Source of the DNA: Halolamina sediminis
GTDB lineage: Archaea; Halobacteriota; Halobacteria; Halobacteriales; Haloferacaceae
NCBI RefSeq assembly: GCF_001282785.1
Contig: NZ_CVUA01000001.1
Location: 1,922,001 to 1,986,000 of the forward strand
Length of the DNA stretch: 64,000 bases
Direction: 5' to 3'
How positions within the stretch are numbered: the first letter of the stretch is position 1; the number at the start of each line of letters is the position of its first letter. The notes under the pieces were generated by a model. It was not told where the DNA came from. It saw only the letters and a program-made list of their open reading frames with translations, and did no database searches. Made by a program: the position numbers and the translations under genes. This document shows positions 1-64,000 of this stretch, in pieces.

Positions 1-240
1 GTGGAACACCGCCGTGTGCCCGCGGGTGTCGATCACCTCCGCGTCGACGCGCTCGGCCAGTGCCGCCGCCAGCTCCTCGGTGTCGTCGGTACCGCGGGCC
101 GACCGCAGGAACTTCGCCTTCACCAGTTCCTCGTTGTTCAGCTGGTCGTCGAGTTCGTCGACGACGGCGTCGATCCCCTTCTTCCCCACCCAGACGGTCA
201 CGTCGAGCTCGTGTGCCTGCTTTCGCAGCTCGTCAGACAT
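1..240 (-). CDS. YhbY-type (CRM domain) RNA-binding protein, 3' end cut by window
   Basis: Eighty codons are visible and the gene runs off the left edge, probably only a few residues short of its end. The protein opens MSDELRKQAHELDVTVWVGK and carries the GKKG...VKAKFL pattern of the CRM/YhbY fold, a small domain that binds structured RNA, often in ribosome assembly. It follows the RNase P subunit gene on the same strand after about 50 nt, so the two are probably co-transcribed and both concern RNA processing. Family assignment is fairly secure; the RNA target is unknown. Confidence 0.85.
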   Translation of the reverse strand, partial: MSDELRKQAHELDVTVWVGKKGIDAVVDELDDQLNNEELVKAKFLRSARGTDDTEELAAALAERVDAEVIDTRGHTAVFH

Positions 241-293
241 TGTTATCGGAACGACTCGCCGGGGAAGCTTTGAAGCTTCGATCTGGGGAGCGC

Positions 294-578
294 TCAGTCT
301 CGGTAGGGGTAGCGGGCGATCGCCCCGCAGTCACAGCGCCGGATCACGCGCCCGCGCTGGACCCGCACCCGGACGTTCACGCCCGGGCGCTGGAACACGT
401 CGCAGTCGTCGCAGGTCGAGCGCGCGAACCGCCGGGGGAGCGAGAGGCGGTTGCGTTCGGCGAGCCGCCGGGCCAGCCGCACGTACTCCCGCGAACGGTC
501 GTACTGCCCCGCCGACGCGGCGGCCTCGGCCAGCGCGGCGAGGCGCTCGATCCGCTCCTCGGCGATCCCGGCGCTCAT
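294..578 (-). CDS. rnp4: RNase P protein component 4 (Rpp21/Rpr2 family)
   Basis: The 94-residue protein is a subunit of archaeal RNase P, which removes 5' leaders from pre-tRNA. The N-terminal half is helical (ERIERLAALAEAA; YVRLARRLAERNRL). The C-terminal half is a zinc ribbon: cysteines in STCDDC and, about 30 residues later, RRCDCG, with basic residues between (RVRVQRGRVIRR). Length and cysteine spacing match the family. The ATG at 578 is used. It probably forms a transcription unit with the downstream YhbY-type gene. Confidence 0.9.
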   Translation of the reverse strand: MSAGIAEERIERLAALAEAAASAGQYDRSREYVRLARRLAERNRLSLPRRFARSTCDDCDVFQRPGVNVRVRVQRGRVIRRCDCGAIARYPYRD

Positions 579-705
579 CTCTCGTCAGTACCGAGAGGGC
601 TGTCGGGGTTATCGCTTTCGGGGATCGCTCGGGGAAGTGGCTGTGTCGACGACGGCCGCAGGCCGGAACGTTGATCAATCCGACCTCCGAAGAACGACGA
701 AAGCC

Positions 706-1773
706 GTGCGCGTTCTCGACTACCTCGAACTGGAAGACCGGATCCGCGGCGGGATCGTCACCGCCACCCGCCAGCAGCGCAAGGCGCTCCAGGGGGCGGG
801 CGTCGACGTGGTCGAGTCGCCGTGGGTCGGCGACGGCCCCGTCGACGCGGCGACGTCTCGGCTCACTGGTGGCCGTGCGTTCCGGGAGTACGACGTGGCC
901 CACTGCAACATCGTCGGCCCGGGAAGCGTCGCCGTCGCCCGACACGCCACGCGCAACGACATCCCGCTCGTGCTGCACGCCCACGTTACCGCGGAGGATT
1001 TCGGCGAGTCGTTCCGCTTCACCGACCGGCTCGCGCCCGCGCTGCGGCCGTACCTGCGGTGGTTCTACTCGCAGGCGGATCTGGTGCTCTGCCCCAGTGA
1101 GTACACGAAAGGAGTGCTCCGGGAGTACCCCGTGGTGACCCCGATCGAGCCGGTCACCAACGGCGTCGACGTCGACTCGTTGGAGGGGTTCGAGACGCTG
1201 CGCGAAGAGACCCGCGAGCGGTTCGATCTGGAGGGGATGGTGGTGTTCTGCGTCGGCGAGGTGTTCGAGCGCAAGGGGTTGACGACGTTCTGCGAGGTGG
1301 CGAAGGAGACGGAGTACGACTTCGCGTGGTTCGGCCACTACGAGGAGGGCGCCGCCGCCGGCGAGGCGACGCGCTACTGGACGAACAACCCCCCCGAGAA
1401 CGTCACGTTCACGGGGTGGATGGACGACAAGCGCGCCGCCTTCGGCGCAGGGGACGTGTACCTGTTCCCGACCAAGGACGAGAACCAGGGGATCGCCGCG
1501 CTGGAGGCGATGGCCTGCGGGAAGGCGGTCGTGCTCCGGGACATTCCGGTGTTCGAGGAGTTCTTCACCGACGGCGAGGACTGTCTGAAGTGCGACAGCC
1601 GCGAGGGGTTCGTCGACGCGCTCCGGCGACTCGACGAGAACCCCGACCTGCAGGAGCGACTGGGGGAGAACGCCCGCGAGACTGCCGCCGAGCACTCCCT
1701 CGACCGCGTGGGCGAGCGGTTGGTCGAGCAGTACGAGCGCCTCGTGGGGGAGAGCCATTCCGGAACCCCTTAA
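706..1773 (+). CDS. Glycosyltransferase family 4 (GT-B fold)
   Basis: This 355-residue protein has the layout of retaining GT4 enzymes: an N-terminal acceptor half with a GG loop near residue 16, and a nucleotide-sugar half with FCVGEVFERKG and the E-x7-E motif at about E259/E267 (ENQGIAALE). The stretch HAHVTAEDFGESF plus WFYSQADLVLCPSEYTKG resembles bacterial diacylglycerol glucosyltransferases, so lipid glycosylation is a reasonable guess. Start: GTG at 706 puts VRVLDYLEL at the usual N-terminus; the reading frame is open much further upstream, but that part overlaps rnp4 antisense. A second GT follows 25 nt downstream. Confidence 0.85.
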   Translation: MRVLDYLELEDRIRGGIVTATRQQRKALQGAGVDVVESPWVGDGPVDAATSRLTGGRAFREYDVAHCNIVGPGSVAVARHATRNDIPLVLHAHVTAEDFGESFRFTDRLAPALRPYLRWFYSQADLVLCPSEYTKGVLREYPVVTPIEPVTNGVDVDSLEGFETLREETRERFDLEGMVVFCVGEVFERKGLTTFCEVAKETEYDFAWFGHYEEGAAAGEATRYWTNNPPENVTFTGWMDDKRAAFGAGDVYLFPTKDENQGIAALEAMACGKAVVLRDIPVFEEFFTDGEDCLKCDSREGFVDALRRLDENPDLQERLGENARETAAEHSLDRVGERLVEQYERLVGESHSGTP

Positions 1774-1798
1774 CCGCGCCTCGGACAACCGCTCGCGC

Positions 1799-2908
1799 AT
1801 GGAGTCGGTCGCGGCGTTCACGGACACCTACCTGCCAACGGTCAACGGCGTCACCTACACCGTCCAGAGCTGGCGGGACCGCTGGCGGGAGCGCGGCGGC
1901 CGGATGGAGATTGTCTACCCCGACTCGCCCGACCGAGCGCCCGAGGCGGACGAACATCCGGTTCGGTCGCTGCCGCTGCCGATCTACGCGGGCTACCGGC
2001 TCGGGCTCCCCCGCGTCCCCGACGCCGTCACGGACGTCGACGTCGTCCACGCGCACACGCCGTTCTCGCTGGGGCTCGCCGGGATGCGCCTCGCCCGGAG
2101 CCGCGACCTCCCGCTGGTCGCGACGTACCACACGCCGACCTCTGAGTACGCCAGCTACCTCTCCTCGTGGGGACCGATTCGGAAGCGGACTGCGGCGCTG
2201 AGCCGGCGCTACGAGTCGTGGTTCCTGAATCGGGCCGACGCCGTGATCGTCCCCTCGGCGGCGACCGGCGAGTACGTCGCCACGGAGCTCGGGGTCGACG
2301 ACCCGCAGGTCGTCCCCAACGGCGTCGACACCGAGCGCTTTCGTCCCGTCGACTCGGCGGCGTTCCGCGAGCGCCACGGCCTCCCCGACGATCGGACGCT
2401 CGTCGGTTACACGGGGCGGCACGGCCACGAGAAGTCGCTCCCGGCGATCCTCGCCGCCTGCGACCGCCTCGATCGGGACGTGACGGTGGTGTTCGGCGGC
2501 GACGGTCCGGCCCGGACGAAACTGGAAGAGGCTGCCCGGAAGCGGGACGTCGACGCGCGGTTCCTGGGCTTTCTGGATCGCGACGAGCTGCCGGCGTTCT
2601 ACGCCGGCCTCGACGCGTTTCTGTTCCCCAGCCCGGTCGAGACGCAGGGGCTGGTCGCCCTGGAGGCGTTCGCCTGCGGGACGCCCGTCGTCGGCGTCGA
2701 CAGCGGCGCCCTCTCGGACACCGTCGACGACGGCGGGACGGGGTATCACTTCGAGCCGGGCGATATCGACGGGTTCGCGGCCGCGATCGAGCGCACGCTC
2801 GACGAACGCGTACGCCTGCGGGAGAACTGTCTCGACCGCCGGGCGTCGATCAGCGTCGAACACGCGGTGGATCGGCTCGCGGAGATCTACGCCGCGGTCC
2901 GGGAGTGA
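1799..2908 (+). CDS. Glycosyltransferase family 4, second of a pair
   Basis: The 369-residue protein begins MESVAAFTDTYLPTVNGVTY, the characteristic opening of GT4 enzymes related to PimB and diacylglycerol glucosyltransferases. It has VVHAHTPFSLG, YHTP, VVPNGVDTERF, GRHGHEKSL, and E-x7-E at about residues 281-289 (ETQGLVALE). Lying 25 nt behind another GT4 gene, it probably acts in sequence with it, for instance adding the first or second sugar of a polar glycolipid. That pathway role is inferred from similarity and pairing only. Confidence 0.85.
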   Translation: MESVAAFTDTYLPTVNGVTYTVQSWRDRWRERGGRMEIVYPDSPDRAPEADEHPVRSLPLPIYAGYRLGLPRVPDAVTDVDVVHAHTPFSLGLAGMRLARSRDLPLVATYHTPTSEYASYLSSWGPIRKRTAALSRRYESWFLNRADAVIVPSAATGEYVATELGVDDPQVVPNGVDTERFRPVDSAAFRERHGLPDDRTLVGYTGRHGHEKSLPAILAACDRLDRDVTVVFGGDGPARTKLEEAARKRDVDARFLGFLDRDELPAFYAGLDAFLFPSPVETQGLVALEAFACGTPVVGVDSGALSDTVDDGGTGYHFEPGDIDGFAAAIERTLDERVRLRENCLDRRASISVEHAVDRLAEIYAAVRE

Positions 2909-2959
2909 GCGGTTCGGCGAATCACGGCGCTTAAATTCGGGCCGGCGGAACGAACCACT

Positions 2960-3166
2960 ATGAGCTTCGAGAAAGGCGACACGGTCGTTCTTCACGACGA
3001 ACACAGCGAGTTCGACGGCGAGGAGGGGGAGATCACGCAGGTGATGGAGACGATGTTCGGCGACCCCAACTACACGATCGTCTTCGAGGACGGGCAGGAG
3101 GCCGGGATTCCGGAGGACCAGCTCGAACTGGTCGCGGAAGCCGGCGACGAGGACCCCGAAGAGTAA
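2960..3166 (+). CDS. Small acidic SH3-like/KOW-like protein
   Basis: The 68-residue protein (MSFEKGDTVVLHDEHSEFDG...) has the beta-rich pattern of a small SH3/KOW-like barrel: KGDTVV, EGEITQV, YTIVFEDGQEAGIPEDQLE. No catalytic residues are visible. The ATG lies about 50 nt after the glycosyltransferase stop, and a short AT-rich stretch (CTTAAATTC, near 2930) could be its own TATA element. It may bind nucleic acid or protein, but this cannot be decided here. Confidence 0.75.
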   Translation: MSFEKGDTVVLHDEHSEFDGEEGEITQVMETMFGDPNYTIVFEDGQEAGIPEDQLELVAEAGDEDPEE

Positions 3167-3226
3167 ACCGATCGCGTCCTTCTCCGTCGAGGAAGCCTTT
3201 TGCGCGCTGCACCCCTACCGACAGGC

Positions 3227-3670
3227 ATGCCCAGCGTCCCGTTTCACTACGTCGACCTGCGGACCTTCTGCTACGCGACGGAGGACGAGAAACGCGTCGA
3301 GCAGGCGCTCCGACAGTTCCTCCCCGAGGAGTACGAGATCGAGCGCGAGGTCAACCGCGGCCACCACGGCGACCGGATCGTGGTGTTCTCCGCCCGTGTC
3401 GACAACGCCGACGACGTGCGCTACGTGCTCCGCCAGCTGAGCGACCTGTCTGACATCGAGAACGTGATCGGCGAACTCGACGAGCGCGTCGACGAGAACT
3501 GCGCCTTTTTCCTCCGGCTGGACAAGCAGGACGCGTTCAAAGGGGAGGTCGAACGCGGCCCGGGGATCACCCTGCGTGCGAAGGTCGAAGCCTACCCCGC
3601 GAAACAGCCCGCGGCCGTCGAGAACGCCCGCGAAGCGCTGGAGAGCGCCCGGGAACACACCGAAGCTTGA
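3227..3670 (+). CDS. RNA-binding protein, COG1325-type (exosome-associated family)
   Basis: The 147-residue protein (MPSVPFHYVDLRTFCYATED) matches a conserved archaeal family described as RNA-binding or exosome-related, with the conserved core EREVNRGHHGDRIVVFSARV followed by FFLRLDKQDAF. The frame is open nine codons upstream of ATG 3227, but the conserved region starts there. The tail (ENAREALESAREHTEA) is a short helix. A role in RNA turnover or rRNA handling is known only by family association. Confidence 0.8.
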   Translation: MPSVPFHYVDLRTFCYATEDEKRVEQALRQFLPEEYEIEREVNRGHHGDRIVVFSARVDNADDVRYVLRQLSDLSDIENVIGELDERVDENCAFFLRLDKQDAFKGEVERGPGITLRAKVEAYPAKQPAAVENAREALESAREHTEA

Positions 3671-3682
3671 GTCCCGGTCCGT

Positions 3683-4246
3683 TCAGTCGTTCTTCCACTT
3701 GATGCTGCAGCCACGCGAGGGGCGATCCTCGATATCGACTTCCTCCCCGGCGAGCACCGCGTCGATCGCGTCCCGGATGTAGAACTCCGAGGGCTCCTCG
3801 TCGGGGTTGAGCGCGTCGTCGAGGCGGCCGTGGTACGCGAGCGTCCACGAGTCGGCTTCCTTTCTGAACAGGAACGGGTCGGGTGTACAGACCGCGCCGT
3901 AGGCGTCGGCGGCTTCCTGACGCTCGTCCCGGAGGTAGGCGTCGTAGTCGATCTCGCCGGACTCGACGTACGCCTGCATCTCCTCGAAGCTGTCCTGGGG
4001 GTACTCCTCGGCGTCGTTGGGGTTGATGCCGACGATCGCGGCGTCCTCGTACTCGTCGGCGAGCTCGTTCAGCAGGTCGAACTTCGCCTGTGCGTACGGG
4101 CAGTGGTTGCAAGTGAACACGAGCAGCAGCGCGTCGCTGTCGGCGAACGTCTCCAGCGTGTACGTCTCGCCGTCGACGCCCTCCAGCGAGAACTCGGGCG
4201 CCTCGTCGCCGCGTGCCAGTTCGGACTCGGACTCTTTCGCGACCAT
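3683..4246 (-). CDS. Thioredoxin-fold redox protein (AhpC/TSA-like)
   Basis: The 187-residue protein has the redoxin pattern: GDEAPEFSLEGVDGETYTLETF, then LLLVFTCNHCPYAQAK with a CNHC active site following the first strand, then GINPND and VCTPDPFLF with the cis-proline region. The C-terminus GCSIKWKND is typical of cytosolic 'thioredoxin family' members with CxHC motifs. ATG 4246 starts the domain; an in-frame ATG at 4291 would add a poor 15-residue extension. It converges with the upstream RNA-binding gene. The substrate is unknown. Confidence 0.85.
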   Translation of the reverse strand: MVAKESESELARGDEAPEFSLEGVDGETYTLETFADSDALLLVFTCNHCPYAQAKFDLLNELADEYEDAAIVGINPNDAEEYPQDSFEEMQAYVESGEIDYDAYLRDERQEAADAYGAVCTPDPFLFRKEADSWTLAYHGRLDDALNPDEEPSEFYIRDAIDAVLAGEEVDIEDRPSRGCSIKWKND

Positions 4247-4292
4247 AGGTCCGGGTTCGCTCGCCGATCGGAAGCCGGTTTCGCCCGCCACG

Positions 4293-5459
4293 TCAGGCCA
4301 CGTTCCGCTCGTGGAGGAGCTCCCCCCTCTCGAAGCGGTCGCTGCCGAGCTCCGAGACGTCGACCGTCGACGCCTCGCCGTCGAGAAGTAGCTCCGCGAC
4401 GACCTGTCCGGTCGCAGGCGCGTGCTGGAACCCGTGGCCCGAGAACCCGACCGCCTGTACGAACCCGGGGCGCGACTCCTCGACGATCGGGTGGTGGTCG
4501 GGCGTGACCGCGTACAGCCCGGCCCAGCCGCGCTTCAGTCGGGTGCCGTCGCCGAAGTAGTCACAGTACACCGCGGCGCGCTCGACCGTCTCGGCGGCCC
4601 ACCCCACGTCGTAGGACGCAGAGAACGAGTCCGGATCGGGCGTCTCCGGCTCGTCGTCGAAGTAGCCGCCGACGATCGCGGCGCCGTCGCGTTCCGGCCG
4701 GAAGTGCGAGCTCGTCTCTAAGTCGATCGTGAGCGGGTCGTCCTCCGGCACCGAGCGCTCCGGATCGACGACGAGCGCCTGCCGGCGCTGTGGCTCGACC
4801 GGAATCTCGATACCCGCCATCGCGGCGAGTTCGGCGGCCCACGGCCCCGTCGCGTTGATCACGGCGTCTGCGTCGATGGTGCCGTCGCTCGGCGCGCCGT
4901 CGCCTGCCACGTCGACGCCGACGACACGCCCGTCAGCCAGTCGTACGTCGGTGACGGCCGTCCCGGTCCGCACGTCGACCCCGCGCTCGCGGGCCGCGTC
5001 GGCGAACCCCTGCAGCGCGAGATAAGGATCCGCGAAGCCGTCGTGGGGGTTGTACGTCGCGGCCGTGACCGCGTCGGGGTCGACGCCCGCACAGTAGTCG
5101 GTGACCGCGTCGGGGGTCAGGAGCTCCGTCTCGGCGCCGCGCTCGCGCTGGAGATCGGCCTGCCGCTCCAGCCCCTGCGCGGTCTCCTCGGTCCGCGCGA
5201 GCAGCAGGTAGCCCGCCTGTCGGAACGCGATGTCCACGCCGAAACGGTCCTCGAACGCCTCCCACACCGGCCGGCTGGCCAGCGAGAGGTCGACGTTGAC
5301 CGCCGTCGAGAACTGACACCGGATCCCGCCCAGCGCTCGCGAGGTGCTCCCGTCACCGAGGCTGCCCCGCTCACAGAGCACCACCGTCGCGCCGCGGTCG
5401 GCCAGCGCGACCGCGCTCGACAGCCCCACGATCCCGCCGCCGACGACAACGACTCGCAT
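4293..5459 (-). CDS. FAD-dependent oxidoreductase, DAO family
   Basis: The 388-residue protein begins with the FAD-binding GGGIVGLSSA motif and VLCERG at the end of the second strand, as in glycine/sarcosine oxidases and D-amino-acid dehydrogenases. STSRALGGIRCQFS and the C-terminal HHPIVEE...VGFSGHGFQHAPATGQ are family hallmarks. It probably oxidises a secondary or D-amino acid and passes electrons to oxygen or a carrier. It is divergent from an ornithine cyclodeaminase-like gene about 210 nt away, which suggests related amino or imino acid catabolism. Exact substrate unknown. Confidence 0.88.
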   Translation of the reverse strand: MRVVVVGGGIVGLSSAVALADRGATVVLCERGSLGDGSTSRALGGIRCQFSTAVNVDLSLASRPVWEAFEDRFGVDIAFRQAGYLLLARTEETAQGLERQADLQRERGAETELLTPDAVTDYCAGVDPDAVTAATYNPHDGFADPYLALQGFADAARERGVDVRTGTAVTDVRLADGRVVGVDVAGDGAPSDGTIDADAVINATGPWAAELAAMAGIEIPVEPQRRQALVVDPERSVPEDDPLTIDLETSSHFRPERDGAAIVGGYFDDEPETPDPDSFSASYDVGWAAETVERAAVYCDYFGDGTRLKRGWAGLYAVTPDHHPIVEESRPGFVQAVGFSGHGFQHAPATGQVVAELLLDGEASTVDVSELGSDRFERGELLHERNVA

Positions 5460-5671
5460 ACGACCCCTCGGCGTGGTGTGGGCAAAACCGTTGTGCCGGC
5501 CCCATCACGGGTGGCGAACAGACGACGCGTGGCTGGCTCACGGGGGGCGCGTCGTGCTCCCGCCTCGACTCCCCCGTGGTTGGTCTCAGTACCGGGTCGG
5601 TGGGCGTGGTCCCGTCATCGCCCTTGAACGCTCGGCCAAGAGCTATCTTCGCGGGGGTGGATGTGGGCCGT

Positions 5672-6640
5672 ATGCGCGTGCTCTCCGACGACGACGTGGC
5701 GGAGCTGCTCGACCTCGACGAGCTGCTGCCGGCGATCGAACGGGCGTTCCGCAAGCAGGGCCGCGGCGAGGTCGAGCGCCCCGACCGACCGCATTTCCCG
5801 GTCGGCACGGGGATCGAGGGGGACGAACCGCTGGGAACGGGGCTGACGATGCCGGCGTACATCCACGGCGACGACCACTACGCCACGAAGCTCGCGAGCG
5901 TTCACGAGGGGAACGCCGAGCGCGGGCTGCCGACTGTGCAGGCCCAGATCGCCGTCACCGACGCCCGGACGGGCGAGCCGACCGCGCTGCTCGCAGGGAC
6001 CCGGATCACGAACGCCCGGACGGGCTGTATCGGTGGACTGGCGGCCGACCGGCTCGCAGTCGGCGACGGGCCGGTGACGCTCGGAATCGTCGGCGCCGGG
6101 ACGCAGGCACGCTGGCAGGCTCGCGCGATCGCGGCCGCGCGGAGCGTCGACTCGGTTCGGGTCTACTCGCCGAGTGATTCGCGGGCGGCGTGTGCGGCCG
6201 ACCTGCGAGCCGAGGGGATCGACGCCGCGGCGGTCGACTCGGCGGGGGCGGCGGTGGCGGACGCCGACGTGGTCGTGACGGCGACGACCGCGACCGAGCC
6301 GGTGTTTCCGGGCGACGCGCTCGCGCCCGGGACGCTGGTCGTCGCTGTCGGCGCCTACACCACCGAGATGCGCGAACTCGACGCGACGGCGGTCTCGCGG
6401 GCGGCGCGGCTGTTCGCGGACGTGCCGGCAGAAGCGGCCGAGACCGGCGACTTCCCGGACCACGACGGGTCCGCGTTCACGCCGCTGTCGGCGGTGTTCG
6501 AGGGGGAGGCCGGGCGGGAGTCGGCGACGGAGATACTCGTCGTCGCGTCGGTCGGGTCGGCGGTGCTCGACGCCGCGGCGGCGACAGCGCTCGTCGAGCG
6601 GGCGCAGACGGAGAACGTCGGCACAGAAGTCGGGCTCTGA
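5672..6640 (+). CDS. Ornithine cyclodeaminase / mu-crystallin family protein
   Basis: The 322-residue protein is a NAD(P)-dependent enzyme of the OCD/alanine dehydrogenase/imine reductase family. Visible are the N-terminal dimerisation region, KLASVHEGNAERGLPTVQAQ, the TRITNARTG motif, and the Rossmann GIVGAGTQARWQARAI. ATG 5672 gives the expected start (MRVLSDDDVAELL). It could be ornithine cyclodeaminase, archaeal alanine dehydrogenase or a ketimine reductase; sequence alone does not separate these. The divergent DAO-family neighbour would fit imine reduction or oxidation. Confidence 0.87.
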   Translation: MRVLSDDDVAELLDLDELLPAIERAFRKQGRGEVERPDRPHFPVGTGIEGDEPLGTGLTMPAYIHGDDHYATKLASVHEGNAERGLPTVQAQIAVTDARTGEPTALLAGTRITNARTGCIGGLAADRLAVGDGPVTLGIVGAGTQARWQARAIAAARSVDSVRVYSPSDSRAACAADLRAEGIDAAAVDSAGAAVADADVVVTATTATEPVFPGDALAPGTLVVAVGAYTTEMRELDATAVSRAARLFADVPAEAAETGDFPDHDGSAFTPLSAVFEGEAGRESATEILVVASVGSAVLDAAAATALVERAQTENVGTEVGL

Positions 6641-6641
6641 G

Positions 6642-7295
6642 CTACTCTTGGACGCCGCCGAACGGGTCGTCTTCGGTGTCGTCGGCGAACGGCTCGCTCC
6701 CCTCCACGTCGTCGAAGGGATCGTCCACGTCCTCGAACTCGCGAAACAGCGACTCGAACTCCCCGCTCTCGCTCATCTCGTCGATCGTGGTGTCGAGCTC
6801 CTCGCGGAGCTGCTGCAGCCGGTCGGTGAGCTGCTGGTACTCCTCGTTCTCGGCGAGTTCGGCGTCGGTCTTCTCGGCCTCGAGCAGCGCCTTCTTCGAG
6901 GAGAGCGAGAACAGCTCTTGGACGCCGGTGTCGTACGTGCTGCGGCGCTCCAGGTCGCCGACGGTCTCGAGCAGCTCCTCGCGCGCGACGGGCTTGACGA
7001 GGTAGTCGTCGAACCCCATCCCGAGCACGTCGAAGTCGGGCTCGACCGCGGTCACCATCGCGACCTGGCAGTCGATCCCGCGCTCCTGGATCGCGTCGAG
7101 CACCTCGTCGCCGGAGAGGCCGGGCATGCGCCGGTCGAGCAGCACGATGTCGACCCCGCTATCGAGGTTCTCGAGGGCCTCACGGCCGCCGTAGGCGGTT
7201 CGGACGCGGTAGTCGCTGCCGAGCCACGCGGCGTAGAGGTCTGCCAGATCTGACTCGTCCTCGACCACGAGTACGAGAGGGCGATCGTCACTCAT
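6642..7295 (-). CDS. HalX-domain response regulator
   Basis: The 217-residue protein has a receiver domain with the acidic pocket EDE (residues 12-14), phosphoacceptor D54 in VLLDRRMPG, and the KPVAREEL lysine loop. A helical HalX domain follows (about 130-190: ALLEAEKTDAELAENEEYQQL), which is found only in haloarchaea. The last 30 residues are an acidic, Phe/Asp-rich tail (DPFDDVEG, DPFGG). There is no DNA-binding domain and no adjacent kinase, so it is an orphan. An AT-rich box near 7340-7350 could be its promoter. Confidence 0.9.
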   Translation of the reverse strand: MSDDRPLVLVVEDESDLADLYAAWLGSDYRVRTAYGGREALENLDSGVDIVLLDRRMPGLSGDEVLDAIQERGIDCQVAMVTAVEPDFDVLGMGFDDYLVKPVAREELLETVGDLERRSTYDTGVQELFSLSSKKALLEAEKTDAELAENEEYQQLTDRLQQLREELDTTIDEMSESGEFESLFREFEDVDDPFDDVEGSEPFADDTEDDPFGGVQE

Positions 7296-7391
7296 CTGAT
7301 ATGGAGCGCTTAGCTCTGGCGGAGAAGGGGCGTCCGGCTATATCAAAATACCCCTTCCGGCCTTCGTTGTAGCTCCGACCACCGAACGGGG

Positions 7392-8879
7392 TTACTCGTT
7401 CGGGCTGTAGTTGGGCGCCTCGTCGGTGATCATCACGTCGTGGGGGTGGCCCTCGGTCTGCCCGGCCGAGGAGACCCGGATGAACTCCGAGCGCTCCTTG
7501 AACTCGGGGATCGACTCGGCGCCGACGTACCCCATCCCGGACTGCATCCCGCCGACGAGCTGGTGGAGCTCGGAGGCCAGCGTCCCCGTGTAGGGGGTCG
7601 CCGCCTCCACGCCCTCGGGAACGTACTCCTCGTCGTTCTCCTCTTTGAGGTAGCGCTCGCCGCCGCCGGACTGCATCGCGCCGACGCTGCCCATTCCGCG
7701 GTACTGCTTGTACTTCTTCCCGTTCATGGTGATCACGCGGCCGGGTGCCTCGTCCGTCCCGGCGAAGTAGGAGCCGAGCATCACCGCGTCGGCGCCGGCG
7801 GCGATCGCCTTGATCGCGTCGCCGGAGTAGCGGATCCCCCCGTCGGCGATCACGGGTACGTCGTGCTCGCTGGCCACGTCGGCCACCTCGGCGACGGCGG
7901 TAATCTGGGGCATCCCCGCGCCGGAGACGACCCGCGTCGTACAGATGCTGCCCGGGCCGATGCCGACCTTGATCCCGTCGGCGAAGTCGACGCAGGCCTC
8001 CGCGGCCTCCCGGGTCCCGACGTTGCCGACGACCACGTCGGCGTCGACGGTCTCGGTGATGGCTCTCGCCGAGTCGAGGACGTTGAGGTTGTGCGCGTGG
8101 GCACAGTCGATGAACAGCACGTCGGCGCCGGCCTCGTCGGCGGCGATCGCGCGCTCGTCCTCGAAGGGGCCGACAGCGGCGCCGACGCGCAGGCGGCCGT
8201 CCTCGTCGCGGGCCGCGTTCTCGTTCTCGCGGCGCGCGAGGATCCCCTGCATCGTCACGAGCCCGACCAGTCGGTCCTCGTCGTCGACGATGGGGACGCG
8301 CTCGATCTTGTGGTCGTACATGAGTTCGAGCGCGTCACGGGCGCTCACGTCCTCGCCGGCAGTGATGACCTCGTCGGTCATCGCCTCTCGAACGGTGTCG
8401 CTTTCGCCGACTTCGAGGTACGGGCGGATGTCGGTGCCGGAGATGATCCCCAGCACGGTGTCGTCCTCGTCGACGACCGGCGCGCCCGAGACGCCCTCGT
8501 GCTCCATCATCTCGTCGACGTCGTCGACGGTCTGCTCGGGCGCGGCGGTGACGACGTTCTCCCGCCGGATCACCAGCTCGTCGGCGCGTTTGACCTGTGC
8601 GATCTGGGCCTCCATCTCCGGGGCGTCCATGTTGCGGTGGAGCACGCCCAGCCCGCCCTCGCGGGCCATCCCGATAGCCATCCCGGCCTCGGTGACGGTG
8701 TCCATCGCCGCCGAGAGGACGGGAATCTGGAGCTCGACGTTCCGCGAGACGCGCGTGGACACGTCTGCGGCGTCGGGCTCGACACGACTCTCCATCGGCC
8801 GCAGGAGCACGTCGTCGAACGTCAGCGCCTCCGGCACTCGCAGCTTCTCTGAGAAGGGTTCGGACCCGTTACTCGCCAT
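7392..8879 (-). CDS. guaB: IMP dehydrogenase
   Basis: This enzyme oxidises IMP to XMP with NAD+, the committed step of GMP synthesis. The 495-residue protein has the TIM barrel ([12 protein letters not shown]), two CBS domains at about residues 100-220, the catalytic cysteine near residue 315 in [17 protein letters not shown], and the flap region GMGSVGAM. Full length. ATG 8879 is supported by a TATA-like box centred about 26 nt upstream, which predicts a leaderless mRNA starting at this ATG. Confidence 0.97.
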
Positions 8880-8900
8880 GTTGTCGGTGGTGAGTCTCGG

Positions 8901-8910
8901 CCCAAAAGCG
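8901..8910 (-). promoter_or_regulatory. TATA-like element of guaB
   Basis: On the minus strand this reads CGCTTTTGGG. Its centre is about 26 nt before the guaB ATG, the spacing expected for a haloarchaeal leaderless promoter. Confidence 0.55.
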
Positions 8911-9085
8911 TTCCGAGTCACGGAACTGTGTGGCGCTCGTCCACACACATACAACCGTGGCCGCACCGATCTGACGATGCCACCAACGTATCTTCAGTTC
9001 TATCCCTATTTCGCCATGAGTTCTTCGACTAACGTCCAGTTTCGCTGACGATCCGGCCGTGTTCATGGGGCCCACTCTCACACAA
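8911..9085. other. Intergenic stretch between guaB and the 9.1 kb unit
   Basis: Together with the promoters on both sides this gap covers about 240 nt. It holds only a tiny ATG ORF ([10 protein letters not shown], about 9016) with no supporting signal, and a GTGTGG/CCACAC inverted pair near 8930-8947. Nothing recognisable as a gene. Confidence 0.5.
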
Positions 9086-9095
9086 CGTTTATCGC
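9086..9095 (+). promoter_or_regulatory. TATA-like element before the small ORF at 9117
   Basis: The sequence ACGTTTATCG has its centre 27 nt before ATG 9117. It would place the transcription start on that ATG. Confidence 0.5.
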
Positions 9096-9116
9096 CCTAT
9101 CCGCGGAAGTAAGGGT

Positions 9117-9305
9117 ATGGACGTCGACCGTCTCGCTACGTCGTGCATCGTCGGCCAGCCGAACGTCAGTGCCGCCGACTCGCTCAAACCGACGTGGCGA
9201 ACAGTACGACGTTTCCTCCCGAAATTTACAGGATTCGCGTTCGGCCGCGGCTATCCGGAGTCGGGAGCATACCACCGTTTGGCCACGGGTGAGGCCGCCA
9301 GCTAG
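9117..9305 (+). CDS. Possible small leaderless ORF ahead of the DUF5794-like gene
   Basis: A 62-codon ORF (MDVDRLATSCIVGQPNVSAA...) begins exactly where a TATA-like box predicts transcription to start, and its TAG stop ends 2 nt before the GTG of the next gene. I recognise no family. Its composition (basic, few acidic residues) is unlike a typical haloarchaeal protein, so this may instead be a 190-nt untranslated leader. If translated, it would be placed for translational coupling with the downstream membrane protein. Confidence 0.35.
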   Translation: MDVDRLATSCIVGQPNVSAADSLKPTWRTVRRFLPKFTGFAFGRGYPESGAYHRLATGEAAS

Positions 9306-9307
9306 TC

Positions 9308-10279
9308 GTGAGCGTTTCGGACCACCCGATCGCGCTCCGCCTCGAACAGCAGGTCGGCGGCGCCACGCGCCTGCTGGCGACGGTGATGGGGCTCCCGCTC
9401 GTCGACGGGATCTTCCCCGCGCTTGTCGTCGCCGGCGCGCTCACCACCGAGACCGGGGCGATCTCCCCCGGCGGCGTGCTCCAGACCGGCCTCCTCATCT
9501 TCGGCGGCTCGGCCACCGTCGCGGTCATCCTCGCGGAGATGGAGGGCACGCCGACCGAGAAGGCAAGCTCCGTGCTGCTGGTCGGCGCCGTCCTCGTCCC
9601 GATCGCGGTCGTCGAGGCGGCGTTCGCCCAGACGCTGTACTCGCTGTTCGACCCCGACGTGTTCCAGCGCTTCGCCGGCCTGGTGATCCTCGCGATCGCC
9701 GCGAAAACCGCCAGCGCCGAGGTCGGCACGTACCTCCCGGGCCCCGGCGCGATCGTCGGGCTGGGGATGATCGCCAGCTTCCGCGGCGGTGCCGAGCTTT
9801 CGATGAACTTCGAACTCGCGACGCTGCTGCCCGCGGCCGCCGCCGCCGGGACCGGCGTCGCGTTCGCGCTCGGCGTCGCCCTCGGCGCGCCGACGCTGCA
9901 GGGCGCGGTCGACATCGATCGCTTCCGGTTCGGGAGCTCGGTCGCGTTGGGGATGCTCGCAGTCGACGTGCTCGGCCTGCTGGCGACCGAACAGCCCGTC
10001 GCGCTGGGCGTGCTCGCGGTGACGGCGCTGCTGTCCTACGACCCCGACTCGGCCGAGGAGAGCGAGGAGGCAACGCCCGACGAGTCCGAGTCCGACGAAC
10101 CGTCGACGACGTACAGCCCCGACGCCGACAGCGAGGACCGACCCGTCGACATCGCCGCGGAGCTGGCGGTCGACCGGGACGACAATTCGGGCGCGATGAG
10201 TGCGGCCGACGGGGGGAGTGTCGAGCGTGACGCCGCCGAGGAGTCGCCCGACGAGCCGGAGCGACCGCCGTACCTCTAG
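9308..10279 (+). CDS. Polytopic membrane protein, DUF5794-like
   Basis: The 323-residue protein has roughly 225 residues of hydrophobic segments (LLATVMGLPLVDGIFPALVVAGAL; LLIFGGSATVAVILAEMEG; LAIAAKTASAEVGTYLPGPGAIVGLGMI) and then a disordered, very acidic tail rich in Asp, Glu and Ser. It resembles a haloarchaea-specific family I know as DUF5794; that name is from memory. Start GTG 9308. Its stop shares the palindrome CTAG with the stop of the convergent gene. Function unknown. Confidence 0.8.
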   Translation: MSVSDHPIALRLEQQVGGATRLLATVMGLPLVDGIFPALVVAGALTTETGAISPGGVLQTGLLIFGGSATVAVILAEMEGTPTEKASSVLLVGAVLVPIAVVEAAFAQTLYSLFDPDVFQRFAGLVILAIAAKTASAEVGTYLPGPGAIVGLGMIASFRGGAELSMNFELATLLPAAAAAGTGVAFALGVALGAPTLQGAVDIDRFRFGSSVALGMLAVDVLGLLATEQPVALGVLAVTALLSYDPDSAEESEEATPDESESDEPSTTYSPDADSEDRPVDIAAELAVDRDDNSGAMSAADGGSVERDAAEESPDEPERPPYL

Positions 10280-10971
10280 CGGCGGCTGAGCCACCAGACC
10301 GCGGCGACCCCGAGCAGCACCGTCACGCCGCCGAGGAAGAACAGCAGCCCCGGCGGGAGCGCGAGTGCATCTTCTGCGGCCCGGACCGCCTCGGGCGTCG
10401 GCGTCGCCGTGGGCTCCGGCGTCGTCTGGGCGATCCCGATGTCGCCGGACTCCGTCTCGGTCGCGACTTTTGTGGCCGTCCCGTCGGCGCCGGTTTCGTA
10501 CTCCCCGGCGCCGCCGGTCTGCCCGAACGGTAGCGGGAGCTCGCCGAAGTACGCCTGCACGAGCAGACTCGTGAGCCCCAGCGCCGCGACCGCGCCGACG
10601 AGCCGGGAGAGCGCCGCCTTCAGCCCGGTCGTCTCCTCTTCCGTGCCGGCGTAGACGATCAGCGGCGCGTCCGCCGGGCCGTACACCGTCATCTCGCGCC
10701 CCTTCTCGGAGTACACCGTATCGACCGGCTCGATCAGGCCGGCGTCCTCGAGGTTGCCGATGTGGTACTGGGCGTTCTGGAGCGAGAGGTCCAGCCGGTC
10801 GGCGACGCCGGAGGGTGTAGCGGGGTCGTCGTGGAACTCACGCAGCATCTCCCGGGCGGTGTCCGAGGAGAGCGCGGCGAGGGTCTCGCCGGCCTCCTCG
10901 CTGTCGACGCCGAGCACCCGTGGCTCGGGGTCGGGGTCGGCGTCGGGGGTGGAGGGCAGTATGTCGACCAT
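10276..10971 (-). CDS. Membrane-anchored ArsR-type winged-helix regulator
   Basis: The 231-residue protein has an N-terminal winged helix (residues about 25-95; TPSGVADRLDLSLQNAQYHIGNLEDAGLIEPVDTVYSEKG) of the ArsR/helix-turn-helix-20 type. Two hydrophobic segments follow (about 130-150 and 205-228), separated by a Thr/Pro/Glu-rich linker. This layout puts the DNA-binding domain in the cytoplasm and the linker outside. Haloarchaea carry several such membrane-tethered regulators. It is convergent with the DUF5794-like gene, sharing the 4-nt CTAG. Target genes unknown. Confidence 0.85.
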   Translation of the reverse strand: MVDILPSTPDADPDPEPRVLGVDSEEAGETLAALSSDTAREMLREFHDDPATPSGVADRLDLSLQNAQYHIGNLEDAGLIEPVDTVYSEKGREMTVYGPADAPLIVYAGTEEETTGLKAALSRLVGAVAALGLTSLLVQAYFGELPLPFGQTGGAGEYETGADGTATKVATETESGDIGIAQTTPEPTATPTPEAVRAAEDALALPPGLLFFLGGVTVLLGVAAVWWLSRR

Positions 10972-11032
10972 ACAGTCCGGGTTTCGTGCGGTCCGTTGAA
11001 ACTCTGTTCCCTCTCGGGCGACCCAGCGTCGC

Positions 11033-12400
11033 TCAGTCGCCCCGCTCGGGCACGACTAGCACGCGCAGGTCGTTCACGTTGGTCCCCGTCGGGCCAGTCA
11101 CGAGCGCCGCGTCGCGGTCGGCGAGGTAGCCAAGCGAGTCGTTGCGGCCGAGCGCGTCGCGGGCGACCTTTCGGTCCTCGACCGTTCCGCCGTCGACGAG
11201 CGCGCCCGCGGCGTCGGTCGCGCCGTCGCGGCCGTCCGTGTCGATCGCAGCCACGACGAGTTCGTCGCCGGCGCCGTCGGCGCTACCGGCCAGCGAGAGT
11301 CCGGCGGAAAGCGCGAACTCGAGGTTCGGGCCGCCCTCACCCTCGCCGTGGACGTCGACGGTCGCTTCCCCACCGGAGAGCAGGACTGCGGGCGGTTCGA
11401 CCGGGTCGCCGGCGATCGCGGCCTCCTCGGCGATCGCAACGTGTGTCGGTGCAGTCGCGCGTGCCACGCCGCGGACACGCGAGGAGAGCACGCAGGGCTC
11501 GTACCCCCGCTCTGCGGCCGCCGCCGCCGCGGCATCGATGGCCGTCCGAGCGCCGGCGACGACGTGGGTCGTGCCGAGAAGCTCCGCATCCGTGCCGGGC
11601 GTTTCGGGGAACTCGCCCGCGTCGCCGGCATCGAGGTGGGTGCGGACCGTCGGTACGTCGATCCCGTGGCGGCCGATCACCGCGAGCGCGTCGGCGTACG
11701 TCGTCCCGTCGGGCACGGTCGGCCCCGAACCGATCACCGGCGGCGGATCGCCGACCACGTCGCTCATCGCGAGCGTGTGCACCGTGGCGGGGGCGGCCGC
11801 CGCCGCAAGCCGCCCGCCTTTCGCTCGGGAGATGTGCTTCCGGACGGCGTTGATCTCGTCGATGTCGGCGCCGGCGTCGAGCAGCGCGCGGGTCGATCGC
11901 CGGAGGTCGCCGACGGAGAGCTCGCCCGCGGGCGCGGCCAGCAGCGCGCTCGCGCCGCCCGTGACGGCCGCGAGCACGAGCGTGCGCTCGTCCGCGGTCT
12001 CGGTCAGTTCGAGCAGTTCCTCGGTGGCTGCGACGCCCTCGGGGGTCGGAAGCGGGTGGCCGCCGCCCTCGACGGCCACCGGGCCGATCGACCCGCCGGC
12101 CGCGGGGTCGGCCTCGGGAACGACGATCAGGCCGTCGTCGATCCGGTCGCCGAGGCGGGCGTCGAGCGCCCGGACGATCCCCGGCGCGGCCTTGCCGCCG
12201 CCGAGGACGAGCACGCGGTCGAACTCGGCGAAGTCGACGGTGGCGCTCTCGTCGGTAGTGATTTCGAGGCTGTCGTTGTCGACGGCAAGGGCGTCACGGG
12301 TCGCGTGCTCGGGGTCGACGCCCCGGACCCCCGCCGCGAGGCAGTCGAGCGCGACCTCGTGGGCGGGTGAGCGGGCGTGGCTCTCGCGGTTCTCGAACAC
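11033..12400 (-). CDS. Glycerate 2-kinase (GckA/MOFRL type)
   Basis: The 455-residue protein matches the class II glycerate kinases: VLVLGGGKAAPGIVRAL, GGGHPLPTPEG, VTGGASALLAAPAG, the INAVRKHIS signature, LSGGEATV, and the C-terminal MOFRL-like AIDTDGRDGATDAAGALVDG. It phosphorylates D-glycerate, probably giving 2-phosphoglycerate for glycolysis. I choose GTG 12400 (VFENRESH): a TTTTGC box sits 27 nt upstream, while the longer open frame runs through the divergent gene. Full-length. Confidence 0.9.
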   Translation of the reverse strand: MFENRESHARSPAHEVALDCLAAGVRGVDPEHATRDALAVDNDSLEITTDESATVDFAEFDRVLVLGGGKAAPGIVRALDARLGDRIDDGLIVVPEADPAAGGSIGPVAVEGGGHPLPTPEGVAATEELLELTETADERTLVLAAVTGGASALLAAPAGELSVGDLRRSTRALLDAGADIDEINAVRKHISRAKGGRLAAAAAPATVHTLAMSDVVGDPPPVIGSGPTVPDGTTYADALAVIGRHGIDVPTVRTHLDAGDAGEFPETPGTDAELLGTTHVVAGARTAIDAAAAAAAERGYEPCVLSSRVRGVARATAPTHVAIAEEAAIAGDPVEPPAVLLSGGEATVDVHGEGEGGPNLEFALSAGLSLAGSADGAGDELVVAAIDTDGRDGATDAAGALVDGGTVEDRKVARDALGRNDSLGYLADRDAALVTGPTGTNVNDLRVLVVPERGD

Positions 12401-12422
12401 GTCCCCGGCTGGGGCGGCGGCG

Positions 12423-12431
12423 AGCAAAACG
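12423..12431 (-). promoter_or_regulatory. TATA-like element of the glycerate kinase gene
   Basis: On the minus strand this reads CGTTTTGCT, centred about 27 nt before GTG 12400. It supports that non-ATG start and a leaderless transcript. Confidence 0.5.
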
Positions 12432-12491
12432 GTTCGGGGTGGGGAGCGCGCTTCGTCACGGTCAAGGCCCACGGGGGCGGAACCGGTCTCA

Positions 12492-14162
12492 ATGAGTGAT
12501 TCGGACGGCAGCGTGCGGGTCGTGGGGACCGCGCACGTCTCCGCCGAGAGCGTCCGGGAGGTCGAGGAGACCATCGAGGCGGAGCGCCCGGACGTGGTCG
12601 CCGTCGAACTGGACGAGGGGCGGTACAACCAGATGCGCGGCGAGGAGCCCGAGGACCTGAACGCGGGCGACCTGCTGGAGGGGAACACCGTGTTCCAGTT
12701 CCTCGCGTACTGGATGCTCTCGTACGTGCAGGCACGGATGGGCGACCGCTTCGACATCCAGCCCGGCGCGGAGATGCTCGCGGCTGTCGAGACCGCGGAG
12801 GATCTGGACATCGAGCTCGCGCTGGTCGACCGGGACATCCAGGAGACGATCCGGCGGTTCTGGGCGCGGATGGGGATCTTCGAGAAGCTCCGGGTCGTCG
12901 GCTCGCTGGCGTTCGGGATCACCGACCCCCGGATCGGCGGCGTCGTGTTCGGCCTCCTCGTGGGGATCGTGCTCGGGCCGATCCTCGGGATCTTCGGCGG
13001 CGCGGTCGGCGTCACCCAACCGTTGCTCGTCGGGCTCACCGGCAGCGCGCTGGTCGGGCTGGTCGCGGCGTACGGGCTCTCGGAGGTGACGCTGCGCGCG
13101 CTGGACGACGACGTGCTGGCGCTGGGTGTCGCCGCCGCGGGCGCGGTCGGCCTCGGCGCGTTCGCCGGCGTCGGCCTCGGCTTGACCGACGCGCTGGTCA
13201 CGCAGTACCTCGGCAACTTCGTGATCACCGCGGTCGGGTCGATGACGCTCGGGCTCTCGGCGGGGCTGGTCGTCGGCGCCGTCGTCGCGGCCGCGATGGG
13301 GCTGGTGCTCGATCAGGGCGAGCCGGCCGACGAGGAGATGGAGGAGCTGCTCGACCCCGACGAGCTGACCGACACCGACGTGGTGACCGCGATGATGGAG
13401 GAGTTTCGGGAGTTCTCCCCCGGCGGCGCCGAGGCGCTGATCGACGAACGCGACGCCTACATCGCCCACAACCTCGTCGATCTGCGCGAGCAGGGGAAAG
13501 ACGTGGTCGCGATCGTCGGCGCGGGCCACCAGCAGGGGATCGAAGCGTACCTCGCTCATCCGGAGCGCCTGCCGCCGAAGTCGTCGCTGACCGGCCAGAA
13601 GGAGCGTCTACTCCCGTGGGGGAAGATCGTCGCGGTCGGCATCACCGGCGCGTTCGTCGCCTTCTTCGTGCTGCTGGCGATGGCGGGCGTCGAGGACCGC
13701 TTCCTGCTCGAACTGTTCGGGGCGTGGTTCGTGGTCAACGGCGTGTTCGCCGCGGGGCTCGCGCGGCTTGCGGGCGCGCGCTGGCCGTCGGCGCTGGTCG
13801 GCGGCTCGGTCGCGTGGCTCACCTCCGTGAACCCCCTGCTCGCGCCGGGCTGGTTCGCGGGCTACGTCGAACTCCGGTACACGACCGTCAACGTCGGCGA
13901 CATCGACACGCTGAACGGGCTCCTCGACGATCAGGAGACGCCGTTGGGCGAGCTGGTGGGGCAGATGTTCGAGGTGCCGCTGTTCAAGCTCATCATGATC
14001 GTCGCGTTGACGAACGTCGGCAGCTTCGTCGCGTCGTTCCTGTTCGCGCTGTACGTGCTGCCCGCGTTCTTCGGCGATATCGGCGGGGCCGCGGCGGTGC
14101 CGGAGCTGCTGATCGAGGGAGCGCGCAACAGCGCCCGTACGGTCTGGGGGTGGGTCGCGTGA
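12492..14162 (+). CDS. TraB-family membrane protein
   Basis: The 556-residue protein begins with the TraB/PrgY domain (GSVRVVGTAHVSAESVREVEE, VAVELDEGRYNQM, HNLVDLREQGKDVVAIVGAGH), a fold related to TIKI metalloproteases that carries conserved HxS, Glu and Arg residues. Hydrophobic helices from about residue 150 to 280 and again from about 375 to the end flank or interrupt it. In archaea the function is not established. The stop overlaps the next gene's GTG by 3 nt (GTGA), so co-translation with the site-2 protease gene is likely. Both may act in membrane proteolysis. Confidence 0.88.
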   Translation: MSDSDGSVRVVGTAHVSAESVREVEETIEAERPDVVAVELDEGRYNQMRGEEPEDLNAGDLLEGNTVFQFLAYWMLSYVQARMGDRFDIQPGAEMLAAVETAEDLDIELALVDRDIQETIRRFWARMGIFEKLRVVGSLAFGITDPRIGGVVFGLLVGIVLGPILGIFGGAVGVTQPLLVGLTGSALVGLVAAYGLSEVTLRALDDDVLALGVAAAGAVGLGAFAGVGLGLTDALVTQYLGNFVITAVGSMTLGLSAGLVVGAVVAAAMGLVLDQGEPADEEMEELLDPDELTDTDVVTAMMEEFREFSPGGAEALIDERDAYIAHNLVDLREQGKDVVAIVGAGHQQGIEAYLAHPERLPPKSSLTGQKERLLPWGKIVAVGITGAFVAFFVLLAMAGVEDRFLLELFGAWFVVNGVFAAGLARLAGARWPSALVGGSVAWLTSVNPLLAPGWFAGYVELRYTTVNVGDIDTLNGLLDDQETPLGELVGQMFEVPLFKLIMIVALTNVGSFVASFLFALYVLPAFFGDIGGAAAVPELLIEGARNSARTVWGWVA

Positions 14163-14830
14163 GCGCCCCGCGAGGCGGCGGCGAACGGTTCGACCCATCG
14201 CTGCGGTTCTCCGCGAGCGAGATCCAGGACCTCCTGATCGCGTGGCTCGCGCTGGGGCTCGCGTTCGCGATCTTCTTCGCCGGCGGCGGGAACCGCGCGA
14301 TCGCGCTGCTCACCGGGAATCCGACGGCGTTCGCGATCGCACTCGTGGTGTCGCTGCTGACTGCCGGGATAGGGTTCCTGCTCCACGAGATCGGCCACAA
14401 GGTGATGGCGGTACGGTACGGCAACATCGCGGCGTTCCGCGCGGAGTACAACATGCTGTTTCTGGCGATCATGAGCGCCTTTCTGGGGTTCATCTTCGCC
14501 GCGCCGGGGGCAGTCCACCACCGCGGCCGGCTGACCGACCGCCAGCACGGGCTGATCGCGCTGGCGGGGCCGGCGGTGAACATCGTGCTCGCGGCGGTGT
14601 TCGTCCCGCTGTGGGTGGGTGGGCTGACGCTCGACATCGGCCTGCTCGAACTGCTCGGGGGGCGCGGGCTCGCGGTGAACCTGTTCCTCGCGGCGTTCAA
14701 CATGATCCCCATCGGCGCGCTCGACGGGCGGACCGTGATCGACTGGAGCAAGGCAGTGTGGGTGGGCGTGTTCCTACCGAGTATCGCCGTGACGGTGTAC
14801 GTGGTGTTCGTGCTGGGTATCGGGTTCTGA
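14159..14830 (+). CDS. Site-2 protease-like M50 metalloprotease
   Basis: The 223-residue polytopic protein has the zinc motif HEIGH at residues 76-80 inside a membrane helix, and the second conserved motif NMIPIGALDG near residues 181-190, whose Asp is the third zinc ligand. It belongs to the compact archaeal S2P group without a PDZ domain and cleaves proteins within the membrane. The GTG start overlaps the TraB-family stop, so the two form an operon. The substrate may be a membrane-anchored regulator, but nothing here shows which. Confidence 0.9.
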   Translation: MSAPRGGGERFDPSLRFSASEIQDLLIAWLALGLAFAIFFAGGGNRAIALLTGNPTAFAIALVVSLLTAGIGFLLHEIGHKVMAVRYGNIAAFRAEYNMLFLAIMSAFLGFIFAAPGAVHHRGRLTDRQHGLIALAGPAVNIVLAAVFVPLWVGGLTLDIGLLELLGGRGLAVNLFLAAFNMIPIGALDGRTVIDWSKAVWVGVFLPSIAVTVYVVFVLGIGF

Positions 14831-14927
14831 GTTTTCGGCTTTGGAAGGGTAATCGCGGTTTTCTTGGGTTCGTCGGCGACCGCGACAGATGGGTTTCGGC
14901 TCTCGGCCACCGCAACCGCGACGGGAT

Positions 14928-15192
14928 CTCGATGCTTGGCAACTTGCGACCGCAGTGCGCCGGGCATGAAGCCCGGCGCGGCACCGAGTCCCCACCCCTC
15001 CCCCCGCCGGCGCCGACGATCGGCGCCGGCGAGGCATCCACCGCGACCGCTGCCGGCGGTGGCGCGCGACGTGAGCGCCTCCGTGCGCGAACGAGCGCGC
15101 GAGGGACGAGTGACTGAGCGACAGCGAAGGAACGAGTCGGCTGGGGAGGTGTGAGGGCTGTGCGGGGCGGTTGCGGTCTCAAGTGGTCTAGC
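14928..15192. repeat. Dispersed intergenic element, copy A
   Basis: The element is bounded by inverted ends ACTTGCGACCGCA (14942-14954) and TGCGGTCTCAAGT (15172-15184), with outer flanks CTCGATGCTTGGC and GGTCT. Inside are a 9-bp hairpin (14957-14979) and a perfect 12-bp hairpin with a 3-nt loop (15005-15031). The segment 15090-15170, read in reverse complement, matches copy B at 25885-25965. No protein is encoded. It may be a non-autonomous mobile element or a structured RNA/DNA repeat. Confidence 0.75.
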
Positions 15193-15195
15193 TCA

Positions 15196-15345
15196 CTCCG
15201 CGGTCGTGTTCGCGGTCAGGACACCGAACTCCGCGGTCAGGACACCGAACTCCGCGGTCAGGACACCGAACTCCGCGGTCGTGTTCGCGGTTCGAACACC
15301 GAATTCTGCGGTCAAGACACCGAACTCCGCAGTCAAGCCACGATC
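15196..15345. repeat. Tandem minisatellite, 21-nt period
   Basis: Around six units containing CCGCGGTCAGGACACC lie in direct tandem. Units at 15229-15249 and 15250-15270 are identical, a 33-nt hybrid unit occupies 15271-15303, and later units diverge (TCAAGACACC). The array starts directly after copy A of the dispersed element. The 21-nt period keeps short ORFs open in two frames, but none has a supporting signal. It is not a CRISPR array, since there are no spacers. Confidence 0.85.
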
Positions 15346-15470
15346 AGGACATCGACTCCGCACTCTCCACCGTCGTAGAAAGCACCCGAGCTACGCAGTA
15401 TCCCACACTTACCCAAACCCAGCAGGAGGGGAGCGGAGGACTTTTGCGCCGTCCTCCCGCCGCTTCTGAC

Positions 15471-16451
15471 ATGACCGAAGAGGAGGGGCTGACCTACTCC
15501 GAGGCGGGCGTTAACATCGCCGACAGCGAGGCGGCGACGGCCGCGCTGGTCGGCGCCGCCGGCGCCGCGGGCGAAGGCACCGATAGCGACTACGCCGGCC
15601 TGCTCGACATCGGCGACCGCTACCTCGCGCTGGCGACCGACGGCGTCGGCACGAAACTCCTCGTCGCCGAAGCAATGGCTGACTACTCCACCGTCGGGAT
15701 CGACTGCATCGCGATGAACGCCAACGACCTCGTCGCCGCGGGCGTGCGCCCGGTGGCGTTCGTCGACTACCTCGCGGTCGACGAGCCCGACGAGACGTTC
15801 GCCGAGCAGATCGGCGAAGGGCTCGCCGCCGGCGCCGAGGCTGCCGACCTCGAGCTCGTCGGCGGCGAGACTGCGGTGATGCCCGAGGTCGTGAAGGGGC
15901 TCGATCTCGCGGGCACCTGTGCGGGGCTGGCGGCGAAAGACGCCGTCTTCCCCGGCAGCGCCGAGGTCGGCGACGCGCTGGTGGGCTGGGAATCCTCCGG
16001 CATCCACTCCAACGGCCTCACGCTGGCCCGCGAGGCCGTCACCCGGGAGTACCAGTACACCGACCCCTACCCCGGCGAGCGCTACGACGCTGTCGGTGAC
16101 GCGCTACTGGAGCCGACGCGGCTCTACACCGACCTGCTCGACCCCATGCGCGCACACGACGTTCGCGCCGCGGCGCACGTCACCGGTGGCGGCTGGACCA
16201 ACCTCGAACGACTCGGGGATTTCCACTACGAGATCGACGACCCCTGGCCCCGGCAGGAGGTGTTCGACTTCGTGCAGGACCTCGGCGAGGTGAGCGACGA
16301 GGAGATGCACCGGACGTTCAACATGGGTACCGGGTTCGTCGCCGCCGTCGATCCCGAGCAGGCGAACTCGCTCGTGGGGGAGACGGACGGTCGCGTGATC
16401 GGGCAGGTGGAAGAGGGCGAGGGCGTCAGTATTCGCGGGCTGGAGCTGTAG
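15471..16451 (+). CDS. purM: Phosphoribosylformylglycinamidine cyclo-ligase (AIR synthetase)
   Basis: This enzyme forms the imidazole ring of AIR from FGAM with ATP in purine synthesis. The 326-residue protein has the PurM fold: TYSEAGVNI, LATDGVGTK, GIDCIAMNANDLVAAGVRPVAFVDY, GGETAVMPEV, SSGIHSNGLTLAR and HVTGGGWTNLERL. Length is normal. ATG 15471 starts the conserved region. The gene stands alone behind a 640-nt repeat-rich gap; a CTTTTG box at about 15451 is too close for a leaderless start at this ATG, so the promoter position is uncertain. Confidence 0.96.
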   Translation: MTEEEGLTYSEAGVNIADSEAATAALVGAAGAAGEGTDSDYAGLLDIGDRYLALATDGVGTKLLVAEAMADYSTVGIDCIAMNANDLVAAGVRPVAFVDYLAVDEPDETFAEQIGEGLAAGAEAADLELVGGETAVMPEVVKGLDLAGTCAGLAAKDAVFPGSAEVGDALVGWESSGIHSNGLTLAREAVTREYQYTDPYPGERYDAVGDALLEPTRLYTDLLDPMRAHDVRAAAHVTGGGWTNLERLGDFHYEIDDPWPRQEVFDFVQDLGEVSDEEMHRTFNMGTGFVAAVDPEQANSLVGETDGRVIGQVEEGEGVSIRGLEL

Positions 16452-16502
16452 CCGTCCGACTGGACAGAAGACACTTAGCAGGGTCGGGTCAACCGGGAAG
16501 CG

Positions 16503-17429
16503 ATGCCCTCCAGACGCGACGCGCTTGGCGTACTCGCCTGTGCACTCGGGAGCACCGCGCTCGCGGGGTGTCTCGGTGAGGGAGACGGATCACCGACCAC
16601 CGGAAGCGTGACTTCTTCCGAGGGTCCGACCGACGAGCCGTCGGCCACCCCCGAGCCGACGGCCGAACCAGCCGTGCTCGGGGACACACTCACCGTCGGC
16701 GGTGTCGATCTCACGCTCCGGCGTGTGGTCGCCCAGGGGTCGCTACTCACGGTTTACACCGATTCCGGCACCGTCACGGAGAACCCCAGCGGACGCTACG
16801 TCCTCGCGAAGCTGTCGACGACAGACGAGTCGGCCCCCCCGGCCGGCGAGTACGCGCTATCCGTCGACGGCTCCCCAGTCCGATCAGTCGTAGCGGGCGG
16901 GAACTTTTGGACAACACCGGGCGGGAGACGAACCCTTTACACACCACCCGAAGCCGCCGGCAGCGAGGGCCCCGGCGGCTGGCTGGCGTTCCCGGTCGAG
17001 GGCAGCCTCGCCGCGCAGTCACCCCGCCTCACCGTCGGTGGCGCATCGTGGCGACTCCCGGAGCGGGCCATCGAACGAATCCGGAAGCCGGCCGCCGAGT
17101 ACGAACTGGTGAGCTTCGACTACCCCGAGACGGTCGTACCGGAGGAGTCGTTCACGGTGTCAGTGACGGCCGAGAACGTCGGATCAGTGGCGGGGACGTT
17201 CCGCGGGATGCTGAACACGAGCGTCCAGTACGCCTCCTACCCCCGCCCGATCCGTCTCGATCTGGCGCCGGGCGAGCAGGGGACGTGGGAACTGTCCTAT
17301 GGTGTCAGAGAGGGACTGAACGAGCCGGGCGACAGCGGCGGCCTCCACCTCGAAACCGTCGGGGGTGACGCCGACGGGCGGATCGAAGCCGTCGCCGGCA
17401 CCGCAGTCGGAACGGCGACGGAGAACTAA
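16503..17429 (+). CDS. Tat-exported lipoprotein of unknown function
   Basis: The 308-residue protein opens with MPSRRDALGVLACALGSTALAGC: a twin-arginine motif, a short hydrophobic stretch and an LAGC lipobox, followed by a Ser/Thr/Pro/Glu-rich linker. It should be anchored by lipid on the outside of the membrane. The rest is beta-rich with no domain I can name; the end (ENVGSVAGTFRGMLNTSVQYA...LAPGEQGTWELSY) looks like an Ig-like or CARDB-type sandwich. A weak TTAG box lies about 27 nt before the ATG. It ends overlapping the convergent regulator by 4 nt. Confidence 0.8.
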   Translation: MPSRRDALGVLACALGSTALAGCLGEGDGSPTTGSVTSSEGPTDEPSATPEPTAEPAVLGDTLTVGGVDLTLRRVVAQGSLLTVYTDSGTVTENPSGRYVLAKLSTTDESAPPAGEYALSVDGSPVRSVVAGGNFWTTPGGRRTLYTPPEAAGSEGPGGWLAFPVEGSLAAQSPRLTVGGASWRLPERAIERIRKPAAEYELVSFDYPETVVPEESFTVSVTAENVGSVAGTFRGMLNTSVQYASYPRPIRLDLAPGEQGTWELSYGVREGLNEPGDSGGLHLETVGGDADGRIEAVAGTAVGTATEN

Positions 17430-17965
17430 GAGAGGTGACTCGCGATGTCCGCCTCGGTGATGATCCCCGCAGCCTCGCCGCCCTCCGTGACGATCACCGC
17501 CTTGTAGTGGTCGAGCAGGTTCCGGATCTCGTCGACGGTCGCGTCGGCGCTCACCGTCGGGAACGACTCGCTCATCACCTCGGCGACGGGCAGCTCGCCG
17601 ACGTTCTCGCCGGCGTGGACCACGTCGGACTGGGAGATCGAGCCCACCGGGACCCCGTTCTGAATCACCGGGAGCTGTGAGTACGCCTCCTCGTCCATCA
17701 GTTCGACCGCGTCGCTGACCGAGTCGTCCGGACTCACGTGGACCACGTTCTCGTGCATGAGGTCCGCCGCCCGGACAACCTCGCCCTCGGCCTCGTCGAG
17801 CGCTTCGACGATCCGCCGGAGCGTCGAGAGCCGCGGGTCCACGTCGTCGTTCTCGACGCGGGCGATCAACGGCTGGGAGACCTCGGCGCGTTCCGCCAGC
17901 GCCGACTGCGTCAGCCCCACCGCGTTCCGCCGCTCGCGCAGGTCCTCGGGTGTCGGCAGCTCCAT
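17426..17965 (-). CDS. HTH (Xre-type) protein with paired CBS domains
   Basis: The 179-residue protein has an N-terminal Cro/CI helix-turn-helix (residues about 7-60: LRERRNAVGLTQSALAERAEVSQPLIARVENDDVDPRLSTL) and two CBS domains (about 65-179; LMHENVVHVSPDDSVSDAVELM, VMSESFPTVSADATVDEIRNLL). Paired CBS domains usually bind adenine nucleotides, so this looks like an energy-sensing DNA-binding protein, a type common in archaea. An AT-rich box (AAATTAC) about 22-25 nt upstream suggests a nearly leaderless mRNA. Targets unknown. Confidence 0.9.
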   Translation of the reverse strand: MELPTPEDLRERRNAVGLTQSALAERAEVSQPLIARVENDDVDPRLSTLRRIVEALDEAEGEVVRAADLMHENVVHVSPDDSVSDAVELMDEEAYSQLPVIQNGVPVGSISQSDVVHAGENVGELPVAEVMSESFPTVSADATVDEIRNLLDHYKAVIVTEGGEAAGIITEADIASHLS

Positions 17966-18014
17966 GCCCGCGAATAACTAGGGGTAATTTGAAAGCGTTT
18001 CGGAAAGCTGGGGG

Positions 18015-18386
18015 TTACTCGGCGCTCGCGCCCTCGTCGCCCTCCTCGGTCTGCACGGTCTGGATGACCTCCAGGGGGACGTCACGCAGCGCGCCGCCGA
18101 CCTCGCTTTTGGCGATGCGGGTGGCGTGCTCCTCGTTCTCGGCGTTGAAGATGTCGATCTCGAGCACCAGCCCGACGAGCGCGGTGCTCGCGGCAATAAA
18201 GGCGGAGTCGAACGGCTCGCCACAGGCCGGGCAGTCGGTCAGCCCCACCTCGACGTCGACGTACTCCTTGTCGGCTTCGTTGAGTCGGCGGCCGGACTCG
18301 GAGACGGCGACGCCGATGGCGTCGTCGATGTCCTCGACGTCTCGCACGAGCCACGCAGCCTCCATCACGACGTGATAGTTGCTCAT
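18015..18386 (-). CDS. DUF555 (UPF0212) family protein
   Basis: The 123-residue protein (MSNYHVVMEAAWLVRDVEDI) is a conserved euryarchaeal protein of unknown function. It carries a CPACGEPF cysteine pair in mid-sequence that could bind zinc, and AFIAASTALVGLVLEIDIFNAE after it. ATG 18386 is preceded by an AAACTTT box centred 28 nt upstream, indicating a leaderless transcript. It follows a protein of unknown function on the same strand with 124 nt between. Confidence 0.88.
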   Translation of the reverse strand: MSNYHVVMEAAWLVRDVEDIDDAIGVAVSESGRRLNEADKEYVDVEVGLTDCPACGEPFDSAFIAASTALVGLVLEIDIFNAENEEHATRIAKSEVGGALRDVPLEVIQTVQTEEGDEGASAE

Positions 18387-18410
18387 ACAGCTACTCCACC
18401 ACCAGCAGGC

Positions 18411-18417
18411 AAAGTTT
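18411..18417 (-). promoter_or_regulatory. TATA-like element of the DUF555 gene
   Basis: AAACTTT on the minus strand, centred 28 nt before ATG 18386. Confidence 0.5.
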
Positions 18418-18510
18418 CGTTGGTTCGCCGGCGCCAGCGCGGCCGACGCGGGGAACCGACTCTCGTGGCCCCGATCGGGGTGCCGATCGCCCCGTCCGGG
18501 AACTCGTCGG

Positions 18511-19326
18511 CTACAGCTCGACCTCGGCGTTGGAAACGTACTTTTCCTTCGCCCGGCTGGTCTCCGGCCCTTCCGGAACGAGGCCGGGTGAGGAGATCTC
18601 GTCGTCGAACCGGTCCGGATCCAGGGTGACTGAGTCGAGGACCTCCGCGAACGTCGTGCCGTCCCGGCCGGTGACGTGGACGAACCCACCGTACTGCCGT
18701 TGCTCGATCGGCGTCGTCTCCGGGTCAGGGAACGCGTCCCGGATGCAATCGACGCGCTCGCGGAGATACGCCGCAGCCTGATGCTGGGTGTACTGACAGT
18801 CGGCGTAGTACTGCTTGTGGCCGCGGTCGTCGAGATCCGCCTCGAGATGTTTGGCGGACTCGTACCGGACGGCGTCGTCGCTGATGTCGCCGGTGAGGAA
18901 GCTGAGGTTCACGGTGAAGCAGTCCGGATAGCGGAGGATCACCAGGAAGAAGATCTGCTCGTCGACGGTGTACCGTTCCTGCAGCCGGTAGTAACACTCC
19001 AGATAGTACGCCGCGAGCGCGCCGACCCAGTCGTCACGCTCGCCCTCGAGGTACGCGGTCGCGACGTCGTAGTAGTCCTCGCCGGCGACCTGCTGGAGGC
19101 GGTATTTGAAGCTCTGTTGGGTCTCCGCTAGCTCGTCCTCGTACACCTCCGTCAGCGGAACGTCCGGATCGTCGAGTAGCTCGGCCTTTCGCTGGCCGGC
19201 GTCGGCGATCCGCGTCATGTTCTCGTGGAGCGATTGCTCCGCCGCCACGTCCGGGAGCGGGATGCGGACCGCCTGTCGGTGCAGGATCTCGGTCCCCGAC
19301 GCCATGCGCTCACTCCAGTCACTCAT
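18511..19326 (-). CDS. Uncharacterised protein
   Basis: I do not recognise this 271-residue protein. It has typical haloarchaeal acidic composition and good codon structure throughout. Visible features are a helical N-terminal half (SLHENMTRIADAGQRKAELL; AETQQSFKYRLQQVAGEDYYDVATAYL) and a middle hydrophobic stretch, VDEQIFFLVILRYPDCFTVNLSFL. There are no clear membrane spans or signal peptide. An internal ATG eight residues in (MASGTEILHRQ) is an alternative start. It is unlinked to an obvious pathway. Confidence 0.65.
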   Translation of the reverse strand: MSDWSERMASGTEILHRQAVRIPLPDVAAEQSLHENMTRIADAGQRKAELLDDPDVPLTEVYEDELAETQQSFKYRLQQVAGEDYYDVATAYLEGERDDWVGALAAYYLECYYRLQERYTVDEQIFFLVILRYPDCFTVNLSFLTGDISDDAVRYESAKHLEADLDDRGHKQYYADCQYTQHQAAAYLRERVDCIRDAFPDPETTPIEQRQYGGFVHVTGRDGTTFAEVLDSVTLDPDRFDDEISSPGLVPEGPETSRAKEKYVSNAEVEL

Positions 19327-19443
19327 GCGTCATTATCTGTCACCGAGTACGTCACACGGGGTCTTGAAATCGCCGAAAGCCTCGGTAGCGTTGCACACTG
19401 ACGGGTACAGAGTGTACTGCTCGCGTTCTGCCGGAACCACGAG

Positions 19444-19872
19444 TCAGGTCCGGCCCCACGTCCAGCGCGTGTCGAGGACGTACCGATACACGCCGCTGAG
19501 GAGGATCGCCACGGCGTTCGCCAGCAGATACTGCACCCCCTGAAAGTCGACGAGCGCGTACAGCACCGCCAGCTGGATCGGGATGGCCGTCCCCCGCACG
19601 ATATTGGTCTTCAGCAGGCCGGTGAGGTACGCGCCCCACCCCGAGTTCCGCATCGCCGCGAACGTCCAGGCGTTGTTGAGCACGTACGTCATGACGATCG
19701 TGATCTCGATCGCGACAGTCGCGCCCAGCAGGTAGTTCACCCTGCCCACGTCGACGAACAGCCAGAGCAGCAACATCTGCACCCCCGCAGTCGTCGTGCC
19801 CACGATCATGTACCGCCGGAGCCGGACCGCGAGCGGGCCGCTCACGAGGCTGCGCAGAAGCGCGCGGACCAT
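19444..19872 (-). CDS. GtrA-family membrane protein
   Basis: The 142-residue protein has four predicted membrane helices and the GtrA pattern (RRYMIVGTTTAGVQMLLLWLF; TYVLNNAWTFA; LLSGVYRYVLDTRWTW). GtrA-type proteins are thought to help flip or deliver polyprenyl-linked sugars for surface glycans. Its ATG directly follows the TAG stop of the sulfatase gene with no gap, so translation is probably coupled. The pairing suggests a joint role in a surface glycan or glycolipid. Confidence 0.87.
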   Translation of the reverse strand: MVRALLRSLVSGPLAVRLRRYMIVGTTTAGVQMLLLWLFVDVGRVNYLLGATVAIEITIVMTYVLNNAWTFAAMRNSGWGAYLTGLLKTNIVRGTAIPIQLAVLYALVDFQGVQYLLANAVAILLSGVYRYVLDTRWTWGRT

Positions 19873-21336
19873 CTAGCGGTAGCCTAGCGCCTCCAGTCGG
19901 TGTTCGAGATCCTCGTCGACGCCGTCGGCCGCGGCCGCCGCGTCGCCGTCGGCAGCGCGGAGCAGGTCGGCGTGGGCGCCGACGAGCTCGCCGAACTCCT
20001 CGATCACGGCTCGCTCTTCGGGGCCGGGATCGTCGCTCAGATCGTCCTGCTGGGTCGGGTCGTCGGGACGGAAGTACAGCTCGTGCGCGCCGCCGTCGTC
20101 GTCGACCGCCGGCGAGGAGCCGGCGCCGACGTTCTCGACGTACGTCCAGTCGCGGTCGCGGACGCTCACCAGTAGGTCGCCGTCGTCGAGCGATCGCGGG
20201 ATCGGCTGGCTGGTCACGCTCTCGCCCCGGACGGTGACCGAGACGACGGGCTCGTCGGCCGGCTCCGCACCGTCGCGGACGCTCGGCGCGACGCTCGCCC
20301 CCTGCCACGCGTCGGGCGCGTCGACGCCGAGCAGGTCGGTCACCGTCGGCGGGATCGCGTCGAGGCCGACCTGTCGCTCGACCCGTCCGCCCTCGCCCCC
20401 GGGGACGTCCACGACGAACGGAACGTGGATCAGTTCGTCGTACAGCTTCGGGTAGTGTGCGAGGTGGCCGTGTTCTTGGAACTCCTCGCCGTGGTCGCCC
20501 GCGACGACGACCGCCGTCTCGTCGGCGACGCCGGCGGTTTCGAGCGCGTCGAGCACGCGGCCGACGCTGGCGTCGACCTGCCGGACTGCGGCCTGATAGA
20601 GGGTGCGGAGATCGTCGAGCGTGCGCTCGCCGACGTTCCAGCCCAGCCCCGTCCGGGTGTGGGCGTGGATCATCCGGTGGGTGCCGAGCAGGCCGTCGGA
20701 GACCTCGCGGATGTACCGCGGCGCGGGGACGTACGGCGTGTGGGCGTCCATGTAGTGGATCCAGAGGAAGAACGGCTCCTCGACCGACTCCACGTAGTCG
20801 GTCGCCGCGTGCTCCACGTCGAACATCCGCGAGGTGTCGAGGAACGGCCGCTCGTCGGTGCCGCCGCGGAGCCACGAGCCGAATCGCCGGGCGGGCGAGG
20901 TCGCAAGTTGGAGCCACGCCTCCACCGTCGGGTGGGTCGCGAGATACTTGCTGTAGATGCTGGAGCCGACACTGGCGACGAACGGCTCGAACTCGTCGAA
21001 CCCGTCGTCGTACCCCCAGTGGGAGGTCAGAAAGCCGTTGGCGGCGTTGAACCCGGCCGTCGAGAACCCCGCTTCGGAGAGCGTCTCCGCCAGCGTCTCC
21101 GTGCCGTCGACACCGATGCGTCCGGTGTCGCCGAACACGGGGCGAGAGGCCATGATCGACGGGAACGAGAACGGCGTCCAGTTACCGGTGGCGAACGCGC
21201 GGTCGAACGTCGTCCCGCGGTCGACGATGCTGTCGAGGACGGGCGTGTGCCGGTCGTCGTCGTACGCACCCACGGCGTCGGCCCGGAGCGAGTCGACCGT
21301 GACGAGCACGACGTTCGAGATGTCGGAGTCGGTCAT
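19873..21336 (-). CDS. Sulfatase / alkaline-phosphatase superfamily protein
   Basis: The 487-residue protein begins MTDSDISNVVLVTVDSLRAD, with the first metal-binding acidic residue, and continues with TPFSFPSIMASRP at the place of the catalytic Ser/Cys, WIHYMDAHTPYVPA, and VVVAGDHGEEFQEHGHLAHY binding the second metal site. It has sulfatase or phosphotransferase chemistry. The strict CxPxR formylglycine motif is absent: PFSFPS has Ser/Thr in that area, so it may instead be a phosphodiesterase or phosphoglycerol transferase. ATG 21336 is chosen; the longer open frame upstream is antisense to other sequence. Confidence 0.87.
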   Translation of the reverse strand: MTDSDISNVVLVTVDSLRADAVGAYDDDRHTPVLDSIVDRGTTFDRAFATGNWTPFSFPSIMASRPVFGDTGRIGVDGTETLAETLSEAGFSTAGFNAANGFLTSHWGYDDGFDEFEPFVASVGSSIYSKYLATHPTVEAWLQLATSPARRFGSWLRGGTDERPFLDTSRMFDVEHAATDYVESVEEPFFLWIHYMDAHTPYVPAPRYIREVSDGLLGTHRMIHAHTRTGLGWNVGERTLDDLRTLYQAAVRQVDASVGRVLDALETAGVADETAVVVAGDHGEEFQEHGHLAHYPKLYDELIHVPFVVDVPGGEGGRVERQVGLDAIPPTVTDLLGVDAPDAWQGASVAPSVRDGAEPADEPVVSVTVRGESVTSQPIPRSLDDGDLLVSVRDRDWTYVENVGAGSSPAVDDDGGAHELYFRPDDPTQQDDLSDDPGPEERAVIEEFGELVGAHADLLRAADGDAAAAADGVDEDLEHRLEALGYR

Positions 21337-21427
21337 GAGGATGCCCCCGCACGTCTGCGGCCCGGAGTAGGTGAGCCGCCGATCGAGCGACGGGGGCGAG
21401 TGTATACCTCCAACCCAGCGCCCTGGG

Positions 21428-21438
21428 AGTATAAGTAG
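21428..21438 (-). promoter_or_regulatory. TATA-like element for the sulfatase-gtrA unit
   Basis: On the minus strand CTACTTATACT, about 95 nt before ATG 21336. It is the most convincing AT-rich box in this interval and would give a leader of about 70 nt. A second candidate (GGTATACAC) lies closer, near 21401-21409. Confidence 0.4.
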
Positions 21439-21501
21439 CACCATCCCGGAGTCGATCGCCGACCTCCCTCGTTTTCCCGAGCGCTCCCGAACGGCCACGG
21501 A

Positions 21502-21870
21502 GTGGACGAAGCGCTGCTCCAGCGCCGGCAGGTCGCGGTGTACGCCGTCGCAGTGCTGTTCGCGGCCGCCGTCGGCCCCAACCGTCCAGCGGCAGCGCCG
21601 ACCCTCGAACGCCTGATCGCCCGGAAACGCTACGAGTTCGACTACGTACCCCTGGTGGCGAACCTCCTCGAACTCGTCCCCGTGCGCGACGAGGAGGAGC
21701 GGCAGGTCGTGCTGAAAGCCGTCAACTACTACGACGAGGGGATGACGCCGTTCGACGCGCTCCACGCGGCGACGGTGGAGACACGAGGGATGGGTGTCCT
21801 CTCCTCCCAGAACGACTACGACGGGATCGAGGTCGAACGGGTCCTACTCGAACCAACCGACGAGGAGTAG
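21502..21870 (+). pseudogene. Decayed VapC (PIN-domain) copy
   Basis: From about 21616 to the stop this region encodes a near-copy of the intact VapC at 23170-23556 (ARKRYEFDYVPLVANLLELV..., ending LEPTDEE in both). The N-terminal third is ruined: where the intact gene has YVETDFLLALAKD, this copy reads YAVAVLFAAAVGP, losing the acidic catalytic residue, and about 18 residues are missing before the conserved part. There is no antitoxin gene in front and no clear start. It is most likely a dead paralogue. Confidence 0.8.
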
Positions 21871-21890
21871 ATCTTCGAGAGACGACGCGG

Positions 21891-22699
21891 TCATCCCCCA
21901 CCGCGAACGACGTGGCCGTACTTCAACAGGCTCACGAACACGCCCCCACCGACCGCGTTCCCGACAGTCGAGAACGCGAGGAACGTGACGTAGTCGAGCA
22001 CCGTTATCTCGGCGGTGAGAAACAGCCCGAACAGCACCTCGACGTTGCCCGCGATCGAGTGCGGAAGGTGGAGAACACCGATCGAGGCGGTGACGAGCCA
22101 GATGATGAGCAGGCGGCTGGTGGTCTCCTTCGCGGCGGTTATCAGCCACGCCAACAGGCCCATGAGCCACCCCGCGAGGATGCCCGCAACGAACAGCCAT
22201 CCGGGCCCGTGAGAGACCATCTTTCGAGCGATGGCGACGAACGACTCCGGGCTCGCGACCCCGAGTTCGGCATCAACACGACGACGAACGCGGTGAACAC
22301 TGCGCCGCCAGCGATGTTGCTGACCCAGATCAACCCCCAGAGCCGACCTAACTTCCCGAGCGACTCTCGGTTGTCGAGGACGGGCATCACCGCGAGCGTC
22401 GTGTGTTCGGTGAACAGCTCCGAGCGCGCGATGATGACGAAGATGAACCCGACGGAGTACGCACTCGCCAGTAGTAGCTCCGTCCCGAGATCACCGTACC
22501 CGCCGTCGCTGACCGTGAGCAGGACCGCCATCAGCAGCGGCCCGAACCCGATATCGAGACCCGCGGAGAACCCCGACAGGAGGAGTCCAGTCGTTCCCCG
22601 CTCCATCTCGTGCTGGGCGGATTCGATCACCGATTAGAGGATCTCCGGTGCCGTGGACTGCTCTCCGGAGATCTCTACATCGGTATCTGAGTCGCCCAC
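21891..22699 (-). pseudogene. Formate/nitrite transporter (FNT) family gene, broken
   Basis: Two adjacent frames together encode an FNT-family channel: ERGTTGLLLSGFSAGLDIGF ... IARSELFTEHTTLAVMPV ... GLIWVSNIAGG, then after a frameshift AWLITAAKETTSRLLIIWLV ... LPHSIAGNVEV. Loss of one G in a CCGG run at about 22268-22271 explains the shift (restoring it gives LMPELGVASPES). An in-frame TAA at 22634-22636 also interrupts an upstream reading that runs on as STAPEIL-stop-SVIESAQ. Two independent lesions make a true pseudogene more likely than a sequencing error. Confidence 0.8.
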
Positions 22700-22792
22700 A
22701 TCAACCCTCTCCGTTCTCGGGGCGTCCAGATCCGTCGAGACAGTGCATGCGGGCCACTACGAGGCGAGAATGAAAAAGCGGTGTGTTAACAG

Positions 22793-22831
22793 TTATCGGC
22801 TTCCCCGCTGTTCGACCTTGTTCAAATAGAT
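22793..22831 (-). repeat. Remnant of a chorismate mutase gene 3' end
   Basis: Read on the minus strand this encodes IYLNKVEQRGSR followed by TAA, matching the end of the intact chorismate mutase gene (IELNKVEQRESR, stop) about 0.95 kb away in the same orientation. Sixteen bases (TGTTCGACCTTGTTCA on the plus strand) are identical at 22809-22824 and 23763-23778, while several synonymous positions differ. The pair brackets the vapBC module as direct repeats. Confidence 0.7.
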
Positions 22832-22927
22832 GAAATACACTATGCACACTACTGAGCTGTTTTGATTGAAACCATCAACTACTCGATAGTGGTAAGATTC
22901 TTTGTCTGTGGTATCGTACTCACCTCT

Positions 22928-23173
22928 ATGTCAGCAGAGACGGATGGACAGGGACGGCTGTACATCCCAAAAGAGGTGCGCGAGAAGTACGGCCAGAAGT
23001 ATCACATCGTTATGTACGAGGACAGAATCGAGTTGATTCCGGTCGCGGACGACCCACTTGCCGCGGTCCGCGAGGCGGCAGGCCAGCTTCACGATGCATC
23101 AGTTGAGGAAATTCGAGAGGACATCGAGGCGGAGGCGAAAGACGAGGCTGAGGAAGCCGGCGGCGATAGATGA
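22928..23173 (+). CDS. AbrB/SpoVT-type antitoxin (VapB-like)
   Basis: The 81-residue protein opens MSAETDGQGRLYIPKEVREK, the swapped-hairpin AbrB fold (residues about 1-45), which binds its own promoter DNA. A helical, acidic C-terminus follows (EEIREDIEAEAKDEAEEAGG) that would wrap around the toxin. ATG 22928 starts the domain; an ATG 22 codons upstream would add an unlikely hydrophobic extension. The stop overlaps the toxin ATG by 4 nt (ATGA), typical of co-translated toxin-antitoxin pairs. Upstream DNA (22750-22927) is noticeably AT-richer than its surroundings. Confidence 0.88.
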   Translation: MSAETDGQGRLYIPKEVREKYGQKYHIVMYEDRIELIPVADDPLAAVREAAGQLHDASVEEIREDIEAEAKDEAEEAGGDR

Positions 23174-23556
23174 CGGTGTACGTCGAGACGGATTTCCTGC
23201 TCGCACTCGCCAAAGATACTGATTGGTTGCAGGACACCGCTGAGGACGCTCTCGGCGAGTACGACGTCGAAACGTCACCGTTCTCGTATCTCGAACTTCT
23301 CCTCGCCCGAGAACGCTACGAGTTCGACTACGTTCCGCTGGTGGCGAACCTGCTCGAACTCGTCCCTGTGCGGAACGAGGAGGAGAAACAAGTAGTTCTG
23401 AAAGCTGTCAACTACTACGACGAGGGAATGACGCCGTTCGACTCCTTCCACGCGGCGACTGCGGAAACGCGAGGGATGGACGTACTCTCCTCTGAGAAGG
23501 ACTACGAAGATATCGAGGTAGAACGAGTCCCACTCGAACCAACTGACGAGGAATGA
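23170..23556 (+). CDS. vapC: PIN-domain toxin (VapC-like ribonuclease)
   Basis: The 128-residue protein is a PIN-domain endoribonuclease of the type II VapBC class: MTVYVETDFLLALAKD carries the first acidic residue (D8), SPFSYLELLLARERY the second (Glu), and EGMTPFDSFHAATAETRGMDVLSSEKDY the third and fourth acidic positions. Such toxins cut tRNA or rRNA when free of antitoxin. It overlaps the AbrB-type antitoxin gene. A decayed copy lies 1.7 kb upstream, and the module sits against the chorismate mutase 3' end. Confidence 0.9.
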   Translation: MTVYVETDFLLALAKDTDWLQDTAEDALGEYDVETSPFSYLELLLARERYEFDYVPLVANLLELVPVRNEEEKQVVLKAVNYYDEGMTPFDSFHAATAETRGMDVLSSEKDYEDIEVERVPLEPTDEE

Positions 23557-23746
23557 CTCAGGACGGAGGAGATAGTCCCAGCTGAACGACGCGTGGACTC
23601 GTAGTGGTTGTCGTATCCCGTGTGCAACAGACTTGTGTCGAATCTTCCGCCTGCTCATCAAGTCTGAAATTTCGTATGGTGGCGTCGAGAGTCGACCCAG
23701 CCTCACTAATACGCAGTTAGAAGCTCTGAAACAGTCGTCCGTACGC
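23557..23746. other. Gap between vapC and chorismate mutase
   Basis: No gene is seen. At 23643-23660 the plus strand reads IFRLLI in a frame that resembles the chorismate mutase segment AIFRLLIEL but on the opposite strand (16 of 18 bases), possibly a scrap of an inverted copy or chance. Confidence 0.4.
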
Positions 23747-24037
23747 CTACCGGCTCTCTCTTTGTTCGACCTTGTTCAGTTCGATCAGCAGCCGGAAGAT
23801 CGCCTTCACGAGGTTCGAGTCCACGTCGAATCGCTCGGCGTTCTCGCCGGCGCGGTCCATCACCGCCTGCTCCTGATCCTCGTCGGTGGTCGGGAGCCCC
23901 TGTTCTTCCTTCACGTCGGCAATGGTGTCCGCGACGTAGGTGCGCTGGGCGATGAGCTCGACCAGTTCGCGGTCGATCTGCTGGATCTCCTCGCGCAGTT
24001 CCTCCAGGGTCATGTCGTCGGGTGTGCGTTCGCTCAT
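23747..24037 (-). CDS. aroQ: Chorismate mutase (AroQ class)
   Basis: The 96-residue all-helical protein converts chorismate to prephenate for Phe/Tyr synthesis. TLEELREEIQQIDRELVELIAQRTYVADTIADVKEEQGLP shows the AroQ signature with the active-site Arg/Lys (R in the first helix, K in DVKEEQG), and the C-terminal helix SNLVKAIFRLLIELNKVEQ completes the fold. ATG overlaps the shikimate kinase stop by 4 nt, so both form one unit. The last codons are duplicated beyond the vapBC module. Confidence 0.93.
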   Translation of the reverse strand: MSERTPDDMTLEELREEIQQIDRELVELIAQRTYVADTIADVKEEQGLPTTDEDQEQAVMDRAGENAERFDVDSNLVKAIFRLLIELNKVEQRESR

Positions 24038-24921
24038 AGGTATCTGCCTCCGGTCGCCCGCGTCTCGGTCCGCAGCGTCTCGCCGGCTCGCTCCTGCCAG
24101 CGCTCCTCGACCGCTTCCAGCCCCTCCGGGTCGCCGACGGCGACGACGCTCGGTCCCGTGCCGGAGAGCGAGACGCCCTCGACGTGGGGCATCGCTTCGA
24201 CCGCGGGCTCGGCCGAGAAGCCCAGCGCCGCCGAGAACGCGAGCCCGTTGAGCGTCATCGCCGTCCCGTACTCGCCGTCGAGTGCGAGCTCCTCGACTAG
24301 CTCGGCCATCGGCGCCACGCGCTCACAGCGCTCGGCGTCGGCGTCGGCGGAGTAGGCCCGTTCCGGCGGCGTCCAGACTAGCGCCGTCCAGTCAACCTCC
24401 TCTCGAGCGAGCAGTTCGTCGGCGGTGTTGTCGGTGACGGTGAGTCCCCCGAGCATCGACGCGCTGGCATCGTCGAACGCGCCGGTGACGGTGACGCCCG
24501 CCTCGCGTGCGGCTTCGACACCGATCCGGCAGGCGTCCTCGTGGTCGACGATCCCCGCGAGCCCGAGCGCGTCGGCAGTCGCGAGCACGGCCGCGTTCGC
24601 GGCCGCGGAGGAGCTTTTCAGCCCTGCGGCGGTCGGCACCTCGCTCTCGGTTCGGACCGTGCCGCCGACCGACCCCCGCGCCGGGAGGTCGGCGGTCGCT
24701 GCGGGATCGTCGCCCCAGCGCTCGACTGCGAGATCCACGCAGCGTTCGATCAGGTCGGTGTCGGCGTCGGGCTGGCCGTCGATCGCCCCCTCGATGTCGC
24801 CTGAGCCGTCGAGTTCGACGTGGGCGGCGGTGTCGAAATCGAGCGCGAACGCGGCCCCCCGGCCGGTCGCGAGCGCGTTGAGAACCGTCCCCGCGCCGGG
24901 CGCCGCGGCGTGGCCGTCCAT
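24034..24921 (-). CDS. aroK: Archaeal shikimate kinase (GHMP superfamily)
   Basis: The 295-residue protein phosphorylates shikimate with ATP and is unrelated to bacterial AroK. It has the GHMP pattern: APGAGTVLNALATGRGAAFAL at the N-terminus, the ATP loop PTAAGLKSSSAAANAAVLA, TGAFDDASASMLGG in the middle, and SLSGTGPSVVAVGDPEG near the end. Full length. It overlaps chorismate mutase by ATGA, giving an aromatic amino acid unit. The pantoate kinase gene just upstream (54 nt) may share the transcript. Confidence 0.95.
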   Translation of the reverse strand: MDGHAAAPGAGTVLNALATGRGAAFALDFDTAAHVELDGSGDIEGAIDGQPDADTDLIERCVDLAVERWGDDPAATADLPARGSVGGTVRTESEVPTAAGLKSSSAAANAAVLATADALGLAGIVDHEDACRIGVEAAREAGVTVTGAFDDASASMLGGLTVTDNTADELLAREEVDWTALVWTPPERAYSADADAERCERVAPMAELVEELALDGEYGTAMTLNGLAFSAALGFSAEPAVEAMPHVEGVSLSGTGPSVVAVGDPEGLEAVEERWQERAGETLRTETRATGGRYL

Positions 24922-24975
24922 GTCCGTACTGGAACGGGTCCCGGGCTTGAAGCTGGTGGTCGCGGCGACGGAGGG

Positions 24976-25755
24976 TTACAGCAGCCGCGCGCCCTGAGTG
25001 GAGACGCGGGTCCGGTTTGCCAGCACGCCCTCGCAGTCGACGGCGAGGACCGTCTCCCCGAGCATCGCCATCGTCGCGGCGCCGCCGGCGTCCTCAACGC
25101 GAGCCACGTCGTCGGCGACGCGCTCGGTGGGGAGGTCCAGCGCCCGCGCGAACGGCCACGAGCGCTCGACCACCCCGCGGAGCGTGGGCGGCTCCGGCAG
25201 TGTGTCGAGCACCGCACCGCCCTCCTCGCGGACCCGGTCCATCAGCGCCTCGTCGGCCAGCGCGTCGGCGGTCGAGAGCCCGCCGTAGGAAACGTACTCG
25301 ACGGGCTCGTCCGTTTCGACGCGCTGTCGACCGTCACCGACGTTGTACAGCAGCCCGCCAGCGTCCTGAATGAACACGTCGCCGAGCCCGGTTCCGGCGG
25401 CGACTTCGGCCTCGTGGCTGTGCTCGACGAGCTCGTCGCGAGCGTGACCGAGTTCGAACCGCTCGTTCGCGGCGAGTGCGGTCGCGAGCGTGGCGGCGCC
25501 GCTGGCGCCGAACCCCGCACCGAGGGGGACCTGCGGGCGCACGTCGACCGCGGCGGCGACGCCGAGGCGACCCAGCACGCGCTCGATGGGGTCGAACTCG
25601 GTCGGCTCGCCGTCGACGGTTACCGCGGTTTCGTCGGCGTCGTCGACGGAAACGGTCACGCCGTCTTCGAGCGCGACGCTGGCGCCGCGGGAGCCGGACT
25701 CGACCTGATCGGGAGCGAACACGGCCGTCACGCTGGCCGGGGCGAAGGCGTCCAT
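24976..25755 (-). CDS. Pantoate kinase (archaeal CoA pathway, GHMP superfamily)
   Basis: The 259-residue GHMP kinase starts MDAFAPASVTAVFAPDQVES and carries VPLGAGFGASGAATLATALA as the ATP loop and AAGTGLGDVFIQDAGGLLYN, both hallmarks of pantoate kinase. This enzyme phosphorylates pantoate before phosphopantothenate synthetase, replacing the bacterial PanC/PanK route to CoA. Start ATG 25755; an AT-rich box near 25777-25786 on the minus strand is about 26 nt upstream. It shares a strand and short spacing with shikimate kinase. Confidence 0.92.
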   Translation of the reverse strand: MDAFAPASVTAVFAPDQVESGSRGASVALEDGVTVSVDDADETAVTVDGEPTEFDPIERVLGRLGVAAAVDVRPQVPLGAGFGASGAATLATALAANERFELGHARDELVEHSHEAEVAAGTGLGDVFIQDAGGLLYNVGDGRQRVETDEPVEYVSYGGLSTADALADEALMDRVREEGGAVLDTLPEPPTLRGVVERSWPFARALDLPTERVADDVARVEDAGGAATMAMLGETVLAVDCEGVLANRTRVSTQGARLL

Positions 25756-25858
25756 GGTTTAGGGGTGGAGAGTGGTGTAGTTGAATCCGTGTGGTTTCGG
25801 GTTTCTCCGTTCTCGGTCGGGTGGGCGTCAACGTCGGGTCTGACTCCAACCGCAACAG

Positions 25859-26140
25859 CTCGATGCTTGGCCACTTGCGACCGCACCGCCACACACAGCC
25901 CACAGACCTCCCCAGCCGACTCGCTCCCTCACTTCGTTCGGTTACTCATCCCTCGCGCTGGCTCGTCCACGGAGGGACTGGCGTTTCGCGCCGACCGCGG
26001 TGCGGTGGCGGTGGACGCCTCGCGCTCGCCACCAGTCGGCGAGGCAACCGGAAGCCGTCGGCTTCCGGTGCCAATCAGAAATCTTCGATTTCTGATGACT
26101 GGCCTCGTGTCCGGCACACTGCGGCTGCAAGTGGTCTCGC
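25859..26140. repeat. Dispersed intergenic element, copy B
   Basis: It has the same outer flanks as copy A (CTCGATGCTTGGC at 25859, AAGTGGTCT at 26129-26137) and inverted ends ACTTGCGACCGCA (25873-25885) / TGCGGCTGCAAGT (26120-26132), but its interior is in the opposite orientation to copy A. Two perfect 10-bp hairpins with 3-nt loops lie near the right end: 26047-26069 (ACCGGAAGCC arm) and 26074-26096 (ATCAGAAATC arm). They differ in sequence from those of copy A. With flanks it fills the 509-nt gap between pantoate kinase and the hydrolase; no gene is seen. Confidence 0.75.
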
Positions 26141-26264
26141 GTCGAACTGCTGTTGCGGTTCCAGCGGACGGCTATTGCTGTTCCGGAAATTCCCTATCCA
26201 ACACCGACCGGAACCCCGTACAAAACACCCGGAGAGTGACACTCGACAGAAAATATCTCGATCC

Positions 26265-27191
26265 CTACAACTCGGCGTCCAGAAACGCGAGCTCGTGGTT
26301 CAGCGTCCGCTCCAGCTCCACGCCCGCAAGCGCGGCGTAGTGCGAACTCGGCACCCTGACCAGCGAGGCGTCTCGGACCGACTCGCTCGCCGCCGCGACC
26401 GCATCCGGCGGCGCCACCTCGTCGTGCTCGCCGGCGACGAACAGCGTCGGGCAGTTCACGTCTGTCACGGCCGAACTCAGATCGTGGCGCTGGAGCTTCA
26501 CAAGCGAACGTGCGGGCGTCGTCCCGGGCTCACGGCCCAACAGGTCGCGCACGTCCCGGGCGGCGCCGGTTGCGGTGATCGCCGCCACCTCGCCCGCGTC
26601 GCCGAACAGCGGGACCCTGAGCCCCCGTTCGTCGGCGTCGACGCCGCGGAGCCGTTCCAGCGCCGAGGCCGGGTAGTCCGCGACACCGCGCGCGAGCCCG
26701 CGGAGCCGGGGGCGGAGCCACGAGGGCAGCAGCGTCGCGCCGTCGAGCACCGGGAACCGGGCGACAACGGCGTCGACCGCGAACGAGTCCGCGGCGGCCG
26801 CGAGGGCGGTGGCCGCCGAGAGATCCATTCCCCACAGCGCGAGGCGGTCACCGTCGACCTCCGGGCCGTCCCGCGCGGCCTCGATCGCTGCGTCGAGATC
26901 CGCGCGCTGGCGGCCGGGTGAGAGCAGGCGGTCCCCCCCGACGCTGCCGAAGCCGCGGTGGTCGAACGCCAGCGCCGCGTACCCCCGCTCCGCGAACCGC
27001 TCGGCGGTCGCTTCGAGCGTCGGCCGCCACGGGAGCCCCGCGCCGGGGGTGAGCACGATCACGGGCGCGTCCGCCGGCCGGTCCGGCGTGAACAGGTGGC
27101 CCTGCCGGCCGTCGAGCCCCACGTCGCGAGTGGAGAACGCGTAGCGGCTCGGCTTCCCGCGGCGGGCGTGGCTCCCGCTCACGGCGACCAC
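26265..27191 (-). CDS. Alpha/beta hydrolase with non-serine nucleophile elbow
   Basis: The 308-residue protein has the alpha/beta hydrolase outline of the dienelactone hydrolase/Xaa-Pro type group: VIVLTPGAGLPWRP, YAALAFDHRGFGSVGGD, the elbow LALWGMDLSAATALAAA, the acid in FVAGEHDEVAPPDA, and the histidine in VPSSHYAAL. The elbow reads G-M-D-L-S rather than G-x-S-x-G, placing Asp where the nucleophile Ser should be. GTG 27191 is the longest start; the domain proper begins near residue 20, so a later start is possible. Substrate unknown. Confidence 0.82.
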   Translation of the reverse strand: MVAVSGSHARRGKPSRYAFSTRDVGLDGRQGHLFTPDRPADAPVIVLTPGAGLPWRPTLEATAERFAERGYAALAFDHRGFGSVGGDRLLSPGRQRADLDAAIEAARDGPEVDGDRLALWGMDLSAATALAAAADSFAVDAVVARFPVLDGATLLPSWLRPRLRGLARGVADYPASALERLRGVDADERGLRVPLFGDAGEVAAITATGAARDVRDLLGREPGTTPARSLVKLQRHDLSSAVTDVNCPTLFVAGEHDEVAPPDAVAAASESVRDASLVRVPSSHYAALAGVELERTLNHELAFLDAEL

Positions 27192-27324
27192 TCGCCGGGC
27201 CGGCGATCGGGACGGAGTCGGTTCATGGCGGCGATTGCGCCGGCGTGGAGTAAAGCGTTCCCGTGGGGCGCGGGAGAACGGGCGGCGGTCGGCGAAGGAG
27301 AAGGGCTATCGAGCGGAGGTGTCT

Positions 27325-29559
27325 CTACCAGCGGAGCAGCCCGCGGAGCCGGTCGAGCACGCTCCGGTCCCGCTTGCGTTCCGCCAGCAGCACCGAGCAG
27401 TCCACGTCGGCCACCACGTCGGGTACCAGCGAGCCGGTGAGCATCCGCGAGAGCACGCCGCGCTCGGTCGCGCCCAGGATCACCAGCGTGGCGTCCCCGG
27501 CCGCGTCCTCGATCGCGCGCTCGGCGTCGCCGGTTTCGACGCGGAGTTCGGCGTCGACCTCCTGGGCCTCGGCCCAGCCTTCGAGGAACTCCCGTCCCGC
27601 CGACTCGTCGTCGGCGACGTGCAGCAGGGTGAGCTCGGATCCGTACTCCGACTGGAGCAGCTTGGCGACCTCGACGGAGAGCTCCGAGTCCGGGCCGCCC
27701 GCAGTGGGGATCAGGATTCGCTCGGGGTCGAACCCGCGGTCCTTGAGCACGAGGAAGTCACAGGGCAGGTCGCTCGTGACCTCCTCGACGGCGCCCTCGA
27801 CGCGACCGCCGCTGTCGGGGCCCCAACCCATCACCACGAGGTCGGCCTCGTGGTCCGCGGCGGCGTCGAACACCTCGCCGATTCCTCGGTGGGAGATAAT
27901 CGTGTTCGTCTCGACCTCGACGTCGAACGTCTCGGCGTCGGTCCGGGCGTCCTCGAGCACCGTTCGGTGGTCTTCCTCCAGCCGCTCGACGTGGTCGGCG
28001 GCGTAGCTGAGCGAGGTCTGGTCCGGGACGGTGATCACGTGGACCGCGTCGACGACGCCGCCGCGCTGCTTGGCGATCGCGCTCGCGAGCGTGATGAGCT
28101 CTTTCTCGTGGGCCGGGTTCGCGAGCGGCACCATTACGCGGTACTGGTTGTCCCCCGTGGGCTGGACGCTCTCGGCGGCGTCGACGGCGGCGTCGGGCAT
28201 CTCCTCCTCCCGAGAGAGGATGTACTCGCTCAACAACCCCTGCTTCTCGGTCCTGCTCCGGGCGTAGCCGAGGTACCAGATCGCCGCGAACAGCACGATG
28301 GCGGCACCGACCAGCCGCGGAACGGGCTCGATGTAGTAGATGAGCGCGAAGGAGAGCAGCCCGCCGACGATTGGAGTGAACGGGTAGAGCGGGACGGTGA
28401 AGGAGGGCTCGTAGTCGATGGCGTCGGCCTCGCGCATCACGACCAGCGCGATGTTGAGCAGGCCGTAGATCACCAAGTGGAGGAAGCTCCCGATCGACGC
28501 CAGCGTGTTGATCGGCGCGGCGACGATGAACAGGAGGATGAACGAGCCCGTCAGCGCGATCGAGCGGTACGGCGTGCCGAAGCGCGGGTGGATCTCGTTG
28601 AGGTCCGGCGTCACGATGCGGTCCCGCCCCATCGCGAAGTTGATGCGCGAGGACGCCATGATCGAGGCGTTCGCGCTGGAGGCCGTCGCGAGCAGGCCGC
28701 CGAACAGCATCGCGCCCGCGCCGATCGGCCCCATCAGCAGCCGGGCGACCTCGACGACCGCGATGTTGTCGGCTTCCGACTGGGCCTGAATGAACCCGGG
28801 CTCGACCGCGGCGCTCATCACGACCAACACGAGCGCGTAGATGATCGTCACGATCACGACCGAGCCGATGATCGCCCGCGGGAGGTTCTTCCCGGGCTCT
28901 TTGATCTCCTCGGCGACGCTGGTGATCTGGACGAAGCCGAGGTAGGAGACAAAGATGAGGCCGGTCGCCTCCAGCATCGGCGTCAGCCCCTTCGACCCCG
29001 GGATGTTCGCGGGGGCCGCGCGGGTCGCGCCGTACACCGTGAACACGGTCAGGATCAGCACCAGAATGACCACGATGACGTTCTGGAGCCGTCCGGTCTC
29101 CTTGGCGCCGATGTAGTTGACGAGGACGAACAGCGTCGCCGCCAGCAGGCCGATGAACTTGATCCACGGGACGGTGAACCCGGCAATCAGGAACCCGTCC
29201 GGGAGGCCGGCGATGCCGACGACGTACTCCCCGAAGCCGACCATGTAGAACGCGGAGGCGAATGCCAGCCCCAGCCAGTTCGCCCAGCCGGCGATCGAGC
29301 CGAACAGCGGGCCCAACGCCTCGTTGACGTAGAAGTACGCGCCGCCGGAGCGGGGCATCGCCGTCCCGAGTTCGCTGGCCGACAGCGCGGTGAACAGGGC
29401 GATCCCCCCGCCGAGCACGAACGAGACGATGGCGAACGAGCCGGCACGGGTGATCGCCTCTCCGGGGAGGACGAAGATGCCGGCCCCGATCATCGTCCCG
29501 ACGCCGATGGTCAGCGCCGCCAGCGGGCCGAGGTCCTTGGCGAGCTCCTCGTCGCTCAT
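27325..29559 (-). CDS. APC-family amino acid permease fused to two UspA domains
   Basis: The 744-residue protein has about 12 membrane helices of the APC family in the first 440 residues ([44 protein letters not shown]; conserved [13 protein letters not shown]). Two cytosolic universal-stress-protein domains follow, about 465-600 and 605-735 ([37 protein letters not shown]). Such fusions are widespread in haloarchaea and may adjust uptake to nucleotide or energy state. It overlaps the upstream UspA gene by ATGA. The amino acid carried is unknown. Confidence 0.92.
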
Positions 29560-29981
29560 TCAGTTCGTCCCGGGAGTGTGATAACCGGGCGGTCGGCTTC
29601 GGTCACCAGTCGGAGCGTGCGGTCGCCCGCGAGGAACTGCTGGAGGCGGCTCCCCTCCCGGGGCTGGAACGCGATCGCGCTCGCGCCGGTCTCGGCGGCG
29701 GTGTCGATGACGCCTTGGACGACGTTCCGCCGGTAGACGGTCTCGGTTTCGGCGTCGGGGAACCGCTCGCGGAACCCCGAGAACGCCGCCTCGGCAATCG
29801 ACTCGGACTGCTCGACGGGCGTCTTGTCCGGGACGCCGCCGCCCTTCTCGACGACGTGGACCACGGTCACGCGCTCGGGATCGTACGGCGCCAGCGCGAC
29901 CGCCGTCTCGCGGGCGTCCTTTTCAGTCGCGACCGGAACGAGCAGGTGTGACAAAAGTGCGGCTGACGGTTCGTCGCTCAT
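29556..29981 (-). CDS. Universal stress protein UspA-like
   Basis: The 141-residue protein has the UspA fold: [33 protein letters not shown], then [45 protein letters not shown]. The last segment corresponds to the ATP-binding G-2x-G-9x-G(S/T) region but is altered ([13 protein letters not shown]), so nucleotide binding is doubtful. ATG 29981 is used. It is co-translated with the permease-USP fusion downstream and probably acts with it. Confidence 0.88.
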
Positions 29982-30137
29982 AGGTGGCTGTACTGTTGCC
30001 CCGGGTTTAATGCTGTCTTCTGCGGTGGCTTCGGCCACCCGGAACGGCGGCGGGAGTCGCCGCTCACCTTCGGCCGAAAGTCGCCGGTGCTGCCGCTGCG
30101 GTGTTCAGTCTCGGATCCGCGGAGAAAACTGTGCCGG

Positions 30138-30323
30138 CTACCGGAGTTCGTCGAGAGCGACGGCGCTGTCGACGTCGGCAGTGACCCACTCGGTGGTCGA
30201 CATCTCCTCCCCGGGGAAGACGGTGACCTCCGAGGGGTCGTCGTCGTCGTCGTACAGACAACTCAGCCCGAACTCGGGGTACGATACCAGCGGGTCGCCC
30301 GATGGCGTCTGTTGGACACTCAT
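30138..30323 (-). CDS. Small acidic haloarchaeal protein (DUF7511-like)
   Basis: The 61-residue acidic protein has DDDDDPSEVTVFPGEEMSTT then EWVTADVDSAVALDELR. This resembles a large group of about 60-residue haloarchaeal proteins with a 'C/VTVFP...TTxWVTAD' core that I know as DUF7511; the assignment is tentative. No cysteines form a zinc site and no signal peptide is seen. It stands alone. Confidence 0.65.
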   Translation of the reverse strand: MSVQQTPSGDPLVSYPEFGLSCLYDDDDDPSEVTVFPGEEMSTTEWVTADVDSAVALDELR

Positions 30324-30489
30324 GGTGGTCCCTCGTTCAGCGCGTCGGCCGGCACGCTTCGCCTGACGCTACACACGGTAGACAGATAAACGCTTCAGTA
30401 CCGATCGGCGTGAATCGAAGTCCCTCCAGCGGGGACCGGTATCGCAGTCGCTGTTCGATCTGTCGTCGGGTCGGACCGCGGCCGCAGGA

Positions 30490-30729
30490 TCAGTCGGCGG
30501 TGGCGGCGATCGTCTCCGTCTCCGCCTCTTCGCCGTCTTCGAGTTCGTCGGTGACGCCGTGGATCAGCGCGAATACGGCTGCCTTGTGGTCAGTTTTCGA
30601 TCGGTGAATGGATGTCGGCTGCACGCCCAGCTCCCGGTACTCTTCGGAGACAGTGTCCCCCGCTGCGTCGAACTGGCTCTGAAGCTCCGCGAGAAGGCCG
30701 TGCAGGTGGATGAGCTCCTGCTTCTTCAT
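30490..30729 (-). CDS. UPF0058 family protein
   Basis: The 79-residue protein (MKKQELIHLHGLLAELQSQF) is a conserved archaeal helical protein of unknown function. HLHGLLAEL and the IHRSKTDHKAAVFAL stretch are the family signature; His residues there could bind metal. A GTTATAAC box centred near 30759 predicts a transcript starting within a few bases of this ATG; a GTG two codons upstream (30735) is an equal candidate start. Confidence 0.88.
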   Translation of the reverse strand: MKKQELIHLHGLLAELQSQFDAAGDTVSEEYRELGVQPTSIHRSKTDHKAAVFALIHGVTDELEDGEEAETETIAATAD

Positions 30730-30814
30730 GGTCACCGGCTATATCGGCCGGAGGGTTATAACCTTACTCTGAGTCGGAGTACCACGGTCCCCGTTCGTGG
30801 GCCGGATCGGGGAT

Positions 30815-31329
30815 CTACTGTCGGGATTCTATCACCCGACCCCCCGCTCGTGGTCAGCAGCGTCGGGACCACGGGGACGTGTACCGCGCGCCCCGACCGC
30901 GAGTGGCGGGCAGCGCTGTCGTCCCGTCTTCTACCCCTTGACTTCAGCCCGGTCTGTACCGACGTGCTCTGTCGGTTCCGGGACGCCGAGTACCTCACGT
31001 TCACCGAGAACGTCGACGTGCTCGGGATCTCGCTCGAACCCTGTTACGCCCACAAGGAGTTCATCGATCGATACGACATCCCGTTCCCCCTGTCGAGCGA
31101 CTCGACCGGCCGCGTCACCGAACAGTTCGGGCTGGCCGACGACGAGTGGGAGCGCCACCTCGGTGTCCCGAAACGGGCGCTCGTGACCATCGACGAGTCC
31201 CACGAGGTTCGATACAAGTGGCATACGGAGGACGGCTACGAGAGCCCGAACTACGACGAGTTCCACGAGAGCGTTCTGTCACTTTCGAAGGAGTGCTGCT
31301 CGCGGCAGTCGACCGAGTTCGATGGGTAG
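30815..31329 (+). pseudogene. Degenerate peroxiredoxin (AhpC/TSA)
   Basis: The C-terminal two thirds are a clear Prx: PLDFSPVCTDVLCRFRDAEY with the peroxidatic Cys, VLGISLEPCYAHKEFIDRYD, FPLSSDSTGRVTEQFGL, PKRALVTIDESHEVRYKWHTED. The front is damaged: no start codon lies near the expected N-terminus (STVGILSPDPPLVVSS), and the strand that should read VVPVFY reads LSSRLL (30916-30933), as though an insertion and two 1-nt losses cancelled out. The frame stays open, so a diverged but expressed gene with a far-upstream start cannot be excluded. Confidence 0.6.
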
Positions 31330-31476
31330 GTTCGGCCGGCTCCCCCCGAGTACGCTCTCTCGAGGTGACGTCGGGAACCGGATCACAATTTCTGTCACTC
31401 GGTCAATCACAAAAATCTGAATCCGTAATATGAACCCCAGTAAAATGTGTAGCAGGCTACTACCAGACGAACAGAG

Positions 31477-31632
31477 ATGAAAACGTCCACCACAGCCGCG
31501 GTACGCGAGGAGAGCTTCTCCGAGGGGGCACTCGACCACCTCAACCTCGCACTACAGGCAGAGAGCGTCGAGACGAAGAACTTCCACATTCGAACCGCGT
31601 TACAGTATCAGTTCGGGGCGCTCGATGAGTAA
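31477..31632 (+). CDS. Small haloarchaeal-type protein, 51 aa
   Basis: The ORF (MKTSTTAAVREESFSEGALD..., ending FHIRTALQYQFGALDE) is short but plausible: acidic, helical (HLNLALQAESVETKNFHIRTALQY), with an AT-rich box (GTAAAATG) centred about 35 nt upstream of the ATG. The 'HLxLALxAxxxExKNFHIRxALQ' pattern reminds me of small haloarchaeal proteins of unknown function. A 17-codon ORF (MSKDEPTSSIDETGHPL) overlaps its end. Confidence 0.5.
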   Translation: MKTSTTAAVREESFSEGALDHLNLALQAESVETKNFHIRTALQYQFGALDE

Positions 31633-31943
31633 GGACGAACCGACCTCCTCGATCGACGAAACGGGCCACCCGCTTTGAGACCATGACTGGGGGGAGGAGA
31701 TGGGTGAGCGGTACGCGACACTCCAAGTACGCGACGAGTCAGTGCTGTTGAACCTGCCATGGAACGAGACGGAGGGCGCGTTCGTGGTCTCGAGTCGGAG
31801 GCAGCCAGTCAGTTGACGGGATTCCTCGACGAGTGTCTGAAACACGGCCATCGCGACAGCGTCTCGCTTCGACCGTCCTCGAAAAGCGAGTAGGCTGTAC
31901 TCCCTGACCGGCGCCCGATGTACAGGCCGGGACGGCCACCCCG
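31633..31943 (+). other. Gap with scraps of small ORFs
   Basis: Two short overlapping frames look protein-like but broken: EEMGERYATLQVRDESVLLNL...VSSRRQPVS ending near 31818, and EAASQLTGFLDECLKHGHRDSVSLRPSS ending near 31893. Together they could be the halves of one small frameshifted gene. No intact gene is seen. Confidence 0.4.
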
Positions 31944-32723
31944 CTACTCCGGGCTGTCGGACTCCGGGACGCCGTCGAAGATCGCTTTCACCACCGCCAC
32001 CAGACTGTTCGAGGAGCCCTCGCTCCAGATCGCGGTCTCCGAGGCGTCCCCGCCCTCGCCGACGATGCTCACGAGCACTTTCCGGCCGTCGACGATCATG
32101 AGCCGGCCCGCCCGCGTCTCCGACCAGCCCCACGTCGGCTCGGTGACCGTCGCGTCCGGGAACTGCGATCGGAGCCGCTCCTGCCCAGCCGTCGACCCGC
32201 CCGTGAGCCTGAGCGAGACCCCCCGAGCCGCGGCCCCCTGCAGCCCCTCGACCAGTTCGGCCGAGAGGCTGTCTCCGGCAGTCAGGTAGACGATCCGCTC
32301 CTCGGCGCCGTCGAAGAACTCTAACAGCCGCTCCGTGACGGCTGGCTGGCCGTCCACCGTCCAAACCCCCCGCTGTTCGCTCTGGCGGTCGGTCGGCTCG
32401 AGTTCGGTCAGCGCCGTCCGGAGCACGTCCAGCCGGTGTTCGAACTCCCGTTTGAGCGTCCGGCCCGCAGTCTCGCTGGAGATGGCCCAGAACTGCTTGG
32501 GCGAGGACTGGAGCGTGTCGACCAGCCCCCGGTCCTGTAGCTCCTCGACCGCTCCGTACACCCGGGTGCGCGGTACCTCCGCGACCTGACTCACGTCTCT
32601 GGCCGTTCCGGAGCCCAAGCTCGCGAGCGCCACGAACGTCCGAGCGGCGTACGTGCTCAGTCCGAACCGTTCGAGCTGCTCGATGGCTTCGGATTCCGGA
32701 TCTTGGAGTGGGTCGTTGGACAT
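31944..32723 (-). CDS. TrmB-like transcriptional regulator
   Basis: The 259-residue protein has an N-terminal winged helix (residues about 15-85: AIEQLERFGLSTYAARTFVALASLGSGTARDVSQVAEVPRTRVYGAVEELQDRGLVDTLQSSPKQFWA), as in TrmB sugar regulators. A ligand/effector-like domain follows (about 115-255, ERIVYLTAGDSLSAELVEGL, LRLTGGSTAGQERL). ATG 32723 begins the conserved region. It is divergent from a second TrmB-like gene. The C-terminal half resembles phospholipase D-like folds seen in archaeal TrmB relatives. Ligand unknown. Confidence 0.85.
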   Translation of the reverse strand: MSNDPLQDPESEAIEQLERFGLSTYAARTFVALASLGSGTARDVSQVAEVPRTRVYGAVEELQDRGLVDTLQSSPKQFWAISSETAGRTLKREFEHRLDVLRTALTELEPTDRQSEQRGVWTVDGQPAVTERLLEFFDGAEERIVYLTAGDSLSAELVEGLQGAAARGVSLRLTGGSTAGQERLRSQFPDATVTEPTWGWSETRAGRLMIVDGRKVLVSIVGEGGDASETAIWSEGSSNSLVAVVKAIFDGVPESDSPE

Positions 32724-32901
32724 CGATATTGGTGGCGTGCGGTGACAGCTGCCCGGCTGGCCGGACTGCAGTACGGGGGCGTCGACACCGCTCTCGCGTG
32801 TACTACTGGCTGTGTCCACGCCGTTATCTCTTTTGTGATTAAACGAGTAACTACTTTCTGTCAGTTCGAAAGAAGCTTCATCGTAAATCGTCCCGTACCG
32901 T

Positions 32902-32918
32902 GTTACTGGGAGAGTAAC
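32902..32918. promoter_or_regulatory. Inverted repeat between the two TrmB-like genes
   Basis: GTTACT-GGGAG-AGTAAC is a 6-bp palindrome with 5-nt spacer in the AT-rich 346-nt divergent intergenic region. It could be an operator for one of the flanking regulators. The rest of that gap shows no gene. Confidence 0.35.
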
Positions 32919-33069
32919 GTTTACCGTAGATTGAAAGAACTATCCCAATAGAGCAGCTCTCTGTAGATATTTCGACTGTTAACTCTGTCACGGGACCAGT
33001 GACAAAACCTATCCCACTACCGCCGAAACGGTAGACCGACCCCGGGGCTCCCTCGGACGGTCGGCTTAC

Positions 33070-33906
33070 ATGGACACACCTGAAAACGTGCGGGAGGCGA
33101 TCGAGGTACTCCAACAGCTCGGCTTGAAGGAGTACGAAGCCCGGTGTTTCGTCGGGCTGACCCGCCTCAGTACGGGCACCGCGAAGTCGCTCAGCGACCT
33201 GACCGAGGTCCCCAGGACCCGCGTGTACGACGCGATCCGGGTGCTGGAGGCGAAGGGGCTGGTCGAGATACAGCACTCCAGCCCCCAGCAGTTCCGCGCG
33301 GTCTCGCTGGGGGAGGCGACCGAGACCCTCCGCGACCAGTACGACGACCGCATCGAGCGACTGCACGACTCGCTTGGCGCGGTCACTGCCGTCGACGAGG
33401 AGGAGGAGTCCCCGATCCAGGAGGTGTGGGCGATGAGCGGACGGGAGGCGATCGAGAACCGGACGGACGGGCTCCTCGAGACCGCGACGGAGGAGATCGT
33501 GCTCGTCGTCGGCGACGAGTCGCTGCTGACCGAGGAGCTCGTCGCCGGCGACGAGTCGCTGCTGACCGAGGAGCTCGTCGCGACGCTCAACGACGTCGAC
33601 GGCGACATCGAACTCGTCGTCGGCGCGCTGACGGAGCCGCTAAAGCGCCGGATCCAGGCGGCCGTCCCCGACGCCACGACGTTCGTCTCCGGACTGGAGT
33701 GGCTCCACGCCGCGGACGCCGAGGACGAGACGGCGATCGGGCGGCTCCTGCTGGTCGACCGCTCGACGATCCTCGTGAGTTCGATCATCCCCGACAGCGG
33801 CGAGGAGCAAGCGATCTTCGGCGAGGGGTTCGGGAACGGGCTGGTCGTCATCGCCCGTCGCCTCATGGCACAGGGACTGATCCCCGCCCGCGACCCGACT
33901 CGCTAA
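33070..33906 (+). CDS. TrmB-like transcriptional regulator with internal duplication
   Basis: The 278-residue paralogue of the divergent gene has the winged helix at residues about 10-80 (LKEYEARCFVGLTRLSTGTAKSLSDLTEVPRTRVYDAIRVLEAKGLVEIQHSSPQQFRAV) and a C-terminal effector-like domain. Residues about 148-171 contain a perfect 12-residue tandem repeat, GDESLLTEELVA twice, from a 36-nt duplication. Compared with its neighbour (GDSLSAELVEGL, single) the extra copy looks recent and may disturb the effector domain. ATG 33070. Confidence 0.85.
   Translation: MDTPENVREAIEVLQQLGLKEYEARCFVGLTRLSTGTAKSLSDLTEVPRTRVYDAIRVLEAKGLVEIQHSSPQQFRAVSLGEATETLRDQYDDRIERLHDSLGAVTAVDEEEESPIQEVWAMSGREAIENRTDGLLETATEEIVLVVGDESLLTEELVAGDESLLTEELVATLNDVDGDIELVVGALTEPLKRRIQAAVPDATTFVSGLEWLHAADAEDETAIGRLLLVDRSTILVSSIIPDSGEEQAIFGEGFGNGLVVIARRLMAQGLIPARDPTR
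33511..33582 (+). repeat. 36-nt in-frame tandem duplication inside the TrmB-like gene
   Basis: Copies at 33511-33546 and 33547-33582 differ at one base (final C/G). The duplication is in frame and adds 12 residues. Confidence 0.95.
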
Positions 33907-34100
33907 CTCGAACGCGTCGGCGCGGTGACCGCGTTCCGTGCCGCCCCGCGACGGCGATGCTTCTCCCCTTGCTTCCGAGGTGTCTGGCCTGTCGTCACGT
34001 TCGCCGTCGCGTGGTTCAGCGGCCGCTTTCGGACGTGCGTTCTGCTAGGAAGGAGAGTCGCTGAGAAGGACGTATCCGGGCTGTAAGGCCCGAACCTTCC
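33907..34100. other. Gap between TrmB-like gene and secY
   Basis: No gene. A short inverted repeat (CGGGC...GCCCG, 34077-34092) just past the secY stop could form a 5-bp hairpin; it lacks a T-run, so it is not a convincing terminator. Confidence 0.3.
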
Positions 34101-35582
34101 TTATTCTGAGCCGAACATCTGGCGCATCATCGGATGCATCTCCATCAGCTGCTCCTCGGCGATCTCCTCGTACAGCTTGTACGTAATGGAGACCGTCAGC
34201 AGCAGCCCCGTTCCGGAGACCTGCCCGATGGTGCCGAGCATGTTCGCCATCACCGCCAGCAGCCCGACGAGGGCGCCACCGATGACGGTGACCTGCGGGA
34301 TGTACCGCTCCATCACCTTCTCGATCACCTGTGGGTTCTGCCGGAAGCCGGGGATCTGCATCCCGGAGTTCTGGATCTGCTGGGCGGTCGCCTCCGGGCC
34401 CATCCCGGTGGTCTCCACCCAGAAGATCGCGAAGATCGCACCGCCGACGATCATGAACGTCAGGTCGATGCCGATCCGGAGCAGCACCTGCCACCAGTCG
34501 GCGGTGACAGTCGCGCCCACGAACCACATCCACTGGTCGGGGCTCTGGATCGGCTTGAGGTACCAGAACAGCCCCTCGACGACCTGCCCGGTCTGGGTGT
34601 CGTACTCGCCCAGCCAGACGGGCATGCCGTTCCACTGGCTGTGGAGGATCTGCCCGAGGAACTGCAGGTTCGCCTGCAGCGCACGGACGAGGATCATCGG
34701 CAGGACGCTGGCGTAGATGAGCTTCACGGGGAACTTCCCGCGGGCGCCCTTCACGCGAGCGTGCGAGAGCGGGATCTCGATCCGGACGCTCTCGGCGTAG
34801 ACGACCACGACGAAGATTAGCACCGTCGTGATCATCGCGAGGATCATCCCCTGCCCGAGGAAGATCGCGCTCAACCCCTCGGTCGTCAGCGGCGAGCCCG
34901 GGAGCTCGGCGCTCCCAGTGATGATCCCGATCCAGGAGGAGACGAAGCCGCTGTTGCCCGTCAGCCCCTGCCAACCGAACAGGCCGCTGACGAGGCGCTG
35001 GCTCACGCCGGCGATGATGAACAGGCCGACCCCGGAGCCGACGCCCCACTTGCTCACGATCTCGTCCATGAACAGGATCAGGATCCCGCCGACGAGGATC
35101 TGCGCGAACAGCAGCGCCTCGACGCCACGGAGACCGATCCCGAGCGACTGCGCGACCACCGGGTCGGCGCTCAGAATCGGGCTCGCGAACACCATCGGCG
35201 CGCCGGTCAGGACACACATCACGACGACCAGCAGCTTCTGGAGCCCCTGGTACAGCACCTGATCGCGCGGGTCGTTCTCGGTGTCCAGCCCGAGCAGGTC
35301 GGCCCCGCCCAGCAGCTGAAGCACGATCGACGCCGTCACGATCGGGCCGATCCCGAGCTGCAGGATCGAGCCGGACGCGCCGGCGAGGATCGAACGGAAC
35401 TGGCCGTAGAAGTCAGTCCCCCCCGTCTGGAGCCCGTACAGGGTGACGTTCGTCAGGAAGAAGTACATCACGAGGATGCCGGCGGTCCACAGCAGCTTGC
35501 GCTTGAAGGGGACGTGCCCCTCCGGCCGTGCGACCGTCGGCATCCGCGTGAGCACTGGTTCGGCGGTCTCCTTCCAGCTCAT
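34101..35582 (-). CDS. secY: Preprotein translocase subunit SecY
   Basis: The 493-residue protein forms the protein-conducting channel with SecE and Sec-beta. Ten membrane helices are visible, including the plug-bearing start (FKRKLLWTAGILVMYFFLTNVTLYG), GSILQLGIGPIVTASIVLQLL, and the cytosolic loop ESVRIEIPLSHARVKG that contacts the ribosome, with IPGFRQNPQVIEKVMERYIP. Full-length. It is the last gene of the ribosomal cluster, 2 nt after uL15. Confidence 0.98.
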   Translation of the reverse strand: MSWKETAEPVLTRMPTVARPEGHVPFKRKLLWTAGILVMYFFLTNVTLYGLQTGGTDFYGQFRSILAGASGSILQLGIGPIVTASIVLQLLGGADLLGLDTENDPRDQVLYQGLQKLLVVVMCVLTGAPMVFASPILSADPVVAQSLGIGLRGVEALLFAQILVGGILILFMDEIVSKWGVGSGVGLFIIAGVSQRLVSGLFGWQGLTGNSGFVSSWIGIITGSAELPGSPLTTEGLSAIFLGQGMILAMITTVLIFVVVVYAESVRIEIPLSHARVKGARGKFPVKLIYASVLPMILVRALQANLQFLGQILHSQWNGMPVWLGEYDTQTGQVVEGLFWYLKPIQSPDQWMWFVGATVTADWWQVLLRIGIDLTFMIVGGAIFAIFWVETTGMGPEATAQQIQNSGMQIPGFRQNPQVIEKVMERYIPQVTVIGGALVGLLAVMANMLGTIGQVSGTGLLLTVSITYKLYEEIAEEQLMEMHPMMRQMFGSE

Positions 35583-35584
35583 TG

Positions 35585-36088
35585 TCAGTCCTCGCTGGCT
35601 TCTTCAGATTCGGCGGCTTGTTCGGCCTCCCGCTCGGCACGCTCCTCGGCGCGCTCGGAGACGGTGGTCGAGCCCCCGGCGTCCTCGATCAGCTCGGTCG
35701 CGGCGTCGCTGAACGCGTCGGCGGTGACGTGCAGCTCCTGGCGGACCTGCCCGTTGCCGAGCACCTTCACCACGTCGGCCTCCCAGCCGTCCTCGGCCAC
35801 GTCGCGAGCGTCGATGGTGTAGGCGCCGTCGTCGTTCTCGGCGACGCCCTCCGCCGCCAGCAGCGCCGCGTCCTCGTCGATCTTCTGGACGCGCACCTCG
35901 GCGACGTTGTCCTGTACCTCGTCGGGCTGGGTGAAGCCGTGCTTCGCCCAGGGCCCGTAGTGGTGCATCTCGTGTTTGCGGCTGCCCGCCTTGCCGCGGC
36001 CGCCACGGTGGCCGGCGCCGCGCCGGTTCTTGTGGCTGCCGCCGCCGTGGGTGCGGGAACCGCGCTGTCGTCGTTTCTTGCTGGTCAT
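35585..36088 (-). CDS. rpl15: Ribosomal protein uL15
   Basis: The 167-residue large-subunit protein has the basic Gly/Arg-rich start KKRRQRGSRTHGGGSHKNRRGAGHRGG that threads into rRNA, then GFTQPDEV, VAEVRVQKIDED. An acidic C-terminal tail (EERAEREAEQAAESEEASED) is typical of halophile versions. Start ATG overlaps uL30 stop by 1 nt. Confidence 0.97.
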   Translation of the reverse strand: MTSKKRRQRGSRTHGGGSHKNRRGAGHRGGRGKAGSRKHEMHHYGPWAKHGFTQPDEVQDNVAEVRVQKIDEDAALLAAEGVAENDDGAYTIDARDVAEDGWEADVVKVLGNGQVRQELHVTADAFSDAATELIEDAGGSTTVSERAEERAEREAEQAAESEEASED

Positions 36089-36546
36089 TATCGCATCGCC
36101 TCCAGGAGCGGGTCGATCTCCTCGTGGGGACCGAGTTCGCCGCCCGTGCTGTCCGGATGCTTGATGCCGTCGTGCCCGCCACGGGGCGGGTGGAGTCGCA
36201 GCGTCGGGGAGATGTTCTGCTCGCGCAGCGTCGTCTCCTCCGCCAGCAGCGCCTCCGCCAGCGCCTCGAAGCTGTCGTACTCCGTCTCCGCGGCGAGATA
36301 CTCCTCGTCGACGTCGGCCTCGCCCTCGAGCGCGTCCGCACGCGTCTCGAGCACGAGCGCCAGCGTCTCCACCGAGGGCTCACCGTGGGCGACGAAGTCG
36401 TTGACCTTCGCGACCATCCCGTCGTACGTGTCTGTCTCGGGAACGAGCGCGGCGTGGTTGACGCGGCCGATGTTGAGCATGTCCAGCGTGTCGCGCTGGC
36501 CCGCGGTCATGTCGATGTTGCCGCGGAGTTGGACGACTGCTCGCAT
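36088..36546 (-). CDS. rpl30: Ribosomal protein uL30
   Basis: The 152-residue protein is the long archaeal/eukaryal form (bacterial L30 is about 60). RAVVQLRGNIDMTAGQRDTL, LNIGRVNHAALVP and SPTLRLHPPRGGHDGIKHP are signature segments. It overlaps both neighbours by 1 nt. Confidence 0.97.
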   Translation of the reverse strand: MRAVVQLRGNIDMTAGQRDTLDMLNIGRVNHAALVPETDTYDGMVAKVNDFVAHGEPSVETLALVLETRADALEGEADVDEEYLAAETEYDSFEALAEALLAEETTLREQNISPTLRLHPPRGGHDGIKHPDSTGGELGPHEEIDPLLEAMR

Positions 36547-37199
36547 CAGTTGCTCACCCCGTCGTCGGCCTCTCGCTGGACGCGTCGCGCGCGGTCAGGC
36601 GTGCGTGCCTGCGAGGCGTTCTCGAGCGCGTTGAACGTCGCCTTCGCGAGGTTGACCGTCGTCCGCGTGTTCCCGTTGGACTGGGTCCAGGCGTCCTGGA
36701 TCCCGGCCAGTTCGAGGATGTTCCGGACGGTCTCGGCGCCGGCCAGCCCGAGCCCCTGCGGGGCCGGGATGACTTCGACCTCGACGGAGCCGGCCTTGCC
36801 TTCGGCACGCCGGGTCAGCGAGTTCACGCCGCCGGCCTGGTCCTCCCAGGAGCCGGAGCCGCGGTCGACACTGATCACGTTCAGCTTCGCGACCTCGATC
36901 GCCTTCTGGATCGCGCCGCCGACCTGATCGTCTCGCCCCTCGGCGTAGCCGAGGTAGCCGTCGCGGTTACCCACGACGACGACACAGCGGAACTTCACCC
37001 GCCGGCCCGAGTCGGTCATGCGCTGGACCATGTTGATGTCCAGTACCTCGTCCTCCATGCCGGGGAGGAGCTGGTCGACGATCTCGTGCTCCTTCAGTGG
37101 GAGCCCGGACTGCAGCGCCTCCTCCATGGAGGTGATCTCTCCGTCCTGCACTTGCTTGCCGAGCCGGGTCACCGGCTCCCAGCCGTCGTTCTGGCTCAT
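36546..37199 (-). CDS. rps5: Ribosomal protein uS5
   Basis: The 217-residue small-subunit protein has the N-terminal double-stranded RNA-binding-like S5 domain ([43 protein letters not shown]) and the C-terminal S5 domain ([20 protein letters not shown]). It contributes to decoding accuracy and mRNA entry. ATG overlaps the uL18 stop by 4 nt. Confidence 0.97.
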
Positions 37200-37753
37200 T
37201 CGTGGTCCTCCTGGAGCGTCTCCCGCACGTCGTCGAAGTGCTCGGGCAGCTCCGTGGCGTCGAACTCCCCGCTGTACAGATCATCCTCGAGCTGCTCGGC
37301 GTACTCGGCGATATGCTCGCCGCGGTTGCGCGACCAGTCCGCGAGGACGCTGTCACTGTGGGGGATCTCGAGCCCCGCGTCGATTGCACCTTCCTGTACT
37401 GCGAACGCCTTGTTGCCGGGCGTCGCCGTGTTGAGACCCAGATCGAGCACGGCCTCGTCGAGGCCGGCGTCGATCGCTCGCAGGCCCGCGAGATAGCCCG
37501 TCAGGTACGCGCTCGGTAGGTTCCCGGTGGGAGCCTCCCAGCCGTACTCCGACAGGTCCTCGCTGGACGCTGCGGCGTGGATCTCGTCGCCGTCGGGTCC
37601 GGGACTGGCCAGCTGCGCCCTGACGTGCTTGTTGCTCACCCGGGCGACCAGGCGAGGCTTGCCGGATTTCAGCAGGCGCAACCGCTGATGGTAGTCCGTC
37701 CGAACCTCACGGCGACGACGCATCGGCACCTTGTATCGTGGTCCTGTTGCCAT
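37196..37753 (-). CDS. rpl18: Ribosomal protein uL18
   Basis: The 185-residue protein binds 5S rRNA. It begins [20 protein letters not shown] and has [42 protein letters not shown], and the acidic archaeal tail. ATG 37753 overlaps the eL19 stop by 1 nt; the longer open frame upstream lies inside eL19. Confidence 0.97.
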
Positions 37754-38220
37754 TAGTCGTCGCCTCCGATCTCGACGTCGTAGTTGTTCTCCGCGAAGGC
37801 CTCGAGGCGGGCGACGCTGTCGAACTCGCCGCCGCTTGCCTTGTTGTAGAGCTCGCGGTACTGGGAGGCGTCGAGGACCTCCTCGTCGTCGCGAAGCTCC
37901 TTCAGCCGGGAGCGCTGGGCGCGGATCCGGCTGACCCACTCGTCCTTCTCGCTGCGCCGGGCGCCGGACTTCCCCTTCCGGGAGCCGGCACCGGTCTGGT
38001 GCCCGTAGTCGCGCTTCGCTTTGCGGTCGCGGGCACGGCCGCGGGAGTTGGACTTCTCGTCTTCCGCGCGGATCGTTCCGTCCGCGATCAGATCGCGGAT
38101 GTCCTCGCGGGTGATCGCGTCCGCGAGCTCGTCCTGTGCCTCCGGATCGAACCAGACGCGGTTCTCGCCGACGTCCAGCTCTTCGGCTGCGAGTCGCTTC
38201 TGTGCGCTCAGATCCGTCAT
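37753..38220 (-). CDS. rpl19e: Ribosomal protein eL19
   Basis: The 155-residue archaeal/eukaryal large-subunit protein has [42 protein letters not shown], and the long basic helix [25 protein letters not shown] that reaches across the subunit interface. ATG overlaps the eL32 stop by 4 nt. Confidence 0.97.
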
Positions 38221-38924
38221 TCCTCTACCTCCACTTCGACGTAGGTCGGGTTGAGGACACGAATACCGGCGTCCTCACACTCCTCCTCGATGCGCTCGCG
38301 CTTGCGGGCGCCGACCTTCGAGGCGATGCGGACCGCTTCCGTGTCGCCGTCGACGCCGTCGAGGTCGTCGACGTTGTGGACGTACACTTCCTCGAAGCCG
38401 CTCGGGTGCAGGTCGCGTGCGGCCTTCGGCGAGCGGAAGCCCGCCTCGACCTTCGGACCCTTGCCCTTGATCGAACGGCGCTGCTTCGAGAGGGTACCAC
38501 GGGGGCGCCGCCACGAGGTGGGGACCCGCTTCTTCTTGTGGTAGTCCTGTCGGTTGAACTGCGGCTTGCCCTCGCGGTGCTTCTGGGCGAGCGCGGCCGC
38601 GGTGTCGTCGTCGAGGTCGGGCGTCTTGTCGGCGTGGCCGCGAGGCTGGAGCTCCGTCTCCACTTCTTCGTCCTCGTCGGCCTCCTCCTCGTCTGCCTCG
38701 TCCTCGATCTCGGCCTCGGTCTCCTCTTCGACTTCGAGGCCACCGACGTCGGCCTTGATCCGGGCCGCGAGGGCGTTGCCGACCCCGTCGACCTCGGCGA
38801 GTTCGGACTGCGAGGCGGCCTTGAGGTCCTCGACGGAGTCGTAGCCGGCCTCCGCGAGCGTCTCGGCCTTGGAGGGCCCGACGCCGCTGATGTCCTCGAT
38901 CTCCTCGGGTGCGTCGTCAGCCAT
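38217..38924 (-). CDS. rpl32e: Ribosomal protein eL32 with N-terminal helix-hairpin-helix extension
   Basis: The 235-residue protein has the eL32 core in its C-terminal 130 residues ([37 protein letters not shown]). Ahead of it are a helix-hairpin-helix pair ([44 protein letters not shown]) and a Glu/Asp linker (about 65-95). This extension is a known haloarchaeal feature. Overlaps uL6 stop by 1 nt. Confidence 0.96.
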
Positions 38925-39460
38925 CAGGCATCACCCGTGGGTTTCTGCGTGATGTACACGCCGTCCTGGAACACGCGGTTGTCCTTGTCGCTGACCCGCG
39001 TGAGCTGTTCGATGTCCGCTGCGGTCTGGCCGACGGCCTCCTTGTCGGAGCCCGACAGGGTGAGCTGCTCGCCGTCGACTTCGACCTGCGTGTCGCCCCG
39101 GATCGGCGTCCGCCGCGGGGCGCGCTCGCCGAGGAAGTTCTCGATGACGATCTCCTCGCCCTGCACTTCCACCTGCATCGGGAAGTGGGCGTAGAAGACC
39201 TCCATCTCGTAGGTCCAGCCCTCGGTTACGCCGTGGAACATGTTCCGAACGTGGCTCTCGAAGGTGCCGACCGTCGCGCGGGTGTTGGCGTCCGAGTCCT
39301 CGGGCGCCTCGATCACCACGCTGTCGTCCTCGACGCTGACGTCGACGTCGGGGTACCAGAGGCGTCGGGTGACCGAGCCGTTGGGACCCTCGACGGTCAG
39401 GTCGAGATGGTCGAGCTCCGCGGAGACGTCGTCCGGGATAGTGAGTTCTGTTCTGCTCAT
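38924..39460 (-). CDS. rpl6: Ribosomal protein uL6
   Basis: The 178-residue protein binds near the sarcin-ricin loop. It has two similar L6 domains: [27 protein letters not shown] at the start and the second repeat [44 protein letters not shown]. Normal length; overlaps uS8 stop by 1 nt. Confidence 0.97.
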
Positions 39461-39852
39461 CAGTAGACGTATGCGATTATCTGGCCACCGATGCCCTGTT
39501 CGCGGGCCTCGTAGTGGCTCATGACGCCGTGGCTGGTCGTGACGATGAGCGACCCGTAGTCACGGGCCGGGAGGAACCGCTTCTCCCACTGCTCGTACTC
39601 GTCAGCGCCGACCGAGTAGCGGGGCTTGACCGCCCCGCAGTCGTTGATGGCGCCACTCAGTTCGACCTCGAACTTGCCTGCTCGGCCGTCGTCGACGAAC
39701 TCGAAGCCGCCGATGTACCCGCGGTCGTAGAAGACCTCGAGGATACTGCCGATCACGTTCGAGGCGGGTGCTACCGTGTGGTCGAGGTGCCCGACGCTCT
39801 CGGCGTTGTCGATGCCGGAGAGGGCACTCACCAGTGGGTCGTTTCCTGCCAT
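39460..39852 (-). CDS. rps8: Ribosomal protein uS8
   Basis: The 130-residue small-subunit assembly protein has [41 protein letters not shown], and the C-terminal signature [27 protein letters not shown] 39852 begins MAGNDPLVS. Two nt separate it from the uS14 stop region. Confidence 0.97.
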
Positions 39853-39854
39853 AG

Positions 39855-40046
39855 TTATCGATACTTCCGGAAGCCCATGCTGCGGGCGATCTCTCGGAAA
39901 CACTGCCGGCAGACGAAGACGCCGTACTTGCTCACCAGCCCCTCGGTGCGCTCGCAGCGTCGGCACTGCCGCTCCTGCGTGCTGCCCTGGGTGGCGTGCT
40001 CGCCGGTCTCTTCGTTCCCGGTGTGTTCGCCGTCTAGTTCACTCAT
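39855..40046 (-). CDS. rps14: Ribosomal protein uS14 (zinc form)
   Basis: The 63-residue protein carries a zinc finger, [15 protein letters not shown] and CRQC, followed by the conserved [14 protein letters not shown] end. The N-terminal 25 residues are an acidic/Gln-rich extension. It overlaps the uL5 stop by 4 nt. Confidence 0.96.
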
Positions 40047-40567
40047 TCGTCGATCTCCACGTCGAACTCGGTCTCGAGGAACGCGATGGCGTCCTCGGCG
40101 GTCATGCGGTGCGTCTCGGGGATCGACCGGGTGCCCTGGTCGCGCTTGGCGACGCGGTAGCCCGGTCGGACCAGCGTGACTGTCACGTCGAGCCCGTAGA
40201 TCCCCGTCTGGGGGTCGTACTCCTGGCTCGGGAACGCGGTGTGCTCGTCGACGCCGAAGCTGACGTTGCCGGCCTCGTCGAACTGTGAGGCGCTGATCTC
40301 CGCCAGCGGGAGCGCCGTCTCGAGGAACTCGCGGGCGTCCTCGTTCCGGAGGGTGACCTTCGCGCCGATCGGGTCGCCCTCGCGGATGTCGAACGCCTGC
40401 ACGGTGCGCTTCGCCGAGGTTCGGACCGACTGCTGGCCCGTGATCTCCTCGACGATCTCCTCGGCGTTCCCGAGGTCGCGCCCGCCCTGGCCGACGCCCA
40501 TGTGGACGACGACCTTCTCGATGGACGGTTCGCGCATCGGGTGGAACTCCGCTTCGGCTTCACTCAT
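40043..40567 (-). CDS. rpl5: Ribosomal protein uL5
   Basis: The 174-residue protein binds 5S rRNA and contacts P-site tRNA. It has [49 protein letters not shown], and [22 protein letters not shown] 40567 (MSEAEAEF) is chosen over an ATG/GTG three to nine bases upstream; it overlaps the eS4 stop by 8 nt. Confidence 0.96.
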
Positions 40568-41264
40568 CGTCATCACCCACGAAGTTCTCGTCGATGGTGA
40601 CGACGTACTCCTCGACGGTCTCGAAGGAGCCGTCGTCGGTGGCGACGGTGACGCTGTTGCGGCCGGAGCCGGGGGTGACGAGGATCTCCTCGACCTCGCC
40701 GATCTCGCCGGCGTGCTGGCCGTCGACGGCGGTGACGAGCGCGCCCTCGCCGTACTCGAAGTGTGCGACGATCTCCTTGTCCTCGTTGTCGATCACCAGC
40801 GAGTCGCCCGCGCTGTACTCGTCGGCGTCCTCCTCGTGGAGGGTGGTGCCGTCGTGCAGCGAGAGCTGGAACGCGCCGCCGCTGACCTGGCGCTTGTCGG
40901 TGATCTTCCCGAGTCGGGAGGCCGCGCTCTCCTCGTCGATCGGGGTGAGCGCGAGGCGGCCGCCCTCGCCGGGGAACACGCGGAAGTACTCCTCGCGGGC
41001 CGGGAACGCCAGGATGTCGAACATCCCGATCGGCCGGGCCTCGTCGGCGACGGCGTCGCCGTTGACGAGCACCGCGTCGTTGTTCAGCGCGTAGCGAGCC
41101 TCCTTGCGGGAGTCCACGTAGCCGAGCACGTCCCGGAGCACGATGAGCAGGGGAACCCCGTCCTCACCGTGGGGGCCGGCGTCGGCCTTGACCGTGAACG
41201 TCTCCTCCTTCCGTTCGACCGGCCAGGAGTTCGGTACCGAGAGTCGCTTCTGATGGTTCGTCAT
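40560..41264 (-). CDS. rps4e: Ribosomal protein eS4
   Basis: The 234-residue archaeal/eukaryal protein has an S4-type RNA-binding region ([26 protein letters not shown]), then LHDGTTL and a KOW segment ([23 protein letters not shown]). Starts [20 protein letters not shown]. Overlaps uL24 stop by 4 nt. Confidence 0.97.
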
Positions 41265-41617
41265 TCGTTGTCCTCCTCGAGACGCGCCTGCCGGATCTCG
41301 TCGTCGAGATCCAGTTCGGTCACGCGGACGTTCGAGGCGTCGAGCGGCCGGGGAACCTCCTCCCCGTCCGTCTTCTCCACGGTGACCTCCTCGACGTGGA
41401 TGACCTCGCCCCGGAGATCGACCTCCAGGACTTCGCCCTCCTCGCCGGCGTGGTCGCCGCGGAGCACCTCGACGGTGTCGCCCGCGTTGACGCGGACGTT
41501 CCGCTGGCCGTACTCCTCGCGGAGCTCGGCCGTCAGCGTGGCCCGAACCTGCTTCTGCTTCTCGTGCAGGTCGGCGTCTCGCTTCTGGTTTCGTTGTTTG
41601 CGTGGCTGTCGTGTCAT
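41261..41617 (-). CDS. rpl24: Ribosomal protein uL24
   Basis: The 118-residue assembly initiator has the basic start [22 protein letters not shown] and a KOW motif ([27 protein letters not shown]). Archaeal length. Two nt separate it from the uL14 stop. Confidence 0.97.
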
Positions 41618-41619
41618 GC

Positions 41620-42018
41620 TTAGACGATCATCGTCGCCGTGCTGGCGATGGTGCCGAACCGCTCAGCGACCTCGCGAGCGACGGGCCCCTTGATCTCCGT
41701 ACCGCGGGGCTCCTCGTTCTCGTCGATGATGACGGCGGCGTTGTCCTCGAACTTGAGGCGCTCGCCGTTCGGTCGCCGGATCGGCTTTCGCTGGCGAACG
41801 ACCACCGCTTCGAGCACCTGGCGGCGCATTTCGGGCGTGCCCTTGGTGACCGAGACGGTGATCTTGTCGCCGATGCCGGCTTTCGGGTGACGGTTCTTCG
41901 TCCCCGAGTAGCCGGTGATGCTGATGACCTTGAGCTCGCGGGCGCCGGTGTTGTCGGCGCAGACGATCTTCGAGCCCTTCTCCAGACCCTGCGTGACGTC
42001 GGCTTTCAGCGCCTCCAT
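41620..42018 (-). CDS. rpl14: Ribosomal protein uL14
   Basis: The 132-residue protein has [20 protein letters not shown] and [36 protein letters not shown], the universal uL14 core. It sits at the subunit interface. Two ATG codons are adjacent (42021 and 42018); the upstream one overlaps the uS17 stop as ATGA and may be the true start. Confidence 0.97.
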
Positions 42019-42347
42019 CATTCACCCCCGTCGTCGAGAACGTCGACGACGACGTGCGATTTGGTCTTCGAGAGCGGTCGTGTCTCTGCGATGCGAACCG
42101 TGTCACCCTCCTCCGTGTCCACACACGGCGGCAGGTGTGCCGGGACGCGGGATCGACGCTTCATGTACCGATCGTACTTCGGCACACGAACGTCGTACTC
42201 CCGCTCCACGACGACGGTCTTGTCCATGTCGGTGGAGGCGACTTCACCCTCGAGCGTCTGCCCGCGCACGGAGAGGTCCCCGTGGAACGGACAGTTCTCG
42301 TCGGAGCAGGTCTCCTCCGGTTGTTCTACGTTTAGTCCGATTGCCAT
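42018..42347 (-). CDS. rps17: Ribosomal protein uS17
   Basis: The 109-residue archaeal form has an N-terminal extension with [10 protein letters not shown], then the OB-fold core ([60 protein letters not shown]). It overlaps the RNase P component 1 gene by 16 nt. Confidence 0.97.
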
Positions 42348-42835
42348 GTCGAATCACCCCCGCGCTCGGTTCGCGCGGTGGGTCGTGAGAGCAGTCGTTC
42401 GCCATCCACCGTTACGTAGACCGTATCCTGGCACTCGCCGGTTCGGGGAGAGTCGTCCTCCTCGAACTGGCTCGCCCCCCGACCCTGACTCCGGGGCGGG
42501 GCGGACGGGCCAGACTTACCGGGGCGGACCCCGGCAGTTTCCGTCCCGAGTTGGGATACGGACCCGGACGCCTCGGCGGCGCCCGCGGCTTCATCTGCGG
42601 CGGGAGCGACGCTGGCTCTCGCAGCGTCCTCCGCGTTCGTGATAGCGAACTCGAAGCAGCTCCCCGACTTGGGGACCTGCCGCACCCGACGCCCGTCGTC
42701 GACGTGGAACGTCTTCATCGTCTCGACCACGACGCGGCCGCTGATCCCGACGAGGTCGGGGTTGGCGGCGTCGGCTACCCGGACGGGCAGCCCGTTGAGC
42801 TCGTGTCGTGTGAGGGTATCGGGTGTGAGTGCCAT
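42332..42835 (-). CDS. rnp1: RNase P protein component 1 (Rpp29/Pop4) with long insert
   Basis: The 167-residue protein has the Rpp29 Sm-like barrel: [50 protein letters not shown], then [20 protein letters not shown]. Between the last two segments (residues about 70-132) lies a low-complexity Ala/Gly/Ser/Pro-rich insert not expected in the fold. Its place between uL29 and uS17 is the standard archaeal order. The other RNase P subunit in this window is at the left edge. Confidence 0.93.
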
Positions 42836-42841
42836 CGTGCG

Positions 42842-43069
42842 TTACTCCTGAATCTCGGCCGCTTCGACGTCGTCGCCTTCCTCGTTCTGGATCGTCTTGA
42901 TCCGGGCGATCGTGCGGCGAAGCTCGCCGACGCGGCCGGGGTTCTCCGGCGCGCCACCCGCCGCCTGCACGGCGCGAGCGTTCAGGAGCTCGGTCTCGAG
43001 CTCCTCGAGCTCGGCCGCCCGCTCGGCGGGCGTCATGTCTCTGATCTCTTCAGTGTAGAGAATCGCCAT
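42842..43069 (-). CDS. rpl29: Ribosomal protein uL29
   Basis: The 75-residue two-helix protein sits near the exit tunnel: [34 protein letters not shown] and [19 protein letters not shown]. Normal archaeal size with an acidic end. Confidence 0.96.
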
Positions 43070-43072
43070 GTA

Positions 43073-44035
43073 TTACTCCTCCGTTTCCTCGTCGTCTTCG
43101 GCGTCTTCGGCCTCCTCCATCTCGGAGACGAGATCGGCCGCTTCCTCTTCGACGTCCTCGTCGAGCTCCTCCTCGTCGGCCGTCTCCACGGCCTCCTCGG
43201 ATGCGGTCTCGACGTCGTCTTCCTCGACGTCCTCGGTCTCCTCGGCGGCCTCGACGACCTCCTCGGCGGCCTCGACGACCTCCTCGACGACCTCCTCGTC
43301 GATGACTTCCTCGGGATCCTCGTCGGGGAGCTCGGGCTCCTCGTGCTCGGGCGCCTCGGGGATCTCCTCCTCCTCGACGTCGGCGAGCAGCTCCTCGACG
43401 CCCTCGCCGGTCTCGGCCTGCTCGACTTCCGGCGGCTCCGAGGTCTCGGTGATCTCGAAGTCGTCGGGGAGCTCCGCGTCCGGTCCGATGACCTTGACGT
43501 TGACCCCGATGGTGCCAAGCTTCATCACGGCGACGCCCTGGCCCTCGTCGACGACCGACTGGGCGGGCTCGCCGTTGTGCTTAATGTAGCCGCGGTTGAA
43601 CTTCTCGACGCGCGAGCGAGCGCCGGTGACCTTCCCCGAGAGGACGATCTCCGCGCCCAGCGCGCCGGCCTCCATCATGCGGTCGATGGTGGTGTGGCCC
43701 GCCTTGCGGAAGTACCAGCCACGCTCCAGTGCGTTGGCCAGTCGGTCCGCGACGATCTGTGCGTTGAGGTCGGGTTCGTCGACCTCCTGCACGTCGATCT
43801 GCGGGTCCTCCATGTCGAAGCGGTCCTCGAGCTCGGTCGTGATCTTCCGGATGTTCTTCCCACCCTTCCCGATCACCATCCCGGGCTTCTCGGCCTTGAG
43901 GACGATCTGGGTCCCCATCGGCGTCTTCGCGATGTCCATGCCGCCGTAGCCGGCGCGGCTGAGCTCGTCCGCGAAGAACTCGTCGATCTGGCTCCGCTGC
44001 AGGCCGTTCTCGATGAACTGCTGTTCGTCCGCCAT
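43073..44035 (-). CDS. rps3: Ribosomal protein uS3 with long acidic C-terminal tail
   Basis: The 320-residue protein has the KH domain (GTQIVLKAEKPGMVIGKGGKNIRKITTEL) and the S3 C-terminal domain (GAEIVLSGKVTGARSRVEKFNRGYIKHNG) in its first 200 residues. The remaining 120 are almost all Glu, Asp, Val and Ala, with repeated EEVVEAA units. Haloarchaeal S3 is usually extended, but this tail is long. The gene overlaps uL22 by 1 nt. Confidence 0.96.
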   Translation of the reverse strand: MADEQQFIENGLQRSQIDEFFADELSRAGYGGMDIAKTPMGTQIVLKAEKPGMVIGKGGKNIRKITTELEDRFDMEDPQIDVQEVDEPDLNAQIVADRLANALERGWYFRKAGHTTIDRMMEAGALGAEIVLSGKVTGARSRVEKFNRGYIKHNGEPAQSVVDEGQGVAVMKLGTIGVNVKVIGPDAELPDDFEITETSEPPEVEQAETGEGVEELLADVEEEEIPEAPEHEEPELPDEDPEEVIDEEVVEEVVEAAEEVVEAAEETEDVEEDDVETASEEAVETADEEELDEDVEEEAADLVSEMEEAEDAEDDEETEE

Positions 44036-44499
44036 CAGTTATCTTCCTCCTCTTCGAGGATGATTTCCACGTCCACTTCGACGGTGTTCCAGGGGTCGGC
44101 GGTCCCCATCGCGCGGGGGTTTCGGCCGACCTGCTCGCCGACCTTGTGGGCCGCGACGTGGGAGATGGTCATCTCCTCGCCGTCGAACCCCTGATGGTCG
44201 GCGTTGTTCTTGGCGTTGGTCAGCAGCTTGAGGAAGTCCTTGCTGGCCTTCTCCGGGAAGCGGCCGGCGTCCCAGCCGTCGATGTCGGATCGGTGTCCGA
44301 CGCCGCTGTTGTGCTGCTTGAACGGCACCGAGCGGTCGCCCTCGATAACCGCGTCGAGGTACTCCTCGGCCTCGGTGACCGTCTTGCCTTTGATGGCCTT
44401 CGAGATGGCCTTGCTGTGCTTCAGGCTGATCTGACGCTCCCGCAGCATGGCTTTCGCCGTGGTCTCCGGGTCGGCGTCGACACTGTAGCTGATTCCCAT
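44035..44499 (-). CDS. rpl22: Ribosomal protein uL22
   Basis: The 154-residue protein lines the exit tunnel: MGISYSVDADPETTAKAMLRERQISLKHSKAISKAIKG, VPFKQHNSGVGHRSDI, and the loop GRFPEKASKDFLKLLTNAKNNADHQG. Archaeal length. Confidence 0.97.
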   Translation of the reverse strand: MGISYSVDADPETTAKAMLRERQISLKHSKAISKAIKGKTVTEAEEYLDAVIEGDRSVPFKQHNSGVGHRSDIDGWDAGRFPEKASKDFLKLLTNAKNNADHQGFDGEEMTISHVAAHKVGEQVGRNPRAMGTADPWNTVEVDVEIILEEEEDN

Positions 44500-44502
44500 A
44501 GG

Positions 44503-44925
44503 TTACTTGAGTGGCACGAACTTCGAGGACCGGGTCGCGCCGATGCCGGCCTGACCGTGCTCGACGGTGGATCGGGTGAGGTGGAACTCACCGAGGTAGT
44601 GGCCGATCATCTCCGGCTCGACCTTCACGCGGTCGAAGCTGTGGCCGTTGTACACCTCGAAGGTGAGGCCGACGAACTCGGGCAGGATCGGCATGTCCCG
44701 GAGGTGCGTCCGGAGCGGATCGTTCGCGGTCTCCTCCTCGGTCGCGTCCCGGGCTGCCTCGACCAGCTTGCGGTGGTCGACGCCGAGTCCCCGGTCGATA
44801 GTTCGCCGCACGCGGGCGGGTAGCAGTTCCACGACCTCGTCGAGATCCATCTCTTCGAGGTCCTCGAGCGTGTGACCGCGGTAGGTGAACTCCCCTTCGC
44901 GGCCGGTTCGGTATTCCGAGCTCAT
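44503..44925 (-). CDS. rps19: Ribosomal protein uS19
   Basis: The 140-residue small-subunit head protein has [31 protein letters not shown] and the core [39 protein letters not shown]. Ends [10 protein letters not shown]. Confidence 0.97.
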
Positions 44926-44928
44926 GGT

Positions 44929-45660
44929 TTACTCTCCCCCCTTGCCACCGCTGCGGCCGGTGCGCTTGGAGGCGATGTCGCCCACCTTCCGTCCCGGCGG
45001 GGCGTCCCGCGAGACGGACTTGGGCTGACCGGGGTGCTGGCGGCCGCCGCCACCGAACGGGTGGTCGACGGCGTTCATCGCGACCCCACGGACACGCGGG
45101 TATTTGGTCCCGCGGGCCTTCATCTTGTGGTGCTTGTTGCCGGCTTTGACGAACGGCTTCTCCGTTCGCCCACCGCCGGCGACGACGCCGATGGTGGCTC
45201 GGCAGGCCGGCGGGAGCCGGCGAACCTCGCCGCTGGGCAGCTGGACGACCGCGACGTCGCGGTCGTGGCTCATCAGCTGTGCCGAGACGCCGGAGGCGCG
45301 GGCGAACTTCCCGCCGTCGCCCACCTGGCTCTCGACGTTACAGATCGGGATCCCCTCCGGGATCTCCGCGAGCGGCAGCGTGTTACCGGGCTTGATCTCG
45401 GCGGAGACACCCACCTGCAGGGTGTCGCCGACGGCGATACCTTCGGGAGCGAGCACGAGCCGACGGTCGCCGTCCTCGAACTCGACGTCCGCCAGCGGCG
45501 CGCTGCGGGCGGGGTCGTGTTCGATGTCGACGACTTCGCCGGAGATCGTGTCGTGCTCCTCGCTTTTCTTGTGTTCGAGGTCAGCTTTGTAGCGGTGGGA
45601 AGGCGCCCGGAACGTGGGCGTCCCGCGGCCACGCCGCTGCCCCTGAATTCGTCGTCCCAT
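44929..45660 (-). CDS. rpl2: Ribosomal protein uL2
   Basis: The 243-residue protein is essential for peptidyl transferase centre assembly. MGRRIQGQRRGRGTPTFRAPSHRYKADL, the SH3-like core and the GVAMNAVDHPFGGGGRQHPGQPKSVSRDAPPG loop with the conserved His are all present. Confidence 0.98.
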   Translation of the reverse strand: MGRRIQGQRRGRGTPTFRAPSHRYKADLEHKKSEEHDTISGEVVDIEHDPARSAPLADVEFEDGDRRLVLAPEGIAVGDTLQVGVSAEIKPGNTLPLAEIPEGIPICNVESQVGDGGKFARASGVSAQLMSHDRDVAVVQLPSGEVRRLPPACRATIGVVAGGGRTEKPFVKAGNKHHKMKARGTKYPRVRGVAMNAVDHPFGGGGRQHPGQPKSVSRDAPPGRKVGDIASKRTGRSGGKGGE

Positions 45661-45663
45661 GTG

Positions 45664-45918
45664 TCAGAACACCCCGATCCGCGAGGCGATCTCCTGTGCG
45701 TCGTCCTCCTCGGAGAGGCGGACGATCGCCTTCTTCTTGCCCTGCGGCGTGACCATCGTGTTCAGCGAGTCGACGGTCACGTCGTAGCTGGACTCGATCT
45801 CCGCCTCGATGGTGGGCTTGTCCGCGTCGACGTTGACGATGAACTGGAGCGTGTTGTCGAAGTCCATCTGGTCCATCGCCTTCTCGGTGACCAGCGGGTG
45901 TTCGATGATTCCAGTCAT
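45664..45918 (-). CDS. rpl23: Ribosomal protein uL23
   Basis: The 84-residue protein docks SRP and nascent-chain factors at the exit tunnel: HPLVTEKAMDQMDFDNTLQFIVN, DSLNTMVTPQGKKKAIVRLSEEDDA. ATG overlaps uL4 stop by 4 nt. Confidence 0.97.
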   Translation of the reverse strand: MTGIIEHPLVTEKAMDQMDFDNTLQFIVNVDADKPTIEAEIESSYDVTVDSLNTMVTPQGKKKAIVRLSEEDDAQEIASRIGVF

Positions 45919-46661
45919 CGGTCGGCCACCTCCTCGACGGCGCTTTCCGTCCAGAGCGTCAGTCGGCCGGCGTCGGTGCCGGGTGCGAGGTCCTCAGTGT
46001 TCACGTCCGCGGCGGTCGCGACGTCAACGCCCGCGAGGTTGCGTGCGGCACGCGAGGGCTCCTCACTGGTGACGACCAGTACCGACTTCGGCTCGGTGTA
46101 CTTCCGGCCACGGGCTTTCCCCTGACCGGCACGCACGCTCTTGCCGTCGTCAGCGCGCTCGACGTCGTCGTGGATACCCAGCGCCTCGAAGGCCTCGACG
46201 GCCTCCTTGGTCTTGTTGAGTTCCTCGAACTCGTCGCTCACGACGAGCGGGAGTTCGAGATCCTCGTCGAAGTCGTGACCGCGCTCGGTCACGAGTTCGG
46301 CGTCGGTCGTGGCGGCGATGGCAGAGCGGGTCGCGAGCTTGCGCTCCTTGTCGTTGACCTTCTTGCCCTGGTCCTTCTCGGCTTTCGGCGGGTGTGCCGC
46401 GCGGCCACCGACGGCCTGCGGGACACGCCGCGCGCGTCCGTTCTCCTGAGGTACGTGCGCCATGCCGCGGCCCGACCCCATCGACTCGGCGGGGGTGCGG
46501 AGCCCGGCGTACTCGTCGGCGCCGTACGCCTGCTTTCGGTTGGCCTGGGCGGCCTGCACGGCGCCTTTGATGAGGTCCGGGCGGAACGTCGTCTCGAACA
46601 CCGCCGGGAGCTCGACCTCGTCGCCGTCCGAGCCGTCCAGGTTTCGGATAGTTGCTTGCAT
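45915..46661 (-). CDS. rpl4: Ribosomal protein uL4
   Basis: The 248-residue protein has VFETTFRPDLIKGAVQAAQANRKQAYG, the long tunnel loop GSGRGMAHVPQENGRARRVPQAVGGRAAHPPK, and the globular C-terminus with GVDVATAADVNTEDLAPG. Archaeal form. Confidence 0.97.
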   Translation of the reverse strand: MQATIRNLDGSDGDEVELPAVFETTFRPDLIKGAVQAAQANRKQAYGADEYAGLRTPAESMGSGRGMAHVPQENGRARRVPQAVGGRAAHPPKAEKDQGKKVNDKERKLATRSAIAATTDAELVTERGHDFDEDLELPLVVSDEFEELNKTKEAVEAFEALGIHDDVERADDGKSVRAGQGKARGRKYTEPKSVLVVTSEEPSRAARNLAGVDVATAADVNTEDLAPGTDAGRLTLWTESAVEEVADR

Positions 46662-46667
46662 TGTGTG

Positions 46668-47684
46668 TTACCCTTGGTTGGAGGCCGTGGAGACGTAGCG
46701 CACCTCGGGATCGAGGCGCGGCTGGTCGTTCGGCCGAATCGCGGGGCGGAAGCGCAGGAGGCGCTGATCGGGGCCCGGCAGCGAGCCCTTCACGAGGGCG
46801 TACTGCCCGTCGACCTCGCCGTAGTTGACGAAGCCGCCGTCGACGGAGGCGTCGTCGCCCTCGCCGAAGTCGATCAGGCGCTTGTTGAGCTCCGTCCGCT
46901 GGTGGTAGCCGGTCTGGCCCTGCTGGGGAACCGTCGAGCGAACGCGGCTCGGGTTCCACGGGCCGAGGTTACCGATGCGGCGCCGCCAGCCCTGACGGGC
47001 GTGCTTGCCCTTCCGCTTCTGGACGCCCCAGCGCTTGACGGGACCCTGCGTCCCTTTGCCCTTGGTGATCCCCGAGGCGTCGAGGTACTCGCCCGCTCGG
47101 AAGACGTCGCCGAACTCGTGTTCGCCGCCGTCCTCGACCAGGTCGAGCGCGAACTCGGCACGCTCCTGCAGGGAGCCGCCGCCGACTCGCGTCTCCATCA
47201 CGTCGGGTTCCTTCTTGGGGATGTTCTGCAGCGTCGCGGGGGTGGTGTGGGTGATGACCCGAAGGTCGTCGACCGCACCCTCCTCGACGAGCGCTCGCAG
47301 TTCCTCAGCGTCGCCCTCGAAGTCGTTCTCCGCCGGCAGGTCGAGCGCGCGGTCGAGCTCGTCGTGGAACTCGGTCGCCCAAACCTCGGTTGCCGGCTTC
47401 GATCCGTACGCCGTGTCCTCGTAGGCTCGCACGGCGATCGCGTGCATCGGGGGGGTCTCGACGACGGTAACGGGGACGGACTCCTCCATCCCGTTCCGCG
47501 GCGAGTCCTCCTCGTCGTTGACCATCACGACGTGGGTCATGCCGGCCTTGTAGCCAGCGAACCCCTGCAGCGCAGGGGAGCCCTCGTCGTCCGGCCACGA
47601 GCGGATACGCGGCACTTCCGACGCCGCACGCGTTCGCGGGCCGAAGCCCAGCGAGCCTTTTCGTGGTCTGCTTGGTTGTGGCAT
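46668..47684 (-). CDS. rpl3: Ribosomal protein uL3
   Basis: The 338-residue archaeal protein has the N-terminal PSRPRKGSLGFGPRTRAASEVPRIRSWP, GFAGYKAGMTHVV, and VKRWGVQKRKGKHARQGWRRRIGNLGPWNPSRVRSTVP, whose loop reaches the peptidyl transferase centre. First ribosomal gene of the operon, 18 nt after the SPOUT methyltransferase gene. Confidence 0.98.
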   Translation of the reverse strand: MPQPSRPRKGSLGFGPRTRAASEVPRIRSWPDDEGSPALQGFAGYKAGMTHVVMVNDEEDSPRNGMEESVPVTVVETPPMHAIAVRAYEDTAYGSKPATEVWATEFHDELDRALDLPAENDFEGDAEELRALVEEGAVDDLRVITHTTPATLQNIPKKEPDVMETRVGGGSLQERAEFALDLVEDGGEHEFGDVFRAGEYLDASGITKGKGTQGPVKRWGVQKRKGKHARQGWRRRIGNLGPWNPSRVRSTVPQQGQTGYHQRTELNKRLIDFGEGDDASVDGGFVNYGEVDGQYALVKGSLPGPDQRLLRFRPAIRPNDQPRLDPEVRYVSTASNQG

Positions 47685-47702
47685 GTTCGTTTTCCTCCGC
47701 GC

Positions 47703-48539
47703 TCAGTCCCTGAGCGCGAGCGGGGCGAGCGTAGCGAACACCGCTTCCTCGGTGCGCACTACCTCGCTGCCCTGGTCCGGAACCGTATTTAGCCAGAGGT
47801 CGAACCCGGGTGAGTCGGGTTCGACGGGGAGATCGTTCGGGGATGCCCCGATGATCTCCGGAAGCCCGCGGCCCGGCGAGCCGAAGACGACGGTGGCGCC
47901 GTCCCGGTAGCGCGGGGCGATCTCGGCCAGCCGCGAACGGGTGAGTTCGTCCCCGTGGCGCGACGTGCCGATGCGAATGCCCGCGTCCTCGCGGGCGAGG
48001 GCTTCCTGGATGTCCACGCAGGCGTCGACGGTGAACCCGGATGGGTCCTCGTCGACGAGCCGTGCGCGGACGGGTTCTCGCGAAGAGACCCTGACTGTGA
48101 CGCGCTCTCCCTCTTCGACCGCCATCGACGGCGGGACGAGCAGGGAGATCGGGTGTTGCAGTCCGCAATTGACCCGGACGCGGTCGTCAGGTCCGACCTC
48201 GGTCACGATTCCTTCTCTCGACTCCGGGGTTTCACCCTCGGAGCCGGTCCGTGGGGAGACACGCATGGGGGGGAGAACGCCTGCGTAGCGCAGTTCGTCG
48301 CGTTCGTCCCAGACCTCCTTCCGGAGGTAGGGGGGTGTGGCCGCGTAGGCCAACACCGTGCGGACGAACTCCCCGCCCCAGCGGCCCTCGGCTTCCCGGT
48401 CGGGGAAGACGAGGATTCGCTCGATCCGGTAGATGGCCGCGGCGCGAGCCACGTACCCGAGCTTCCGGGTCGCCTCGCGCTTGTCCTCGGCCTCCCGGAC
48501 GAGCGACGACGGAACGACGAGTGTGGTGCCGTCCGTCAT
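47703..48539 (-). CDS. SPOUT-class RNA methyltransferase (COG2106)
   Basis: The 278-residue protein starts MTDGTTLVVPSSLVREAEDK and continues KREATRKLGYVARAAAIYRIERILVF, an OB-like insert (GIVTEVGPDDRVRVNCG), and the knotted SAM-binding end with ATVVFGSPGRGLPEI. The family includes rRNA/tRNA uridine methylases and regularly heads the haloarchaeal ribosomal operon. A GTG four codons upstream (48551) has GGAGGT eight nt before it and is an alternative start. Exact RNA target unknown. Confidence 0.88.
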   Translation of the reverse strand: MTDGTTLVVPSSLVREAEDKREATRKLGYVARAAAIYRIERILVFPDREAEGRWGGEFVRTVLAYAATPPYLRKEVWDERDELRYAGVLPPMRVSPRTGSEGETPESREGIVTEVGPDDRVRVNCGLQHPISLLVPPSMAVEEGERVTVRVSSREPVRARLVDEDPSGFTVDACVDIQEALAREDAGIRIGTSRHGDELTRSRLAEIAPRYRDGATVVFGSPGRGLPEIIGASPNDLPVEPDSPGFDLWLNTVPDQGSEVVRTEEAVFATLAPLALRD

Positions 48540-48581
48540 GTGCCTCGCCACTGGACTGTACCTCCACTTCCGAACGACACC

Positions 48582-48588
48582 GTAAAAG
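48582..48588 (-). promoter_or_regulatory. TATA-like element of the ribosomal super-operon
   Basis: CTTTTAC on the minus strand, about 46 nt before ATG 48539. Predicted transcription start is near 48558, giving a short leader. No other good AT-rich box precedes the cluster. Confidence 0.45.
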
Positions 48589-48740
48589 GGTAGCGACTCA
48601 GCACGGGGGCTGTGACGGCGTCACACGGCCCGAGACGCCCGTTGGCCGGTTTCTTTCGCTCGTGAGTCTGTGTCGTGGATGTCGTTCACGGACGGCGCGA
48701 TACCCCGCCGCCGGCCGTCGATTGGCAGCGTTTCGGAAGC

Positions 48741-48750
48741 CTTAAGAAGA
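48741..48750 (+). promoter_or_regulatory. TATA-like element of tRNA-Gly
   Basis: CTTAAGAAGA starts 40 nt before the mature tRNA 5' end, suitable for a transcript with a short 5' leader that RNase P removes. Confidence 0.5.
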
Positions 48751-48780
48751 AAACCGCACTTGGTGGGAATGCGAAGGAAC

Positions 48781-48851
48781 GCGCTGGTAGTGTAGTGGTA
48801 TCACGTGACCTTGCCATGGTCACAACCTGGGTTCAAATCCCAGCCAGCGCA
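48781..48851 (+). tRNA. tRNA-Gly (GCC anticodon)
   Basis: A 71-nt cloverleaf: acceptor arm GCGCTGG paired with CCAGCGC plus discriminator A, D-arm with AGTGTAGTGGTA, anticodon stem TGACC/GGTCA around loop TTGCCAT (anticodon GCC), and T-arm CTGGG-TTCAAAT-CCCAG. No intron, and CCA is not encoded. It reads rightward, away from the ribosomal operon. Confidence 0.96.
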
Positions 48852-49089
48852 TGATTTTCCGCGCCACCAACTCGCGAGAGCCGAGTTACTTCTGTTGCGA
48901 CCAATGTTCGAGCGGTGAGCTTCCGAACCCACGTCGACGTCGACGAATGGACGAGAGGCAAGTCCGTGCTCGATCTTTACACTCCCCGGAAACCCTCCGC
49001 AGAACCCTCCTATCGTTCGACGTCGGTCCTTCCGACACGAGAATCTCCGGAACCATTATGCGTATTAAGCGGTTCTTGAGACGTAACGA
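48852..49089. other. Gap between tRNA-Gly and the histidine kinase gene
   Basis: No convincing gene. The last 40 nt (around 49050-49085, TTATGCGTATTAAGCGG) are AT-rich and probably hold the promoter of the kinase gene. Confidence 0.4.
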
Positions 49090-50250
49090 GTGAAGTTTGA
49101 CAACCGTGCAAACGGGATTCTGGTCGCGCTCGGTTGTCTGTTAGGCGCGATTGTTGTTTCTGAGTTCACCTGGCTTATACTTTCGAGCCGGCTTCACCTG
49201 ATAAATGCCGTCTACGTCACCGGCCTCCTGACGAGCCTTCCGGGGATCGTCGGACTCGTCGCGGGTGGGAGGTATCTGTCGCGCTCGTCGCTCTCCGGCG
49301 GGCAGCAGTTCCGCGTGCTGAAGTGGACCGTCGCCGGGGGGATCGGGTTCATGCTGGTGAACGCCGTGCTGATTCTCACGATGCCGCCGGAGAACGTCCT
49401 GATCGTCGTCGGGTGGACGCGGTGGTCGCTCAGCATCGGCGTCGGCGGGGGGTTCCTGATCGGCTACTACGAGGCACGGGCGGTGGAGCGTGCTGTGAAT
49501 GCCGAGCGCGCATCCGTCCAAGCGAAGGAGTCCGAGGAGCGCCGGGAGATGCTCGACTACCTCAACTCCCTCCTCCGACACGAGGTGCTGAACACCGCCG
49601 CCGTCATCAGCGGCTACGCCGACCTACTCAAACAGCGATCCAGCGAGGAGGACCCCGACTACGAGTACCTCGACGTCATCGAGCGGCAGGCGAACGAGCT
49701 CACCGGGACGACCAAGGACGTGCGTCTGCTGCTGCAGTCCCTCGAAGAGGGGACCGACCTCGGCCCCGTGGATCTCACCGACGTGCTGGCGGAGGAGCTC
49801 GACAAACTGGAGGACCGGTACGGTTACGTGGAGACCGACGCGGAGATCCCTGACGGCGTGTACGTCCGTGCCGACGAGCTTCTCAAACGTGTGTTCTCGA
49901 ACCTGCTCAACAACGCGGTCGAACACAACGAGAGCGGCCACCCCCACGTCACTGTCTCGGTCTCCGCGGGACCGGACACCGTCGACGTCCGCGTCGCGGA
50001 CAACGGCTCGGGCATCCCCGAAGCCGAGCGCGACCTGCTGTTCGAGACGGCGACGGGGAAGACGGACCACGGGATCGGTCTCACCATCGTCGCGCGGTTG
50101 GTCGAGCGATACGGCGGGGCCGTCGAACTCACCGACACCGGCCCGGAGGGCACCGTGTTCACCGTGACACTACCGAGGGTCGAGCCGGAATCGTCGACGG
50201 ACTCCCCACAGGAAGCGTCGACCGCAACCGCGTCGTCGCCCCCGGAGTAG
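49090..50250 (+). CDS. Membrane sensor histidine kinase
   Basis: The 386-residue protein has four hydrophobic helices in the first 130 residues. A HisKA region (MLDYLNSLLRHEVLNTAAVISGYADLL, H in LRHEVLN) and a HATPase domain follow, with N box LKRVFSNLLNNAVEHNE, G1 DNGSGIPEAERD and G2 GKTDHGIGLTIV. The H-box form 'LLRHEVLN' is the common haloarchaeal one. GTG 49090 is the start. No response regulator is adjacent. Signal unknown; the sensor is probably the membrane part, because there is no PAS or GAF domain. Confidence 0.9.
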   Translation: MKFDNRANGILVALGCLLGAIVVSEFTWLILSSRLHLINAVYVTGLLTSLPGIVGLVAGGRYLSRSSLSGGQQFRVLKWTVAGGIGFMLVNAVLILTMPPENVLIVVGWTRWSLSIGVGGGFLIGYYEARAVERAVNAERASVQAKESEERREMLDYLNSLLRHEVLNTAAVISGYADLLKQRSSEEDPDYEYLDVIERQANELTGTTKDVRLLLQSLEEGTDLGPVDLTDVLAEELDKLEDRYGYVETDAEIPDGVYVRADELLKRVFSNLLNNAVEHNESGHPHVTVSVSAGPDTVDVRVADNGSGIPEAERDLLFETATGKTDHGIGLTIVARLVERYGGAVELTDTGPEGTVFTVTLPRVEPESSTDSPQEASTATASSPPE

Positions 50251-50304
50251 CCTGTCGACCCATCGCCCGTCGAATCGTGGACCGCCAACCACAGCCGCCG
50301 CGCG

Positions 50305-50622
50305 TCAGACCTCCCGAGTGTCCTCGCTTTCGGGGGGTTCGCTCCTCTCCCCCTCGACGGTCTCGTCGACGGTTCGCTCAAGCGTCGCGTCGGTCTCGAT
50401 CCGAACCACGCCCGAGAGCGAGCAGAGCTCGGCGACGCCCGCTTCGGGCAGCCGAACGAGCCAGCAGTCGAACCCGAGTTCTTCGACCACCCCGCCGCCG
50501 GCGTCCGTGAGGGTGTCGTGGAGCCCCGCTGGCTCCGCACCGTCGTCGAGTTCGACGACCAGCGTCGCCGGCGCCTCGCCCGGGTCGTCCCGCATCCGTC
50601 GGACCGGGTGTGAGAGGTACAC
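50305..50622 (-). CDS. Small acidic protein, protease-propeptide-like fold
   Basis: The 105-residue protein contains ATLVVELDDGAEPAGLHDTLTDAGGGVVEELGFDCWLVRLPEAGVAELCSLSGVVRIETD. Its strand-helix rhythm recalls the subtilisin propeptide/inhibitor fold, but no family is certain. GTG 50622 is favoured: a CGTTTTTG box lies 28 nt upstream, so the mRNA would begin at this codon. ATG 50595 is the alternative. It is divergent from the DUF1028 gene. Confidence 0.6.
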   Translation of the reverse strand: MYLSHPVRRMRDDPGEAPATLVVELDDGAEPAGLHDTLTDAGGGVVEELGFDCWLVRLPEAGVAELCSLSGVVRIETDATLERTVDETVEGERSEPPESEDTREV

Positions 50623-50646
50623 GGTCGACAGTGGCGGTGCGGTCGG

Positions 50647-50653
50647 GCAAAAA
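50647..50653 (-). promoter_or_regulatory. TATA-like element before GTG 50622
   Basis: GTTTTTG on the minus strand, centred 28 nt before GTG 50622. It supports a leaderless GTG start. Confidence 0.5.
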
Positions 50654-50738
50654 CGTTCGGCCGAGGCCGGAACGTTCAAGCCGGCGACAGCCCCAGTCGG
50701 GGTGTGACTGGGAGTACCACGAGCAGGGGGCGAACGCC

Positions 50739-51428
50739 GTGACTATCTCGATCGCGGCCCGCGATCCCGAGTCCGGGCAGGTCGGCGTCGCCGTCGCGTC
50801 GGCGTTCCCTGCGGTCGGGGCAGTCTGCCCGTGGGTGAGCGCCGAGGGCGCCGTCGTCACCCAGTCGTGGGACGCCGGCGCCGACTACGGGGAGGCGCTG
50901 CTCGCCCTGCTCGACCGAGGGATCTCGCTCCCGACGGCGGCGGAGGCGTTCGTCGCCGGCCGGGCAGGGTCTGTCGGCCTCCAGCTTCACGGGATCGACG
51001 CCGACGGGGGGACGTACGCCCACACCGGCGAGAAGTGCGTCGAGCACGCCGACCACTACGTCGGCGAGGAGTACACTGTCGGCGGGGACCTGCTCGCGAG
51101 CCCCGAGGTGATCGACGCTGTCGCCGCCGCGTTCGAGCGCGCGACCGGGCGGTTCACCGACCGGCTGCTGACGGCGCTGGAAGCCAGCGAGTCCGCCGGC
51201 GGCGACAAGCGCGGTGACAACCTCAGCGCCGCGGTGCTGGTGTACGGCGACCCGCACAAGCTCTACCACAACCTCAGAGTCGACGCGCCCGGCCAGCCGA
51301 TCGCGGACCTGCGCGAGGCGTACGAGTCCGCACTGGAGACCGAGCGCGGGATGGACGACGAGGAGATGCAGAAGTTCTGGGGCGACGCCGTCCCCGAGAC
51401 GATCCGCGAGTACCCGATCCGGTACTGA
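50739..51428 (+). CDS. DUF1028 family protein (putative Ntn-type hydrolase)
   Basis: The 229-residue protein begins TISIAARDPESGQVGVAVASAFPAVGAVCPW, with AVVTQSWDAGADYGEALLALLDRG and GGDKRGDNLSAAVLVY, the DUF1028 signature. The family is related to Ntn hydrolases, which use an exposed N-terminal nucleophile (here Thr2 after the start, VTISIA). GTG 50739 gives that N-terminus. Substrate not established. The upstream frame is open but overlaps the divergent promoter. Confidence 0.88.
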   Translation: MTISIAARDPESGQVGVAVASAFPAVGAVCPWVSAEGAVVTQSWDAGADYGEALLALLDRGISLPTAAEAFVAGRAGSVGLQLHGIDADGGTYAHTGEKCVEHADHYVGEEYTVGGDLLASPEVIDAVAAAFERATGRFTDRLLTALEASESAGGDKRGDNLSAAVLVYGDPHKLYHNLRVDAPGQPIADLREAYESALETERGMDDEEMQKFWGDAVPETIREYPIRY

Positions 51429-51438
51429 GCGGGTGGGG

Positions 51439-52290
51439 CTACTGCAGTTCGGCGCGCTCGAACCGCCGGTAGCCGACGATGACGGGAATCGTCGCCCAGC
51501 CCAGCAGGACTGCGAGTCCGAAAACGTTCGGAGCGTGGGGTCCGGGAACGGCTGTGCCGTACAGCAGACCCTCGATCAGTTCGGGGACGTAGTAGCGTGC
51601 GGCGTTGAACGCTTCCGCAGGGCTAAGGCGGTTGACGTAGAGATACCACGTCGGCTCGTCAAGCGAGTAGAAGACCGTTGCCTGAGAGGGGACTTGGCTG
51701 CTTCCCGTGAACGCAAACGAGAACAGTGGCAAGACGAGGTTCCGCCAGAGCGGTTCGACCAGCGCGTACAGACCCATCACGAGGCCGATCGCGCGGGTCT
51801 CGCTTGCGACGGAACTGGACACGCCGACGGTCAGCCCGATCCACGCCAGCGCGAACAGCAACAGCGCGATCGTTCCGCCGATCACGTCGACGGCCTCCAT
51901 ACCTCCGAACCCGACGGTGACGACGACGCTCATCACCGCCAGAGAGAGCAGGACGGTCGTCGTCAGAATCAACGATCGCCCGAGATACGTCCCGAACACC
52001 ACGTCCCGGCGGGTGCCCGGCTGTCCCAAGAGAACCCGGATGCTTCCGGAACTCCGTTCGCCGACGATCGACTTGAACCCGATACCGATGGCGGCGAGAG
52101 GCAGCCAGAGGGTGAACTGGGCGACCGCCAGAACGAACGGTCGAGTGTGCTGATCGGCGATCGGCGTCGACATGAACGAGAGGACGTGTGAGAGGCTGAG
52201 AACCGTCATAGCCCCAGCAATCACCCAGATCGAACGGGTCCGCAGCGAGTCCTTGAAGTCCTTCCGCGCGATTACTGCCAGCGCGTTCAT
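51439..52290 (-). CDS. ABC-2 type exporter permease
   Basis: The 283-residue protein has about six membrane helices: NALAVIARKDFKDSLRTRSIWVIAGAM at the start, GERSSGSIRVLLGQPGTRRDVVFGTYLGR as the cytosolic coupling segment, and further hydrophobic stretches to the end (VFGLAVLLGWATIPVIVGYRRFERAEL). It overlaps its ATPase gene by ATGA. Paralogous to the permease at 54497-55291. Cargo unknown. Confidence 0.88.
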   Translation of the reverse strand: MNALAVIARKDFKDSLRTRSIWVIAGAMTVLSLSHVLSFMSTPIADQHTRPFVLAVAQFTLWLPLAAIGIGFKSIVGERSSGSIRVLLGQPGTRRDVVFGTYLGRSLILTTTVLLSLAVMSVVVTVGFGGMEAVDVIGGTIALLLFALAWIGLTVGVSSSVASETRAIGLVMGLYALVEPLWRNLVLPLFSFAFTGSSQVPSQATVFYSLDEPTWYLYVNRLSPAEAFNAARYYVPELIEGLLYGTAVPGPHAPNVFGLAVLLGWATIPVIVGYRRFERAELQ

Positions 52291-53198
52291 GCGTCGGCCT
52301 CCTCGGCGGTAAGCCGGGCAAACAGGTCACCGAGCGACGCCTCCTCGATCTCGATGTCGGTTACGGACGCCCCGGACGCCTCGACCCGGGCGATGACGGT
52401 GGACTTCGCGTCGGCGTCAGTCAACCGGACTTCGACCCGTCCCTCGGCGATCTCGACCGCGCTAACACCGTCGATATCGCCGAGTTCGAGGTCTATCGGC
52501 GTCGTGTCGACCGAGAGGGAAAGCATCGAGCGGCTGTCGAACCGGTCCCGAAGCCCGTCGATCGTATCGACGGCGACGAGTTCGCCGTCGTCGATGATTC
52601 CGACACGGTCACAGACCGCTTCGACCTGTTCGAGGATATGGGTCGAGAAGAAGACGGTCGTTCCGCGGTCGGCCTCCTCACGGATTATCTCTCGGATGTC
52701 CTGTACCCCGTTCGGGTCGATGCCGGACGTCGGTTCATCCAGTACGAGCACGTCGGGATCGCCGATGAGCGCCATCCCGAACGCGAGTCGCTGTGACATC
52801 CCCTTCGAGTAGCTCCCGGCCGCTTCGTCACCGGCGTCGGCGAGGCCGACACGGGCGAGAACCGCCTCGGGGTCCTCCCCGCTATCGTTGAGGGAGACGG
52901 CGAGTTCGATATGTTCGCGCCCGGTGAGCGAGTCGTAGAGGCCGTAGTCGTCCGGGAGAACGCCGAGATCCCGCCGGACCTTACGGGGGAACTGCTGGGG
53001 GTCGTGGCCCGTGATCTCCGCCTCCCCGTCGGTCGGGCGGACGAAATCGAGGAGGATGTCGATCATCGTCGACTTTCCGGCGCCGTTGGGGCCGAGAAAT
53101 CCAAATATCTCCCCGCGCTCGACTGTGAGATCGAACGCTTGGAGGGCTATCGTGTCTCCGTACTGCTTGGTTAGGTTGGAGGTTTCGATGGCGGCCAT
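52287..53198 (-). CDS. ABC transporter ATP-binding protein
   Basis: The 303-residue ATPase has Walker [13 protein letters not shown] signature YSKGMSQRL, Walker B VLVLDEPTSGID, and the switch His in [18 protein letters not shown]-terminal 80-residue segment is typical of CcmA/NatA-type exporters (VDTIDGLRDRF...). Pairs with the downstream permease by a 4-nt overlap. Confidence 0.95.
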   Translation of the reverse strand: MAAIETSNLTKQYGDTIALQAFDLTVERGEIFGFLGPNGAGKSTMIDILLDFVRPTDGEAEITGHDPQQFPRKVRRDLGVLPDDYGLYDSLTGREHIELAVSLNDSGEDPEAVLARVGLADAGDEAAGSYSKGMSQRLAFGMALIGDPDVLVLDEPTSGIDPNGVQDIREIIREEADRGTTVFFSTHILEQVEAVCDRVGIIDDGELVAVDTIDGLRDRFDSRSMLSLSVDTTPIDLELGDIDGVSAVEIAEGRVEVRLTDADAKSTVIARVEASGASVTDIEIEEASLGDLFARLTAEEADA

Positions 53199-53339
53199 CT
53201 GCGGGGAGTAGACGATCCCTTGCCACTCACAAATGCGTTTTGAAACGTGAGGGGATTGATGTTTAGGTCCCTGGGATCGATGACGCCTCCCCCGGTCGCG
53301 GGGGCGCTACGGGTCGAGCGGCCATGCTCGGTACCCGCG

Positions 53340-54428
53340 CTACAACACCAGCGACTCCCGCAGCGCCTCGCTCCCCCGCTCCTCGTGGATCCGGCGCTGT
53401 CGCCGACTCCCGCTCTCCCGATCGAGGAGCGCCGTCAACGCGTCGTTCCCGATCCGGTCGCAGGTGCGCTCGATCGCCGTCGTGAGGTCGATCGTCGACT
53501 CACCGTCGCGGTCGACGAACGTCGCGTCGTGGCCGTGTCGCGTCGCGCGCCACTTGTTCTCGTCGAGCAGCTCCCGGCGCAGCCCCGCGCCGAGGGAGTC
53601 GCGCTTCCCGTCCTCGTAGCGCTCCGCGAGGTCGATCACCATCGCGTGGATCCCCTCGACGAACGCGTCGACGACCGCGGGGTCGACCTGCCCGTCCGGG
53701 GTCCGAATCTCGACGGTGCCGTGGCCGGTGTGGGGGCGTACGTCGAACCAGAGTTCGCCGCGGTCCTCGACGGACCCCTGCTCGACCATCCGACGCTCGT
53801 ACTGCTCGAACGCCGCGTAGTCCTCGAACGCGGTGGGCATCCCGGTGTTGGGGAGGTTCTCGAATATCTTCGCCCGCGCAGAGGCGAGCCCCGTGTCGAA
53901 CCCGTTCCAGAACGGGGAGTTGGCCGACAGCGCCAACAGTGGCGGCATCTCCCACCGAAGCTCGTTGGCGATCCAAACCGCCTTGTCCGGGTCGTCGACG
54001 CCGATGTGGACGTGCAGGCCCGCGGTCGTGTTACGGTGCTGTGGGTACTGGATCCGTTCGAGCTGGGAGCGGTACCGCGGCTTCTCGGCGTGATCGAGCT
54101 CGCGCCAGCGCGCCTCGGGGTGGAGTCCCGCCGCCGCGATCTGATAGCCGTGATCCTCGGCGTGCTCGACGAGGGCTTCCCGCACCGCGAGCAGGTGGTC
54201 CTCGGCCTCGCTCACGTCCTCGATCTGCGGGGTCTGGGTCTCGATGGTGAACTTGAACAGCTCGTGGTCCAGCTTCCCCGCGAGCGGTGCCGGCGGCTCG
54301 GCGTCGCCGTACACCAGCTCGTCGACACCCGAGACCGGCAGCCCCTCGTCGTCGACGACGTAGAACTCCTCCTCGATCCCGAGGGTTCCCATCCGGTCGA
54401 AGCTCTCGCGGGAGCCCAGTTCCTCCAT
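53340..54428 (-). CDS. gshA: Glutamate-cysteine ligase
   Basis: The 362-residue protein joins Glu and Cys with ATP to give gamma-glutamylcysteine, the main thiol of haloarchaea. [64 protein letters not shown] and [14 protein letters not shown] are features of the GCS2 (YbdK-like) group. Start ATG 54428, full length. It sits between two paralogous ABC exporters on the same strand. Confidence 0.9.
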
Positions 54429-54496
54429 TTGCTCCACAGTCAGAGCCCCCACCTCAATAGGGTGCCGGCTCCGGAACGCGTGGCCGAGGCGCGCGT

Positions 54497-55291
54497 TCAG
54501 AGATCGATCCGGGCGAACCGTCGAACGCCGAGCGCCAGCGGAACCGTCGCCCAGAGGGTGAGCACGAGAGCCATCGCTCCCGATCCCAGAAGCGGCGTGG
54601 TGACCGCGACACCGTAGATCGCACCCGGATCGCTGATCACCTGACTGTACGCGCCGAACGGGCTCAGTCGCCCGAGCAACTGAAACGCCACTCGCGGCGC
54701 GGGGACCCCGAGGTCGGCGAGGACGCCGTGGAGGATCGACGCGACCTGCGGCCAGAGCAGCGTTCCGGCGAACAGTCCGACCGCCCCCACGACGGCACGT
54801 GTCGCGGAGTCGACGGTGACGGAGACTGCGAGCCCGAGCGAGACGTAGGTCACCCCAACCGCCAGCGTGAACAGCACGAAGCCGGCCAGTCGGCCCGGCG
54901 CCACCTGCGCGGGGAGGGCGAGGAAGACGACCACACAGGCACAGAGCCCCGCAGCCAGCGACCCGACGACGACGAGCAGGCGAGCGCAGAGTACGCCCGC
55001 CGCGACCGTCGCCCGCTCGATCGGTGTGGCGAGCAGCAGGCGGAGCCGCCCGGCATCCCGGGCGCCGGCCACGGCCGGCGCGGCGGCGAGCACGCCGACG
55101 AGCGGAACCGCACCGCCCACGACCAGCCACGTCGACAGCAGCAGGAACCGGAAGCCCGGATCGTCCCCCAGCCCGAACCCGACGAGGACGCCGCCGACCG
55201 GCGCGGCGAGGAGGACCACCAGCACGGCCTTGAGCAGAAGCGACCGCCGGACGACGAGCAGGTCGTGGCGCGCGACCTCCGTGACGCTCAC
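54497..55291 (-). CDS. ABC-2 type exporter permease
   Basis: The 264-residue protein has about six helices: [60 protein letters not shown] (coupling segment), and [29 protein letters not shown] at the end. The same topology and the closing RRFAR/RRFER mark it as a paralogue of the permease at 51439. Overlaps its ATPase gene by ATGA. Confidence 0.87.
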
Positions 55292-56253
55292 GGCGACCCA
55301 CCGTCCTGTGCCGCAAGCGCACCGTCGGCAGCGGCTCTCGCGTCGCTGTCGGTCGTGTACTGTTCGAACAGCCGCTCCAAGGAGCGCCCCTCGACCGAGA
55401 AATCCGCCACCGTCGCGGCGTCCACGGCGGCCGCGACGGCCTCGGCCTTGGCCGGCGCCTCACGACAGCCGAGGACGACTTCCCAGCCGTCGACAGTCAC
55501 GTCGAACACCCCGTCGACCGTCCGGAGACGGCGCAGGACTGGTTCGCCGGGCGCCTCGTCGAGTTCCAACCGGAGTCGCTCGGCGCCGCCGGTTCGCTGT
55601 CTGAGCCCGTCGACGGTGTCGACCGCCACGAGCCGGCCGTCGTTCATGATCCCGACGCGGTCACACACCGCCTCGACCTGCGCGAGGTGGTGGCTGGAGA
55701 AGAAGACGGCCGTTCCGTCGTCGACGGCGCCGCGGACGATCTCGCGCAGGGTCGTGATTCCGGTCGGATCGAGGCCGCCCGAGGGCTCGTCGAGCACGAG
55801 AAGGTCGGGATCGCCCGCGATCGCGGTCGCGAGCGCGAGTCGCTGCCGCATCCCCTTCGAGAACCCCCCGGCGGGACGGTCGCGGTCGGCGGCGTCGAGG
55901 CCGACCACATCACACAGGCGGTCGGGGTCGTCGTCGACCCCTTTCAGCCGGCAGATGGAGCGGAGGTGCTCGCGTGCGGTCAGCCCCTCGAACACCCCGT
56001 AGCGTTCGGGCAACACGCCGACGTCCCGCCGCAGGACGCTCCCGGCCGCGGTGGTGTCCCGACCGAGAAGTTCCGCTCGGCCGGCGGTCGGCGTTGCGAA
56101 CCCCAGCAGGAGATCGATGGTCGTGGACTTCCCGGCGCCGTTCGGCCCGAGGAAGCCGAACGCCTCGCCAGCGTCGACTCTCAGGTCGAGGTCGTCGACG
56201 GCGGTGACGGCGCCGTACTCCTTCCGGAGCCCGTCCGTCCGGATAGCTGCCAT
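55288..56253 (-). CDS. ABC transporter ATP-binding protein
   Basis: The 321-residue ATPase has [42 protein letters not shown], signature [17 protein letters not shown], Walker [13 protein letters not shown], and [15 protein letters not shown]. The strong resemblance to the ATPase at 52287 (VLPDDYGLYDSLTGREH) shows recent common ancestry. Start ATG 56253. Confidence 0.95.
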
Positions 56254-56335
56254 ACCTGTCCGCTGTGTCGGCGAGGTGTAAAGTACAGGGATAGAACAAA
56301 CGGCCGTCGAAGCTTGTGGCGTGCTCTCGTGGCGC

Positions 56336-56968
56336 TTACCGCTTCCGGGCGACGATCCCGAGGTGATCGTCGTGGTAGCGGTCCAGCCGCATCGTTTCGA
56401 GCAGTTCGTACTCCGCCCGCAACGTCTCCCGGACGTCCTCGAACACCTCGTCCGGCTCCGCGACCACGTCCTCGCTGCGGGCCTTGATCGCCGCCAGCAG
56501 CAGGCCGTCGTCGGCGAGGAACGCCGCGTTCCGGGTCGCCACCTCGGCCTGCCCGCGGGTCGCCACGTCCTGCACGATGCAGTCGAGCCCGGACTCCACG
56601 ACGCCGGCGTACTCCCGTGGCTTCCGGGCGTCGGCGAGCAGTGGGAACAGGTTCGGCCGGCTCTCGGCCACGTCGACCAGATCCCGGACCGGTCGCGGCG
56701 CGAACTCCACCGCGTACGTCGGCCCCGCGAAGTCGGCGACGTGGCTGACGGTCGTCCCGGAAGCGGCACCGAGGTACAGCACTGACTCCCCGCCCTGCAG
56801 ACGAGTGTCCATCCCGAGTTCGAGCATCGCACCGAGCTTCGACCGCCCGGCGTCCCACACCCGCCGGGCGTCGACGATCGGTTCGCCGTACACCGGTTCG
56901 CCCTCGGTCGTCAAGCGATCCTCGCCGGCGACAGTCCGGCGCTCGACGCCGGCGGGAAGCTCACTCAT
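56336..56968 (-). CDS. flpA: Fibrillarin-like rRNA/tRNA 2'-O-methyltransferase
   Basis: The 210-residue SAM enzyme is guided by C/D box RNAs. It has the fibrillarin pattern: GEPVYGEPIVDARRVWDAGRSKLGAMLELG, the SAM site VLYLGAASGTTVSHVAD, VEFAPRPVRDLVDVAESRPNLFPLLADARKP, DCIVQDVATRGQAEVATRN. It overlaps the Nop5 gene by 8 nt; both are core parts of the C/D RNP. Confidence 0.96.
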   Translation of the reverse strand: MSELPAGVERRTVAGEDRLTTEGEPVYGEPIVDARRVWDAGRSKLGAMLELGMDTRLQGGESVLYLGAASGTTVSHVADFAGPTYAVEFAPRPVRDLVDVAESRPNLFPLLADARKPREYAGVVESGLDCIVQDVATRGQAEVATRNAAFLADDGLLLAAIKARSEDVVAEPDEVFEDVRETLRAEYELLETMRLDRYHDDHLGIVARKR

Positions 56969-57827
56969 CGGCCACCTCCTCCTCGTCCGTCGCACGCGCG
57001 CGAATCGTCTCCATCCGCTCCCGCAGGTCCTCGTGGACGCTCTCCCGGCGGTCGCCGCTGTAGTAGTCGATCCGGGCGACGATCGAGAGCTTCCCTGCGA
57101 GCGCGCGCGCTGCCGAGCCGCGGTCCTCGGGACGCGTGCCGCGGACGAACTCGTGGGTGAAAATCACGCCGTGTTTGGGCGAGGGAGCGTGCCCCCGCAG
57201 GTGCGCGAACAGCGCGTCCTCCGCGCCGAGCACCTGCACGGTGCCGGAGGGTTTCTTCGCGAGCGATTCCAGCCCGCCGGCAAGCGAGATAAGGCGTGCG
57301 GCGAGCACGGGGCCGGCCATCTCTGCGAGGTTCGGCGCCACCTCGGGCGCGCGGCGCTCGATGAACGCCCGCAGGTCGTCGCGTTCCTCGCGGAGGTCGA
57401 CCACGCGCTCGGCCAGCGAGATCGCCCGTTCCTCGGTGGCGTCCGCGGGCTCGCGCTGGGCGACGACGGCCGCGAAGTCGAGTCCCGTGGCGTCTTCCTC
57501 CACGTCCATGAGCGCGCCGGCCCACTCCTCCAGTCGCTCGGCGAGCTCGTTCGCGGTTCGCTCGGCGTCGTCCATCGCCCGCAGCGTGTGGATCAACTGT
57601 TGGTCGTCCGCGCGCTCGGCCGCGCGTGCGGCCTCGCGAGCGGCGTCGACGGTCGCCTCGTGGAGCCGGTCGTAGTACTCGTCCTCGTCGGCGGCGAACC
57701 CGGCGTCGACGGCCAGCGCCGGCCAGTCGCGGGGCTCGTCGGCCTCACCCTCCCGGATCGCCGCCGCCGCGGCCTCGGGGTCGCCGGGGTCGATGCCGGC
57801 GAACCAGGCGTCGTCAGTTTCGGTCAT
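56961..57827 (-). CDS. Nop5/Nop56/58 family C/D RNP scaffold protein
   Basis: The 288-residue protein has a coiled-coil middle (AMDDAERTANELAERLEEWA...) and the NOP domain: APNLAEMAGPVLAARLISLAGGLESLAKKPSGTVQVLGAEDALFAHL, then HGVIFTHEFVRGTRPEDRGSAARALAGKLSIVARIDYYSG. It bridges fibrillarin, L7Ae and the guide RNA. It is shorter than the usual 370-400 residues and lacks the Lys-rich tail. Confidence 0.94.
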   Translation of the reverse strand: MTETDDAWFAGIDPGDPEAAAAAIREGEADEPRDWPALAVDAGFAADEDEYYDRLHEATVDAAREAARAAERADDQQLIHTLRAMDDAERTANELAERLEEWAGALMDVEEDATGLDFAAVVAQREPADATEERAISLAERVVDLREERDDLRAFIERRAPEVAPNLAEMAGPVLAARLISLAGGLESLAKKPSGTVQVLGAEDALFAHLRGHAPSPKHGVIFTHEFVRGTRPEDRGSAARALAGKLSIVARIDYYSGDRRESVHEDLRERMETIRARATDEEEVADE

Positions 57828-57930
57828 GGCCGGCCCTACCTGCCGTGGTCGTATAGGCGTTCCCGAAACGGCCGCGCCGGCGTCGCCGCGGGCCGAGCGT
57901 ATTTAGGCCCGGCCCACACTCCTTCCCCCA

Positions 57931-58770
57931 ATGACGCCGTTCCAGTCGATGCTGCTAGTGAGCACGCTGGTGGGGCTGGCAACGGGCCTCGGCGCGATCC
58001 CGACTTTGTTCGGCGCCCGCGTGAGCCACCGCACGTACGACGCGGCGCTCGGGCTCGCGGGCGGCATCATGGTCGCGGCGTCGGTGTTCGGCCTCATCAT
58101 CCCCGGCAGCGAGCAGGGCGCGCTCTCGGCGGTGATGGTCGGCGTGTTCCTCGGCGGCTTCGGCCTGCTCGCGGGCAACCGCGTGCTCCCGCACCTCCAC
58201 ACGGAGTACCACCGACGGCGCGGCCACGGCGGGGGCGAGATCGACGACGGGGACGACCACGGGAGCGACGTCGAGTTCGATGGGAGCGACGGGGGGAGCG
58301 ACGACGCGGCGCTCGACGACCGACTCCGCCGCGCCGCACTGGTCGGCGGCGCGATCACGCTCCACAACGCGCCCGAGGGGCTGGCGATGGGGATCGCCTA
58401 CGCCTCGGGACTGGAGGAGGTGGCGATCGTGCTCGCGATCGTGATCGCGCTCCAGAACGTCCCGGACGGGTTCGCGTTCGCGATCCCGGTCGCTCAGTCG
58501 GGCGTCTCGACGCCGAAGGTGTTCCTCTACACCACGCTCTCGGGGACGGTCCCGCAGGTGATCGGCTCGGTGTTCGGCTTCGCACTCGTCGGGATCGCCC
58601 AGGGGATCTTCCCCGTCGCCGCCGGCTTCGCCGCGGGCGCGATGCTCGCGGTCGTCCTCCGGGAGATGGTCCCCTCCAGCCACGGCCACGGCTACGCCGA
58701 CGCCGCGACGGCGGCGTTCCTCGTCGGTTTCGTGCTGCTCGTCGTCGTCGACGCCGCAGTCGGCGCCTGA
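57931..58770 (+). CDS. ZIP-family metal transporter
   Basis: The 279-residue protein has eight hydrophobic helices with a His/Asp-rich loop between helices 3 and 4 (HLHTEYHRRRGHGGG...). The metal-binding helix IV motif ITLHNAPEGLAMGIAYASG and helix V IALQNVPDGFAFAIPVAQ are the ZIP signatures (HNxPEG). It probably imports zinc or iron. ATG 57931 has an AT-rich stretch (GTATTTAGGC) about 30 nt upstream. Confidence 0.93.
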   Translation: MTPFQSMLLVSTLVGLATGLGAIPTLFGARVSHRTYDAALGLAGGIMVAASVFGLIIPGSEQGALSAVMVGVFLGGFGLLAGNRVLPHLHTEYHRRRGHGGGEIDDGDDHGSDVEFDGSDGGSDDAALDDRLRRAALVGGAITLHNAPEGLAMGIAYASGLEEVAIVLAIVIALQNVPDGFAFAIPVAQSGVSTPKVFLYTTLSGTVPQVIGSVFGFALVGIAQGIFPVAAGFAAGAMLAVVLREMVPSSHGHGYADAATAAFLVGFVLLVVVDAAVGA

Positions 58771-58776
58771 CCGCGG

Positions 58777-59358
58777 TCAGCGCCCCATCGTGTGGAACTC
58801 CGAGTTGGGCCGCATGTCCGCGAACATCGCCATCCGGTTGCTGAGGTTGAAGAAGGCGGTCACGGCGGCGATATCCCACATCGCTTCGGGGCTGTACCCC
58901 ACCTCGGCCAGCCGTTCGAGGTCGGCCTCCGTCACGCGGTCGGGGTGTTCGGTCAGCTTCACGGCCACGTCGAGCATCGCCATCCGTTTCTCGCTCACGT
59001 CGGCCTGTCGGTAGTTCGCGACCAGCTGGTCGGCGAGCTCGGGGTCGCCCGAGTAGATCCGCAGCAGCGCGCCGTGGGCGACGTTGCAGTAGTAGCAGTG
59101 GTTCCGCCCCGAGACCGCGACGACGATCATCTCCACCTCCTCGCGGTCGAGCGCGGTGTCGTCCACGAGCGCGTCGTGGTAGTCGAAGAACGCCCGGAAG
59201 TGGCTCGGCTTGTACGCGAACGCCGAGAACACGTTCGGCGTGAAGCCGGCCTCTTCGGTCTCCTCCGTGATACGGTCCTGCAGATCCTCGGGAAGCTCCT
59301 CGAACTCGGGCACCTCGAAGCGGGTCATCGCGTCGTCATCGAGCGTTGGGTCGGCCAT
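58777..59358 (-). CDS. AhpD/carboxymuconolactone decarboxylase-like peroxidase-related protein
   Basis: The 193-residue protein has the AhpD fold with VSGRNHCYYCNVAHGALLRIYSGDPELADQLVANY, a CYYC redox motif followed by the conserved His three residues on. Such proteins work as peroxidase or disulfide reductase partners. ATG 59358 is chosen over a 10-residue N-terminal extension. It is convergent with the ZIP gene and divergent from the GNAT gene. Confidence 0.88.
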   Translation of the reverse strand: MADPTLDDDAMTRFEVPEFEELPEDLQDRITEETEEAGFTPNVFSAFAYKPSHFRAFFDYHDALVDDTALDREEVEMIVVAVSGRNHCYYCNVAHGALLRIYSGDPELADQLVANYRQADVSEKRMAMLDVAVKLTEHPDRVTEADLERLAEVGYSPEAMWDIAAVTAFFNLSNRMAMFADMRPNSEFHTMGR

Positions 59359-59430
59359 CGCCGGCCGTTGGGCGGGCGGCCACTTCAAGACGACCGCTCT
59401 TTTTGCGTCTCGCGCTCAGAGGTGGAAGCG

Positions 59431-60162
59431 ATGACGCTCGCGCCCGACACCGAGGACCGGATCGCCCGCCACTGGGCCGAGCGGCTTGACTGTTCGCCCG
59501 CGGTGTTCTCGGAATCGGGGGTCACGGTCGTCGACACGGCCACCGAGGGGACGATCCGCCTCGTCCGCCGCAGCGACGCGCTGGTCGTGGCCGCCCCCGC
59601 GGATCTCCAAGCCGCGCTCGTCGAGGCCGCAGACACACTCAGCGACGCCGACCTCCCCGCGACCGAGGCGGTGACGCGTGCGCTGGCGGATAGCGACACC
59701 GGCGTCGATGCCGTCCACGGTCCGTACTTCCTCGGCTACGTCGACGAGGCCTCGTTCTCGCCGGTCGACACCGATGCCCGCCTGCTCGTCGGCGCCGACC
59801 GGGACGCGTTCGAACGACTCCGCGAGCGCGTCCCGGGCGAGGAGTGGGCCCGCGCCTCGCCCGTGTTCCGGCCCGGGCAGACCGCGGGGCTGTTCGTCGA
59901 CGGCGAGCTCGCGGCGGTCGCGACGCTGACCCACCTCCCGTTCCCTGACGTGGGCGTCGTCGTCGACCCCGAGCACCGCGGGCGCGGCTACGGGCGCGCG
60001 GTCGTCTCCACGATCACGAAGACCGCGTTCGATGTGGACAGGAACGCGGTGGTCCGCTACCGCACCCGCGAGTCGGCGCCGGCGTCGGTCGCGCTCGCCA
60101 GGTCGCTGGGGTACGAACGCTGGGCGATCAGTGCGGTGCTCGTCACCGATCAGACGCCCTGA
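59431..60162 (+). CDS. GNAT-family N-acetyltransferase
   Basis: The 243-residue protein has an N-terminal half of about 130 residues without recognised features, then the acetyl-CoA fold: GQTAGLFVDGELAAVATLTHLPFPDVGVVVDPEHRGRGYGRAVVSTI. The loop RGRGYG (motif A) contacts the CoA pyrophosphate. ESAPASVALARSLGYERWAI closes the domain. The acceptor substrate is unknown. Its last 13 nt overlap the 3' end of the opposite-strand gene. Confidence 0.88.
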   Translation: MTLAPDTEDRIARHWAERLDCSPAVFSESGVTVVDTATEGTIRLVRRSDALVVAAPADLQAALVEAADTLSDADLPATEAVTRALADSDTGVDAVHGPYFLGYVDEASFSPVDTDARLLVGADRDAFERLRERVPGEEWARASPVFRPGQTAGLFVDGELAAVATLTHLPFPDVGVVVDPEHRGRGYGRAVVSTITKTAFDVDRNAVVRYRTRESAPASVALARSLGYERWAISAVLVTDQTP

Positions 60163-60638
60163 GCCGCCAGCGAGCCCGCGGCGGCGAGCGCGAAGGTTCC
60201 CAGCAGGAACAGCCCCCAGTTCGCGAGCGTGTTGTCCGCGCGGGTGACGTAGAGGCTGAACTCCCGGCCCCACGGCCAGAACAGGTCCACGCCCGCGGGC
60301 GTGAGCACGTCGCCGAGCAGGTGGGCGCTGACGCTGACGAAGCCGACGAAGAAACCGAACAGCGAGAGCTGGAGCCGGCCGACCGTCCCCACGCCCTCGG
60401 CCAGCAGCGCGCCCGCGCCGGCGAACGCCCCGCCGACGAGCCCGGCGAACAGCAGCGAGTGGGTCGGTCCACGGTGCGGGACCCCGGGAATTCGGTGGTC
60501 CACGTCGGGCAGCATCGCGAGCCAGAGCATCGCGCCGCCGGTCACGAGCGCCGCCAGCGGCTGGCCGATCGCGACCAGCAGGGAGCCGATCGGGGCGAAC
60601 ACGAGCATCGACACCCCGAGGTGGCCGGTCCGGTACAC
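60150..60638 (-). CDS. DUF457/YdjM-type membrane metal-dependent hydrolase-like protein
   Basis: The 162-residue protein has four membrane helices and the family motifs PDVDHRIPGVPHRGPTHSLLF (Asp/His-rich) and SAHLLGDVLTPAGVDLFWPW with the conserved His and Asp. Members are often named 'metal-dependent hydrolase' but activity is unproven. GTG 60638 is used. Confidence 0.85.
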   Translation of the reverse strand: MYRTGHLGVSMLVFAPIGSLLVAIGQPLAALVTGGAMLWLAMLPDVDHRIPGVPHRGPTHSLLFAGLVGGAFAGAGALLAEGVGTVGRLQLSLFGFFVGFVSVSAHLLGDVLTPAGVDLFWPWGREFSLYVTRADNTLANWGLFLLGTFALAAAGSLAAQGV

Positions 60639-60743
60639 ACCCCGACTGCGCGCGCCATCGGCCTAAACAGTTCCGCGTAGCACCCGCCCGGGAGCAGATT
60701 ACCTCGTTCCCTTCCGTTAACGTCCCCATACGGGCTGAAATCG

Positions 60744-60756
60744 GATCATAACTTAC
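60744..60756 (+). promoter_or_regulatory. TATA-like element before the ferritin-like gene
   Basis: GATCATAACTTAC, centred about 30 nt before GTG 60781, which favours that codon over GTG 60769 (18 nt). Confidence 0.4.
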
Positions 60757-60780
60757 TCCGCCAGCGACGTGGGCGCGACT

Positions 60781-62400
60781 GTGGCAAACTTCGACCTACT
60801 CGAATCGGACGACGACAGTCGTGAGACAAGTGTCGACCGACGAACCGTGATGAAGGCACTCGGCGTCGGCGCCGTCGCAAGCGCCGGCTTCGCCGGGACT
60901 GCGAGCGCCCACGAAGCGATCGGCAAGCCCGCGTTCTACGGCACGGAGAAGCTCTCGGTGTGCGTCTCCGGTAACTCCGGCGTACTCATGGCTCGAGAGA
61001 CCGAGGACGGCTACGACGTCGGCTTCGTCGTCGGGCCGAACGAACTCGAACCCTACCCGGACGGAAAGCCGCGCTACAGCGGCAACTACACCCTCTCGGT
61101 GGCCGACGACGACGTGCCGGACGGGCAGATCATCGGGGTCCAGATCGCCGGCACGCGCTGGGTGAACCCCAACGAGGTCGCACAGGATGCACTCGCCGCC
61201 GAGCGCGAGCAGCTTGACTCGACTCACCCCCGCCCGGAGGGGCTCTCCGTCGGGCAGGACGACGGACTGCCCTGTGAGGGTCCGCCCGCGGCCGCGCCCG
61301 ACGTGCCGCTGCTGAACTACGCGCTCACGCTCGAGCATCTGGAGTACGCGTTCTACCGCGACGGGCTGATGGCGTTCTCCGACGACGAGCTGATGAACGC
61401 GGACGCGCTCTCGGGCTTCGGTGCGACGATCCGGACAGCCGTCCCGGGCTACCTCGCGACGGTTCGCGACCACGAGAAAGCTCACGTCGACGCGCTGACC
61501 GCGACGATCGAGTCGCTGGGCGGCGATCCGGTCGCCGAGGGAAGCTACGAGTTCGGCTACACCACCGCCTCGGAGTTCTTCGCCGTCGCACAGGCGCTTG
61601 AGAACACCGGGGTCGCCGCCTACGCCGGCGCCGCGCCCCAGATCGTGGACAACGGGCTGCTGACGGTCGCGGCGGGCATCCACAGCGTCGAGGCCCGCCA
61701 CGCGAGCTTCCTGAACGTCGTCAACGGTGACCAGCCGTTCCCGGACGCCGTCGACGAGGCCAAATCCATCGATGAGGTGCTCGGAATCGCCGGCGGGTTC
61801 GTCACCAGCGAGGTGGACCCGAGCGTCTACGAGCTCCGCGAGTACCGGCCGGTCCACGACCGCAAGCGCCCGGACGACACGAGCGACCTCGACGTGCTCA
61901 ACTACGCACTGACGCTCGAACACCTGGAGAACGCGTTCTACCGCGATGGAATCGCCGAGTTCAGCGACAGTGAACTGCGCGACGCCGACGTGCTCCACCA
62001 GTTCGACGACGGGCTGCGTGATCTCGTGCCCGGCTACCTCCGGACCGTCGGCGACCACGAGGCGGCCCACGTGTCGGCGATCTCCGACACGATCGAGGCG
62101 CTGGGCGGCACGCCCGTCGAGGAAGCGACGTACGATTTCGGCTACGAAACGCCCTCGGAGTTCTTCGGCGTCGCGAAGGCGCTGGAGAACACGGGTGTCG
62201 CCGCCTACGCCGGCGCCGCGCCGACCGTCGCCAACGACGACGTGTTCAACGCCGCGATCGGGATTCACAGCGTCGAAGCCCGGCACGCGGGGTTCCTCAA
62301 CAAGCTCAACGGCGACTCGCCGTTCCCGGACGCCGTGGACGAGCCGAAGACGATGAGCGAGGTCGGGTCGATCGCCGCCCAGTTCATCGTCGAGGAGTGA
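60781..62400 (+). CDS. Tat-exported protein with two ferritin-like domains
   Basis: The protein of about 539 residues has a Tat signal (DRRTVMKALGVGAVASAGFAGTASA), then a region of about 110 residues with a Cys pair, and two consecutive ferritin-like (Ferritin_2-type) domains, residues about 180-335 and 375-530. Both carry LNYALTLEHLE, AFYRDG, VPGYLxTVxDHExAHVxAI, SLGG/ALGG and HSVEARHAxFLN: the Glu/His pairs of a di-metal site. The two domains are about 60% alike and probably arose by duplication. Outside the cell this could bind metal or handle oxygen radicals; the role is unknown. Confidence 0.88.
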   Translation: MANFDLLESDDDSRETSVDRRTVMKALGVGAVASAGFAGTASAHEAIGKPAFYGTEKLSVCVSGNSGVLMARETEDGYDVGFVVGPNELEPYPDGKPRYSGNYTLSVADDDVPDGQIIGVQIAGTRWVNPNEVAQDALAAEREQLDSTHPRPEGLSVGQDDGLPCEGPPAAAPDVPLLNYALTLEHLEYAFYRDGLMAFSDDELMNADALSGFGATIRTAVPGYLATVRDHEKAHVDALTATIESLGGDPVAEGSYEFGYTTASEFFAVAQALENTGVAAYAGAAPQIVDNGLLTVAAGIHSVEARHASFLNVVNGDQPFPDAVDEAKSIDEVLGIAGGFVTSEVDPSVYELREYRPVHDRKRPDDTSDLDVLNYALTLEHLENAFYRDGIAEFSDSELRDADVLHQFDDGLRDLVPGYLRTVGDHEAAHVSAISDTIEALGGTPVEEATYDFGYETPSEFFGVAKALENTGVAAYAGAAPTVANDDVFNAAIGIHSVEARHAGFLNKLNGDSPFPDAVDEPKTMSEVGSIAAQFIVEE

Positions 62401-62476
62401 CGTCGGCGGTCCCCGGCTCGGCCCTTCTCGGCAGCGAGCGCGGGTCCACCAGCCGCGCAGTCGATCGCCCGACGCG

Positions 62477-62734
62477 TCAGTCCGACTTCTCCTCGCCGTA
62501 CTCGACGGTCTCGCCGTCCGCGAACGTGACGCTCGCGATCTCGCGGCGCTCCCCGTCGACGTAGCAGTACACGCCGTCGCCCTCGTCCTCTGTCCGTCGG
62601 TGGGAGCCGTCACAGAACGGGTGGTCGTCGCTGAGCCCGCAGCGACAGACCGCGATGTCGCCCTTCTCGGGATCGATGTCCTCCTCGTCGAGATACCTCG
62701 GCGACTGCTTCTCCCGGCTCACGTGGCGGGCCAT
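62477..62734 (-). CDS. CDGSH-type iron-sulfur protein
   Basis: The 85-residue protein contains AVCRCGLSDDHPFCDGSHRRTEDE, which exactly fits C-x-C-x2-S-x3-P-x-C-D-G-S-H and ligates a [2Fe-2S] cluster with three Cys and one His. An N-terminal VSREKQSPRYLDEEDIDPEKGDI and a C-terminal beta region complete a small cytosolic redox or cluster-transfer protein. Start ATG 62734. Redox partners are unknown. Confidence 0.92.
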   Translation of the reverse strand: MARHVSREKQSPRYLDEEDIDPEKGDIAVCRCGLSDDHPFCDGSHRRTEDEGDGVYCYVDGERREIASVTFADGETVEYGEEKSD

Positions 62735-62839
62735 GCCCGTCGATGGGTCGCCCGCCCCGATAGCTCTTGGGCGGGACGATCCCGACGGCGTCACGCGAAC
62801 GCGTCGGGAATTAAGTGCGGTTCCGCCGTGGGCGGGGGT

Positions 62840-63628
62840 ATGGGTACAGTTCAGTACGACTTCACCGACGAGACGGTCGTCGTCACCGGCGGGAGCTCCG
62901 GCATCGGGCGAGCGATCGCGCTCGCGTTCGCCGACGCCGGCGCGACCGTCCTCAACGCCGACATCGACCCCGAGCCGAAGGACCGCGACGCCGAGAAGCC
63001 GACCCACGAGCGCATCGAGGCCGACGGCGGCACCGCCGAGTTCGTCGAGACCGACGTCTCCGACCCCGCGGAGATCCGCGTCGCCGTCGAGGCCGCCCGC
63101 GAGTACGGCGGCGTCGACGTGATGGTGAACAACGCCGGCCTCTACATCGGCGGCGCGATGCGGGAGATTACCGAGGAGGAGTTCGACCGCATCCACGCGG
63201 TCAACGCAAAGGGGGTGTTCTTCGGCACCCAGATCGCCGCCAACGACATGATCGACCGCGGCGTCGCGGGCCGCATCGTCAACACTGCCTCCATCAGCTC
63301 GAACGTCGCGCAGTTCGGGCAGGTGCAGTACGACTCCACCAAAGGGGCAATCCGGATGATCACCCGCGGCTCGGCGCTCGAACTGGCGGAGCACGAGATC
63401 CGGGTCAACGCCGTCGCCCCCGGGCAGATCGCGACGGAGTTCCTCGAGGGGTGGACCGAGGAGGCCCAGGAGGGCGCCGAGGAAGGGGAGTTCCTCAAGC
63501 CGGTTCCGCTGGGCCGGGCGGGGTTCCCGACCGACGTGGCGCCCGCGGCGGTGTTCCTCGCGAGCGACGCCGCGGGGTACGTGACGGGTGAGCTGCTCCA
63601 CGTCGACGGCGGCTGGCAGATCATCTGA
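62840..63628 (+). CDS. Short-chain dehydrogenase/reductase (SDR)
   Basis: The 262-residue classical SDR has the cofactor motif TGGSSGIGRAIALAF, VMVNNAGLYIGG, catalytic Ser in NTASISSN, YDSTKG (Y-x3-K), and GYVTGELLHVDGGW at the end. ADIDPE after strand 2 points to NAD(H) as the preferred cofactor. The alcohol/ketone substrate cannot be told from sequence. ATG 62840. Confidence 0.93.
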   Translation: MGTVQYDFTDETVVVTGGSSGIGRAIALAFADAGATVLNADIDPEPKDRDAEKPTHERIEADGGTAEFVETDVSDPAEIRVAVEAAREYGGVDVMVNNAGLYIGGAMREITEEEFDRIHAVNAKGVFFGTQIAANDMIDRGVAGRIVNTASISSNVAQFGQVQYDSTKGAIRMITRGSALELAEHEIRVNAVAPGQIATEFLEGWTEEAQEGAEEGEFLKPVPLGRAGFPTDVAPAAVFLASDAAGYVTGELLHVDGGWQII

Positions 63629-63669
63629 GTCGCGGGGGGTATTTGTCGGGCGGGCCAGAACGCGGGGCC

Positions 63670-64000
63670 ATGTCACGGAAGGTGCTGCTCGACGTCGACC
63701 CGGGCTGTGACGACGCCGTCGCGCTGGGGCTGGCGCTCGCGAGCGACGAGCTCGACGTGGTCGGCGTGACGACGGTCGCCGGCAACACGAGCGTCGACAA
63801 CGCGACACGGAACGCACTGTCGGTGCTGACGCTGTTCGACCGGACGGACGTGCCCGTCGCCGCGGGCTGTGGTCGGCCGCTGGCACACGAACTCGAGACC
63901 GCCGAGGAGATCCACGGCGAGGGCGGGATCACCGGCGAGCTGCCCGGACCGGCCGCCGAGCCCGTGTCGACGGACGCGCCGGCGTTCATCCGCGAGCAGG
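63670..64000 (+). CDS. Nucleoside hydrolase, 3' end beyond window
   Basis: The first 110 residues are visible: MSRKVLLDVDPGCDDAVALGLALASDELDV, with the DxDPGxDD calcium-binding cluster of inosine-uridine nucleoside hydrolases, VVGVTTVAGNTSVDNATRNAL with the conserved Asn, and PVAAGCGRPL. It cleaves the N-glycosidic bond of ribonucleosides for salvage. It lies 41 nt after the SDR gene. Confidence 0.93.
   Translation, partial: MSRKVLLDVDPGCDDAVALGLALASDELDVVGVTTVAGNTSVDNATRNALSVLTLFDRTDVPVAAGCGRPLAHELETAEEIHGEGGITGELPGPAAEPVSTDAPAFIREQ

Follow-up and report, generated by a model that had tools for sequence, protein, structure and literature searches.

The window, a stretch of 64,000 nucleotides of the Halolamina sediminis genome (G000; 2.84 Mb in one contig), contains an intact chorismate mutase gene, aroQ, on the minus strand (Table 1). 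The gene ends at 23782–23747 with GAACTGAACAAGGTCGAACAAAGAGAGAGCCGGTAG, encoding ELNKVEQRESR*, and a second copy of this end is found downstream on the same strand at 22828–22793, where TATTTGAACAAGGTCGAACAGCGGGGAAGCCGATAA encodes YLNKVEQRGSR*. The 16-mer TGTTCGACCTTGTTCA is present in both, at 22809 and 23763, in direct orientation and 954 bp apart, and at no other place in the window. The best match to the aroQ tail in the 5 kb downstream was 26 of 36 nt, compared to a maximum of 22 and a mean of 18.9 for 200 shuffled tails. This copy was the sole extra core (that is, copy of the final 36 nt of the gene) in the 19.7 kb downstream of the gene, and there was none on the opposite strand.

The two gene ends enclose an AbrB-like gene and a PIN-domain gene, which overlap by 4 nt. 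This order, with the PIN toxin gene immediately following that of a small DNA-binding antitoxin, is the arrangement of a VapBC pair, with only a weak match for the AbrB-type antitoxin, whose homologues on plasmids are annotated as AbrB/MazE/SpoVT. The GC content between the copies is 0.50–0.58, versus 0.61–0.75 in the flanks. Thus, the direct repeats about 0.95 kb apart with 16 shared bases, the gene pair and the AT-richer DNA between them all stood up as given in the preliminary description. Among the PF00589 integrase matches listed for the genome, none fell inside the window; the nearest were ≈26 kb beyond either end.

Table 1. Positions of the aroQ gene, the gene-end copies and the enclosed cassette in the window.
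Feature	Position	Strand	Basis
aroQ, chorismate mutase, 96 aa; intact target gene	23747..24037	-	PF01817, 72 bits; TIGR01791 (CM_archaeal), 69.0, cut-off 66.95
Putative hybrid attachment core (attL-like) at the aroQ 3' end	23747..23782	-	Core comparison
Displaced copy of the aroQ 3' end; putative distal attachment core (attR-like)	22793..22828	-	Position-weight score 37.5
Predicted 7-nt overlap TGAACAA in the distal core	22818..22824	-	Conserved core positions 5–11; aroQ counterpart at 23772–23778
Distal cassette arm, adjoining the core	22829..22860	-	32-nt position conserved across cassettes with non-homologous cargo
vapB-like antitoxin, AbrB-type DNA-binding protein, 81 aa	22928..23173	+	Weak TIGR01439 match, E = 1.9e-4, below cut-off
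vapC-like PIN-domain toxin, 128 aa	23170..23556	+	PF01850, 34.1 bits, over cut-off
Proximal cassette end, directly after the aroQ stop	23687..23746	-	Common to cassettes in L066, L083, L109, L137 and L138

The preliminary description had proposed that an empty site in a relative should join aroQ directly to the sequence now at 22793 and to its left. Such a site was found in another genome of the genus (G006), in which 161 of 197 positions of the flank and 239 of 254 of the aroQ body were identical to the window over the junction, while the window sequence directly after aroQ aligned poorly (110/158). The locus thus has both a direct repeat of the gene end on the far side and an empty site among relatives.

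Two further observations concern the DNA beyond the distal copy. A formate/nitrite transporter gene at 21891–22630 is broken into two frames (profile positions 6–124 and 143–239), and its upstream reading has a stop where that of G006 stays open; it looks like either a pseudogene or a sequencing frameshift. Past this remnant, at 21604–21866, lies another copy of vapC, which is truncated and shares 85% identity with 23290–23552. No core was detectable beside it, and it is possibly the remnant of an older cassette.

Cassettes downstream of aroQ in the Halobacteriales

The preliminary description had also suggested searching other genomes for cargo next to aroQ 3' ends, and this search was productive. 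Scoring with a position-weight matrix built from the 36-nt aroQ tail detected 26 further copies in the flanks downstream of 52 sampled loci, and none on the opposite strand of the same flanks. In a set of 105 aroQ loci, which includes loci picked for having several matches, there were 140 extra cores, all on the aroQ strand and none on the opposite strand; one genome was counted twice in this total, and the later steps therefore refer to 137 cassettes. Some loci had arrays of four to five copies. Prevalence was estimated solely from the unselected first sample, in which 18 of 48 aroQ genes had a tail copy matching at least 25 of 36 nt within 4 kb, compared to 4 of 609 control genes; on the opposite strand, the counts were 0/48 and 3/609. 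The repeats are specific to the aroQ end and to its strand. A pattern search matched 375 of 392 genomes of the order, many of them with 2–8 matches, while the reversed-pattern control usually gave none. The window vapBC is one case of a widespread class of arrays, not a unique one.

Cores were also seen without aroQ in the stretch fetched (L117, 9258–9293; L118, 9301–9336; L122, 8418–8453; L123, 8611–8646), possibly representing secondary sites or displaced arrays. In L117, on a 283-kb contig, a vapBC cassette is followed by the start of another cassette. Another locus (L070, genome G019) has two aroQ genes ≈4 kb apart on one contig, with products 88% and 78% identical to the window protein.

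The cassettes, measured between successive cores, had a median length of 1,089 bp; 96 of the 137 were below 1.5 kb and two were above 5 kb. When cassettes with non-homologous cargo were compared, the 16 nt before the core were 0.44 identical (0.265 for shuffled sequence) and the next 16 nt outward 0.34 (0.25 shuffled), and conservation reached background by 49–70 nt from the core. Sharing after the stop was weaker overall (0.31 versus 0.25 over the first 16 nt), but common within several classes.

Core positions 1–3 tracked the distal arm (r = 0.27–0.47). Where a cassette follows aroQ, the 3' half of the gene's core tracked the downstream sequence (Mantel r = 0.144, p = 0.0005) but showed no correlation with the aroQ body (r = 0.004), as would fit the preliminary suggestion that the incoming element brought its own version of the gene end. 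From these correlations, the exchange would be placed between core position 4 and about position 20; its 3' limit is not sharp, since the 3' half of internal cores correlated with both arms (r = 0.15 and 0.22). The half-sites ACCT-GAACA-AGGT were exact in 36 of the 137 copies versus none of 104 aroQ ends. Core positions 5–11, between ACCT and AGGT, were 88–99% conserved in the copies and 97–100% in the aroQ ends, and may correspond to a 7-nt overlap, TGAACAA. Single-strand folding of four cassette sites gave z-scores against shuffles of −3.1 (class A), 0.06 (window), −0.7 (class B) and −0.9 (class C); the class-A site alone folded better than its shuffles, and a hairpin was not seen consistently over these four sites.

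About half of the cassettes (64/137) carried a toxin–antitoxin (TA)-type cluster: AbrB–VapC in 20, MazF/PemK in 16, PIN_2-type in 12, ParE/RelE in 12 and a second VapC in five, with one cassette belonging to two clusters. (Clusters were seeded from homologous ORFs, their sizes are cassette counts, and only representatives were scanned against Pfam.) Other cargo included HTH_10 regulators (10), NicO-type nickel transporters (6), LysE transporters (4), SBF transporters and AhpC/TSA-type redox proteins. Cassettes such as one of 753 bp with TA genes recur with fixed content and length in many genera and at differing array positions, with both arms intact. Among the 20 AbrB–VapC cassettes, mean VapC identity was 89.6% (189 pairs), compared to 79.9% for AroQ. 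The window VapC shares 97% identity with its counterpart in Haloterrigena alkaliphila, a member of another family, while the AroQ proteins are 82% identical. These comparisons show that the cargo has spread horizontally. In three Natrialbaceae megaplasmids (L137, L138 and L139; 162–214 kb), aroQ and a shikimate kinase gene are plasmid-borne and vapBC is directly downstream; two of the three have further cores and several TA pairs.

Larger elements at the aroQ site

A home-made integrase profile gave no match within the small cassettes; the matches that it did give lay outside the arrays or belonged to larger elements. In Halolamina pelagica CDK2 (G002), the aroQ end is altered, a tyrosine recombinase gene lies 0.66 kb downstream, and a core follows at 37.6 kb. 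Its product scored over the cut-off of the Pfam integrase profile PF00589 (39 versus 27.1 bits). Two other genomes had the same arrangement, with cores at 38.0 kb (G370) and 32.5 kb (G371) and enzymes 50–52% identical to that of G002. In G257, an integrase of 38% identity lies ≈0.2 kb from aroQ and the next core ≈61 kb away; this locus had been taken for an array without aroQ, a reading that was overturned when the gene was found ≈61 kb away with the integrase beside it. The G370, G371 and G257 enzymes belong to the same family as that of G002. In G284, an integrase of 59% identity lies ≈11 kb from aroQ. In G244, two cores are 26.6 kb apart, and no integrase was found by profiles in the pieces examined. 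The far cores of G002, G370 and G371 have a class-A arm, as do small cassettes, and the core bounding the G257 element has a class-C arm. Thus, the larger elements of G002, G370, G371 and G257 encode a tyrosine recombinase of their own, whereas the window cassette does not.

The cargo profile scan, which among these four genomes covered G002 alone, identified Hma-type and Lamassu-like defence genes in the G002 element. By eye, ORFs of the G370 element resemble the G002 Hma helicase and DUF499 proteins at their starts.

Cassettes are common, whereas members of the integrase family were seen near aroQ in very few genomes. The window genome had no close member, only a distant XerA-like relative. 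A XerA-like recombinase in L246 (1587–2786), with relatives in all 345 complete haloarchaeal genomes searched, has YLRGD in place of the usual LGH motif, a feature that it shares with the aroQ-side integrase. Three early integrase matches were discarded, two (L073 and L200) belonging to another family and one (L198) lying ≈10 kb from aroQ. Concerning a possible viral source, two short peptide patterns were scanned against 50,697 phage records and the viral contigs, and neither set yielded a relative of the integrase. The sole exact match of the core pattern in a viral contig (L116) was without aroQ, had a low score and was rejected.

Integration at the aroQ end and its alternatives

Site-specific integration at aroQ is well supported by these data. 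We consider it likely, with a probability of roughly 0.7, that the aroQ 3' end is an attachment site for a tyrosine recombinase and that the window vapBC is a non-autonomous cassette, probably mobilised in trans. The system would be widespread in the Halobacteriales. The site carried by a cassette would itself be an aroQ-like 3' end, made up of a ≈32-nt arm followed by nACCTGAACAAGGT..., the last codons and the stop. Recombination with the aroQ end would insert the cassette and give aroQ a new functional tail, while the old tail would be shifted to the far side and left as a partial direct repeat. Repeated insertion would lead to arrays, with the newest cassette probably next to aroQ, and excision would presumably release circles. 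The small cassettes, including the 954-bp vapBC cassette of the window, would have no recombinase of their own and most likely move when larger elements at the same site supply the aroQ-specific integrase. The preliminary description had allowed for a recombinase that was lost or acts in trans, consistent with small cassettes in which no integrase was found and larger elements at the same site that have one. Counting against the tyrosine recombinase reading are the rarity of the integrase family near aroQ, the lack of a close member in the window genome and the blurred 3' limit of the exchange.

We considered the possibility that the cassettes are moved by a host XerA-like recombinase, as Acinetobacter dif modules are by XerC/XerD. 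A XerA-like distant relative of the aroQ-side integrase was found in all 345 complete haloarchaeal genomes searched, the window copy being closest to archaeal XerA (120 bits, cut-off 220), and such an enzyme would account for arrays in genomes without a dedicated integrase. However, dedicated integrases adjoin the same core, their elements have the same arm, and nothing in these data ties XerA to the core sequence. We therefore regard a role for XerA as unlikely.

Somewhat less likely again, the small cassettes would not be mobile at all; they would be what deletions have left of larger elements that carried an integrase, inserted at aroQ and then decayed. Remnants of such enzymes do exist: an integrase C-terminus 58% identical to the G002 enzyme lies 1.2 kb downstream of aroQ in G024 (L090), and broken integrase pieces adjoin a core in G133 (L123). 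Decay is difficult to reconcile, however, with the recurrence of cassettes of fixed content and length in many genera with intact arms at both ends, and the two large elements whose cargo was examined carry other genes (Hma, Lamassu-like) than the cassettes do.

Haloarchaea recombine readily (PMC11078007) and the window core shares 16 nt, so that aroQ ends might have recombined through homology or microhomology when DNA was exchanged, producing the repeats with no dedicated recombinase. We find this very improbable, as it leaves unexplained the conserved arms outside the aroQ homology, the half-sites found in the copies but absent from aroQ, and the restriction to aroQ. Taken by itself, one 38-nt pair with 76% identity is weak evidence, which would speak for a chance match or a simple tandem duplication of the gene end; both are refuted by the strand count of 140 to 0, the excess in aroQ over control genes (18/48 versus 4/609) and the empty site.

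The tyrosine recombinase reading can be extended to a gene-cassette capture platform of the Halobacteriales that operates without an integron integrase, with aroQ as the receiving site, cassettes of ≈1 kb exchanged across families, and the tyrosine integrase of defence-bearing elements acting in trans. We give this broader proposal even odds.

Relation to known systems

In bacteria, cassette arrays are one of the main ways in which genes are gained. If our reading is correct, the aroQ arrays would be an independent solution to gene capture across an archaeal order, rich in TA genes and anchored on an amino-acid biosynthesis gene. They would then provide a defined place to seek accessory genes of haloarchaea and natural test sites for an archaeal recombinase.

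As in integrons and CALINs, small promiscuous cassettes are arrayed at one place, TA genes are common, and the recombinase is often absent from the array. Unlike in these systems, the site is a gene end rather than an attI beside intI, and an attC-like fold was not seen consistently among the four sites folded. The integrons reported in Archaea rest on IntI and attC, in a text without mention of haloarchaea (PMC9668308). None of 23 array- or element-bearing genomes had an IntI match (TIGR02249) over 265 bits (best 45.9), in a search without a positive control, as the 14 control genomes also gave none.

The Acinetobacter pdif (dif) modules are likewise small and recombinase-less, with frequent TA genes and a recombinase acting in trans, but they are plasmid-borne and have XerC/XerD pdif sites in alternating C and D modules (PMC13141974). 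In the aroQ cassettes, all sites have one orientation, aroQ is chromosomal or on a megaplasmid, and the foremost candidate enzyme belongs to a dedicated integrase family. Cassette chromosome elements of the SCC type sit at the 3' end of rlmH (orfX) and use large serine recombinases. The aroQ cassettes, in contrast, are mostly ≈1 kb, with a tyrosine recombinase as their candidate enzyme. The SCC elements, and the ECC elements at the same gene end (PMC6222049), resemble the aroQ cassettes in being tandem elements that restore the end of one conserved gene, some without a recombinase.

The preliminary description had regarded a TA cassette with the protein-coding chorismate mutase gene as its landing site as new. 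Integration at protein-coding genes is already known for other genes in archaea, since the portions consulted of two reports on archaeal integrated elements describe integration at the 3' ends of other protein-coding genes by a tyrosine integrase with a short core (PMC6563490, PMC8371274). There, too, the last codons and stop are replaced by those of the element, but these portions concern single large elements at other genes, with no cassette array or aroQ described. For aroQ itself, our literature search on aroQ or chorismate mutase with an integrase or attachment site, partial in its coverage, found no description of such cassettes. The aroQ arrays look like an archaeal counterpart, hitherto undescribed, of the gene-cassette arrays of bacteria.
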